In this document: positions 1 to 42,842 of the stretch, piece after piece
Layout: each line of letters opens with the position of its first letter
Numbering within the stretch: position 1 is the stretch's first letter
DNA from: Betaproteobacteria bacterium
Lineage (GTDB): Bacteria; Pseudomonadota; Gammaproteobacteria; Burkholderiales; Burkholderiaceae_C
Reading direction: 5' to 3'
Assembly (NCBI GenBank): GCA_009919175.1
Contig: RGCL01000018.1
Location: 1-42,842 of the forward strand
DNA: 42,842 nucleotides
The notes under the pieces: model-generated
Seen by the model: only the letters and a program-made list of their open reading frames with translations
Told to the model about the DNA's origin: nothing
Database searches by the model: none
Program-made: the position numbers and the translations under genes

Positions 1-1
1 C

Positions 2-1057
2 ATCAACATCGGCGTGAACCTGTCGCTCACCGGTGGCGGTGCAGCTCTGGGCTTGCCCATGCAAACCATGATCAAGTCCTTCCCCCAGACCATCGCTGGC
101 GAGAAAGTCAATGTCATCGTGCTCGACGATGCCTCTGACCCCGGCAAGGCCGCACAAAACGGCCGCCGATTTGTCACCCAGGACAAAGTGGACGTGATTT
201 TTGGCGGCAACATCACCCCCACCTCTGCGGCCATCACGCCCATTGCCACCGAAGCCCAGACGGTTCAGGTCTCTGGCGCTCCCACCGCTGACGGTCCCTT
301 TGTCTACATCCTGCCCCAGGGCTTCAACGTCATGGCCCACGCCATGATGGACCACATCAAAAAGCAAGGCATCAAGTCCCTGGGCTTCATTGGCTATGCC
401 GATGGCTACGGTGAAGGCTGGCTCAAGGCCATGGAGCCCATGCTCAAGGAAGCCGGCATCCAGTTGGTGTCGGTGGAGCGGTTTGCCCGCACCGACACCA
501 GTGTGACCCCCCAAGCCCTCAAGCTCGTGGCCGCCAAGCCCGATGCGATCCTGGTGGTGGCCTCGGGCTCTGTGGCAGCCATGCCCGAGTTGGCCCTGCG
601 TGAGCGCGGCTTCAAGGGCAAGATGTACCAGACCCACGGTGCCGCCAGCCCTGACCTGATCCGCATCGGCGGCAAGACCGTTGAAGGCACCTTCGTGGTG
701 TCCGGCCCGGCCATCTTTGCCGAGGACCTGCCCGACAGCCATCCCTCCAAAGCCGCATCGGTGAACTTCGCCAAGAAGTACCGCGAACTCTCTGGCAAGC
801 CGGATCTGAGCCCCTTTGCCGGTCACTCCAACGACTTCATCCTGGTGATGGAAAAAGCCATTCCCCTGGCCATGAAAAAAGGCAAGCCCGGCACGCCCGA
901 GTTCCGTCTGGCCTTGCGTGACACGCTCGACACCATGGGTCGCACCGTCATCTCCCATGGCGTGATGAACTGGAGCAAAACCGACCACTGGGGCTACACC
1001 AACGAAACCGGGATCATGACCGTCGTCAAAGACGGCAAGTTCCAGGTGCTCAAGTAA
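2..1057 (+). CDS. Branched-chain amino acid-type ABC transporter substrate-binding protein (5' end cut by window)
   Basis: This is a periplasmic binding protein of the Leu/Ile/Val (Peripla_BP_6) type, which captures a small organic solute for the membrane permeases encoded just downstream. The reading frame is open from base 2, and the first visible residues ([12 protein letters not shown]) match the start of the mature domain, so the signal peptide and a short N-terminal stretch lie outside the window; the GTG at 14 is internal. Family features seen are the DDASDPGKA stretch, a central [12 protein letters not shown] segment and a C-terminal [11 protein letters not shown] region. It ends 23 bases before the permease gene in a tight liv operon. 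The ligand cannot be read from sequence; aromatic or other organic acids are as likely as amino acids, given the acyl-CoA dehydrogenase and FAH-type hydrolase downstream. Confidence 0.9.
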
Positions 1058-1080
1058 TCCAGACCAGACACGGGAACACC

Positions 1081-2121
1081 ATGGACCTCACCATCGTCAG
1101 CATGCTGAGTGTGGACGGCCTCACCAACGGCGCGATCTACGCGCTGTTGGGATTGGCCACGGTGATGGTGTTTGCCGTCACCCGTGTCATCTTCATTCCC
1201 CAGGGTGAATTCGTGGCCTTTGGTGCCCTCACCCTGGCCATGCTGCAAAGCCACGCTGTGCCAGGCACGGTGTGGCTGTTGCTGCTGCTGGCCGCCCTGG
1301 TGGCGGTGCTCGACCTCGTGCAGGGTCTGCGCGAACAGTGGCCAGCCCAACGGGTGATCAAGGCGCTGTGGCGCGCCTTGGCCATTCCCCTGCTGGCGTG
1401 CGGCCTGACGGTCGCCCTGGCCCCCATGAACCTGTCCCTGTGGGCCAATGCCGCCCTGAGCCTGGCCTTGGTGACCCCCATGGGTCCCCTGATTTATCGC
1501 CTGGCCTACCAGTCGCTGGAATCGTCCACCCCCCTGGTCTTGCTCATCGTTTCGGTGGGGGTGCATTTCGGTCTCACGGGTCTTGCCCTGGTGTTTTTTG
1601 GTCCCGAGGGCTATCGCAACCCCGCTTTCTGGGACGCGCAACTGAGCCTGGGGGACATCCCTGTCTCGGGTCAGGCGCTGATCATTTTTGCCACCACGGT
1701 GGTGCTCATTCTTGCGTTGTGGTTCTTCTTTGACCGCACCCTGTTTGGCAAGGCCTTGCGCGCCACGGCCATCAACCGCAACGGTGCCCGCCTCATGGGC
1801 ATCTCCAGCCACACGGCCGGACAACTCACCTTCACCCTGGCGGCTTTCATCGGTGCCTTGTCGGGCCTGCTCATCGGTCCCACCACCACCGTCATGTTCG
1901 ATTCAGGCTTCCTGATCGGCCTCAAAGGCTTTGTGGCTGCGGTGATTGCCGGGCTCTCCAGCTACCCCGGTGCCTTGCTGGTGGCACTGGGCGTGGGCAT
2001 GGTCGAAGCCTTCAGCTCGTTTTGGTCCAGCGCCTTCAAGGAGGTGGTGGTCTTTGCCCTGATCCTGCCCGCGCTGTGGTTGCGCTCGCGCCATGCGTCG
2101 GACGACGAGGAGGACCACTGA
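1081..2121 (+). CDS. ABC transporter permease, LivH type
   Basis: Inner-membrane permease of the hydrophobic amino acid transporter (HAAT) family, 346 residues, expected to pair with the LivM half encoded next. The N-terminus ([27 protein letters not shown]) and the C-terminal [19 protein letters not shown] motif are typical of LivH. At 346 residues it is longer than the usual roughly 290-310. The excess is mostly a hydrophobic insert near residues 65-125, between the first membrane segments. The ATG at 1081 follows the binding-protein stop by 23 bases. The 3' end carries a GAGGAGG run that probably serves as ribosome-binding site for the next gene, which begins one base after this stop, so the two genes are probably translationally coupled. 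Confidence 0.92.
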
Positions 2122-2122
2122 C

Positions 2123-3892
2123 ATGTCTCGCTCCACTGTGCGCACCCTGTGGGCGGTGCTCGCGCTCATCCTGATCCTGCCTTGGCTGCCCTTGCCCGCG
2201 TTTTGGCTGGCGCAACTCAATTACATCGGCCTCTTTGCCATGACCAGCCTGGGCCTGGTCTTGCTCACCGGCGTGGCGGGGCTCACCTCATTTGGTCAGG
2301 CCGCCTTTGTGGGCATGGGCGCCTACACCGCCGCCTGGTGTGCGCTCAACCTGGGCTGGCCGCCGTTGTCCACGCTGGCACTGGGCCTGGTGATCACGGC
2401 AGCCAGCGCCTGGGTGATCGGTCGCGTGACCCTGCGCCTGTCGGGTCACTACCTGCCCCTGGCCACCATCGCCTGGGGCTTGTCGCTCTACTACCTCATG
2501 GGCAACCTCGAAGCCCTGGGCAAATACGACGGCCTCAACGGCCTCAAAGGGCTGGAACTGCTGGGGTTTGAAGTGGGTCAGGGTCGCGGCTTTTTCGCAG
2601 TGTCCTGGGTCATGCTGTGGCTGTGCACCGTGGCCCTGATGTGCTTGCTGGACTCGCGCCCGGGTCGCGCCATCCGCGCGCTCAAGGACGGGCGGCAAAT
2701 GGCCGAGGCCATGGGGGTGGACACCTTCCGCTACAAGGTGACCATCTTTGTGCTGGCCGCCATGCTCGCTGGCATCTCGGGCTGGTTGCTGGCCTTCTAC
2801 CAGCGCGCAGTCAACCCGTCGGCCTTTGGCCTCAAGATGGGCATCGAGTACTTGTTCATGGCCGTGGTGGGCGGGGTCAACCAGCTCTGGGGCGCCTGGC
2901 TGGGCGCTTTCGTGGTGCGCATCCTCGACGACCAGCTCCAGGAATGGCTGCCCAGGCTCATTGGCGCGAGTGGCAGCTTCGAGGTCATCGTGTTTGGGGT
3001 TTTGCTGGTGCTCATCCTCAAGTACCGCCCCGAAGGACTTTGGTCGTGGCTCAAGCAGTGGCAAGGGCCAAGCGTGCGCGTGCGCGACTGGGACGATGCC
3101 TTGCCCCTGCCCCATCGCGACAAAGCCGCCGCTGGCGAGTGCGTGCTGGATGTGCGCGCCATCCGCAAAACCTTTGGTGGTCTGGTGGCCGTCAACAATA
3201 TCTCGTTTCAGATCCATGCGGGTCAGATCGTGGGGCTCATTGGCCCCAATGGAGCTGGCAAGTCCACCACCTTCAACCTGATCACAGGCACTTTGCCCCT
3301 CACCAGTGGAGAGGTCTACTTCAACGGCCAGGCCATCCACGGCCAGCATGCCCGCGACATTGCACGCCAAGGTCTAGTGCGCACCTTCCAGCATGTCAAG
3401 ATGATCCCCGACATGAGCGTGCTCGACAACGTGGCCATCGGCGCGCACTCGCGCGGCCAAAGCGGGGTGCTGGGTGCCATCTTCCGGCGCAACCGCAACG
3501 AGGAACGCTCGCTCATGGCCGAGGCCGAGCGCCAAATCCTGCGCGTGGGCATGGGCGAGTGGATGCATGAGCCCGCAGCCAACTTGCCCATGGGTCAGCA
3601 ACGCCTCATGGAAATCGCCCGCGCCCTGAGTGCCGACCCGGCCTTGCTGCTGCTCGATGAACCCGCCGCTGGGCTGCGTCACCAGGAAAAGCGCGAACTC
3701 GCGCGGGTGCTGCGCCAATTGCAATCTGAAGGCGTGAGCATCTTGCTGGTGGAACACGACATGGATTTGGTCATGGACGTGTGCGACCACATCGTGGTCA
3801 TGGAATTTGGCACCTACCTCACCGAAGGCACACCGTCGCAGGTCCAGCAAGACCCCAAGGTGCGCGCCGCCTACCTGGGAACGGAGCACTGA
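2123..3892 (+). CDS. Fused LivM permease - LivG ATPase of the same ABC importer
   Basis: A single 589-residue chain combines two importer parts usually encoded separately. Residues 1 to about 310 are a LivM-type permease ([19 protein letters not shown] and a [13 protein letters not shown] region); residues from about 340 are a LivG-type ATPase. The ATPase has Walker [10 protein letters not shown] (374-382), Walker B LLLLDEP (Asp512, Glu513) and a degenerate signature, LPMGQQ instead of LSGGQ, close to the LSYGQQ usual for LivG. The frame is also open from 2093, but I chose ATG 2123 because it avoids overlap with livH and has GAGGAGG about 9 bases upstream. The fusion fixes a 1:1 ratio of one permease to one ATPase. 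LivF, the second ATPase, follows after two bases. Confidence 0.93.
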
Positions 3893-3894
3893 GC

Positions 3895-4632
3895 ATGAGC
3901 CAAGCGATTCTTCAAGTGCGCGATCTGCATGCGGCCTACGGCAAGGCCGAGGTCTTGCACGGCATTTCCTTTGACCTGCACGCGGGCGAGGTGGTCACCA
4001 TCATTGGCCCCAATGGCGCGGGCAAAACCACGTTGCTGGGCAGCCTCATGGGGTTGCTGCCCTGCCAGGGCAAGCTGAGCTTTGAAGGCCGAGAGATCCA
4101 CGAGCTGCCCCTGGAAGAGCGCGTGATGCTGGGCTTGTCGCTGGTGCCCGAGCGGCGCGAGTTGTTTGGCAGCATGCCCGTGGAGGACAACCTCTTGCTG
4201 GGCGGCTATCGCCGCATGCGCCAGGGCGTGTCCAACTGGCGCGATGAACTCGATCATGTCTACGCGCTCTTTCCCCGACTCAAAGAACGCCGCGAGCAAA
4301 AGGCAGGCACCCTCTCCGGTGGCGAGCGCCAGATGCTGGCCGTGGGGCGCGCGCTCATGGCCAAACCCCACATCCTGATGCTCGATGAGCCCAGCCTGGG
4401 TCTGGCGCCCCTGATCGTCAAAGAAATTTTCAACATCATCGAAACCCTCAAGCGCGAGGGCGTGACCATCATCTTGGTCGAGCAAAACGCCAGGGCGGCG
4501 CTGGCCGTGGCCGATCAGGCGCATGTGCTGGAGATGGGTCAGCTGGGCTTGAGCGGTCCTGCCGCCGAACTGGCCAATGACCCGCGCGTGATCGACACCT
4601 ATCTGGGCGCTGCCCAGCGCAAGGAGAACTGA
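3895..4632 (+). CDS. ABC transporter ATP-binding protein, LivF type
   Basis: Second ATPase of the importer, 245 residues, a normal length for LivF. It has Walker A GPNGAGKTT (38-46), signature LSGGERQ, Walker B ILMLDEP and the LivF-type ending that precedes a DTYLG motif. The reading frame is open further upstream from 3781, inside the preceding gene. ATG 3895 is preferred because the protein then begins MSQAILQVRDLHAAYGK, the standard LivF N-terminus, and lies two bases after the LivG stop with GGAACGGAG upstream. It forms a heterodimer with the LivG half of the fusion protein. The next gene starts two bases after its stop, so the catabolic genes are likely on the same transcript. Confidence 0.93.
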   Translation: MSQAILQVRDLHAAYGKAEVLHGISFDLHAGEVVTIIGPNGAGKTTLLGSLMGLLPCQGKLSFEGREIHELPLEERVMLGLSLVPERRELFGSMPVEDNLLLGGYRRMRQGVSNWRDELDHVYALFPRLKERREQKAGTLSGGERQMLAVGRALMAKPHILMLDEPSLGLAPLIVKEIFNIIETLKREGVTIILVEQNARAALAVADQAHVLEMGQLGLSGPAAELANDPRVIDTYLGAAQRKEN

Positions 4633-4634
4633 GC

Positions 4635-6389
4635 ATGGCCTACCAGCCCCCGGTGTCCGAGGTCAGTGCCGTGCTCTTCGATGTGCTCAAGGCCGATGAA
4701 CGCTGGGCGGCCTTGTCGCCCTTTGCCGAAGTGGACAAGGCGCTGGCGCTTCAGGTGCTCGATGGCGCAGCCACCTTTGTGGGCGAGCGCATTGCCCCGC
4801 TCAACCGTTCGGGCGACGAAGCCGGTTGCCGCTGGCAAGCACGCAGCGATGGCCAAGGCGGCGACGTCACCACCCCTGCCGGATTTCGCGAGGCCTATGC
4901 CGCCTTTTGGCAAGAGGGTTGGGGCAGCTTGTCGACCTCGCCGGATTGGGGCGGCCAAGGCTTGCCCGCCGTGCTCGATGCGGTGCTCTACGAATGGCTG
5001 GTGGCGGGCAACCACGCCTGGACCATGGCACCCGGTCTTTTGCATGGGGCCTACGAATGCCTGTTGCACCACGGCAGCGATGCCCTGCGCGAGGTCTACC
5101 TGGGGCGCATTGCCACGGGCGAGTGGCTGGCCACCATGTGCCTCACCGAACCGCATGCCGGCTCGGACCTGGGTCTGGTCAACACCCGTGCTGTGCCGCA
5201 TGCGTCGGGGCACCATGTCCTGAGCGGCCAGAAGATTTTCATCTCGGGTGGCGACCACGACCTCACCGACAACATCGTGCACCTGGTGCTCGCACGCTTG
5301 CCCGACTCGCCGCCCGGACCCAAAGGACTGTCGCTGTTTCTAGCACCCAAGTTCCTGCCCGACGGATCGCGCAATGCCGCATGGTGTGACCGCATCGAGG
5401 AAAAAATGGGCCTGCATGGCAGCCCGACCTGCGTGATGCGATTTGAGGGCGCAACCGGCTGGCTGGTGGGTCAACCCGGTCGCGGCCTGGCTGCCATGTT
5501 CCTGATGATGAACGCCGCCCGCTTGCATGTGGCCTTGCAAGGCATTGCCCAGCTCGACGCAGCGCACCAGATCGCCAGCCACTATGCGCTCGAGCGCCGG
5601 CAAATGCGCGCGCCTGGCGCACGACACGAGGCGGGTGCCGCCGCCGATGTCATCCTGCGACACCCCGCCATGCAACGCGTGCTCGACACCCAAAAAGCCT
5701 GGGTCGAGGGGGGGCGCTTGCTGGCCTACGAAACCGGTCTGGCGCTGGACGAAGCGCAGTACGCGAGCACCCCCGCCGAGCGCGACGCCGCGCAACGCTG
5801 GTGCAGCCTGGCCACGCCCATCCTCAAGGCCATGTGCACCGACCAGGGCTTTGTGGGCGCCAGCGCTTGCCTGCAAGTGCTGGGGGGGCATGGCTATGTG
5901 CGCGAATGGGGCATCGAACAAATCGTGCGCGATTCGCGTGTGGCCATGATTTATGAAGGCACCAACGAGATCCAGGCCGTGGACTTGTTGTTGCGCAAGT
6001 TCTTGCCCGATGGCGGCCAAGGCTTGCTGGCGTTGATGGATGACCTCAGGTCCACCTCACCCCAGGGCGCCTCTGGCCAGGGTCTGCACGACTTGCTCGA
6101 TCAGTGGCAGGTGACGGTGCTCACTGTGATCGATCGCCATGCCAAAGCCCAGGGCAGCGAAGGCGAGGAATGGGCCAACGCCATTGCCCAGGATTTCCTG
6201 CGCCTGTGTGCGCTGGGCTTGTGGACCTGGGCCTTGTCGCGATTGGCCGCTTCGGACAGTGCCGCGAGTGCGCGCTGGCAACGCCTGAATCTGGCCTGGT
6301 GGCAATGGGTGATGCCGCAATGGCTCACACACCAGGCCGTGCTGGGCAGCGACCCGGCTCACCTGCCCAGCGCAGTGGAGCTGGAATAA
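4635..6389 (+). CDS. Acyl-CoA dehydrogenase, long (about 590-residue) class
   Basis: FAD-dependent acyl-CoA dehydrogenase, 584 residues, of the long class with an extra N-terminal segment (MAYQPPVSEV) and a C-terminal extension, related to the group that includes DmdC (3-methylmercaptopropionyl-CoA dehydrogenase). It oxidises an acyl-CoA to the 2,3-enoyl-CoA, passing electrons to ETF. Seen: the CLTEPHAGSDLG motif of the FAD/substrate domain, and YEGTNEIQ near residue 440 with Glu441 at the usual catalytic-base position. It starts two bases after livF, so it may act on the CoA ester of whatever the importer brings in. No CoA ligase or enoyl-CoA hydratase is in view, so the substrate stays unknown. 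Confidence 0.92.
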   Translation: MAYQPPVSEVSAVLFDVLKADERWAALSPFAEVDKALALQVLDGAATFVGERIAPLNRSGDEAGCRWQARSDGQGGDVTTPAGFREAYAAFWQEGWGSLSTSPDWGGQGLPAVLDAVLYEWLVAGNHAWTMAPGLLHGAYECLLHHGSDALREVYLGRIATGEWLATMCLTEPHAGSDLGLVNTRAVPHASGHHVLSGQKIFISGGDHDLTDNIVHLVLARLPDSPPGPKGLSLFLAPKFLPDGSRNAAWCDRIEEKMGLHGSPTCVMRFEGATGWLVGQPGRGLAAMFLMMNAARLHVALQGIAQLDAAHQIASHYALERRQMRAPGARHEAGAAADVILRHPAMQRVLDTQKAWVEGGRLLAYETGLALDEAQYASTPAERDAAQRWCSLATPILKAMCTDQGFVGASACLQVLGGHGYVREWGIEQIVRDSRVAMIYEGTNEIQAVDLLLRKFLPDGGQGLLALMDDLRSTSPQGASGQGLHDLLDQWQVTVLTVIDRHAKAQGSEGEEWANAIAQDFLRLCALGLWTWALSRLAASDSAASARWQRLNLAWWQWVMPQWLTHQAVLGSDPAHLPSAVELE

Positions 6390-6393
6390 GACC

Positions 6394-6873
6394 ATGGGTG
6401 CCACACCTCGCGAGCGGCTCAGTGAGCCCGCCGAGCCCGTACTCAAGGAAGCCGATTTGCCCGTGCTGGCCGATTTGATGGGCTACCAGGCGCGGCGTGC
6501 CGCCCTGCACATCATTGCCCGCTTTCACGAAGACCTGAAAAACCTGTCGCTCAGGCCGGTGACGTTTTCGGTGCTGAGCGTGGTGGGTCATCACGACGGC
6601 CTCACCTCGCGCGAGGTCTGTGACCTGCTGGGCATCCAGCCGCCCAACCTGGTGGCCATCATCCAGGACTTGCAGCAGCGCGGTTGGCTGGATCGCCAGC
6701 CCCACCCCACCGATGGCCGCGCTCTGGGGCTGCACCTCACGCCCCAAGGCCAGGCGCAGCTTGCCCAGGCCGAGGCGCTGGCGGTGGCCTCGGACCAGCA
6801 GGTCTGCGGCCACCTCTCGCCAGCCGAGCGGGAGACCCTGGTGCGGCTGCTGAAAAAAATCAGGACCAGCTGA
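6394..6873 (+). CDS. MarR-family transcriptional regulator
   Basis: A 159-residue winged-helix regulator. The helix-turn-helix lies around residues 70-100 (LTSREVCDLLGIQPPNLVAIIQDLQQRGW), followed by a wing with the DRQPHPTDGRA motif that is characteristic of MarR proteins (D-x-R-x3-L/A-type wing). It begins four bases after the acyl-CoA dehydrogenase stop. MarR proteins usually repress neighbouring catabolic or transport genes and release DNA on binding a phenolic or CoA-ester ligand. By position this one may control the liv-dehydrogenase operon, but no palindromic operator can be tied to it in this window; the operon promoter lies upstream of base 1. Confidence 0.9.
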   Translation: MGATPRERLSEPAEPVLKEADLPVLADLMGYQARRAALHIIARFHEDLKNLSLRPVTFSVLSVVGHHDGLTSREVCDLLGIQPPNLVAIIQDLQQRGWLDRQPHPTDGRALGLHLTPQGQAQLAQAEALAVASDQQVCGHLSPAERETLVRLLKKIRTS

Positions 6874-6892
6874 GTCGTCGTATCCTTGCGGG

Positions 6893-8077
6893 ATGAATAC
6901 GCCCCTCATCCCTGAACTCAACGATGTCTTGCCCCTGGATGCCGATCAGGCCACGCTGGTGGGTCGCTTGTGGGATCCACACCGTGGCCCTGTGCCCATC
7001 AAAGTCCAGCATGGCCGCATCCATGACCTCTCCACGCTCGCGCCCACCCTGAGCCAATTGCTGGCCTGGCCCGATGCCGCCAAAGCCATTGCCGCTCACA
7101 CGGGTGCCGATCTGGGCAGCGCCCACGAACTCATCCAGGCCAGCCGCTTTGATGTGGCCAGCGATGCCGCAGCGCATGTGCTCGCGCCATGCGACCTGCA
7201 TGCCATCAAGGCCGCAGGGGTGACTTTTGTGGCCAGCATGCTCGAGCGCGTCATCGAGGAGCGTGCGCGTGGCGATGCCACCCGCGCGCAGTCTGTGCGC
7301 GAAGCCGTTCAAGCCGTGATGGGTGAAGACTTGCGGGCGGTCAAACCTGGCTCGGCTCAAGCCGCCGAACTCAAGCGCGTGCTGATTGAACAGGGGGTGT
7401 GGTCGCAATACCTGGAAGTGGGCATTGGCCCCGATGCCGAAGTCTTCACCAAGTCCCAACCCATGAGTGCCGTGGGTGTGGGCGCCGAGATCGGCATCCA
7501 CGCGGGCAGCGAATGGAACAACCCCGAGCCCGAGGTGGTGTTGTGCGTCTCGCCCCAGGGCGAGGTGATCGGTGCCACCTTGGGCAACGATGTCAACCTG
7601 CGCGACTTCGAGGGGCGCAGCGCCTTGCTGCTGGGCAAGGCCAAAGACAACAACGCCTCTTGCGCCATAGGCCCCTTCATCCGCTTGTTCGATGCGCGAT
7701 TTGGCCTGGACGATGTGCTGGGCTTGCAACTCGAACTCCAGGTGCTCGGCACCGAGGGTTATGAATTGCAAGGCATGAGCGCCATGTCACAAATCAGCCG
7801 CCACCCCTTGGACATCGTGCGCCAGGCCATGGGCGCTCACCATCAGTACCCCGACGGCATGATGCTGTTTCTTGGCACCTTGTTTGCGCCCACCCAGGAC
7901 CGCCCTCTGCCCGGTCGTGCGTCAGGTCAGGGCTTCACGCATCGTGTGGGCGACAGGGTGCGCATCCACTCGCCGCGCCTGGGCACGCTCACCAACTGGG
8001 TCAACACCAGCGATCAGGTCAAGCCCTGGACCTATGGCGTGGGTGCCCTGATCGCCGACTTGATCAAGCGCGGCTGA
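6893..8077 (+). CDS. Fumarylacetoacetate hydrolase (FAH) family protein
   Basis: A 394-residue member of the FAH superfamily, metal-dependent enzymes that hydrolyse, hydrate or decarboxylate 2-oxo acids. Seen: a LVGRLWDP N-terminal domain, then the catalytic-domain motifs GVTFVASMLERVIEE, SEWNNPEPEVVL with the metal-binding acidic residues, NDVNLRDFEGRSALLLGKAKDNN, and a C-terminal PWTYGVGALI. The long N-terminal part distinguishes it from short FAH hydrolases and fits the group annotated only as FAH family, with sugar-acid dehydratase relatives. It starts 19 bases after the MarR stop. A TATCCT hexamer six bases before the ATG and no clear Shine-Dalgarno suggest an additional leaderless promoter. 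Substrate unknown. Confidence 0.88.
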   Translation: MNTPLIPELNDVLPLDADQATLVGRLWDPHRGPVPIKVQHGRIHDLSTLAPTLSQLLAWPDAAKAIAAHTGADLGSAHELIQASRFDVASDAAAHVLAPCDLHAIKAAGVTFVASMLERVIEERARGDATRAQSVREAVQAVMGEDLRAVKPGSAQAAELKRVLIEQGVWSQYLEVGIGPDAEVFTKSQPMSAVGVGAEIGIHAGSEWNNPEPEVVLCVSPQGEVIGATLGNDVNLRDFEGRSALLLGKAKDNNASCAIGPFIRLFDARFGLDDVLGLQLELQVLGTEGYELQGMSAMSQISRHPLDIVRQAMGAHHQYPDGMMLFLGTLFAPTQDRPLPGRASGQGFTHRVGDRVRIHSPRLGTLTNWVNTSDQVKPWTYGVGALIADLIKRG

Positions 8078-8093
8078 ACCCGGCTTGGGTGGC

Positions 8094-8111
8094 TGCGCGC
8101 GGTGGCGCGCA
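8094..8111. terminator. GC-rich hairpin between convergent genes
   Basis: TGCGCGC (8094-8100), a GGTG loop, then GCGCGCA (8105-8111): a perfect 7-base-pair stem in the 34-base gap between the convergent FAH and kynureninase genes. There is no T-tract on either side, so it may stop transcription poorly or act mainly as a 3'-end RNA structure. Confidence 0.4.
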
Positions 8112-9413
8112 TCAGGTCACGGTCTGCACCTGCTGAAATTGCGGCCGCTGCCACTCGCGGTGGTCCAGCACCGCCTTGAGGTGCATGACCGCCTGCCACA
8201 CGGTTTCAAAGCCGATGTAGAGGGGTGTGAAACCAAAGCGCATCAAGTCGGGCTGGCTGGCGCCATCGCCGGCGCGAAAGTCGCCCACAACCCCGCGAGC
8301 CATCAAAGCCTGCACGACGGCATAGGCCTGACTCACGGCCAAGGCCTGTGGTGCGGGCGTGTCAAAACACCAGCTCAGCTGCGAGCCCCGTTGGGCGGCA
8401 TCGCGCGGCGAGACCAGCCGCAAGCCGTGATCCGCGCAGCATTGCTCGACCAGCGCGATGAAGGTCTCGCACAAGGCGACCGATTTTTTTCGCAGGGCGG
8501 GCATGCCCCCCAGCGGCTCGGCAGCCAGCACAGTGTTCACCCCCTCGTCCAGCGCGGCCAGGCTGATCACCGGGGGCGTGCCGCACAGGTAGCGCGCAAT
8601 GCCCTGTGCCGGCACATAGCCCGGCGTGAAGGCAAACGGGCGCTCATGCCCCCACCAGCCCGACAAAGGCTGCCAAAAGCGACTGGCATGCTGGGCATTG
8701 ACCCAGACAAAGGCCGGCGCACCCGGCCCGCCATTGAGGTATTTGTAGCCGCAACCCACGGCGAAGTCAGCACCGCTGCCGCGCAGGTCCACTTCCACAG
8801 CGCCCGCACTGTGCGCGAGGTCCCAGACGGTCAGGATGCCTTTGGCTTTGGCCTGGGCATCGAGGGCGGCCATGTCGTGCATGGCGCCCGTGCGGTAATT
8901 GACGTGCGTGAGCATCAGCACGGCCACGCGCTCGCTCAGGGCGGGGGCAAGGGCCATGTCGTCCACCAGCACCAGGCGCATGCCATGTTGCTGGCACAGC
9001 GACTGGGCCATGTAGAGGTCGGTGGGAAAGTTGCTGCGCTCGCTCAGCACCTGATCGCGCTGGGGTGCATCGTGCCTGGCCATCGCCAGGGCGGCGCTCA
9101 AGACCTTGAACAGATTCACCGAGGTGCTGTCGGTCACCACCAGCTCGTTGGGGCCTGCGCCGACCAGGCGGGCCACTTTGTCGCCAATTTGTGCAGGCCA
9201 GTCCACCCAGCCTGCGCTGTTCCAGCTGCGAATGAGGCCCTGACCCCACTCCTGCTCCACCACCTGCCGGATGCGCCCCGGCGTGGCCTTGGGCATCACG
9301 CCCAGCGAATTGCCGTCCAAATACATCACACCGGGCGGGCATACGAATTGGTCTTTGAGGACACGCAATGGATCAGCGCGGTCAAGCGCCTGGCAGTCTT
9401 GCAAGCTCAGCAC
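8112..9413 (-). CDS. kynU: Kynureninase
   Basis: Pyridoxal-phosphate enzyme that cleaves L-kynurenine to anthranilate and L-alanine in tryptophan degradation. The 433-residue sequence has YLDGNSLG near the N-terminus, the NFPTDLY loop, DLAHSAGAVEVDL with the PLP-binding aspartate, and GCGYKYLNGGPGAP with Lys224 as the expected Schiff-base lysine. The start is GTG at 9413, with GGAGG four bases upstream; there is no in-frame ATG nearby. kynA and kynB, often its operon partners, are not in the window. It is transcribed away from the grpE heat-shock operon, convergent with the FAH-family gene. Confidence 0.95.
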   Translation of the reverse strand: MLSLQDCQALDRADPLRVLKDQFVCPPGVMYLDGNSLGVMPKATPGRIRQVVEQEWGQGLIRSWNSAGWVDWPAQIGDKVARLVGAGPNELVVTDSTSVNLFKVLSAALAMARHDAPQRDQVLSERSNFPTDLYMAQSLCQQHGMRLVLVDDMALAPALSERVAVLMLTHVNYRTGAMHDMAALDAQAKAKGILTVWDLAHSAGAVEVDLRGSGADFAVGCGYKYLNGGPGAPAFVWVNAQHASRFWQPLSGWWGHERPFAFTPGYVPAQGIARYLCGTPPVISLAALDEGVNTVLAAEPLGGMPALRKKSVALCETFIALVEQCCADHGLRLVSPRDAAQRGSQLSWCFDTPAPQALAVSQAYAVVQALMARGVVGDFRAGDGASQPDLMRFGFTPLYIGFETVWQAVMHLKAVLDHREWQRPQFQQVQTVT

Positions 9414-9520
9414 AGGGCCTCCAGGGTCTGTTTCGGTGTTCGGGGTTGGAGGTTAGGGCGAATCCGGCCTCAAAAAGCCGTGTCTGAAACAGAAAAGTCT
9501 CTTTTTTTATCAAAGTAGGG

Positions 9521-9548
9521 CTTGAAAGCCCCTGTTTCGTCCACAAAT
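9521..9548 (+). promoter_or_regulatory. Sigma-32-type heat-shock promoter of grpE
   Basis: CTTGAAA (9521-9527), a 13-base spacer and CCACAAAT (9541-9548) match the sigma-32 pattern CTTGAAA-N13-CCCCATnT. Transcription would begin near 9555, which removes the in-frame ATG at 9547 and leaves ATG 9577 as the grpE start. The -35 element lies inside the palindrome GGGCTTGAAAGCCC (9518-9531). Confidence 0.7.
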
Positions 9549-9576
9549 GGCTTGCAGTTTGTCCATCTTCACGACC

Positions 9577-10140
9577 ATGTCAGATCCCCAAACCCCCTCA
9601 ACCCCACCCAACCAGCCCGCTGCGGATCAGGCTCAAGCCCAGGCAGCCAGTTCTGCTGCGCCCACTGAGCCCCAGACCGCCGAGCAATTGCAGGTCCGCC
9701 TGAGCGAGCTGCAAGCCCAGACCATTGACCTGGCCGACCAATACCTGCGCGCCAAAGCCGAAGCCGAGAACGCCCGTCGCCGTGCCGAGGAAGAAATCAG
9801 CAAAGCGCGCAAATTTGCGGTCGAGTCGTTTGCCGAAAGCCTGTTGCCCGTGGTCGATAGCCTCGAAGCCGGTCTGGCCATTGCCAACGCCACTTCCGAG
9901 CAATTGCGCGAAGGCTCAGAAGCCACGCTGCGCCAACTCGTGGCGGCCCTGGAGCGCAACAAGGTGCTGGCGATTGCCCCCCAGGCGGGCGATAAATTCG
10001 ATCCCCACCACCATCAGGCCATCTCCATGGTGCCCAGCGAGCAAGAGGCCAACACCGTGGTGGGCCTGCTCCAAAAAGGCTATTCCATTGCCGATCGCGT
10101 CCTGCGCCCTGCGCTGGTCACGGTTGCTGCCCCCAAGTGA
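9577..10140 (+). CDS. grpE: Nucleotide exchange factor GrpE
   Basis: Exchange factor that releases ADP from DnaK, 187 residues. It has a low-complexity Gln/Ala/Pro-rich N-terminal tail, a long helix/coiled-coil region ([21 protein letters not shown]), the [13 protein letters not shown] motif, and the C-terminal beta domain ending [17 protein letters not shown]. An in-frame ATG at 9547 would add ten residues, but ATG 9577 is preferred: MSDPQTP is a normal GrpE start and 9547 falls within the -10 box of the heat-shock promoter. The order grpE-dnaK-dnaJ is standard; no hrcA precedes it here. Confidence 0.95.
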
Positions 10141-10177
10141 TCCACCGGGTATCCCCCAGACATCCACCCGTCACTCA

Positions 10178-10205
10178 CTTGAAATCAACAGACTTATCCA
10201 CACCT
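10178..10205 (+). promoter_or_regulatory. Second sigma-32-type promoter, upstream of dnaK
   Basis: CTTGAAA (10178-10184), a 13-base spacer and CCACACCT (10198-10205), lying in the 114-base gap between grpE and dnaK. Spacer length and the T-CCACA core are the same as in the grpE promoter, which supports both calls. It would let dnaK-dnaJ be expressed above grpE during heat shock. Confidence 0.65.
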
Positions 10206-10254
10206 TTCCTTTCATCTATTCAGCATTCGGGCGAAGGCCCACAGGAGTTCAATC

Positions 10255-12186
10255 ATGGGAAAAATCATCGGCATTGACCTTGGCACCACCAATTCATGTG
10301 TGGCGGTCATGGAAGGCAACAACATCAAGGTGATCGAAAACGCCGAAGGCGCTCGCACCACCCCGTCCATCATTGCGTACCAAGAAGACGGCGAAATCCT
10401 GGTGGGTGCCTCGGCCAAGCGCCAAGCCGTCACCAACCCCAGGAACACGCTGTATGCGGTCAAGCGCCTGATCGGTCGCAAGTTCGAGGAAAAAGAAGTC
10501 CAAAAAGACATCGACCTCATGCCCTACTCGATTGCCAAGGCCGACAACGGTGACGCCTGGGTGGAAGTGCGCGGCCAAAAACTCGCTCCACCCCAGATCA
10601 GCGCGGAAGTCCTGCGCAAGATGAAGAAAACCGCAGAGGACTACCTCGGCGAGACCGTGACCGAGGCCGTGATCACCGTGCCGGCCTACTTCAACGATGC
10701 CCAGCGCCAGGCCACCAAGGACGCTGGCCGCATTGCAGGCCTGGATGTCAAGCGCATCATCAACGAGCCCACCGCGGCCGCCCTGGCCTTTGGCATGGAC
10801 AAGGCCGAAAAGGGCGACCGCAAGATTGCGGTCTATGACCTGGGTGGCGGCACGTTTGACGTCTCCATCATCGAAATCGCCGACGTGGACGGCGAGAAGC
10901 AGTTTGAAGTGCTCTCCACCAATGGCGACACCTTCCTGGGTGGCGAAGACTTTGACCAGCGCATCATCGACTTCATCATCAGCGAGTTCAAAAAAGAGCA
11001 AGGCGTGGACTTGTCCAAAGACGTTCTGGCCTTGCAACGCCTCAAGGAGTCCGCCGAGAAAGCCAAGATCGAGTTGTCCTCCTCCTCGTCCACCGACATC
11101 AACCTGCCCTACATCACGGCCGATGCCAGCGGTCCCAAACACCTCAACATCAAGCTCACGCGCGCCAAGCTCGAAAGCCTGGTCGAAGACCTCATCGAGC
11201 GCACGATTGCCCCTTGCCGCACCGCCATCAAAGACGCTGGCGTGAACGTGAGCGACATCGATGACGTGATCCTGGTGGGGGGCATGACCCGCATGCCCAA
11301 GGTGCAAGACCAGGTCAAGTCCTTCTTTGGCAAAGAGCCCCGCCGCGACGTCAACCCCGACGAAGCCGTGGCTGTGGGTGCTGCCATTCAGGGCCAGGTG
11401 CTCTCGGGCGACCGCAAAGATGTGCTGCTGCTTGACGTCACCCCGCTGTCGCTGGGCATCGAGACCCTGGGCGGTGTGATGACCAAGATGATCACCAAGA
11501 ACACCACCATCCCCACCAAGTTTGCTCAAACCTTCTCCACCGCCGACGACAACCAGCCTGCGGTGACCATCAAGGTCTTCCAGGGCGAACGCGAGATGGC
11601 CTCGGGCAACAAGCTCCTGGGCGAATTCAACCTCGAGGGCATTGCCCCCGCAGCCCGAGGCACGCCGCAGATCGAAGTGACCTTCGACATCGATGCCAAC
11701 GGCATCTTGCACGTCAGCGCCAAAGACAAGGCCACGGGCAAGGAAAACAAGATCACCATCAAGGCCAACTCGGGCTTGTCCGAAGACGAGATCCAAAAGA
11801 TGGTCAAGGATGCCGAGCTCAATGCCGCCGAGGACAAGAAAAAGCTCGAACTCGTCCAAGCCCGCAACCAGGCCGAAGCGGCTGTGCACAGCGTGAAAAA
11901 GAGCCTGGGCGAATACGGCGACAAGCTCGATGCCGGCGAGAAAGAAGCCATTGAAAAGGCCGTGGCCAAACTGGAAGAGACCCTCAAAGGCGAGGACAAG
12001 GATGCCCTGGACAAGGACACCGAGGCCTTGATGACGGCTTCGCAAAAACTGGGCGAAAAAGTCTATGCCGACATGCAAGCCAAGCAAGCCGCAGCAGGGC
12101 CTGCAGGTTCTGGTGGAGAATCAGGCGCTTCCAAGGCTGACGACAACGTGGTCGATGCCGAAGTCAAGGAAGTCAAGAAAGGCTAA
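10255..12186 (+). CDS. dnaK: Chaperone DnaK (Hsp70)
   Basis: ATP-dependent Hsp70 chaperone, 643 residues, full length. Nucleotide-binding-domain motifs are [13 protein letters not shown] at the N-terminus, [22 protein letters not shown], the phosphate-2 loop [11 protein letters not shown] and [10 protein letters not shown]. The linker [16 protein letters not shown] precedes the substrate-binding domain, and the C-terminal tail reads [15 protein letters not shown], the proteobacterial type. The ribosome-binding site AGGAG lies at 10243-10247. It is preceded by its own sigma-32-type promoter and followed by dnaJ after 12 bases; GrpE and DnaJ are its co-chaperones. Confidence 0.98.
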
Positions 12187-12198
12187 GGCGACTCGCCC

Positions 12199-13338
12199 AT
12201 GGCAAGCAAACGCGACTATTACGAAGTCCTGGGCGTTCCCAAAAACGCCTCGGATGACGAAATCAAAAAGGCCTATCGCAAACTTGCGATGAAGTACCAC
12301 CCTGACCGCAATCAGGGTGATGCTTCTGCCGAAACCAAATTCAAAGAGGTCAAGGAAGCCTACGAGATGCTCTCGGATGCCGAGAAGCGTCAGGCTTACG
12401 ACCAATTTGGTCACGCTGGCGTGGACCCCAACATGCGCGGTGGCGCTGGCGCGGCCGGTGGTTTTGGCGCGGGCGGTTTTGCAGACGCGTTTGGCGACAT
12501 CTTTGGTGACATCTTTGGCCAGGCCCGTCGCGGTGGCGGCGGTGGCCGTCAGGTCTATCGGGGCAACGACCTGAGCTACGCCATGGAAATCACGCTGGAA
12601 GAGGCCGCTGAGGGCAAGCTCTCCCAGATCCGCATCCCCAGCTGGGAATCCTGTTCGCCCTGTGGCGGCAGCGGCGCCAAGCCTGGCACCTCGGCTGAAA
12701 CCTGCTCCACCTGTCACGGCAGCGGTCAGGTGCAGTTGCGCCAGGGCTTTTTCAGCGTCCAGCAAACCTGCCCTCACTGCCGGGGCGCAGGCAAGGTGAT
12801 CAAGGATCCCTGCACCTCCTGCCACGGACAAGGCAAGGTGCGCAACCACAAGACCCTGGAAATCAACATCCCCGCTGGCATCGACGACGGCATGCGCATT
12901 CGCAGTGCTGGCAATGGCGAGCCTGGCCTCAATGGCGGCCCGGCGGGCGACTTGTTCATCGAGATCCGGCTCAAGAAGCACGAGGTCTTTGACCGCGATG
13001 GCGACGACTTGCATTGCGAGGTGTCCATCCCCATGACCACGGCGGCCTTGGGCGGCGAAGTGGAAGTCCCCACGCTCAAAGGCTCGGTCACCATCGACTT
13101 GCCCGAGGGCACGCAAAGCGGCAAGCAATTTCGTTTGCGCAGCCAAGGGGTCAAAGGGGTTCGCAGCGGCTCAACTGGCGACTTGTATTGCCACGTCAAG
13201 GTGGAAACGCCGGTCAAGCTCACCGAGCACCAGCGCAAGCTCCTCAAGGATCTTGACGACTCCTTGCGAAAAGGCGGACAGAAGCATTCGCCCAGCGACA
13301 AAGGCTGGACCGACCGCATCCGCGACTTCTTCAACTGA
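12199..13338 (+). CDS. dnaJ: Chaperone DnaJ (Hsp40)
   Basis: Type I J-protein, 379 residues, which delivers substrate to DnaK and stimulates its ATPase. The J domain spans about residues 1-70 with HPD at 34-36. A Gly/Phe-rich linker follows ([20 protein letters not shown]), then four zinc-binding CxxCxGxG-type repeats ([32 protein letters not shown]), then the C-terminal substrate-binding and dimerisation domains. All key elements are intact. It is 12 bases behind dnaK and surely shares its transcript. Confidence 0.98.
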
Positions 13339-13364
13339 GTTCACTCGCGCCGGGGCCTTGCACA

Positions 13365-13382
13365 CCCAGTCGCTACACTGGG
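13365..13382 (+). other. Inverted repeat between dnaJ and the beta-CASP gene
   Basis: CCCAGT (13365-13370), a six-base loop, then ACTGGG (13377-13382), ending four bases before the next ATG. It overlaps a TACACT hexamer (13374-13379) that could be the -10 box of the following gene. It could be a weak end structure for the dnaJ transcript (no T-tract) or a regulatory site. Confidence 0.35.
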
Positions 13383-13386
13383 CAAC

Positions 13387-14751
13387 ATGAGCGCCACCAT
13401 TCAATTCCTGGGCGCTGCGGGCACGGTCACGGGCTCGCGGCATTTGGTCACACTGGGGTCTGAGCGTTTGCTCATCGACTGCGGCCTCTTTCAGGGGCAC
13501 AAGGTCTTGCGGCTTCGCAACTGGGCGCAAGCGCCCTTTGCCGCCAAGGACATCCATGCCGTGCTGCTCACGCATGCCCACCTGGACCACAGCGGCTATT
13601 TGCCCTTGCTGATGCAGCAAGGCTTCGCGGGGCGTGTGCACACCTCCTCGGCCACGGCTGACTTGTGTGCCCTGCTCCTGCCCGACAGCGGCCACATCCA
13701 GGAAGAGGACGCAGCCTTTGCCAACCGCCATGGGTTTTCCAAACACCATCCCGCGCTGCCGCTCTACACCAAGGAACATGCCCTGCAAAGCCTCAAGCAG
13801 TTGCGGCCTCATCCCATGCACCAGGTCTTTGAACCCATGAAGGGGTGCCGTGCCCACTTCAGGCCGGCGGGGCACATCCTGGGGGCGAGCAGCATCCTGC
13901 TGGAGCTGGGGGGGCGCAAGGTGCTCTTCAGCGGCGACCTCGGACGCAGCCAGGATGCGCTGATGCATCCCCCTGAGCGTCCACCCGAGGCCAACACCGT
14001 GGTCATTGAATCCACCTATGGCGACCGCTTGCACGAGCCAGTGTCCATGGAAGTCGAGCTGGCCCAAGCTCTGCGGCGCGTGGCGGCGCGCGGCGGTGTG
14101 GCCGTGGTGCCCGTGTTTGCCGTTGGGCGAGCGCAGGCTGTGCTGCATGCCGTGGCCAACCTCAAGGCCAGCGATCAGATCCCGCGCAGCCTGCCGATTT
14201 TTTTGGACAGCCCCATGGCCATCAATGCCACAGACATGCTGTCCGCTCACCCCGAGGACCATCGCCTAGCTCCTTGGCAGGTGCGGGCGCTGGAAAACGT
14301 GGCCACCATGGTGCGCACGCCCGAACAATCCAAAGCTCTGGGGCGTCACCACGGCCCCATGGTCATCCTGGCAGCCAGCGGCATGGCCACAGGCGGGCGG
14401 GTGCTGCATCACCTGGGGCTCTACCTCAAGGACCATCGCAACATGGTCATCCTCACCGGCTTTCAGGCAGGGGGCACGCGGGGTGCGCGCCTGGCCGCTG
14501 GCGAAAAGACACTGCGCCTGCATGGGCAGGATGTGCCCGTCCATGCCGAGGTGGTCCAGCTCAACTCCGCCTCCGCCCACGCCGATGCCAATGAACTGGT
14601 GCAGTGGCTGGGGCAAATGCCCAGCCCACCCGACCAGGTCTATGTGGTGCATGGCGAACCCGCTGCAAGCGATGCGCTGCGCAGCCGCATCGAGCATGAA
14701 CTGGGGTGGCGTGCGGTGGTGCCAGAGCACCTGAGCACCTGGCCGGTGTAA
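13387..14751 (+). CDS. Beta-CASP metallo-beta-lactamase (RNA-processing nuclease family)
   Basis: A 454-residue zinc-dependent hydrolase of the CPSF/KH-less bacterial beta-CASP group, presumed RNA endo- or exonuclease. The metal-binding motif HAHLDH is at residues 63-68, after DCGLFQG; later motifs include FRPAGHILGASS, FSGDLGR, the ESTYGDR loop, LDSPMAINAT, ILAASGMATGGR and the C-terminal VVHGEPAAS. This set is typical of bacterial homologues of the 3'-end processing factor CPSF-73. The ATG at 13387 lacks a Shine-Dalgarno; TACACT lies seven bases upstream. It converges on the DUF1854 gene with only eight bases between the two stops. The RNA substrate is unknown. Confidence 0.9.
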   Translation: MSATIQFLGAAGTVTGSRHLVTLGSERLLIDCGLFQGHKVLRLRNWAQAPFAAKDIHAVLLTHAHLDHSGYLPLLMQQGFAGRVHTSSATADLCALLLPDSGHIQEEDAAFANRHGFSKHHPALPLYTKEHALQSLKQLRPHPMHQVFEPMKGCRAHFRPAGHILGASSILLELGGRKVLFSGDLGRSQDALMHPPERPPEANTVVIESTYGDRLHEPVSMEVELAQALRRVAARGGVAVVPVFAVGRAQAVLHAVANLKASDQIPRSLPIFLDSPMAINATDMLSAHPEDHRLAPWQVRALENVATMVRTPEQSKALGRHHGPMVILAASGMATGGRVLHHLGLYLKDHRNMVILTGFQAGGTRGARLAAGEKTLRLHGQDVPVHAEVVQLNSASAHADANELVQWLGQMPSPPDQVYVVHGEPAASDALRSRIEHELGWRAVVPEHLSTWPV

Positions 14752-14759
14752 GCCAGGGC

Positions 14760-15224
14760 TTATAAAAAGCGGTCGAGCAATTTGCGCGAGGCGCGATCGA
14801 GCTTGGAGAGGCTGCGAATCAGATACTGCACGCCATGCTTGTCGCTCACGATGAGCAAGTCACCGCTGATGCGGCGCACGTCTTCTTCGCCTTGCAAGAC
14901 AAAGGTGGATTCACCGCGATGGGTTTTGACCGTCCATTCGCAAGGCGTGACAAAACGGCTCACCGCGATCACGGCCTGGATCTCGGGCAGGAACTCTCGT
15001 TCGTTGACGGCCTCGCGAATGCGATGGGCGAGTTCCGCATCCAGTGCCTTCAAGTCATCGATCCAAGCCAGTTCATGGCCATCGGCATCCAGGATGGAGA
15101 TGAGCTGATCGGGCTGGGCAATGGGAAAGGCGCGCGCGACCGTCACCGGTTCATGGCGCTGGCCTTGGGCGTCGATGTAACACCAGCGACCCAGCTCGTT
15201 GCGCACCACAGTCCAGTCACTCAT
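14760..15224 (-). CDS. DUF1854 family protein, associated with cyanophycin genes
   Basis: A 154-residue protein matching what I recall of the DUF1854 family, whose members sit next to cyanophycin synthetase genes in Betaproteobacteria; its biochemical role is not known. No signal peptide or membrane segment is seen. The sequence begins MSDWTVVRNELGRWCYID, has a central HRIREAVNEREFLPEI segment and ends LSKLDRASRKLLDRFL. Its ATG (15224) lies inside the 3' end of the upstream ABC exporter gene, an eight-base overlap that points to translational coupling and joint action. It may be an accessory factor for the exporter or for cyanophycin handling; that is inference from position. Confidence 0.8.
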   Translation of the reverse strand: MSDWTVVRNELGRWCYIDAQGQRHEPVTVARAFPIAQPDQLISILDADGHELAWIDDLKALDAELAHRIREAVNEREFLPEIQAVIAVSRFVTPCEWTVKTHRGESTFVLQGEEDVRRISGDLLIVSDKHGVQYLIRSLSKLDRASRKLLDRFL

Positions 15225-17523
15225 GGCGGGCCTCCGATCTCACCTCGGCGTTCATTTGCGCATCGTGCATTTGCTGCTGGGCCTCGTGCAAGCGCCAGTA
15301 GGCACCCTGGCGTGTCAGCAATTCATCGTGCTGACCCTGTTCGACCACCTGGCCTTTTTCGAGCACCACCAGGCGGTCCGCCTGCCGCAGGGTGGACAGG
15401 CGGTGGGCGATGGCAATCGTGGTGCGCCCACGCACCAGGTTGTCCAATGCGCGCTGGATTTCCTGCTCGGTCTCGGTGTCCACCGACGAGGTGGCTTCGT
15501 CCAGGATGAGGATTTGCGGGTTGATGAGCAAAGCCCGCGCAATCGAAATGCGTTGACGCTCGCCGCCCGACAAACCCTGCCCGCGCTCACCCACCAAGGA
15601 GTCGTAACCCTGGGGCAGGCGCAAGATGAATTCGTGGGCATGGGCCGCGCGCGCAGCGGCAATGATCTCCTCGCGCGTGGCCCCTGGTTTGCCGTAGGCG
15701 ATGTTGTCGGCAATCGTGCCGAAAAACAAAAACGGCTCTTGCAACACCAAGCCAATGTGGCTGCGGTATTCGGCCAGACGCAACTCGCGGATGTCGACGT
15801 TGTCGACCAGGATGCGCCCCTCGGTGACATCGTGGAAGCGGCAGATGAGGTTGACCAGCGTGCTCTTGCCCGAGCCGCTTGCGCCCACCAGACCAATCAT
15901 CTCGCCGGGTGCGATGTCCAGACTCAGGTCACGGATGACTTGCCGGTTGCCGTAGCGAAAGCCCACTTGCTGCAACTGGATGTGACCCCGCACCTCGTTC
16001 ATGGGGGTGGGGTGATCGGATTCCGGGACACTGGAGGCGTGGTCGAGGATTTCAAAAATGCGCTTGGCGCCGGCAGCGGCCTTCTGGGTGTGCGAGACGA
16101 TGCGACTCATGGAGTCCAGGCGCGAGTAAAAGCGTCCGATGTAAGCCAAAAAGGCGGTCAACACCCCCACGGTGATCTTGCCGTGCGCCACCAGCCAAAT
16201 GCCAAAAGCCCACAACACCAGCAAACCGAATTCGGTCATCAGGGTCACGGTGGGCGAGAACAGCGACCACAGGCGATTGAGCCGGTCGTTGACTTGCAGG
16301 TTGTGCCAATTGGCTTGCTCGAAGCGACGGATTTCCCGCTCCTCCTGAGCAAAAGCCTTGACCACACGGATGCCCGAGATGGTGTCGGAGAGCACATTGG
16401 TGACCTCGGACCACACCCGGTCGATTTTTTCAAAGCCCACCCGCAAGCGATCGCGCACAGAGTGGATGAGCCAGCCGATGAAAGGCAAGGGCAGCAAGGT
16501 TACCAGAGCCAGCCAGGGATCGATGGTGAGCAAGATGATCGCCGTCATGGTGATCATGAGCACGTCGCTGGCGAACTCGAGCAGGTGCAAGGAGAGGAAC
16601 AGGCACAGCCGGTCGGTCTCGCTGCCCACACGGTTGATGAGGTCGCCCGTGCGCTTGCCACCGAAATAGGACATGGGCATGTGCATGAGGTGACGATAAG
16701 CCGTGTTGCGCAAGTCCGCGCCAATGCGCTCGGACACCAGCGCGAGGATGTAGGTGTGCGCCCAGCCCAGTCCCCAGGCCAGGATGGCCGCCGCCATGAG
16801 GCCGCCCAAATACTTGGCCACCAGCCAGGTGTCGATGGCCTGTCCGTTCTGGAAGGGGATGAGCACCTCATCCATGAGGGGCATGGTGAGGTAGGGCGGC
16901 ACCATGTTGGCGGCCGTGGCTGCCAGGGTCAGGCTAAAGCCCAGGATCAGGTTCTTGTGATAGGGCTTGGCAAAGCGCCACAAGCGGTAAAACGCCGCAC
17001 GCTGGTTGACGGGCTCTTCGTCGTTGCTGCAACGCTCACAGGCCTCATTGGCCTCGCTCAGGGCAGCCAGGCATTTGGGGCAATGCCAGCGCGCGATCTC
17101 GGACTTCACATCGGCCGATTCGTGCCGGCTAAGGTGGGCGAGCTGGGCGTGAAAGGTGTCGAGCCACAAGCGCGCCTCGGCCTGCAAACCCAATGTGGCG
17201 CGCCAGGCTGCCCGCCTTTGCTCGCCGTCAAAGACCTCCAGGAGCATGACACCGGCATGATCGCTGAGCTGGGCAGTCAACGCAGGGGTGAGTGCAATCG
17301 TTTCCCAAGGGGTGCTGTCCGAAGAAATTTTGGAATCCGCCGGACCAAAAATCAGCCGGGAAGCTGTCAAAATCAATACGCTTTGGGAGAAGTGCAAGTG
17401 CTGATCAAGATCCAGCTCGATCCAGGCCAGCACCTGCTCATGGTCTGGCAACTGTTGACCCAGTTGATGGCGCCACTTCACGGGCAATGCCCAACGGTCG
17501 CTTGCCAGCCAATCAGATTTCAT
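15217..17523 (-). CDS. ABC exporter with N-terminal PH-like domain and zinc ribbon, cyanophycin locus
   Basis: A 768-residue ABC exporter half-transporter, about 170-190 residues longer than the usual 580. The extra N-terminus has a soluble part with a PH/GRAM-like strand pattern (SVLILTASRLIFG, residues 48-60), then a four-cysteine zinc ribbon (Cys148, 151, 162, 165), before the six-helix membrane domain from about 190. The ATPase part has Walker A GASGSGKST, signature LSGGERQRISIARAL, Walker B ILILDEATSSVD and the H-loop AIAHRLSTL, so it should be active. It diverges from cphA' and overlaps the DUF1854 gene. I recall such transporters being listed as cyanophycin-associated; the substrate is unknown. 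The start is uncertain by a few codons, with no good Shine-Dalgarno. Confidence 0.88.
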   Translation of the reverse strand: MKSDWLASDRWALPVKWRHQLGQQLPDHEQVLAWIELDLDQHLHFSQSVLILTASRLIFGPADSKISSDSTPWETIALTPALTAQLSDHAGVMLLEVFDGEQRRAAWRATLGLQAEARLWLDTFHAQLAHLSRHESADVKSEIARWHCPKCLAALSEANEACERCSNDEEPVNQRAAFYRLWRFAKPYHKNLILGFSLTLAATAANMVPPYLTMPLMDEVLIPFQNGQAIDTWLVAKYLGGLMAAAILAWGLGWAHTYILALVSERIGADLRNTAYRHLMHMPMSYFGGKRTGDLINRVGSETDRLCLFLSLHLLEFASDVLMITMTAIILLTIDPWLALVTLLPLPFIGWLIHSVRDRLRVGFEKIDRVWSEVTNVLSDTISGIRVVKAFAQEEREIRRFEQANWHNLQVNDRLNRLWSLFSPTVTLMTEFGLLVLWAFGIWLVAHGKITVGVLTAFLAYIGRFYSRLDSMSRIVSHTQKAAAGAKRIFEILDHASSVPESDHPTPMNEVRGHIQLQQVGFRYGNRQVIRDLSLDIAPGEMIGLVGASGSGKSTLVNLICRFHDVTEGRILVDNVDIRELRLAEYRSHIGLVLQEPFLFFGTIADNIAYGKPGATREEIIAAARAAHAHEFILRLPQGYDSLVGERGQGLSGGERQRISIARALLINPQILILDEATSSVDTETEQEIQRALDNLVRGRTTIAIAHRLSTLRQADRLVVLEKGQVVEQGQHDELLTRQGAYWRLHEAQQQMHDAQMNAEVRSEARHE

Positions 17524-17571
17524 AAAGGGGTTTCAGCGTTGAATCGATACATCAGTAACGCGCGAATTGTA
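17523..17571 (-). promoter_or_regulatory. Candidate promoter and leader of the ABC exporter operon
   Basis: On the minus strand TACAAT (plus 17566-17571) is a good -10 hexamer; no convincing -35 is visible. Downstream, an ATG at 17552 opens a ten-codon frame (MYRFNAETPL) whose TGA (17522-17520) overlaps the exporter ATG as ATGA, the usual layout for translational coupling. The 95-base gap shared with cphA' must hold promoters for both directions. Confidence 0.35.
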
Positions 17572-17618
17572 GCCACCGCCTACTCTCTCACCCGAATGCC
17601 TGTTCACACACTCCAATC

Positions 17619-19823
17619 ATGAACTTCCCCGACATCCGCATCCTGCGCACGCGCCATCTGCGAGGCCCCAGCATTTGGACCTACCGCCCGGTGGTCGAGG
17701 CCTGGGTGGACATTGGTCCGCTGGAGGATCACCCCTCCAACCGCCTGCCTGGCTTTAACGAGCGTTTACAAAGCCTGTTGCCCGGTCTGGTGGAACACCG
17801 CTGCGGCATTGGCGAGCGTGGCGGCTTTTTGTTGCGCCTGGCCGATGGCACGTGGCCGGGGCACATCATGGAACACGTTGCGATCGAGTTGCAAAACCTC
17901 GCTGGCATGCAAACCGGTTTTGGCAAGGCACGCGAAACCAGCCAGCGTGGCGTCTACAAGGTGGTGATCCGCACCCGCCAGCCCGAGGTGGGTCTGGCTG
18001 CCCTCGAAGCCGCGCGCGACATCGTCATGGCGTGCATCCGCAACACCCCCATCGACCTCGCGCGCATCGTGGCGCAACTCACCGACAAGGTCGATCGCCT
18101 GTGCCTGGGTCCCAGCACCGCCAGCATCGTCGATGCGGCCACCGACCGGGGCATCCCCAACATCCGCCTCACCGATGGCAACCTGGTGCAGCTTGGTCAC
18201 GGTGCCAAACAGCGCCGAATCTGGACAGCCGAGACCGACAAAACCAGTGCCATTGCCGAAAACATCTCCAGTGACAAAGACCTCACCAAGCGGCTGCTGT
18301 CGCAATGCGGTGTGCCCGTGCCTCAGGGGCAGGTGGTGCAGTCCCCGGATGAAGCTTGGGAGGTGGCGCAGTCTTTGGGGCTGCCTGTGGTGGTCAAACC
18401 CAGTGATGCCAACCACGGACGCGGGGTTGCGCTGGAGTTGCGACATGAAGCCGAGGTGAAAGCCGCGTTTGACGTGGCCCAGCACGAAGGCAGCGAGGTC
18501 ATGGTCGAGAACTTCATCCAGGGCGAGGAACACCGATTGCTGGTCGTGGGCGACCGCATGGTGGCTGCCGCCAAAGGCGAAATGGCCACCATCGTGGGCG
18601 ATGGCGTGCACACTGTGGAGCAGCTCATCGAGACGCAGATCAACTCAGATCCGCGCCGGGGCGAGGAAGAGGACTTCCCCCTGGACACCATCCGCCTGAG
18701 CGAACACCACAACGCGGTGCTCGAAATTGAACGCCAGGGCCTCACACCCAGCAGCATCCCCGAGGCTGGCCGGCGCGTGATCATCCAGCGCAACGGCAAC
18801 ATGAATCACGATGTCACCGACCTGGTTCACCCCGATGTGGCCGCCACGGTGTGTCTGGCTGCGCGCGTGGTGGGGCTGGACATCGCCGGCATTGACATGG
18901 TGGCCTCGGACATCTCCCGCCCCTTGCACGAGCAAGGCGGCGCGATTGTGGAAGTCAATGCAGGACCAGGCCTGCTCATGCACCTCAAGCCCGAGCATGG
19001 CAAGCCCCGTCCGGTGGGCCAAGCGATTGCCGACCACCTCTTCAAGCCCAACGACAACGGGCGCGTGCCCATCGTGGGCGTGCTGGGCACCCAGGCCACC
19101 ACGCAGCTCGCCCACCTCATTGCCTGGCTCATCCACCTCAATGGCGCTCAAACCGGGCTGGCCTGCAGCAATGGCCTCTACATCAACGAAAGCAAGATCC
19201 GCACGGGCGACGCGACACACTTTGACGAGGCCCAGACCCTGCTCATCAACCGCAGCATCGAAGCGGCTGTGTTCGAAACCCGCACCATCCACATCCTCAA
19301 CGACGGCCTGCCCTACGACCGATGCCGTGTTGGCGTGGTGACCGACGGCTGCCACACCCAAGGGCTGGAAGACCACGACATCCAGACCCCTGAGCAATTG
19401 CGCTCGGTGATCCGCACCCAGGTTGATGTGGTCCTGCCCGACGGCGCTGCGGTGCTCAATGCCGACGACCCCGCCGTGGTGGAGCTGGCTGATTTGTGCG
19501 ATGGCGAGGTCATCTTCTACTCGCCCAAATCCAACAACCCTGTGCTGGCCAAGCACAGGCAACAAGGTCAGCGTGCCGTCACCATCGTCGACAACGAGGT
19601 GGTCCTCAAGCGCGGCGAACAAACCACGGTGCTCTTTAACCTGAGCATGCCCGCCATTGCCAAGCTGATCAAACAAGAACAGGTGAGTCACCCCACCTTG
19701 CTTGCAGCCTGTGCCAGCGCCTGGGCCATGGACATCAGCCCTGCGCTCATCCGCGCCGGACTCAAGAATTTCGGTCAACCCCCTCAACGTGTGGTCAGCC
19801 AAATGGCACACGTCAACGCCTAA
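17619..19823 (+). CDS. cphA': Cyanophycin synthetase-like protein CphA' (Mur-ligase site degenerate)
   Basis: A 734-residue paralogue of the downstream CphA, with the same order: N domain (about 1-160), ATP-grasp domain (about 210-480) and Mur-ligase-like domain (from about 485). The ATP-grasp part keeps VVKPSDANHGRGV and IVEVNAGPGLLMHL, but the STGG loop present in CphA is missing: residues 391-398 read RNGNMNHD. The Mur-ligase P-loop is GTQATTQ (490-496) instead of GTNGKTT, so the ATP-binding lysine is gone. The C-terminal domain is also shorter by about 100 residues. The N domain has HIMEH (82-86) followed by Glu90, a likely zinc site. It probably works with CphA as primer maker, dipeptide ligase or partner subunit; that role is inferred. 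Its stop overlaps the cphA start by one base. Confidence 0.9.
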   Translation: MNFPDIRILRTRHLRGPSIWTYRPVVEAWVDIGPLEDHPSNRLPGFNERLQSLLPGLVEHRCGIGERGGFLLRLADGTWPGHIMEHVAIELQNLAGMQTGFGKARETSQRGVYKVVIRTRQPEVGLAALEAARDIVMACIRNTPIDLARIVAQLTDKVDRLCLGPSTASIVDAATDRGIPNIRLTDGNLVQLGHGAKQRRIWTAETDKTSAIAENISSDKDLTKRLLSQCGVPVPQGQVVQSPDEAWEVAQSLGLPVVVKPSDANHGRGVALELRHEAEVKAAFDVAQHEGSEVMVENFIQGEEHRLLVVGDRMVAAAKGEMATIVGDGVHTVEQLIETQINSDPRRGEEEDFPLDTIRLSEHHNAVLEIERQGLTPSSIPEAGRRVIIQRNGNMNHDVTDLVHPDVAATVCLAARVVGLDIAGIDMVASDISRPLHEQGGAIVEVNAGPGLLMHLKPEHGKPRPVGQAIADHLFKPNDNGRVPIVGVLGTQATTQLAHLIAWLIHLNGAQTGLACSNGLYINESKIRTGDATHFDEAQTLLINRSIEAAVFETRTIHILNDGLPYDRCRVGVVTDGCHTQGLEDHDIQTPEQLRSVIRTQVDVVLPDGAAVLNADDPAVVELADLCDGEVIFYSPKSNNPVLAKHRQQGQRAVTIVDNEVVLKRGEQTTVLFNLSMPAIAKLIKQEQVSHPTLLAACASAWAMDISPALIRAGLKNFGQPPQRVVSQMAHVNA

Positions 19824-22396
19824 TGGACATCTCCCGCATCCGTCCCCTGCGCGGCCCCAACCTGTGGTCGCGCCACACTGCCATCGAAGCCCTGGTTCGA
19901 TGTGAATCCCCCACCGAACTGGTGCTGCCCAGCGTCATCGAAGCGCGCATGCGCCAGCGCTTTCCGGGCCTGGGTCTGTTTGCGCCCATTGATTCGCGCA
20001 GCCCCGTGAGCCTGGCTCATGCCCTGGAAACCGCCACGCTGTACTTGCAAATCCAGGCGGGCTGTCAGGTCACCTTCAGCCGCTCCACCCTCACGCCCGA
20101 AGCCGGGCTTTATCAGGTGGTGGTCGAGTACAGCGTCGAAGAAGTGGGACGCCTGGCCTTGACGCTGGCCGAAGCGCTTTGCCGCGCGGCCATGGATGAC
20201 ACCCCCTTCGATGCCCAAGCCGCACTCGACCAACTGCGTGAACTCGATGAGGATTTGCGCCTGGGTCCCTCCACCGACTCCATCGTGCAAGCGGCCATCA
20301 AACGCGGCATCCCGTATCGCCGCCTCACCGATGGCTCGCTGGTGCAATTTGGCTGGGGCAGCAAGCAGCGCCGCATCCAGGCCGCTGAGATCGATGCCAC
20401 CAGCGCCATTGCCGAATCGATTGCCCAGGACAAGGCACTCACCAAACGCTTGCTGCATGCAGCAGGGGTCCCAGTGCCCCTGGGCGAGATCGTGGAAGAA
20501 GAACACGAGGCCTGGCCTGCTGCCCAGCGCATCGGTTTGCCCGTGGTGGTCAAGCCCTTGGACGGCAACCAGGGCAAGGGTGTGACGGTCAACATCCGCA
20601 ATGAAGAAGAAGTGCGCCAGGCCTTTCGCAGTGCCAAGCGCTTTCGCGACAACGTGATCGTCGAGCGCTACTTGCCCGGCGGCGACTACCGCTTGTTGGT
20701 GGTGGGCGATCGCCTGGTGGCCGCTGCCCGGCGCGAGCCACCCCAGGTCATTGGCGACGGCATTTGCACCATCCGCGAGTTGGTCGACCAGGTCAACACC
20801 GATCCCCTGCGCGGCGATGGCCATGCCACCCCCCTCACCAAGATCCGCTTTGACGACATTGCCCTGGGCTGTCTGGCCGATCAAGGCCTCAAAGCCGATG
20901 ACATCCCGCCCAAGGGCGCACGGGTGATCCTGCGCAACAACGCCAACCTCTCCACCGGCGGCACCGCCACCGACGTCACTGACGAAGTCCATCCCCAGGT
21001 GGCCGCCAGCGCTGTTCGCGCCGCACAAATGGTGGGGCTGCATGTGTGCGGGGTTGATGTGGTGTGCGAGAGCGTGCTCAAACCCCTGGAGGAGCAATCG
21101 GGCGGCATCGTCGAGGTCAATGCCGCACCTGGCTTGCGCATGCACCTGCGCCCCTCCTTTGGCAAAGGCCGTCAAGTGGGCGAGGCCATCGTCGACACCG
21201 TCTTTGCCCCTGGTGAAGATGGCCGCATCCCCGTGGTGGCCGTCACCGGCACCAATGGCAAGACCACCACGGTTCGCCTCATTGCCCATTTGTTCCGCTG
21301 CAGCGGCTTGCGCGTGGGCATGACCAACACCGACGGCGTGACCGTCAATGGGCGCGTGATCGACACGGGCGATTGCTCAGGCCCGCGCAGCGCGCGCAAC
21401 GTGCTCATGCACCCCGACGTGGACGCCGCCGTTTTGGAAACCGCGCGCGGCGGCATGCTGCGCGAAGGCCTGGCCTTTGACCGCTGCAGCGTGGCTGTGG
21501 TGACCAACATCGGCATGGGCGACCATCTCGGGCTCAACTACATCACCACCGTGGAAGACCTCGCGGTGCTCAAGCGCGTCATCGTGCAAAACGTCGCCCC
21601 CAGCGGCATGGCTGTGCTCAATGCCTCGGACCCCATCGTGGTGGCCATGGCGCCGCATTGCCCAGGCGAAGTCACCTTTTTTGCCATCGACCCTCACCAC
21701 CCCGTGCTGGCCACCCACCGTGCCCAGGGCAAGCGCGTGGTCTTTGTGGAAGACGACGAGATCGTGGCCATGCAGGGCAAGATGCAAATGCGCTTCTCGC
21801 TCTCCAACATCCCCCTCACCCACCACGGCTCCATCGACTTTCAGGTTGAAAACGCCATGGCAGCGATTGCCGCCGCCTGGGCAAGCCAGGTCAGCTGGGA
21901 TCACATCGCATCGGGGCTGGCCAGCTTTGTGAGCGACCACAACGCGGTGCCGGGGCGTTTCAACGTGTTCCATTACCGCGGGGCGACCCTCATTGCCGAC
22001 TATGGTCACAACCCCGATGCCATCAAGGCCCTGGTGCAGGCGGTGAGCAACATGCCCGCCGAGCGCCGCATGGTGGTCATCAGCGGCGCGGGCGACCGTC
22101 GCGACGAGGACTTGCGCGAGCAAACCCGTTTGATTGGCGACGCCTTTGACGATGTCATCCTCTACCAGGATGCCTGCCAACGCGGCCGCAAGGATGGCGA
22201 AGTGCTGGCCTTGCTGCGCGATGGCCTCAAAGCCGCCAAGCAAACCCGCAGCGTCGAAGAGATCCGTGGCGAGTTCCTCGCCATTGACCGCGCCCTCGAA
22301 CGCCTCTCGCCAGGTGACTTGTGCCTCATCCTCATCGACCAGGTGGACGCGGCCTTGGCACACATCAATCAGCGCGTGGCGTCTGTCACGGCCTGA
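19823..22396 (+). CDS. cphA: Cyanophycin synthetase CphA
   Basis: ATP-dependent ligase that builds cyanophycin (multi-L-arginyl-poly-L-aspartate), a nitrogen and carbon reserve stored as cytoplasmic granules. At 857 residues it has the normal length. The ATP-grasp domain, which adds Asp to the backbone, has VVKPLDGNQGKGV, the STGG loop (377-380) and IVEVNAAPGLRMHL. The Mur-ligase domain, which adds Arg to the side chain, has the intact P-loop GTNGKTT (476-482), DAAVLETARGG and DYGHNPDA. In the N domain the site aligned with HIMEH of CphA' reads HALET (66-70), so the second histidine is lost and a primer-generating activity is unlikely. Its ATG shares one base with the cphA' stop (TAATG). Confidence 0.97.
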   Translation: MDISRIRPLRGPNLWSRHTAIEALVRCESPTELVLPSVIEARMRQRFPGLGLFAPIDSRSPVSLAHALETATLYLQIQAGCQVTFSRSTLTPEAGLYQVVVEYSVEEVGRLALTLAEALCRAAMDDTPFDAQAALDQLRELDEDLRLGPSTDSIVQAAIKRGIPYRRLTDGSLVQFGWGSKQRRIQAAEIDATSAIAESIAQDKALTKRLLHAAGVPVPLGEIVEEEHEAWPAAQRIGLPVVVKPLDGNQGKGVTVNIRNEEEVRQAFRSAKRFRDNVIVERYLPGGDYRLLVVGDRLVAAARREPPQVIGDGICTIRELVDQVNTDPLRGDGHATPLTKIRFDDIALGCLADQGLKADDIPPKGARVILRNNANLSTGGTATDVTDEVHPQVAASAVRAAQMVGLHVCGVDVVCESVLKPLEEQSGGIVEVNAAPGLRMHLRPSFGKGRQVGEAIVDTVFAPGEDGRIPVVAVTGTNGKTTTVRLIAHLFRCSGLRVGMTNTDGVTVNGRVIDTGDCSGPRSARNVLMHPDVDAAVLETARGGMLREGLAFDRCSVAVVTNIGMGDHLGLNYITTVEDLAVLKRVIVQNVAPSGMAVLNASDPIVVAMAPHCPGEVTFFAIDPHHPVLATHRAQGKRVVFVEDDEIVAMQGKMQMRFSLSNIPLTHHGSIDFQVENAMAAIAAAWASQVSWDHIASGLASFVSDHNAVPGRFNVFHYRGATLIADYGHNPDAIKALVQAVSNMPAERRMVVISGAGDRRDEDLREQTRLIGDAFDDVILYQDACQRGRKDGEVLALLRDGLKAAKQTRSVEEIRGEFLAIDRALERLSPGDLCLILIDQVDAALAHINQRVASVTA

Positions 22397-24903
22397 ATCC
22401 CCAGCGGGTGTTGCCAATAGCGCCGCCGCTGGTGGCGCTCACATTGCAATTGCCCAGCCCTCACCGATTCCCACTTCATCGCCCCGCATGCGGGCGTGGC
22501 CACCACCTCGGCACCCGAGTCCCTCAAGGCCTGCACCACTGAGGCATGAGGGTGGCCATGGGGATTGAGGTGGCCAGCCTGGATCAAGGCCCAGCGTGGC
22601 GAGACGGCTTGAAGAAAGGCCGGGCTGCTCGATGAGCGGCTGCCATGGTGCCCCACCAGCAAAACCTCGGAGCGCAGCACCGTGCCCGCGTCGAGCAGGG
22701 CCTGTTCGTCGCGCATCTCCAGGTCGCCCATGAGCAGCACCGAGCCCGATGCAGCCTGCACCCGCACCACGCAGCTTTGACGGTTGGTGGGGCGCTGGTT
22801 GTCGATGACCAGCGGGTGCAGCACTTCAAATCGCACCCCATCCACCCACCAGCGCTGGCCACGCAGACAGACCCGCCCTGGGCGCAGTTGATGCAGACGA
22901 TGCCAGGGGGGCAATGACCCCAGCCAGGTCAGCTGGGGGTGGGCTCCAAGCACGGCCATGGCACCGCCCACATGGTCTGCATCGGCATGACTCAGGATGA
23001 GGCCATGGAGGGGCCAACCCAGGGCACGCAGCATGGGCAAGAGCACCTGCTCGCCCGCGTTCCAGCCGCCATCCAGACCCGGACCTGCGTCGTACAACCA
23101 GGTCTGGTGCCGGGTGCGCAAGACCACGGCCTGGCCTTGACCCACATCGACCACCCACAGGCTCAACTCGCCCCAGGCCGGCACGGGCGCGGACGCGCTC
23201 AAGAGCGGCCATACGGCCAGCACGCCCCACCAGCGCCAGCGCCAAGGCCAGGGGTCCCACACCAGCACCATCGCCCCCAGCACCGCCAACACCATCCAGA
23301 CCGGATGCGCAGTTGGCCACCACCCCACCGACCAGTCCCAGGCGGCCATCCATTGCAAGACTTCGCGCATCCATCCCACGGCAGACATGGCCCACCCCAG
23401 CGCTGTCCCCCACCACACCGAGGCCACCGCCAGGGGCAAGACCACCAGCGACACCCAGGGAATGGCCCACAGGTTCACCAGCGCAGCCACCCAGGACAGC
23501 TGACCAAAAAACACCCAAGTGAGGGGCAGCATCAGCAGACTCACCCGCCACTGGGTGCGCGCCCCCTGAACCATGCGCCAAGCCAGCGAGCGCAAGCCCT
23601 GGCCTTTCACAGGCTGTAATGGTGTTTCAACCAGCAACACACCCACAGCCAAAAAGCTCAGCCAAAACCCCGCCGACAACAGGCTGGTGGGCTGCCACAG
23701 GGCGATGACCGCCGCAATGCCCAGCCATTGCGTGATCCATGGCCAGTGATGACCCCGCCACTTGAGCAGCACCACCAGCGCCAGCATCCCCACCGTGCGC
23801 TGCGCAGGCAAGCCCCAGCCACTGAACAAGGCATAGGCCAGCGAAGCCAGCAAGCCCAGCACCGAGGCGGCCTGGGGTGCGGGCCACCTGAGGCTCCACG
23901 ACCAGCCCTGTCCATCTGCCCAGTGCCACAGGCGGCGCACCAGGGCCGCCACCAGCAAAGACCAGGCGGTGATGTGCAGCCCCGAGATGCTCATGAGGTG
24001 GGCAATGCCGGTGTCGCGATACAAGCGCCAATCGCTGGGGGCAATCGCCGATTGATCGCCCATCAGCAAGGCCAGCACCACACCAAAGTTGAGGGTCTGG
24101 GTTGGCGAGCTGGCCTCAGTGGCTGTGGCTTGAACTTGATCCAAGCGCTGCAGCAATTGGTCGCGCACGCGCTCGCGCCAGCGCTCGACCAGGACCTCGA
24201 GTGACCCAAGTGGTGCCTCTTGTGCGCCAAGGAGGCGCTGGGCTTGGGGCGCGTCGCGGCGCTGGGTGACGCTGCCCCAAACTTGCACGCCTTGCGCCCA
24301 GGCACGCAATTCGGCATCGTCGCCATGCGGATTGAAAAACCCATGAGGCGCTTTGACCCTGAGTGGCCAGCGCCACACCTCGCCCACCCTTGGCGCCGCA
24401 TCGCTGGCCGCGTAGGGCACGCTCACCCGCATGAGCGGTGGCAGGGTGAAAGACAAGGATGAACCGTCCAGGGCGGTGGCGTGCGAGACCGCCACCTTGA
24501 AGCGCCAGCCCGATTCCATGCGCTGCGGCAGGCTCAGGATCTGCCCTTGCACCAGCAGGCGCTGGCCTTCGGCTTGCAGGGGCAAGGCCTGTTCAAGCTG
24601 GGTCTGGGCGCGGTGATTCGCCCACGACCACGCCAGCGCGCCCACGCCCCAGGCGGGGTGCAGCAGAGCCGCTGCGGCCAGGTGCGCCGCCAGGGACCAG
24701 GACCAGGTGCCCGGGTGTTGCCACTGCATGAGGCGGCGCGGGGTGGACATGAGCACCGCCCCCAAGACCATGCCCCCCAACCCCAGGATGGCAATGAAAA
24801 GCGACCAGCTCGGATGCGGCAATTGAGCCTGCTGCAAATGCAAGCCCGTGGCCAGCAGCACCACCACAAAAACGGGGGTGATCCAAAGCGTCTGAACTGG
24901 CAT
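22369..24903 (-). CDS. comEC: DNA internalization protein ComEC/Rec2
   Basis: Polytopic inner-membrane protein that carries single-stranded DNA into the cytoplasm during natural transformation, 844 residues. Order seen: N-terminal membrane segments, a periplasmic OB-like domain (about 110-230), the competence membrane domain with MSISGLHITAWSLL, and a C-terminal metallo-beta-lactamase domain with HADADH (639-644), LLMGDLEMRDEQAL and LLVGHHGSRSSSS. All the usual parts are present, so it appears functional. Its last 28 bases overlap the end of cphA on the other strand. No other competence gene is nearby, which is normal for comEC. Confidence 0.95.
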   Translation of the reverse strand: MPVQTLWITPVFVVVLLATGLHLQQAQLPHPSWSLFIAILGLGGMVLGAVLMSTPRRLMQWQHPGTWSWSLAAHLAAAALLHPAWGVGALAWSWANHRAQTQLEQALPLQAEGQRLLVQGQILSLPQRMESGWRFKVAVSHATALDGSSLSFTLPPLMRVSVPYAASDAAPRVGEVWRWPLRVKAPHGFFNPHGDDAELRAWAQGVQVWGSVTQRRDAPQAQRLLGAQEAPLGSLEVLVERWRERVRDQLLQRLDQVQATATEASSPTQTLNFGVVLALLMGDQSAIAPSDWRLYRDTGIAHLMSISGLHITAWSLLVAALVRRLWHWADGQGWSWSLRWPAPQAASVLGLLASLAYALFSGWGLPAQRTVGMLALVVLLKWRGHHWPWITQWLGIAAVIALWQPTSLLSAGFWLSFLAVGVLLVETPLQPVKGQGLRSLAWRMVQGARTQWRVSLLMLPLTWVFFGQLSWVAALVNLWAIPWVSLVVLPLAVASVWWGTALGWAMSAVGWMREVLQWMAAWDWSVGWWPTAHPVWMVLAVLGAMVLVWDPWPWRWRWWGVLAVWPLLSASAPVPAWGELSLWVVDVGQGQAVVLRTRHQTWLYDAGPGLDGGWNAGEQVLLPMLRALGWPLHGLILSHADADHVGGAMAVLGAHPQLTWLGSLPPWHRLHQLRPGRVCLRGQRWWVDGVRFEVLHPLVIDNQRPTNRQSCVVRVQAASGSVLLMGDLEMRDEQALLDAGTVLRSEVLLVGHHGSRSSSSPAFLQAVSPRWALIQAGHLNPHGHPHASVVQALRDSGAEVVATPACGAMKWESVRAGQLQCERHQRRRYWQHPLGIQAVTDATR

Positions 24904-25004
24904 GAGGCCCCTTTGTGTTGAGGCCTGAGCGGCCCACTCGAAGGGGGCAATGTAGGAACAAACCCGCCTGGGCAGGTGAAGCCCGGCTCACGCTGAAAGC
25001 GACT

Positions 25005-25442
25005 TCAACCCGAGGGGAGTTGGTCGTTGGCGGGGCACACCTGGCGCCTGAGCTGGGCCACGTAGGTGCTGGGGCGTATGGCGTTGCCTGGTCGACGCCA
25101 ATCGGGAGCGTCAAAGGCCACCAGTTCCTGACCCTTGCCCTGGGCTTTTTCAAACAGGCTCACCGACAGGACCGCTGCCGTGTCCTTGGCGCAGTCGATG
25201 CGCCAGCGCTCCATGCGTGAGGCATATTCCTTGTCGCTCACGCGGATGGGCTCAGACAAGTCCAGCAAAACCCAGGCAAACCGGTTGATGCTCTGCCGCC
25301 CCACAGATTGCTTGTCAAAAAAGGCGTTGACGCCTTCTTCCTTGAGCAACTCAGCCCATTGCGCATGCGCCAAGCCCGTGCCGGCGAGACCCACCGTCAC
25401 CAGGGCGCATGCTGCAACAAAGCGTTTGCGATTGATTTCCAT
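25005..25442 (-). CDS. Small secreted protein, surface-adhesin E-like
   Basis: A 145-residue exported protein. ATG 25442 gives a classic signal peptide (MEINRKRF, a hydrophobic stretch, then LAHA with probable cleavage after Ala27); the frame is open further upstream but the added residues look non-coding. The mature part starts QWAELLKEEGVNAFFDKQSV and contains ASRMERWRIDC and a C-terminal RRQVC, two cysteines that could form a disulfide. This W...D...C...C spacing recalls the adhesin E (Haemophilus protein E) Pfam family, which in most proteobacteria is annotated without a known role. It is divergent from the RidA gene and lies 101 bases upstream of comEC on the same strand. Confidence 0.75.
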   Translation of the reverse strand: MEINRKRFVAACALVTVGLAGTGLAHAQWAELLKEEGVNAFFDKQSVGRQSINRFAWVLLDLSEPIRVSDKEYASRMERWRIDCAKDTAAVLSVSLFEKAQGKGQELVAFDAPDWRRPGNAIRPSTYVAQLRRQVCPANDQLPSG

Positions 25443-25546
25443 GTGCTGCGTATCGGATGGAGGCGGGGTTTCTTGAGTGACGCACCCTGGCCTGGGCTTG
25501 GACAACAATAGCGATGTTGTACAGATTTCAATCAAGGACTGCCCCC

Positions 25547-25999
25547 ATGACCCCACAAGACCAACTCAAAGCCCTGGGCATTGAACTGCCCCCCGTGGCC
25601 AAACCCGCAGCTGCCTATGTGCCCTTTGTGCAGACGGGCAACCTCATCTTCCTGAGCGGCCACATCGCCAGGCGCGACGGCAAGCCCTGGGTGGGGCAGC
25701 TCGGCGCAGGCATGACCACCGCCGAAGGCCAGCAGGCTGCACGCGCTGTGGCCATTGACCTCATGGGCACGTTGCAGGCCGCCGTGGGCGACCTCTCGCG
25801 CGTCAAGCGCATCGTCAAGCTCATGAGCCTGGTGAACTCCGCCCCCAGCTTCACCGAACACCACCTGGTCACCAACGGCTGCAGCGAACTCATTGGCCAG
25901 GTCTTTGGCGAGCAAGGCGCACATGCGCGCAGCGCGTTTGGCGTGGCCCAGTTGCCCATGGGCGCCTGTGTCGAAATCGAGATGATCGTCGAGGTCTGA
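25547..25999 (+). CDS. RidA family protein (YjgF/YER057c/UK114)
   Basis: A 150-residue protein of the RidA superfamily, small trimeric enzymes, several of which hydrolyse reactive enamine/imine intermediates to 2-oxo acids. Seen: FVQTGNLIFLSGHIARRDGKP, a long helix with AARAVAIDLMGTL, and the C-terminal strand ARSAFGVAQLPMGACVEIEMI, with an arginine where catalytic RidA proteins have it. It is longer than RidA itself (about 128) and fits the broader group with 150-155 residues. ATG 25547 (MTPQDQLK) is preferred over the upstream in-frame ATG at 25514. The next gene starts one base after its stop. Confidence 0.9.
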   Translation: MTPQDQLKALGIELPPVAKPAAAYVPFVQTGNLIFLSGHIARRDGKPWVGQLGAGMTTAEGQQAARAVAIDLMGTLQAAVGDLSRVKRIVKLMSLVNSAPSFTEHHLVTNGCSELIGQVFGEQGAHARSAFGVAQLPMGACVEIEMIVEV

Positions 26000-26000
26000 C

Positions 26001-26897
26001 ATGGACTGGCACCATGTCAACACGCCCTGGTTGCGCATCGCTTACGAGGACCACCACCGCCAAGGCCGTGGCCCCATCGTGCTCCTACACGGTTGGCCTG
26101 ACAGCACGCGCACCTGGCAAGGCGTGGTGCCCCTGCTGGTGCAAGCGGGCTGGCGCGTGATCGTGCCCGCGTTGCGCGGCTTTGCGCCCACGCAGTTCCT
26201 CGATGCCCAAACGCCGCGCAGTGGCCAACTCGCGGCGCTGGGGCGGGACTTGCTGGAGTTCATCGATGCGCTGGGGCTGCAGCGCCCCGTCTTGGTGGGG
26301 CATGACTGGGGCGCTCGCGCCGTGGCCAATGCCTGTGGGCTGCGAGCGGGTGTGGCCAGCCACATGGTGCTGGTGAGTTCGGGCTATGGCACCAACACCC
26401 CAGACCAGCCGCTGTCGCTGGAGCAGGTGCGCAACTACTGGTACCACTGGTTCATGGCCACACCGCGTGGTCAGCACACGGTGCGCACACAGGGCAAAGA
26501 CTTTGCCCGCATCATGTGGGACACCTGGGCGCCCGCAGGCTGGTATGACCCCGCTGAATTTGATGCAACCGCTCAGGCCTTTGACAACCCCGATTGGCCC
26601 GAGGTCACCTTGCATTCCTACACCCACCGCTGGGGCCATGCCAGCGGCAACCCCACCTACGAGCCTGATGACGCGGCGCTCAACCCCGCGCCCGTGCTCG
26701 ATGTGCCCACCCTCATGCTGCATGGAGAGGCCGATGGGGTGAACCCGCCTGCATCGTCGGCGGGCAAGGAAGGGTTTTTCAAGTCGCGTTACGAGCGCGT
26801 GCTGCTGCCCGGCATCGGCCACTTCCCGCAGCGCGAGAACCCTGAGTTGATTGCCCAGCACATCTTGCGGTTTGTACAAACCACCCCCTCATCCTGA
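26001..26897 (+). CDS. Alpha/beta-hydrolase, epoxide hydrolase or dehalogenase-like
   Basis: A 298-residue alpha/beta-hydrolase fold enzyme. HGWPDS (30-35) forms the oxyanion-hole region and GHDWGA (100-105) is the nucleophile elbow with Asp102, so it belongs with the Asp-nucleophile enzymes (epoxide hydrolases, haloalkane dehalogenases) and not the Ser esterases. A cap domain follows (QVRNYWYHWFMATPRG), then Asp244 in HGEADGV and His273 in GIGHFPQRE complete a likely catalytic set. It starts one base after ridA and is followed by the GDT1-type transporter after 12 bases. The natural substrate is unknown. Confidence 0.88.
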   Translation: MDWHHVNTPWLRIAYEDHHRQGRGPIVLLHGWPDSTRTWQGVVPLLVQAGWRVIVPALRGFAPTQFLDAQTPRSGQLAALGRDLLEFIDALGLQRPVLVGHDWGARAVANACGLRAGVASHMVLVSSGYGTNTPDQPLSLEQVRNYWYHWFMATPRGQHTVRTQGKDFARIMWDTWAPAGWYDPAEFDATAQAFDNPDWPEVTLHSYTHRWGHASGNPTYEPDDAALNPAPVLDVPTLMLHGEADGVNPPASSAGKEGFFKSRYERVLLPGIGHFPQRENPELIAQHILRFVQTTPSS

Positions 26898-26909
26898 AAC
26901 CCCATCATC

Positions 26910-27488
26910 ATGGAAGCTTTCCTTGTCTCAACGGGTGTGGTGGCGCTGGCCGAAATCGGCGACAAAACCCAGCTCCTGGCCTTTTTGCTGGCGGCTCGCT
27001 TTCGCAAGCCCTTGCCCATCGTCGCGGGCATTCTGGTGGCCACGCTCATCAACCACGGTCTTGCCGGCGCCTTGGGCGCGTGGATCATGGCAACGGTCGG
27101 GCCGTCCATCATGCGCTGGGTCTTGGGCGTGTCGTTCATCGCCATGGCCGTGTGGACGCTGATCCCCGATGAGATCGAGGAGGACGAATTGCGCATCGCC
27201 CATCGCCTGGGCGTGTTTGGCGCCACCCTGGTGAGTTTTTTCATCGCCGAGATGGGCGACAAGACCCAGATCGCCACCGTGGCCATGGCCGCGCGGTTTG
27301 ACACCGCGTGGGTGGTGGTGGTGGGGACGACGCTGGGCATGCTCATCGCCAATGTGCCAGCGGTGTATCTGGGTGAGCGACTCGCGGGTCGCATCCCCAT
27401 GACCCTGGTTCACCGCATCGCCGCTGCGCTGTTTGCCGTGATGGGGGTGATGACCTTGCTGGGTGCAGGCGCCGAGTTGGGGTTTTGA
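26910..27488 (+). CDS. TMEM165/GDT1 family cation transporter
   Basis: A 192-residue membrane protein of the UPF0016/GDT1 family, with six predicted membrane segments. The two family signatures are at 15-20 (EIGDKT) and 114-119 (EMGDKT), one per inverted half, and bind the transported cation. Bacterial members are manganese exporters or Ca2+/Mn2+:H+ exchangers; manganese export is the likeliest role. The gene is packed 12 bases behind the alpha/beta-hydrolase, so there is no room for the yybP-ykoY manganese riboswitch often found before such genes. It converges on parC with 17 bases between the stops. Confidence 0.92.
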   Translation: MEAFLVSTGVVALAEIGDKTQLLAFLLAARFRKPLPIVAGILVATLINHGLAGALGAWIMATVGPSIMRWVLGVSFIAMAVWTLIPDEIEEDELRIAHRLGVFGATLVSFFIAEMGDKTQIATVAMAARFDTAWVVVVGTTLGMLIANVPAVYLGERLAGRIPMTLVHRIAAALFAVMGVMTLLGAGAELGF

Positions 27489-27505
27489 TCAGGGCTTGAA
27501 CGCCC

Positions 27506-29857
27506 TCACTCCACCCTGACCACCGCTTGGGGCTTGAAGCCCAGATCGGCCGCCTTGCCCTTGCGCGCCCGCGCTCCACGGGCATTGTTGAGGCTGCGGA
27601 TTTCCAGCGTCTCTTCGCGCGGCTTGCCGCCACGGCCCACACCGCTCAGGCGCACGCTGCGCGTGTAGGCCGCCGCACCGGCCAGCGCATCCTTGGCTTC
27701 CAGGTCCATGAGGGTGAGGCCACGCCCCCCTTTTTCCATGAGCTTGAGTTCACCCATTTCAAAGGTGAGGATGCGCCCGCCCGTGCTGGCGCAACACACA
27801 TGCGTGGCATCGGCCTGGGGCGTGGACGCATTGCCACCGCCCACCAAAGAGGGCTTGCAGGGCGTCTCGCCCTGGCTGAGGGTGATGAATGCCTTGCCCG
27901 CCTTTTGGCGGGTGAGCACATGCTCGATGCGAGCCAGAAAACCAAAGCCGCCCGAGCCACTGAGCAACACCGTGGCGGTGGCGGGCGCGGCAATGAAGTG
28001 CATCAACTGTGTGTTGGCTTCGAGCTCGATCATGGTGGTGACGGGCTGTCCATCGCCGCGTGCGCCAGGCAAGCCCGAGACGGGCACGGAATAGATGCGG
28101 CCATTGCTGCCCAAGGCCACCAGCCAATCGACGGTGCGGCACTCGAAGGTGCCATACAAGGTGTCCCCCGACTTGAAGGCAAAGCTGGCCGGGTCATGCC
28201 CATGGCCAGTGCGCGCGCGCACCCAGCCTTTTTCAGAAACCACCACCGTGACGGGCTCATCGATGACCTTGACCTCGGCCACGGCACGGCGCTCGGCTTG
28301 GATCAGGGTGCGCCGCTCGTCGCCAAACACTTTGGCATCGGCTTCGATTTCCTTGACGATGAGGCGCTTGAGGGCGCTGGCGCTGCCCAGGATTTTTTCC
28401 AGCTCTTGTTGTTCCTTGCGCAGCTCGGACAGCTCTTGTTCGATCTTGATGGCTTCGAGCCTGGCCAATTGGCGCAAGCGGATTTCAAGGATATCTTCAG
28501 CCTGGCGGTCGGTGAGGCGAAACCGCTCGATGAGCGCCGCCTTGGGCTCGTCGCTGTTGCGAATGATGCGAATGACCTCATCGATGTTGAGCAGCACCAG
28601 CTGCCGCCCTTCCAGGATGTGGATGCGATCGAGCACCTTGGCCAGGCGGTGCTGGCTGCGACGGGTGACCGTGGCCTGACGAAACTCGATCCATTCGGTG
28701 AGCAGGCCACGCAGGTTTTTCTGCACGGGGCGCCCATCCAGACCCACCGCCGTGAGGTTGATGGGCGCGGAGCTCTCCAGGCTGGTGTGAGCCAGCAGGG
28801 TTTGAACGAACTCGCCCTGGTCGATGGTGCGCGTCTTGGGCTCGAAGACGATGCGCACGGGCGAATCCTTGGAGGACTCGTCGCGCACACCGTCGAGCAC
28901 GGCCAGCACCGTGGCCTTGAGTTGGGTTTGTTCTTGGGTGAGGGCTTTTTTACCGGCCTTGACCTTGGGGTTGGTGAGTTCTTCGATTTCCTCGAGCACG
29001 CGCTGCGCGCTCACGCCGGGGGGCAACTCGTTGACCACCACTTGCCATTGGCCGCGTGCCAGGTCTTCCACCAGCCAGCGCGCGCGCACCTTGAGCGAGC
29101 CCCGCCCGGTTTGATAGGCCTCGGCAATGTCAGCAGCGCTGCTGATGATCTGGCCACCGCCGGGGTAATCGGGACCGGGCAAATGGTTGAGCAACTCGTC
29201 GTCACCCAGCTTGGGGTTTTGGATCAGGGCCACGCAAGCCGAGGCGACTTCGCGCAAGTTGTGGCTGGGGATTTCCGTGGCCATGCCCACGGCAATGCCG
29301 CTTGCGCCATTGAGCAGCGAGAACGGCAAGCGCGCTGGCAGCTGCCTGGGCTCATCGGTGGAGCCGTCGTAGTTGGGGATGAAGTCCACTGTGCCCTGGT
29401 CGATTTCGTCGAGCAGCAAGCGGGTGATCTTGGCCAGGCGAGCTTCGGTGTAGCGCATGGCCGCTGCGCCATCGCCATCGCGTGAGCCGAAGTTGCCCTG
29501 GCCGTCGATGAGGGGATAGCGCTGGGAGAAGTCCTGTGCCATGCGCACCAGGGCATCGTAGGCCGCCTGATCGCCGTGGGGGTGAAAGCGGCCCAGCACG
29601 TCGCCCACCACGCGCGCGCTCTTGACGGGCTTGGCGGGTGTATTGCCATTGGGACCAGAAAAGCCCAGACCCAGGCGGTCCATGGCAAAGAGGATGCGAC
29701 GCTGCACGGGCTTTTGGCCATCGCACACATCGGGCAAGGCGCGACCCTTGACCACGCTCAAGGCATATTCGAGGTAGGCCCGCTGGGCATAGGCGCCCAG
29801 GTGATCGCCGTCGTCGGCATCGGGCGCTTGGGTGGGGAAATTCAACAAATCACTCAT
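27506..29857 (-). CDS. parC: DNA topoisomerase IV subunit A
   Basis: Type IIA topoisomerase A subunit, 783 residues, which cuts and rejoins DNA to decatenate daughter chromosomes. The catalytic tyrosine is Tyr136 in [10 protein letters not shown], matching Tyr120 of E. coli ParC. The region matching the quinolone-resistance-determining region reads [10 protein letters not shown] (92-101): Gln97 and Asp101 stand where E. coli ParC has Ser80 and Glu84. The C-terminal part shows beta-pinwheel repeats typical of ParC and lacks a GyrA-box. It lies 11 bases behind parE in a parE-parC operon, which together with the length favours topoisomerase IV over gyrase. Confidence 0.96.
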
Positions 29858-29868
29858 GGCCAGTGCCT

Positions 29869-31836
29869 TTACACATCAATGTCCACCGAGTCGCCATGCA
29901 ACTCCATGAGCTCGCGGCGCGATGCAGCCTCGCCCTTGCCCATGAGTTGATTGAAGAGGTGCTCGGTGGCGGCTTGGTCCATGGGGCCTAGGCTCACGGG
30001 CAACAAGCGGCGGGTGTCGGGGTTGAGGGTGGTTTCCCACAACTGCTCGGCATTCATCTCGCCCAAACCCTTGAAGCGGCTGATGCTGCATTTGTCGCGG
30101 CTCACACCGTCTTTTTCGCAATGGTCCAGGATGGCTTGCAATTCGCCGTCATCGAGGGCGTAGCGCTTGGCCGCTGGCTTTTTGCCGCGTGCGGGCACAT
30201 CCACGCGAAACAGGGGTGGGCGCGCCACATGCACATGACCGGCCTCGATGAGTTTGGGGAAGTGGCGGAAAAAGAGCGTCAGCAACAAGACCTGGATGTG
30301 CGAGCCGTCGACGTCGGCATCGGAGAGGATGCAGACCTTGCCATAGCGCAGACCCGACAAGTCGGGCGAGTCGTTGGGGCCATGCGGGTCAACGCCAATG
30401 GCCACAGCGATGTCGTGCACCTCGGTGTTCTTGAAGAGCAAATCGCGCTCAACCTCCCAGGTGTTGAGCACTTTGCCACGCAGGGGCAGGATGGCCTGGG
30501 TTTCTTTGTCACGACCCATCTTGGCACTGCCCCCGGCGCTATCGCCTTCAACGAGAAAAATCTCGTTGGCCGCCGTGTCCCGGCTTTCGCAGTCGGTGAG
30601 CTTGCCAGGCAGCACGGCCACGCCCGAGCCTTTGCGCTTTTCGACCTTTTGCCCTGCACGCTGGCGCGCTTGCGCCGTGCGGATGACGAATTCAGCCAGG
30701 GTCTTGCCCTGCGCCACATGGTCATTGAGCCAGAGCTCCAGGGCCGGGCGCACAAAGCCCGCCACCAGGCGAACGGCATCGCGTGAATTCAACCGTTCCT
30801 TGATCTGCCCCTGGAACTGGGGATCGAGCACCTTGGCACTGAGCACAAAGCTGGCACGCGCGAACACATCCTCGGGCATGAGCTTGACCCCTTTGGGCAA
30901 GAGCGCGTGCAAATCAATGAAGCCCTTGACCGCCTGAAACAAGCCCTCGCGCAGGCCGGCTTCGTGGGTGCCGCCAGCGGGCGTGGGGATGAGGTTGACA
31001 TAGCTTTCGCGCACCAGGGGACCTTCGGCGGTGAAGGCCAAACACCAGCTCGCGCCCTCGCCTTCGGCAAAGGACTCGTGCTGGGCATCGGCAAAGCCCT
31101 CGCCCTCAAACTCGGGGATGAGGACCTCGGCATCCAGGGTTTGCAGCAAATAGTCCTTGAGGCCGCCCTTGTACTGCCACTGCTGTTGTTCCTTGGTCTT
31201 TTCGTTGAGCAGGCTCACCACCACGCCTGGCATGAGCACGGCCTTGCTGCGCAGCAAATGCACCAGCTCGCCCATGGGCAGCTGAGCCGACTCGAAATAC
31301 TTGGGGTTGGGCCACACGCGCACGTCCGTGCCCGAGCGGCGCTCGCCCGCCTCGGCCTTGCGCACCTTGAGGGGCTCGACCACATCGCCCTGGGCAAAGG
31401 TGAGGCTGGCCACTTGGCCATCGCGCTGCACAGTGACTTGCAGTTTGTTGGACAAGGCATTGGTGACGCTCACGCCCACGCCATGCAGACCGCCCGAAAA
31501 ACTGTAAGCCCCGCCTTGCCCCTTGTCGAACTTGCCCCCCGCATGCAGGCGCGTGAACACGAGTTCAACCACAGGCGCTTTTTCCTCGGGGTGCAGCCCA
31601 AAGGGAATGCCCCGGCCGTCGTCTTCAATGCTCACCGATGCGTCACTGTGCAGCACCACGGCAATGCGTTTGCCATAGCCTGCCAGCGCTTCGTCAGCGG
31701 CGTTGTCCAGCACTTCCTGAATGATGTGCAGGGGGTTGTCGGTGCGGGTGTACATGCCCGGTCGCTGCTTGACCGGCTCCAGACCTTTGAGCACGCGAAT
31801 GGCACTCTCGGCGTATTCATTTCGTTTGGTGGACAT
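29869..31836 (-). CDS. parE: DNA topoisomerase IV subunit B
   Basis: ATPase subunit of topoisomerase IV, 655 residues, partner of ParC encoded 11 bases downstream. Seen: the GHKL ATP-binding motifs [24 protein letters not shown] and [15 protein letters not shown], the transducer domain, and the TOPRIM motifs [16 protein letters not shown] and DADVDGSHI. It lacks the roughly 170-residue insert of proteobacterial GyrB, which fits ParE. The ATG at 31836 has no Shine-Dalgarno sequence; instead TACAAT ends eight bases upstream, suggesting a leaderless or very short-leader transcript. Confidence 0.96.
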
Positions 31837-31844
31837 GGGCGCGG

Positions 31845-31850
31845 ATTGTA
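31845..31850 (-). promoter_or_regulatory. Candidate -10 box of parE (leaderless type)
   Basis: TACAAT on the minus strand, five of six matches to TATAAT, ending eight bases before the parE ATG. A start of transcription at or beside the A of the ATG is expected. No convincing -35 element is visible 16-18 bases upstream. Confidence 0.4.
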
Positions 31851-31910
31851 GTCATGGGGTCTGTGTCTCATGGGCGAATGCGGCTGAATACAAAGGCTTT
31901 CACAAGCAGA

Positions 31911-31916
31911 TACAGT
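31911..31916 (+). promoter_or_regulatory. Candidate -10 box of the MFS gene (leaderless type)
   Basis: TACAGT ends six bases before ATG 31923, placing the expected transcription start at the start codon. There is no Shine-Dalgarno sequence before this ATG and no clear -35 element. Confidence 0.3.
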
Positions 31917-31922
31917 TGCGTC

Positions 31923-33158
31923 ATGCCTCATCGATCACACCCCCATGCACTGCCCATGTGGCAGGTCCTCATCTGCGGCGCACTCATCGTCACCCTCGCC
32001 ATGGGCATTCGCCATGGCTTTGGTTTGTGGCTGCAGCCCATCACCAGCGAACGCGGCTGGTTGCGCGAAGATTTCTCCATGGCCATTGCGGTGCAAAACA
32101 TCACCTGGGGTCTGGCGGGCATCTTCTCGGGCATGGTGGCCGATCGCTTTGGCGCCTTCCGAGTCATCGTGGTGTGCGCAGTGGCCTATGCCCTGGGGCT
32201 GGCGGGCATGGCGCAATCGACATCACCCCAGGTGTTCTCGCTCACGGCGGGCGTGCTGGTGGGCATGGCACAAGCGGGCACCACCTATGCCGTGGTCTAT
32301 GGTGTGATTGGCCGCAATGTGAGCGCGGAAAAACGCTCCTGGGCCATGGGCGTGACAGCAGCAGCGGGCTCATTCGGTCAATTCCTCATGGTGCCCACCG
32401 AGGGCTGGCTGATTGCCAACCTGGGCTGGGACATGGCCTTGTGGGCTTTGGCCGCCATGGCCTTGGTGGCCGTGCCCCTGGCCTTTGGCCTCAAGGAGAA
32501 CATGCAGGCCAACGCCGCCATGGCGCAGCGCCAGTCGATTGGTTCGGCCTTGCGCGAGGCCTTTGGCTATCGCAGCTTCCAGTTGCTGATGGCGGGCTAC
32601 TTTGTGTGTGGTTTCCAGGTGGTGTTCATCGGCGTTCACTTGCCCAGCTACCTCAAGGACTTGGGTCAGGAGCCCCATGTGGCCAGCACCGCCTTGGCCC
32701 TGGTGGGTTTGTTCAATGTCTTTGGCACCTACCTTGCAGGCTGGGCGGGTCAGCGCCTCTCCAAGCCCCGCATCCTCTCCTTCATCTACATCATGCGCTC
32801 GGTGGTCATCGTGTGGTTCATCTTCACGCCAGTGAGTCCGCTCTCGGTGTATGTGTTTGCAGGCCTCATGGGCTTGCTGTGGTTGTCCACGGTGCCCCCC
32901 ACCAATGCCACCATCGCACAAATTTTTGGCGTCGCCCACTTGTCCATGCTGGGCGGCTTTGTTTTTTTCAGCCACCAGGTCGGCTCTTTCATGGGCGTGT
33001 GGCTGGGCGGATTGCTGTATGACCGCACCGGCTCCTACGACGTGGTCTGGTACTTGTCGATTGCCCTGGGCATTTTTGCGGCAGGGGTCAATTGGCCGGT
33101 CAAAGAGCGACCCATCGAGCGCCAGACGCCCCAGGCAGGCCTGGCTCATCCCAACTAA
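31923..33158 (+). CDS. Major facilitator superfamily transporter
   Basis: A 411-residue secondary transporter with about 12 hydrophobic segments in two halves. The first half has IRHGFGLWLQPITSERGW and the second starts about residue 210 after a cytoplasmic loop containing MAQRQSIGSALREAFGYRSF. The sequence around GRNVSAEKRSWAMGVTAAAGSFGQFLM and the overall layout resemble the oxalate/formate antiporter-like (monocarboxylate) subgroup, so an organic acid is a reasonable guess. ATG 31923 is chosen because TACAGT lies six bases upstream and the extra N-terminal residues from 31854 look non-coding and would overlap the parE promoter. It is divergent from parE. Confidence 0.88.
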   Translation: MPHRSHPHALPMWQVLICGALIVTLAMGIRHGFGLWLQPITSERGWLREDFSMAIAVQNITWGLAGIFSGMVADRFGAFRVIVVCAVAYALGLAGMAQSTSPQVFSLTAGVLVGMAQAGTTYAVVYGVIGRNVSAEKRSWAMGVTAAAGSFGQFLMVPTEGWLIANLGWDMALWALAAMALVAVPLAFGLKENMQANAAMAQRQSIGSALREAFGYRSFQLLMAGYFVCGFQVVFIGVHLPSYLKDLGQEPHVASTALALVGLFNVFGTYLAGWAGQRLSKPRILSFIYIMRSVVIVWFIFTPVSPLSVYVFAGLMGLLWLSTVPPTNATIAQIFGVAHLSMLGGFVFFSHQVGSFMGVWLGGLLYDRTGSYDVVWYLSIALGIFAAGVNWPVKERPIERQTPQAGLAHPN

Positions 33159-33172
33159 AGCCAGCTCACCCT

Positions 33173-33316
33173 ATGAACGCCTCGCCCCTCCAAACCCCCT
33201 GGTTCAAAGCCCTTGTGGCCAGCCTGGTTGCGCTGGTGCTGACGGCGGTATTCATGTTTTATTTCCAGCCCGACGTGCTGATTGCCCTCACCAACCAGGT
33301 GTGGGCGTGTTTTTGA
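33173..33316 (+). CDS. Small single-pass membrane protein, 47 residues
   Basis: A 47-residue frame from ATG 33173: a short polar N-terminus (MNASPLQTPWFK), one hydrophobic helix of about 20 residues (ALVASLVALVLTAVFMFYF), and a tail ending LTNQVWACF. It fills the gap between the MFS gene (14 bases upstream) and the methyltransferase gene (nine bases downstream). The clean membrane segment and tight packing argue that it is real. I have an impression of similar short proteins at this place in related genomes but cannot confirm it. Function unknown. Confidence 0.6.
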   Translation: MNASPLQTPWFKALVASLVALVLTAVFMFYFQPDVLIALTNQVWACF

Positions 33317-33325
33317 GCGCCAGGC

Positions 33326-33883
33326 ATGCACGCCAGCGCGCCAGCCTCTGATTGGGTGATCCGCTTTGCCAGGCAGTGGCCCAAAGGCGCGCTCGTGCTC
33401 GATGTCGCGTGCGGTTCAGGGCGGCACATGCGATGGCTCAATGAACACGGTCACACGGTGACGGGCGTGGACCGTGACCCGCAAGCTCTCGAAGTGGCCA
33501 GTGCGTGGGGTGACACCTTGCGCGCCGACCTCGAAGCGCCCGGCGCGGCATGGCCGCTGGGGCAGCGCCAGTTCGATGCCGTGGTGGTGACGCATTATTT
33601 GTGGCGACCCCTTTGGCCGCACCTGAAGTCGGCGGTCAAACCCGGCGGCTGGCTGGTGTATGAAACCTTTGCCTGGGGCAATGCCCGCTTTGGCAAACCC
33701 AGCCGCGACGACTTCCTGCTGCAACCTTCGGAGCTGTTGGAGGTCTTTGCCGATTGGCATGTGGTGGCCTTTGAGCAAGGTGTGCTTGAACAGCCCCAAC
33801 GTCAGGTGCAACGCATGGCGGCCAGGCGACTGAGCAGGCCCTTGGAGCACCCCCTCAACGACCCTTTGTCGAATCAGCCTTAA
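33326..33883 (+). CDS. Class I SAM-dependent methyltransferase
   Basis: A 185-residue Rossmann-fold methyltransferase. Motif I is [15 protein letters not shown] (about 28-42), followed by [14 protein letters not shown] with the acidic residue that binds the SAM ribose, and a motif IV-like region [15 protein letters not shown]. The C-terminal part, ending with [16 protein letters not shown], resembles tellurite-resistance/TehB-like or ubiquinone-methyltransferase-like small enzymes. Its substrate cannot be told. It lies nine bases behind the small membrane protein gene and 76 bases ahead of dapA. Confidence 0.85.
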
Positions 33884-33930
33884 GGTTTTGGGGCACTTCG
33901 GGATGGGGCTCAAGCCCAGGCCCAAATCGC

Positions 33931-33936
33931 TAGAAT
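33931..33936 (+). promoter_or_regulatory. Candidate -10 box of dapA
   Basis: TAGAAT in the 76-base gap ahead of dapA, 23 bases before the start codon, leaving room for the GAGGAT ribosome-binding site at 33948-33953. The -35 position has only a poor match, so this is a weak call. Confidence 0.3.
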
Positions 33937-33959
33937 CGTTCTTCCTTGAGGATACCGAC

Positions 33960-34841
33960 ATGATCAGCATCTCTGGCAGCATTGTGGCGCTCGCCACCCC
34001 TTTTCACGATGACGGCAGCGTGGACTATGCAGCCCTGCGAAAACTCATCGACTGGCACATCGCCGAAGGCACAGACTGCATTTGCGTGGTGGGCACCACG
34101 GGTGAATCCCCCACCGTCAATGTGGATGAGCATTGCGAGATCATCCGGGTTGCGGTGGAGCAAGCCAAAGGCCGCAGACCCATCATGGCGGGCTGTGGCG
34201 CCAATTCCACCGCCGAGGCCATCGAACTCGCCCAGTTCGCAAAAAAGGTGGGCGCCGACTGCCAGCTGCAAGTTGTGCCCTACTACAACAAGCCTTCGCA
34301 AGAAGGCCTCTACCAGCATTTCAAGGCCATTGCTCAGGCGGTGGACCTGCCCATGGTGCTCTACAACGTGCCGGGGCGCACAGTGGCAGACATGCAGCAC
34401 GACACCGTGCTGCGCCTCGCCCAGGTGCCCGGCATCATTGGCATCAAGGAAGCCACCGGCAACCTCGAACGCGCCATTTGGCTGATCCGTGATGTGCCCA
34501 AGGGCTTTGCCGTTCTCTCGGGGGATGACCCCACGGCGGTGGCCCTCATGCTGTGTGGCGGCCAGGGCAATGTGAGCGTCACAGCCAACATTGCGCCCAA
34601 GGCCATGCACGAGTTGTGTGCCGCTGCCACGCGTGGCGACCGCGACACCGCCATGCGCATCCAAAAGCAACTCATGCCGGTGCACAAGTATTTGTTTGTT
34701 GAGGCCAACCCCATCCCGCTCAAGTGGGCCATGCACCGCATGGGCCTTTGCGGTCCGCACCTGCGCTTACCGCTCACCCCTTTGTCGGCATCCCATCACA
34801 CCACGGTTGAGCAAGCCCTCAAAGCCAGTGGCTTACTTTGA
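33960..34841 (+). CDS. dapA: 4-hydroxy-tetrahydrodipicolinate synthase
   Basis: Condenses pyruvate with aspartate-semialdehyde, the first committed step to diaminopimelate and lysine. The 293-residue TIM-barrel enzyme has GTTGES (45-50), YYNKP (108-112), YNVPGR with Tyr135 of the proton relay, and GIKEATGN with the Schiff-base Lys163. ATG 33960 gives [15 protein letters not shown], the standard DapA start, and has GAGGAT upstream; the longer frame from 33888 is not used. bamC follows after 16 bases, the conserved dapA-bamC order. Confidence 0.96.
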
Positions 34842-34857
34842 TTGAATGCGAATCGCC

Positions 34858-35973
34858 ATGAAACACCCTTTGAACCATCCGTTTGTCAGTCCCTTAGCGG
34901 TTGCGCTGGTTCTGTTGTTGAGCGCTTGCGGCACCTCCAAGGTGTCAGACAGCCCTGTGGACTATGGAACCCCCCAGGCGGCTGAATCCACCCGTCTCGA
35001 TGTTCCTCCCGACTTGTCCAAGTTGCCCAATTCACAAAACCGCTACGCTGTGCCGGGTCAGGTGGTGAGTGCCAATCAGGCCAAGCAAAACCTGCCTCAA
35101 GCGCAGCAGCAAATCGCACCCCAGGTCTTGGGCGACGTGACCTTCAAACGTGAAGGCAAGCTGGCCTGGATCAGCGTCAAGCAACCCGCAGAAAAAGTCT
35201 GGCCTGTGGTGCAGTCTTTCTGGCTGGACAACGGCTTTACCTACACCACCGAGGATGCTCAGGCTGGCATTCTCGAAACCGAGTGGGCTGAGAACCGCGC
35301 CAGGTTGCCTCAGGACATGGTTCGCAAAGCCTTGGGCAAACTCTTTGACAGCCTGGCTTCCACAGGTGAGAAAGACAAATACCTCACCCGCGTGGAGCGC
35401 ACAGCCCAGGGCGTGGACATTTATATCGCCCACCGTGGGGTGGAAGAGGTCTTCACGGGCGGTGAACGTGTGACCGATCGCACCTCCACCAAGTGGCAGG
35501 CACGGCCCTCTGATCCCTTCCTCGAAAACGAGTTCCTGCGTCGCCTGATGGTCAAGTTGGGTTCTTCCACCGAAGTGGCCCAGGCCGCCGTGAGCTCGGG
35601 CAACGCGGTCAAGCAAGCAGCCTTGAGCACCACCAACGGCAAAAAAGTGCTGACCTACCAGCAGCCCCTGAATGTGGCCTGGCGACATGTGGGTTTGGCT
35701 CTGGATCGCGTGGGCTTCACCATCCAGGACCGCGATGCTGCCAGAGGCCTCTACTACCTGCGCTACATCGACCCGCGTGTGAAAGAAGAGCCCGGCTTTT
35801 TCAAGCGCACCTTCACCCGCACCAAAAAGCCTGAGTTCCCCAGCGAGTTCCGCATCCAGCTGAGCGATGCCAATGGCACAACGCAAATCCAGGTCTTGAA
35901 CAACCTGGGTCAGCCCGATGCCAGCGAAGACGCCACGCTCATTCTGCAAAGGCTGCTTGAGTCGCTGCAATAA
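34858..35973 (+). CDS. bamC: Outer membrane protein assembly factor BamC (NlpB)
   Basis: Lipoprotein of the BAM complex, which inserts beta-barrel proteins in the outer membrane. From ATG 34858 it has 371 residues: a signal peptide ending in the lipobox LLSAC, then the unstructured N-terminal segment (YGTPQAAESTRLDVPPDLSKLP) that in BamC binds BamD, and two helix-grip domains, the second ending in the NTNLGQPD-like NNLGQPDASEDATLILQRLL. An in-frame ATG at 34846 would add four residues (MRIA) and cannot be excluded. It follows dapA, and the YycJ-like gene begins two bases after its stop. Confidence 0.92.
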   Translation: MKHPLNHPFVSPLAVALVLLLSACGTSKVSDSPVDYGTPQAAESTRLDVPPDLSKLPNSQNRYAVPGQVVSANQAKQNLPQAQQQIAPQVLGDVTFKREGKLAWISVKQPAEKVWPVVQSFWLDNGFTYTTEDAQAGILETEWAENRARLPQDMVRKALGKLFDSLASTGEKDKYLTRVERTAQGVDIYIAHRGVEEVFTGGERVTDRTSTKWQARPSDPFLENEFLRRLMVKLGSSTEVAQAAVSSGNAVKQAALSTTNGKKVLTYQQPLNVAWRHVGLALDRVGFTIQDRDAARGLYYLRYIDPRVKEEPGFFKRTFTRTKKPEFPSEFRIQLSDANGTTQIQVLNNLGQPDASEDATLILQRLLESLQ

Positions 35974-35975
35974 CC

Positions 35976-36770
35976 GTGCTTCGTTTTGCAAACCTGGCCA
36001 GCGGCAGCAGCGGCAACGCCACCCTGATTGAATCCACCGACACCACCCGCAGCACGCGGGTGTTGGTCGATTGTGGACTGGGGGTCAAGGAACTCGATCG
36101 TCGACTCGGTGCGCTGGGCTTGTCCCTCACCGACCTCGATGCCCTCTTCATCACGCATGAGCATGCTGACCACATTGGCCACGCGCGCGCGGTCTTGCAA
36201 CGCAGCCAGGCCAACATCTGCATCAGTCACGGCACCTGGCTGGCCAGTGACGCGCCCAGTTGGGGGCTGGACGAGCGCCGCATCCAGTGGATGCACGACG
36301 CCACGGCCAGCACCATTGGGGCTTTGCAAATCCACCCCTTCACCGTACCCCATGATGCGCGCGAACCCTTGCAGCTGACCTGCACCGATGGTGAGGTCAC
36401 CCTGGGCGTGGTGACCGACCTGGGGCATGTCAGCGAGCATGTGGTGGAAAGCCTTCAGGGCTGCAACGCCCTGATCCTGGAGACCAACCACGACACCGAT
36501 CTGCTGGCGAAATCGGCCTATCCCCCCTTTTTGAAATCACGGATTTCAGGGCGACTGGGGCATTTGTCGAATCAGGCCTCTGCCCAGCTCATGGAACGGG
36601 TGTGGCATCCCCATCTGACCTATGTGCTCGCTGCGCACCTGAGCGAGCGCAACAACACGCCTGAGCTGGCGCGCTCGGCACTGGACGCCTCCTTGCAAAA
36701 CCGCCCTGTTGAAGTCCAGGTGGCTTCGCCCACGGCGAGTAGCCCCTGGATCAAGGTCTGCCGCGCCTGA
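35976..36770 (+). CDS. MBL-fold metallohydrolase, YycJ/WalJ-like
   Basis: A 264-residue metallo-beta-lactamase fold protein starting at GTG 35976, two bases after bamC. The N-terminus (LRFANLASGSSGNATLIES) and the motifs VDCGLGVKEL and FITHEHADHIGH (metal ligands His61, His63, Asp65, His66) match the YycJ/WalJ group, proposed 5'-to-3' double-stranded DNA exonucleases linked to repair. Later motifs VTDLGHVSEHVVESL and LILETNHDTDLL agree. A strong hairpin terminator follows its stop by 20 bases, closing the dapA-bamC operon. Confidence 0.9.
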   Translation: MLRFANLASGSSGNATLIESTDTTRSTRVLVDCGLGVKELDRRLGALGLSLTDLDALFITHEHADHIGHARAVLQRSQANICISHGTWLASDAPSWGLDERRIQWMHDATASTIGALQIHPFTVPHDAREPLQLTCTDGEVTLGVVTDLGHVSEHVVESLQGCNALILETNHDTDLLAKSAYPPFLKSRISGRLGHLSNQASAQLMERVWHPHLTYVLAAHLSERNNTPELARSALDASLQNRPVEVQVASPTASSPWIKVCRA

Positions 36771-36790
36771 GCTTTGGCTGCGCCCATGAA

Positions 36791-36814
36791 AAAAGCCACC
36801 CGAGGGTGGCTTTT
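36791..36814. terminator. Bidirectional intrinsic terminator
   Basis: AAAAGCCACCC (36791-36801), GA, GGGTGGCTTTT (36804-36814): a perfect 11-base-pair inverted repeat with A-rich and T-rich ends, so it works as a terminator in both directions. It lies between the end of the YycJ-like gene (+) and the end of the lipoprotein gene (-). Confidence 0.9.
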
Positions 36815-36832
36815 GCTTTGGAAACCCAAAAA

Positions 36833-37033
36833 TTAGGGCTTCTTCTGCTCTGCAGGTGCGTCGGCAGCGGGAGCGGCTGCGGGAGCAGCTGCGGGCTGTG
36901 CGTTGTCTGCTGCGGGAGCGGGAGCTGCGGCAGGAGCGGGAGCAGGTGCTGCGGCAGGAGCGGGAGCCTCAGACTTGCCACATGCGGCGAGAGCGGCGGC
37001 CAGAATCGTTGCCAAGAGCAGGGACTTTTTCAT
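36833..37033 (-). CDS. Small Ala/Pro-rich lipoprotein
   Basis: A 66-residue predicted lipoprotein: MKKSLLLATILAAALAAC is a signal peptide with a lipobox (LAAC, Cys18), and the rest is almost only alanine and proline repeats ending EQKKP. The AGAAGGAT ribosome-binding site lies about seven bases upstream. It would be a short flexible tether on the outer membrane; no function can be given. A strong terminator follows it, and its own promoter and a structured leader seem to lie upstream, so it is probably a single-gene transcript. The low-complexity tail means length may vary between strains. Confidence 0.75.
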   Translation of the reverse strand: MKKSLLLATILAAALAACGKSEAPAPAAAPAPAPAAAPAPAADNAQPAAAPAAAPAADAPAEQKKP

Positions 37034-37059
37034 TTGGGATCCTTCTAGAGGGAATAAAA

Positions 37060-37089
37060 CGGTTGATCAACCGGGGGTTGCCCCCTCGG
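37060..37089 (-). other. Palindrome and adjoining hairpin in the lipoprotein leader
   Basis: CGGTTGATCAACCG (37060-37073) is a perfect 14-base palindrome. It abuts a second inverted repeat, GGGGG-TTG-CCCCC (37073-37085), with flanking CC/GG pairs. Both fall between the candidate promoter and the ribosome-binding site of the lipoprotein gene, so they may form RNA structure in its leader or bind a dimeric regulator. Confidence 0.45.
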
Positions 37090-37127
37090 CGCTTGCTTGT
37101 CAGCAAACTCCCATAGACTAAGGGTTA

Positions 37128-37157
37128 ATCCTAGTTATCTGGTTACCGGATTGTAAA
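37128..37157 (-). promoter_or_regulatory. Candidate sigma-70 promoter of the lipoprotein gene
   Basis: On the minus strand TTTACA (plus 37152-37157), an 18-base spacer and TAGGAT (plus 37128-37133). The -35 matches five of six bases and the -10 four of six. It would give a leader of about 85 bases. Confidence 0.3.
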
Positions 37158-37161
37158 TCTT

Positions 37162-38292
37162 TCATGAACGCCCCAGTGGTTGGAGCCAGCCCTGCTGCAG
37201 CCAATCCCGCAGCAAAGCCTGGAGGTCCGTCGAGGCGCTGCGCACCTGGACCTCGCTGAGTTGACGCTCATCGGCCAGTTGTCTGAGCAAGCGGGCATCC
37301 TCGCCCTTGACCTTCCAGGCCTCACCATTGAGGAAGACATGGGTGTTGTCCCACAACATGCGGCTTTGGCGATCGAGTTGGCATGCCCCCAGCTTCACAC
37401 GGGAGCGCGCAGTGAACCAGACCCTGGGCTTGGGCTCGGTGAGGACCTCACCCAAAGCCAGGCGCAAGGCCTGAGGCTGGGAGAGCAAGGCGGTGACCGC
37501 CTGCAAGCCAAAGTCCTGCAAGGCAGGCGGGATGCGCCCTGGCGTGGCCGTAGGCCGGATACCCGCATCGGCATACCTCTGGCCATGCGCCAATTCGTCG
37601 GTGTTATCGGTTTCCAGATGCCTTTGCAGCACATGGTGCGCCAGTTCCCCCTGGGTGGGCGCGCGAAAGCCAATGGAATACGTCATGCAGTCGGGGCCAA
37701 CCGCAACGCCATCGTGACCATAGCCCGGGGGCAAATAGAGCATGTCGCCGGGATGGAGTTGAATCACCTCCTGGGGCTTGAACTGGTGCAGCAATTTGAG
37801 TGGGGCGCCTGCTTGCCACTGCGGCCGCTTGACGGGGCCAATGCGCCATTCGCGCACGCCCTGCGCCTGCAATAAAAACACATCGTAGTTGTCCAGATGC
37901 GGACCCACGCCACCGCCATGGCTGGCATAAGAAATCATCAAGTCGTCCAGGCGCGCCTCACCAATGAAGCGAAAGGCACGCATGAGCTGGCTCACGGCAT
38001 CGTTGTGCAAATCTACGCCCTGAACCAGCACCGTCCAGTGCGGCTTCTTGGGCGAAGGAATTTGGCGGCGGGTGAAAGGGCCGTGCGTCACCGACCAGTC
38101 GTTGAACAAGCCGTCGTGGCGGATCAAACGGGACTCCACATCCTCGTGACACGCCAGCTCAAAGAGCTGCTCGACCCCCAGCAAGGGCTTGAAGCCAGCA
38201 AAAGCCTGCCTCACCAACAAGGGGCGTTGCTGCCAATGGCGCGACATGAACTGCGCCTGCGTGATCGCTCCCCATTGGATGGTCCAGTTCAC
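37162..38292 (-). CDS. JmjC/cupin ribosomal oxygenase, RoxA (YcfD) type
   Basis: Fe(II)/2-oxoglutarate-dependent oxygenase of 376 residues, of the family whose E. coli member hydroxylates an arginine of ribosomal protein bL16. The iron ligands are His132 and Asp134 in GPHLDNYDVF and His193 in PPGYGHDG. The N-terminus WTIQWGAITQAQFMSRHWQQRPLLVRQA and the later GVREWRIGP and TYSIGFRAPT also fit. The frame stays open far upstream on this strand, but GTG 38292 is chosen because AGGAG lies six bases ahead of it and because the longer frame would run through the divergent slyD-like gene. RoxA function is inferred from family. Confidence 0.9.
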   Translation of the reverse strand: MNWTIQWGAITQAQFMSRHWQQRPLLVRQAFAGFKPLLGVEQLFELACHEDVESRLIRHDGLFNDWSVTHGPFTRRQIPSPKKPHWTVLVQGVDLHNDAVSQLMRAFRFIGEARLDDLMISYASHGGGVGPHLDNYDVFLLQAQGVREWRIGPVKRPQWQAGAPLKLLHQFKPQEVIQLHPGDMLYLPPGYGHDGVAVGPDCMTYSIGFRAPTQGELAHHVLQRHLETDNTDELAHGQRYADAGIRPTATPGRIPPALQDFGLQAVTALLSQPQALRLALGEVLTEPKPRVWFTARSRVKLGACQLDRQSRMLWDNTHVFLNGEAWKVKGEDARLLRQLADERQLSEVQVRSASTDLQALLRDWLQQGWLQPLGRS

Positions 38293-38332
38293 CGTGGTCT
38301 CCTGTTGGCTCAAACTGAGACAATTGTCCCCC

Positions 38333-38848
38333 ATGAAGATCTCTAACCCCTGTGTGGTCGGCCTCACCTGGACCTTGTGCGATGCACAAGGCGAGGTGCT
38401 CGACGAAACCCAAGACCCCATCGAATTCCTGGTGGGCGGCTCCGATTTACTGGCCAAGCTCGAAGCCGCCTTGCAAGGCCTGGGCAGCGGCGACAAGGTG
38501 CTGGTGCGGCTCGAACCCGAAGAAGCTTTTGGCGAATACGACGAACAACTGGTTTTTCTTGAAGCCCGTTCGCTGTTTCCCAAAGACCTCGAAGTGGGCA
38601 TGACCATCGAAGGACAGGCCTTGCCCAGTGGATGCAATCCCGATGCGCCCAGCGATGTCCTGTTCACCGTGTCCGATCTCTACCCTGAGCATGTGGTGCT
38701 GGATGGCAACCATCCCCTGGCGGGCATGGCCTTGCAAATCGAGCTGGGTGTTCAGCTGGTGCGTCAAGCCAAGCCGGAAGAAGTGGAAAAAGGCAGCGCG
38801 GGACAAGGCTTCTTTCGGGTCGAGCCCAGCTCCCGGCTGGACGACTGA
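38333..38848 (+). CDS. FKBP-type peptidyl-prolyl isomerase, SlyD/SlpA-like
   Basis: A 171-residue prolyl isomerase/chaperone of the SlyD/SlpA branch of FKBPs. The N-terminal FKBP part has VVGLTWTLCDAQGEVLDET and EFLVGGSDLLAKLEAAL; the insert-in-flap chaperone domain includes VRLEPEEAFGEYDEQL, and the FKBP part resumes at VVLDGNHPLAGMALQIEL. No His-rich metal-binding tail of the E. coli SlyD kind is present. I chose ATG 38333 because it matches the family start (MKISNPCVV) and it is 40 bases from the divergent RoxA-type start. Confidence 0.92.
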   Translation: MKISNPCVVGLTWTLCDAQGEVLDETQDPIEFLVGGSDLLAKLEAALQGLGSGDKVLVRLEPEEAFGEYDEQLVFLEARSLFPKDLEVGMTIEGQALPSGCNPDAPSDVLFTVSDLYPEHVVLDGNHPLAGMALQIELGVQLVRQAKPEEVEKGSAGQGFFRVEPSSRLDD

Positions 38849-38870
38849 CCCCTTTGGCCCCAGGCGGGCT

Positions 38871-39323
38871 TCACTTCACGCCAGTTGAACCATAACCACC
38901 CGCACCCCGCTCGGTGGTGGCCTGGAAATCCTCGACCACCGACAAGCGCGCCTGCATCACTGGCACGATGACCAATTGGGCGAGTCGCTCCAGCGGTTGC
39001 AAGGTGTAGGCGGTCTGGCTGCGATTCCAGGCGCTCACCATCAACTGCCCCTGGTAGTCGCTGTCGATGAGGCCCACCAAATTGCCCAACACCATGCCAT
39101 GCTTGTGGCCAAGACCGGAGCGCGGCAGGATCATCGCGGCGTAGCCTGGGTCTGCAAGATGGATGGCCAAGCCGGTTGGAATGAGCTCGGCCTGACCGGG
39201 CTCGATCACCTTGGGCGCATCGATGGCGGCGCGCAAGTCCAGGCCTGCACTGCCAGGGGTGGCATAGGCGGGCAATTGATCTCGCAAACGCTCATCCAAA
39301 ATCTTGACGGCCAGATCCAGCAT
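38871..39323 (-). CDS. dut: Deoxyuridine 5'-triphosphate nucleotidohydrolase
   Basis: Trimeric dUTPase, 150 residues, hydrolysing dUTP to dUMP and pyrophosphate, which keeps uracil out of DNA and supplies dTMP synthesis. The motifs are in order: [18 protein letters not shown] motif 1 near the N-terminus, [10 protein letters not shown] (2), [11 protein letters not shown] (3) with the catalytic Asp, ERLAQLV (4) and the flexible C-terminal [11 protein letters not shown] (5). It lies 25 bases behind coaBC, the conserved coaBC-dut pair, and is convergent with the SlyD-like gene. Confidence 0.97.
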
Positions 39324-39340
39324 GTGATTCCTTTCGGTAC

Positions 39341-39355
39341 GACCTGACTCAGGTC
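39341..39355. other. Perfect palindrome at the coaBC/dut junction
   Basis: GACCTGA-C-TCAGGTC: two perfect seven-base arms around one central base. It covers the coaBC stop codon and lies about 18 bases before the dut start. It could bind a dimeric protein; as RNA only a shorter stem with a five-base loop could form. Confidence 0.35.
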
Positions 39356-40560
39356 AGGGATTGGGCAATGCGCGCCACCAACTGCCGCGCCAAGGCGAGC
39401 TTGGAGGCCAGGGGCAGTTCGGTGACGCTGTGGTCATCGATGAGCAGCAACCGGTTGTCGTCTTGCCCAAAGGTGGCCGGCCCCAGGTTGCCCACCAGCA
39501 AGGGCACGCCCTTGCGCAGGCGCTTGGCCTGCGCATGGGCCAACAGGTCATGACTCTCGGCGGCAAAGCCCACGCAAAACAAAGCCCCGCTGCGCGCACG
39601 GTCGCTGGCGGCTACGCGCGCGAGGATGTCGGGATTTTCAACAAAGCTCAGGCTGGGCGCGGTGGCAGCGGGCGACTTCTTGATTTTTTCCTCACTCACC
39701 TGGGCTGCGCGCCAATCGGCCACGGCAGCCGTGGCCACAAAGACATCGGCCTCATCTTGCAAGGCCGACACCGCCTGATCCATGTCGACCGCAGTGGTCA
39801 CATCCACACGCCGCACGCCGCGTGGTGTGGCCAAGGCCACGGGACCAGCCACCAGGGTCACGGCCGCACCGGCCTCCTGCGCGGCCTGAGCGATCGCAAA
39901 CCCCATCTTGCCGCTGGAGCGATTGGTGAGCCCTCGAACGGGGTCCAGGGGCTCAAAGGTGGGACCTGCCGTCACCAGCACGCGCCGACCCGCGAGGTGC
40001 TTGGGTTGGAAATGCGCGACCACCTCGGCGAGCAATTCATGGGGTTCGAGCATGCGGCCATCCCCCACTTCGCCACAGGCCTGGTCGCCTTCACCCACGC
40101 CCAGCACCAGCGTGCCATCGGCCTGGAGTTGCGCCACATTGCGCTGGGTCGCAGGGTGATGCCACATCTCGCGATTCATCGCAGGGGCGATCATCAGGGG
40201 CACGGTCTCGCGCGGGCGGGCCAGGCACAGGAGGCTGAGCAATTCGTCGGCTCGGCCATGAAGCAACTTGGCCATGAAGTCGGCACTGGCGGGCGCGATG
40301 AGCACAAGGTCGGCCTCGCGGCTGAGGTTGATGTGGGCCATGGAATTGGCCTCACGCGTGTCCCATTGCGAGGTGTAAACAGACCGCCCCGAGAGGGCTT
40401 GCAGGGTGGTGGCCGTGATGAAGTGTTCAGCAGCTTCGGTCATGACCACTTGCACCGTGGCGCCAGCCTTGATGAGCGCACGGCACAACTCGGCGGCCTT
40501 GTAGCAGGCTATGCCACCGCTCAAACCCAGCACCACATGGCGACCCATCAAATCCTTCAT
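39349..40560 (-). CDS. coaBC: Bifunctional phosphopantothenoylcysteine decarboxylase / phosphopantothenate-cysteine ligase
   Basis: Two consecutive steps of coenzyme A synthesis in one 403-residue protein. The N-terminal CoaC half is an FMN-dependent decarboxylase with [26 protein letters not shown] and APAMNREMW; the C-terminal CoaB half is a CTP-dependent ligase with [30 protein letters not shown] 40560 ([10 protein letters not shown]) is chosen; the longer frame from 40635 would overlap the RND gene. No Shine-Dalgarno precedes it, but TGCTACATT ends six bases upstream. dut follows. Confidence 0.96.
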
Positions 40561-40566
40561 GGCCGC

Positions 40567-40572
40567 AATGTA
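40567..40572 (-). promoter_or_regulatory. Candidate extended -10 box of coaBC (leaderless type)
   Basis: TACATT on the minus strand, preceded by TGC, which makes an extended -10 (TGnTAnnnT). It ends six bases before the coaBC ATG, so the transcript would start at or beside the start codon. An extended -10 can work without a good -35, and none is seen. Confidence 0.4.
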
Positions 40573-40592
40573 GCATTCAAAGTCAACCCCGC

Positions 40593-42842
40593 TCAGGCGC
40601 GTCGCACCAGGCGCTGCCACCAGCGCGCAGACCACTGGGCCAGATCGTCGAGGTAGGTGAAGACCACCGGGATCACCAGCAGGCTCAGCACCGTGCTGGT
40701 GAGCAAGCCCCCGATCACCGCAATCGCCATGGGCGAGCGAAAGCTGGCATCGGCAGCACCCCAGCTCAAGGCAATGGGCAACATGCCCGCACCCATGGCA
40801 ATCGTGGTCATCACAATCGGCCTAGCCCGCTTGTGACACGCATCCATCAAGGCATCCCAGCGGCTCATGCCGGGCACGGCAGGATGGCCCTCTGAAGCCG
40901 GTCGGCCACGTCGCGCCTCGATGGCGTATTCCACCAGCAGGATGGAATTCTTGGTGGCAATGCCCATGAGCATGATGAGACCGATGAGGGACGGCATGGA
41001 AAAGCTTTTTTGCGCAATCAGCAACCCCACAAAGGCGCCACCCAACGACAGGGGCAAGGCGGCCAAGATGGTGATGGGATGCAAAAAGCCCTTGAAGAGC
41101 AGCACCAGCACAATGTAGATGCACAGCACCCCCACCAGCATGGCCAGGCCAAAGCTGGCAAAGAGCTCGCCCATCACCTCGGCGTCCCCCACTTCCACCA
41201 CCTTCACCCCTGCGGGCAGGTTTTGCAGGGCTGGCAGTTTTTGCACAGCCTGCGTCACATCGCCCAGGGGCATGCCCGAGAGTTCAATCTCGAAGTTGAT
41301 GTTGCGCTGCCGGTCATAGCGGTCGATCACCGCCGGTCCGCCGTTGATCTCGAGTTGCGCGACCTGTCCCAGCATCACCGGGCCTTTGCTGCCCGGCACC
41401 ATGAGTCGCTCCAGCACCGCAAGGTCTTGTCGGGCCTGCTCGTCCAACTTGACGCGCATGGGCACTTGCCGCTGCGACAAATTGAGTTTGGCCAGCGACG
41501 CGTCGTAGTCACCCAGGGTGGCCACGCGCAAGGTGTCGCTGATGGCTGCACTGGTCACGCCCAGGTCTGCAGCCTTGGCAAAGTCGGGACGCACTGCAAT
41601 TTCAGGGCGCACCAGGCTGGCGGTGGACGCGATGGAGCCCAGGCCTTCGATGGTGCGCAAATCCTGTTCCACCGACAGCGCTGCCGACTGCAAGGTCTGG
41701 GGATCGTCGCCGGTGAGCACCAGCACGTATTTCTCGCCCGAGCCGCCCAGACCCACCTTGGTTCTCACGCCAGGGAGTTGCTGCAAGGCAGCGCGGATCT
41801 GGTTTTCGATCACCTGCTTGCGCGGACGCTTGCCCCGCTCGCTGAGCTGGATGGTGAGCGTGCCCTTGCGGGCCTCGGCCACCCCGCTGCCGGCAAAAGG
41901 ATCTGTGCCGGCGCTGCCGCCACCGATGGTGGTGTAGATGCTTTTCACATGGGGCACTTGCATGAGCAACTGGCGCGCCTGCTCGGTGCTGGCCTGGGTT
42001 TGCTTGAGCGTGGAGCCCGGTGGCAACTCCACATAGACCTGGGTTTGTGAGTTGTCATCGGGGGGGATGAAGCCCTGCGGCAACAATGGCACCAGCATGA
42101 TGGAGCCAATGAAAAACAAGGTCGCCATGATCATGGTGGCCAGGCGATGGCGGGTGCACCAGGCCGCCCATGCCATGTAGCGCGTGAGCCAGCGCGGCTC
42201 ATGCTCGGCGGCGACCACCGGCTTGAGGATGTAGGCGGCCATCATGGGCGTGAGCATGCGCGCCACCACCAGCGAGGCAAAAACAGCCAGTGACGCAGTC
42301 CAGCCAAACTGCTTGAAGAACTTGCCTGGAATACCCGCCATGAAGGCCGTGGGCAAAAACACGGCAATCAGGGTGAAGGTGGTGGCAATCACTGCCAGGC
42401 CAATTTCGTCTGCGGCTTCCATGGCGGCCTGATAGGGTGTTTTGCCCATGCGCAGGTGACGAACGATGTTTTCCACCTCCACGATGGCGTCGTCAACCAA
42501 AACACCAATCACCAGCGAGAGCGCAAGCAAGGTCACCACGTTGATGGAAAAACCCAGATAGGCCATGCCAATGAAGGCCGGGATGACCGACAGGGGCAGG
42601 GCCACAGCCGACACAAAGGTGGCACGCCAGTCGCGCAGAAAGAGCCACACCACCAGCACCGCCAGGATCGCGCCTTCATACAACAAGGTGAGCGAGCCCG
42701 TGTATTCCTCTTCCACCGGCGTCACAAAGTCAAAGGCCTCCTGAATCTCCAGGTCAGGGTTTTGCGCCTGCAAGTCCTTGAGGGTTTGGCGAACCAGGCG
42801 GCCTACGGCCACTTCGCTTTCGCCTTTGCTGCGCACCACCTC
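40593..42842 (-). CDS. RND-family multidrug efflux transporter, HAE1 type (5' end cut by window)
   Basis: The C-terminal 749 residues of an inner-membrane RND pump that drives drug efflux with protons, working with a periplasmic adaptor and outer-membrane channel; about 290 residues lie outside the window. Seen: membrane helix 4 GVLVDDAIVEVEN with the two proton-relay aspartates (116-117 of the visible part), FLPTAFMAGIPGKFFKQFGW, the PLLPQGFIPPDD junction into the second periplasmic domain, and MGIATKNSILLVEYA with the conserved lysine. HAE1-type (AcrB/MexB relatives) is favoured over metal pumps. The adaptor would be expected upstream, outside the window. Confidence 0.93.
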   Translation of the reverse strand, partial: EVVRSKGESEVAVGRLVRQTLKDLQAQNPDLEIQEAFDFVTPVEEEYTGSLTLLYEGAILAVLVVWLFLRDWRATFVSAVALPLSVIPAFIGMAYLGFSINVVTLLALSLVIGVLVDDAIVEVENIVRHLRMGKTPYQAAMEAADEIGLAVIATTFTLIAVFLPTAFMAGIPGKFFKQFGWTASLAVFASLVVARMLTPMMAAYILKPVVAAEHEPRWLTRYMAWAAWCTRHRLATMIMATLFFIGSIMLVPLLPQGFIPPDDNSQTQVYVELPPGSTLKQTQASTEQARQLLMQVPHVKSIYTTIGGGSAGTDPFAGSGVAEARKGTLTIQLSERGKRPRKQVIENQIRAALQQLPGVRTKVGLGGSGEKYVLVLTGDDPQTLQSAALSVEQDLRTIEGLGSIASTASLVRPEIAVRPDFAKAADLGVTSAAISDTLRVATLGDYDASLAKLNLSQRQVPMRVKLDEQARQDLAVLERLMVPGSKGPVMLGQVAQLEINGGPAVIDRYDRQRNINFEIELSGMPLGDVTQAVQKLPALQNLPAGVKVVEVGDAEVMGELFASFGLAMLVGVLCIYIVLVLLFKGFLHPITILAALPLSLGGAFVGLLIAQKSFSMPSLIGLIMLMGIATKNSILLVEYAIEARRGRPASEGHPAVPGMSRWDALMDACHKRARPIVMTTIAMGAGMLPIALSWGAADASFRSPMAIAVIGGLLTSTVLSLLVIPVVFTYLDDLAQWSARWWQRLVRRA

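Follow-up and report, generated by a model that had tools for sequence, protein, structure and literature searches.

The locus described here raises the question of why a bacterium should carry two cyanophycin synthetase genes side by side. It lies in what we call the window, the whole stretch of 42,842 nucleotides that was analysed, which is an entire contig of a 2.93 Mb genome, and its cphA' and cphA genes are the only two Cyanophycin_syn domain matches (E 0.001) in that genome. Krehenbrink is said to have given an early description of cphA' in 2002. Two cyanophycin synthetase genes have been reported in Sideroxydans, where they are adjacent, in Herminiimonas and in R. eutropha, and the Sideroxydans and Herminiimonas papers, in the parts of them that were available, read the pair as storage genes. 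From this one sequence, the initial annotation had proposed that the two proteins have lost opposite active sites and may therefore split the work, CphA' cutting chains to make primers, and perhaps ligating dipeptide, and CphA polymerising. The features that bear on this proposal are:

17619..19823, forward strand: cphA', 734 aa; has an intact N domain, an altered G domain and a decayed M core, and is without the M lid
17802..17888, forward strand: predicted CphA' N-domain zinc hydrolase motif (Cys62, His82-x-x-Glu85-His86, Glu90), aligned to SuCphA1 C59/H79/E82/H83/E87
18096..19064 (approximate, from Su numbering), forward strand: CphA' G domain, with residue roles taken from PMC9427784
19086..19106, forward strand: degenerate CphA' M-domain P-loop GTQATTQ, residues 490-496
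19821..19825, forward strand: TAATG junction, in which the cphA' stop and the cphA start share one base
19823..22396, forward strand: cphA, 857 aa; without the N site, but with an intact M domain and the G aspartate pocket, and with Gln250 where His267 would stand
20018..20044, forward strand: CphA N-motif remnant HALET (66-70) and Tyr74
20570..20572, forward strand: CphA Gln250 at the catalytic His267 position (Gln in 97/99 CphA, His in 98/101 CphA')
21248..21268, forward strand: intact CphA M-domain P-loop GTNGKTT, residues 476-482 (M hexad in 99/99 CphA)

Both proteins share the N-G-M architecture and fold of SuCphA1 (Synechocystis sp. UTEX2470), the overall fold being present in CphA' as well, but SuCphA1 has three sites on one protein whereas here the N site is on CphA', the M site on CphA, and each of the two has a G site unlike that of SuCphA1. 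CphA scores above the CphA1 equivalog cut-off of TIGR02068 (982.6 bits against 850), whereas CphA' falls below it at 740 bits. String search finds the motifs on which the initial annotation had relied exactly where it had placed them, that is, the two P-loops together with HIMEH (82-86) and Glu90 in CphA' and HALET and Tyr74 in CphA, and the shorter C-terminus that it had noticed in CphA' corresponds to the absent Mur-ligase lid: Pfam Mur_ligase_M and Mur_ligase_C both match CphA and neither matches CphA'. In the alignment HIMEH falls on HIVEH of SuCphA1, whose H79, E82 and H83 were identified as an endo-cyanophycinase site by Sharon et al. 2022 (PMC9262961, cited throughout from the available part of its text, as is PMC9427784). 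The third zinc ligand is there too, as Cys62 of CphA' corresponds to SuCphA1 Cys59, 19 residues before the first histidine, and the Cx19HxxEH site aligns residue for residue; His60, Phe70, Arg73 and Glu90 match further N-site residues named in PMC9262961. At the same site the window CphA has Phe53, Pro55, His66, Glu69, Thr70 and Tyr74, with a gap at F67/R70.

Reciprocal site loss and its origin by duplication

The partition of sites is found well beyond this genome. Among 399 genomes of the order searched with CphA', 135 gave a best match at E 1e-140 or better and are called pair genomes here (G136, with a match of 5e-67 and 79% complete, was counted as a non-pair genome). From these 135, 101 loci were analysed, namely the window and 100 others taken in hit-list order with some entries skipped, which leaves 34 outside the set. 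The two genes are adjacent on the same strand with CphA' first in 98/100 fetched loci, and in the other two (L087 and L096) the contig ends before CphA, so that the totals with the window are 101 CphA' and 99 CphA. The N tetrad C59/H79/E82/H83 is intact in 101/101 CphA' vs 0/99 CphA, and the M hexad N497/K499/T500/R561/D585/H586 in 0/101 CphA' vs 99/99 CphA. With a reciprocal pattern in all 99 of 99 complete pairs, the opposite loss of active sites that had been read from one locus is real and conserved, and the co-variation across pairs by which the initial annotation had proposed to check it is borne out. The split is a conserved trait and not a peculiarity of this genome, and it is far more general than a single-locus view could convey.

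On the CphA' side the N site extends beyond the tetrad, with His57, Phe67, Arg70 and Glu87 (Su numbering) kept in 101/101, whereas in CphA the first three are each kept in 0/99 and Glu87 in 10/99. The loss of the HxxEH motif itself from CphA, correctly described for the window, is less thorough across the family: the cysteine is gone and the second histidine mostly so, but the first histidine persists in 87/99 and the glutamate in 68/99. HxxEH survives in three CphA (L091, L093, L106), but without the cysteine. A second set of 80 named loci, which overlaps the first (five duplicate CphA' cores), was found by a pattern that includes HxxEH and is therefore uninformative on the CphA' N site; 72/77 of its pairs are reciprocal, and the other five have short CphA frames (413-543 aa). 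The zinc tetrad is invariant in 176/176 distinct CphA' when both sets are taken together, 80 of the 181 rows having been chosen with HxxEH and the other 101 not.

The M domain of CphA' has been lost less uniformly. Loss of the P-loop lysine, to which the initial annotation had pointed, is true of the window but does not serve as a family trait, as K499 is retained in 32/101 CphA', and N497, K499 and T500 are all retained in 10/101. We therefore discarded it as the defining feature of CphA'. The near-universal losses at the M site are instead those of Arg561 (kept in 0/101) and Lys602 (kept in 1/101). Mur ligases use a carbamylated lysine and, by analogy, the M site could be crippled even if Lys602 were the sole loss. 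The lid is gone in 169/181 CphA' rows, while 12/181 keep the lid, the P-loop and the Asp-His pair (including Cupriavidus alkaliphilus, C. pinatubonensis and Cupriavidus sp. U2), a pattern of residues by which M decay in CphA' is incomplete in some lineages. Mean identity among genomes over the M core is 0.46 for CphA' vs 0.68 for CphA.

A FastTree phylogeny of the N+G+M core (104 sequences, with the root placed on two cyanobacterial chains) places CphA' and CphA as sister clades, with support of 1.00 for the two together, 1.00 for CphA' and 0.87 for CphA. A tree of the G domain by itself has the same grouping, with no support value printed for the CphA clade. The two clades together are sister (1.00) to single CphA1s (L170-L172) that carry all three sites. 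These belong to 18 single CphA1s fetched from Deinococcus, Rhizobium, Sphingobium and Ruegeria plasmids and from genomes of the class and order, in which the N tetrad is present in 17/18 (L182 lacks it), H267, R323, S396 and R458 are present in 18/18, and the M residues are intact except for T500S in two (L162, L164). As the copies are sister clades and their nearest single relatives have three sites, it follows that a complete enzyme was duplicated and that the copies then lost complementary sites. Three short proteins (L151, L180, L181) considered as CphA2 were dropped, since both L181 alone and the three-protein profiles match CphA1 chains better.

The G domains of the two proteins

In TeCphA1 the incoming aspartate is held by Arg323, Asn394 and Ser396 and its alpha-carboxylate by Arg458, and the acyl-phosphate is held by His267 and Arg309 (PMC9427784); His267 is catalytic in both SuCphA1 and TeCphA1. 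The window CphA' keeps Lys220, Lys260, His266, Arg306, Asp426, Glu445 and Asn447, and it has Gly320 and Leu453 in place of Arg323 and Arg458 and a deletion of loop 396-399. The same is seen among the 101 CphA', where Lys220 is kept in 100, Lys261 in 101, His267 in 98, Arg309 in 101, Asp431 in 101, Glu450 in 99, Asn452 in 101 and Asn394 in 91, while Gly stands at the place of Arg323 in 96 and Leu at that of Arg458 in 97, and none of the 101 has residues 396-399. The aspartate pocket of Arg323, Ser396 and Arg458 is thus intact in 99/99 CphA and in 0/101 CphA'. Arginine stands at position 267 in 10/176 distinct CphA' sequences. Glu215, which contacts the arginine side chain at the chain end according to the available part of its source, has gone from CphA' and CphA alike, and 98 of each have a glutamate one residue earlier.

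In CphA it is the catalytic histidine that has changed: His267 is Gln in 97/99, including the window, and because Gln replaces it we rank CphA as a variant CphA1. The histidine persists in CphA of 2/3 pairs of family f142 and in L109 and L112, so the change to Gln arose after the split, or else it reverted. Given the Gln at this catalytic position the CphA G site might be weak. We do not take H267Q as proof of a dead site, since Gln also occupies this position in L190, an N-acetylglutaminylglutamine synthetase by TIGR03103 (921 bits, cut-off 569); this related ATP-grasp enzyme has different substrates, and it shows that Gln at 267 occurs in another ligase family.

The manner of change is informative when set against the positions conserved in 22 single CphA1s, a reference that includes SuCphA1, TeCphA1 and partial TmCphA1 and AbCphA1 chains and excludes the divergent L166 and L179. 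CphA' keeps 14/20 such positions in the N domain, with no fixed switch; 55/79 in the G domain, along with nine fixed switches (R323G, R458L, deletion of S396, G398 and G399, and others); and just 9/40 in the M core, where 23 positions drift and again no switch is fixed. The corresponding figures for CphA are 6/20 for N, 66/79 for G, 33/40 for the M core and 15/15 for the lid. Judged by these patterns of conservation, the N domain of CphA' is held, its G domain re-tooled and its M domain decayed. As drift is how a dead site behaves, and fixed switches are different, a new function for the CphA' G domain is suggested, and we infer that its G site would still use ATP but take another acceptor.

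Exporter, DUF1854 protein and cyanophycinase

Two genes on the other strand, divergent from the pair, complete the package in the window:

15217..17523, reverse strand: ABC exporter, 768 aa, divergent from the pair; NCBIfam NF052233, 1292 bits against a cut-off of 880
14760..15224, reverse strand: DUF1854 protein, 154 aa, overlapping the ABC gene; NCBIfam NF052234, 197 bits against a cut-off of 150

Both families carry the name 'cyanophycin metabolism-associated', as an ABC transporter and a DUF1854 family protein respectively, and the association with cyanophycin was therefore already known to the curators; the family descriptions name no substrate or mechanism and no active-site split. The exporter has an N-terminal zinc-ribbon-like CxxC...CxxC element at residues 148-165, a pattern found in 80/94 homologues. 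The predicted model of the DUF1854 protein (pLDDT 93, pTM 0.66) gave no match at E 1e-3 in a fold search against the PDB. A literature search that had most subscription papers outside its reach returned no paper tying the exporter to a substrate and none with the term 'DUF1854' and, judged by title and the start of the abstract, none on the exporter or the reciprocal split.

Within the fetched stretches, which reach no further than 8 kb from the pair, the ABC homologue is present in 93/100 loci and the DUF1854 gene in 92/100. At the level of whole genomes the coupling is tighter still, as DUF1854 occurs in 132/399 genomes of the order, these being 132/135 pair genomes and 0/264 others, and it holds even where the gene is far from the pair (for example in G205 and G146). 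In two of the three pair genomes without it (G122, G313) the contigs end before the expected place, and the third (G287) is 82% complete. In a sample of the class, 10/369 genomes have DUF1854, namely the six pair genomes of that sample and four without a CphA match at E 1e-30. The ABC homologue adjacent to DUF1854 in such CphA-less genomes is 39% identical in G581 and G399, and in G708, which is 78% complete and has the genes on a 3.6 kb contig, it is 65% identical.

Cyanophycinase has the opposite distribution. The window's own genome has none at E 1e-10 and so lacks an enzyme by which a storage system might be recognised, and a match over the cut-off is found in 10/135 pair genomes (14 at E 1e-10) vs 11/11 single-type genomes, these being the genomes with a best CphA' match between 1e-133 and 1e-84, of which five were inspected (L182-L186). 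A cyanophycinase gene also lies directly upstream of the sister singles L170-L172. The lack of cyanophycinase in betaproteobacterial pairs had already been remarked upon in two of the papers on Sideroxydans, Herminiimonas and R. eutropha, in their available parts; what can be added is that a swap of cyanophycinase for exporter accompanies the split. That each enzyme keeps sites which the other has lost, and that a dedicated export pump travels with them, suggests that the two synthetases work as a pair, and they may make something for export; plain storage is made less likely by the exporter, by its DUF1854 partner and by how rarely cyanophycinase occurs.

Proposed division of labour in the pair

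The division of labour first proposed for this locus is plausible and partly supported, and it is incomplete. It is plausible because the corresponding experiment has been published: SuCphA1 inactivated at its G and M sites rendered the primer-dependent TmCphA1 primer-independent in trans, and N+ and G+M+ placed on separate protomers function, somewhat less well without primer (PMC9262961). TmCphA1, from Tatumella morbirosei, lacks all four N-motif residues; CphA resembles it in having G and M sites but no N-domain motif, and TmCphA1 keeps His267 where CphA has Gln; no CphA' partner for it is mentioned in the available part of that paper. The CphA'-CphA pair is a natural counterpart of this engineered split, and the position of HIMEH on the hydrolase site and the reciprocal pattern in every complete pair speak for the same assignment of roles. 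The proposal falls short in that neither the changed G sites nor the exporter figure in it. Moreover, the statement that CphA polymerises is made less straightforward by the fixed H267Q change and by the R. eutropha H16 homologues, which yielded no cyanophycin in the native host or in E. coli according to the available parts of two reviews (PMC8560796, PMC11362209). Three other Cupriavidus pairs have the same N and G pattern and have lost Arg561; in their CphA' the lid and the other M-site residues are still present.

We put at roughly 0.6 the probability that the two proteins are the specialised halves of a duplicated three-site synthetase, CphA' trimming and priming, CphA adding aspartate and arginine, and the product being exported. 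Weighing against it are the R. eutropha reports, the Gln at the place of His267, the CphA' rows in which M decay is incomplete, the ABC and DUF1854 homologues in genomes that have no CphA (G581, G399) and the 10/135 pair genomes that do carry a cyanophycinase. A more demanding version is offered as a tentative possibility: an obligate mixed synthetase, neither half being complete by itself, in which CphA adds aspartate and arginine, CphA' uses its zinc site to measure and cut the chain and its re-tooled ATP-grasp site to attach an end group or a unit other than aspartate, and secretion of the resulting oligopeptide falls to the ABC-DUF1854 system. In the first, favoured reading, CphA would elongate the chain, with aspartate joined at its G site and arginine at its M site, and would depend on CphA', whose zinc site would cut chains into short primers and set chain length, either in trans or within a mixed oligomer. 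The G site of CphA' would join to the chain end a unit other than free aspartate, perhaps a dipeptide or an end group, and the product would be passed to the ABC exporter instead of being stored.

The alternative that survives best, unlikely as we judge it, is plain intracellular storage of cyanophycin, in which CphA' does no more than supply primers and perhaps mobilise the polymer, with its G domain serving as a scaffold and the exporter present by coincidence. The N/M partition and the published trans-priming system fit such a reading, as does the retention by CphA of both the aspartate pocket and the M site in 99/99, and the 125/135 pair genomes that have no cyanophycinase over the cut-off would need another hydrolase. 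However, nine fixed switches with the ATP residues kept would be unexpected in a domain that served just as a scaffold, DUF1854 accompanies the pair almost without exception, and cyanophycin is reported to be absent in R. eutropha (PMC8560796, PMC11362209, in their available parts). It is improbable that CphA' works as a CphA2-like ligase of beta-Asp-Arg dipeptides, although CphA2 (Gloeothece citriformis 7ta5, Stanieria 8fxh) is without the M P-loop and lid (PMC9427784), just as the window CphA' is, and the loss of Arg323, which binds the beta-carboxylate of aspartate, would be consistent with an acceptor in which arginine caps that group. We rejected CphA' as a true CphA2, since CphA2 is without the N-domain motif and more distant in fold, whereas CphA' has the motif (101/101), is closer in fold to CphA1 and arose by duplication beside CphA. 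Drift at 23/40 conserved positions of the M core and a lid gone in 169/181 rows might be taken to mean that CphA' is a paralogue in decay, outside the pathway and with no more than a remnant of N-domain activity, but with a zinc tetrad invariant in 176/176 distinct sequences, both genes present in 98/100 loci (the other two being at contig ends) and fixed switches in the G domain, this is very improbable.

Returning to a pair of specialised halves, the residue pattern indicates that the two copies are not redundant, each being without the sites of the other, and that the package includes an exporter. It provides a concrete and testable reason for what has been reported of these genes, and it makes it possible to ask whether CphA needs CphA' to start, which substrate the CphA' ATP-grasp site takes and what cargo the ABC exporter carries. 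If the more demanding version is correct, there would be a pathway for a secreted cyanophycin-like peptide across Burkholderiales, which would explain both the rarity of cyanophycinase in pair genomes and the failure of the R. eutropha homologues to yield cyanophycin.

Exporter extension and the DUF1854 protein

Within the N-terminal extension of the ABC exporter lies a sequence resembling a zinc ribbon, CPKC...CERC (residues 148-165), and a CxxC...CxxC ribbon pattern is present in 80 of 94 homologues of the exporter. The predicted structure of the DUF1854 protein is confident (pLDDT 93), with strands predominating, and a PDB fold search with this model returned no match at E 1e-3. A match to the family was also seen in a control genome, that of Sulfolobus acidocaldarius.

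14760-15224, - strand, DUF1854 protein gene
15217-17523, - strand, ABC exporter gene

Neighbours of single CphA1 genes

A protein of 558-593 aa adjoins each of five single CphA1 genes of the type found in Tatumella morbirosei (TmCphA1); its M-type (Mur-ligase-type) site is intact, and no G (ATP-grasp) site aligns. In Ruegeria, the CphA1 neighbour is annotated as a Mur ligase family protein.

558-593 aa proteins, by locus:
L174, 8491-10272
L175, 10791-12467
L176, 5668-7386
L177, 10836-12530
L178, 735-2450

Atypical synthetase homologues

One CphA' aligns in two pieces, retaining the N motif, with several G-domain residues unaligned; this copy is possibly in decay or misassembled.

7163-9145, CphA' of locus L169 (genome G489)

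In genome G027, two neighbouring proteins (L188 and L192, each ~580-610 aa) have a CphA-like G domain and a degenerate M domain, the lid being absent, and perhaps represent another ligase pair.
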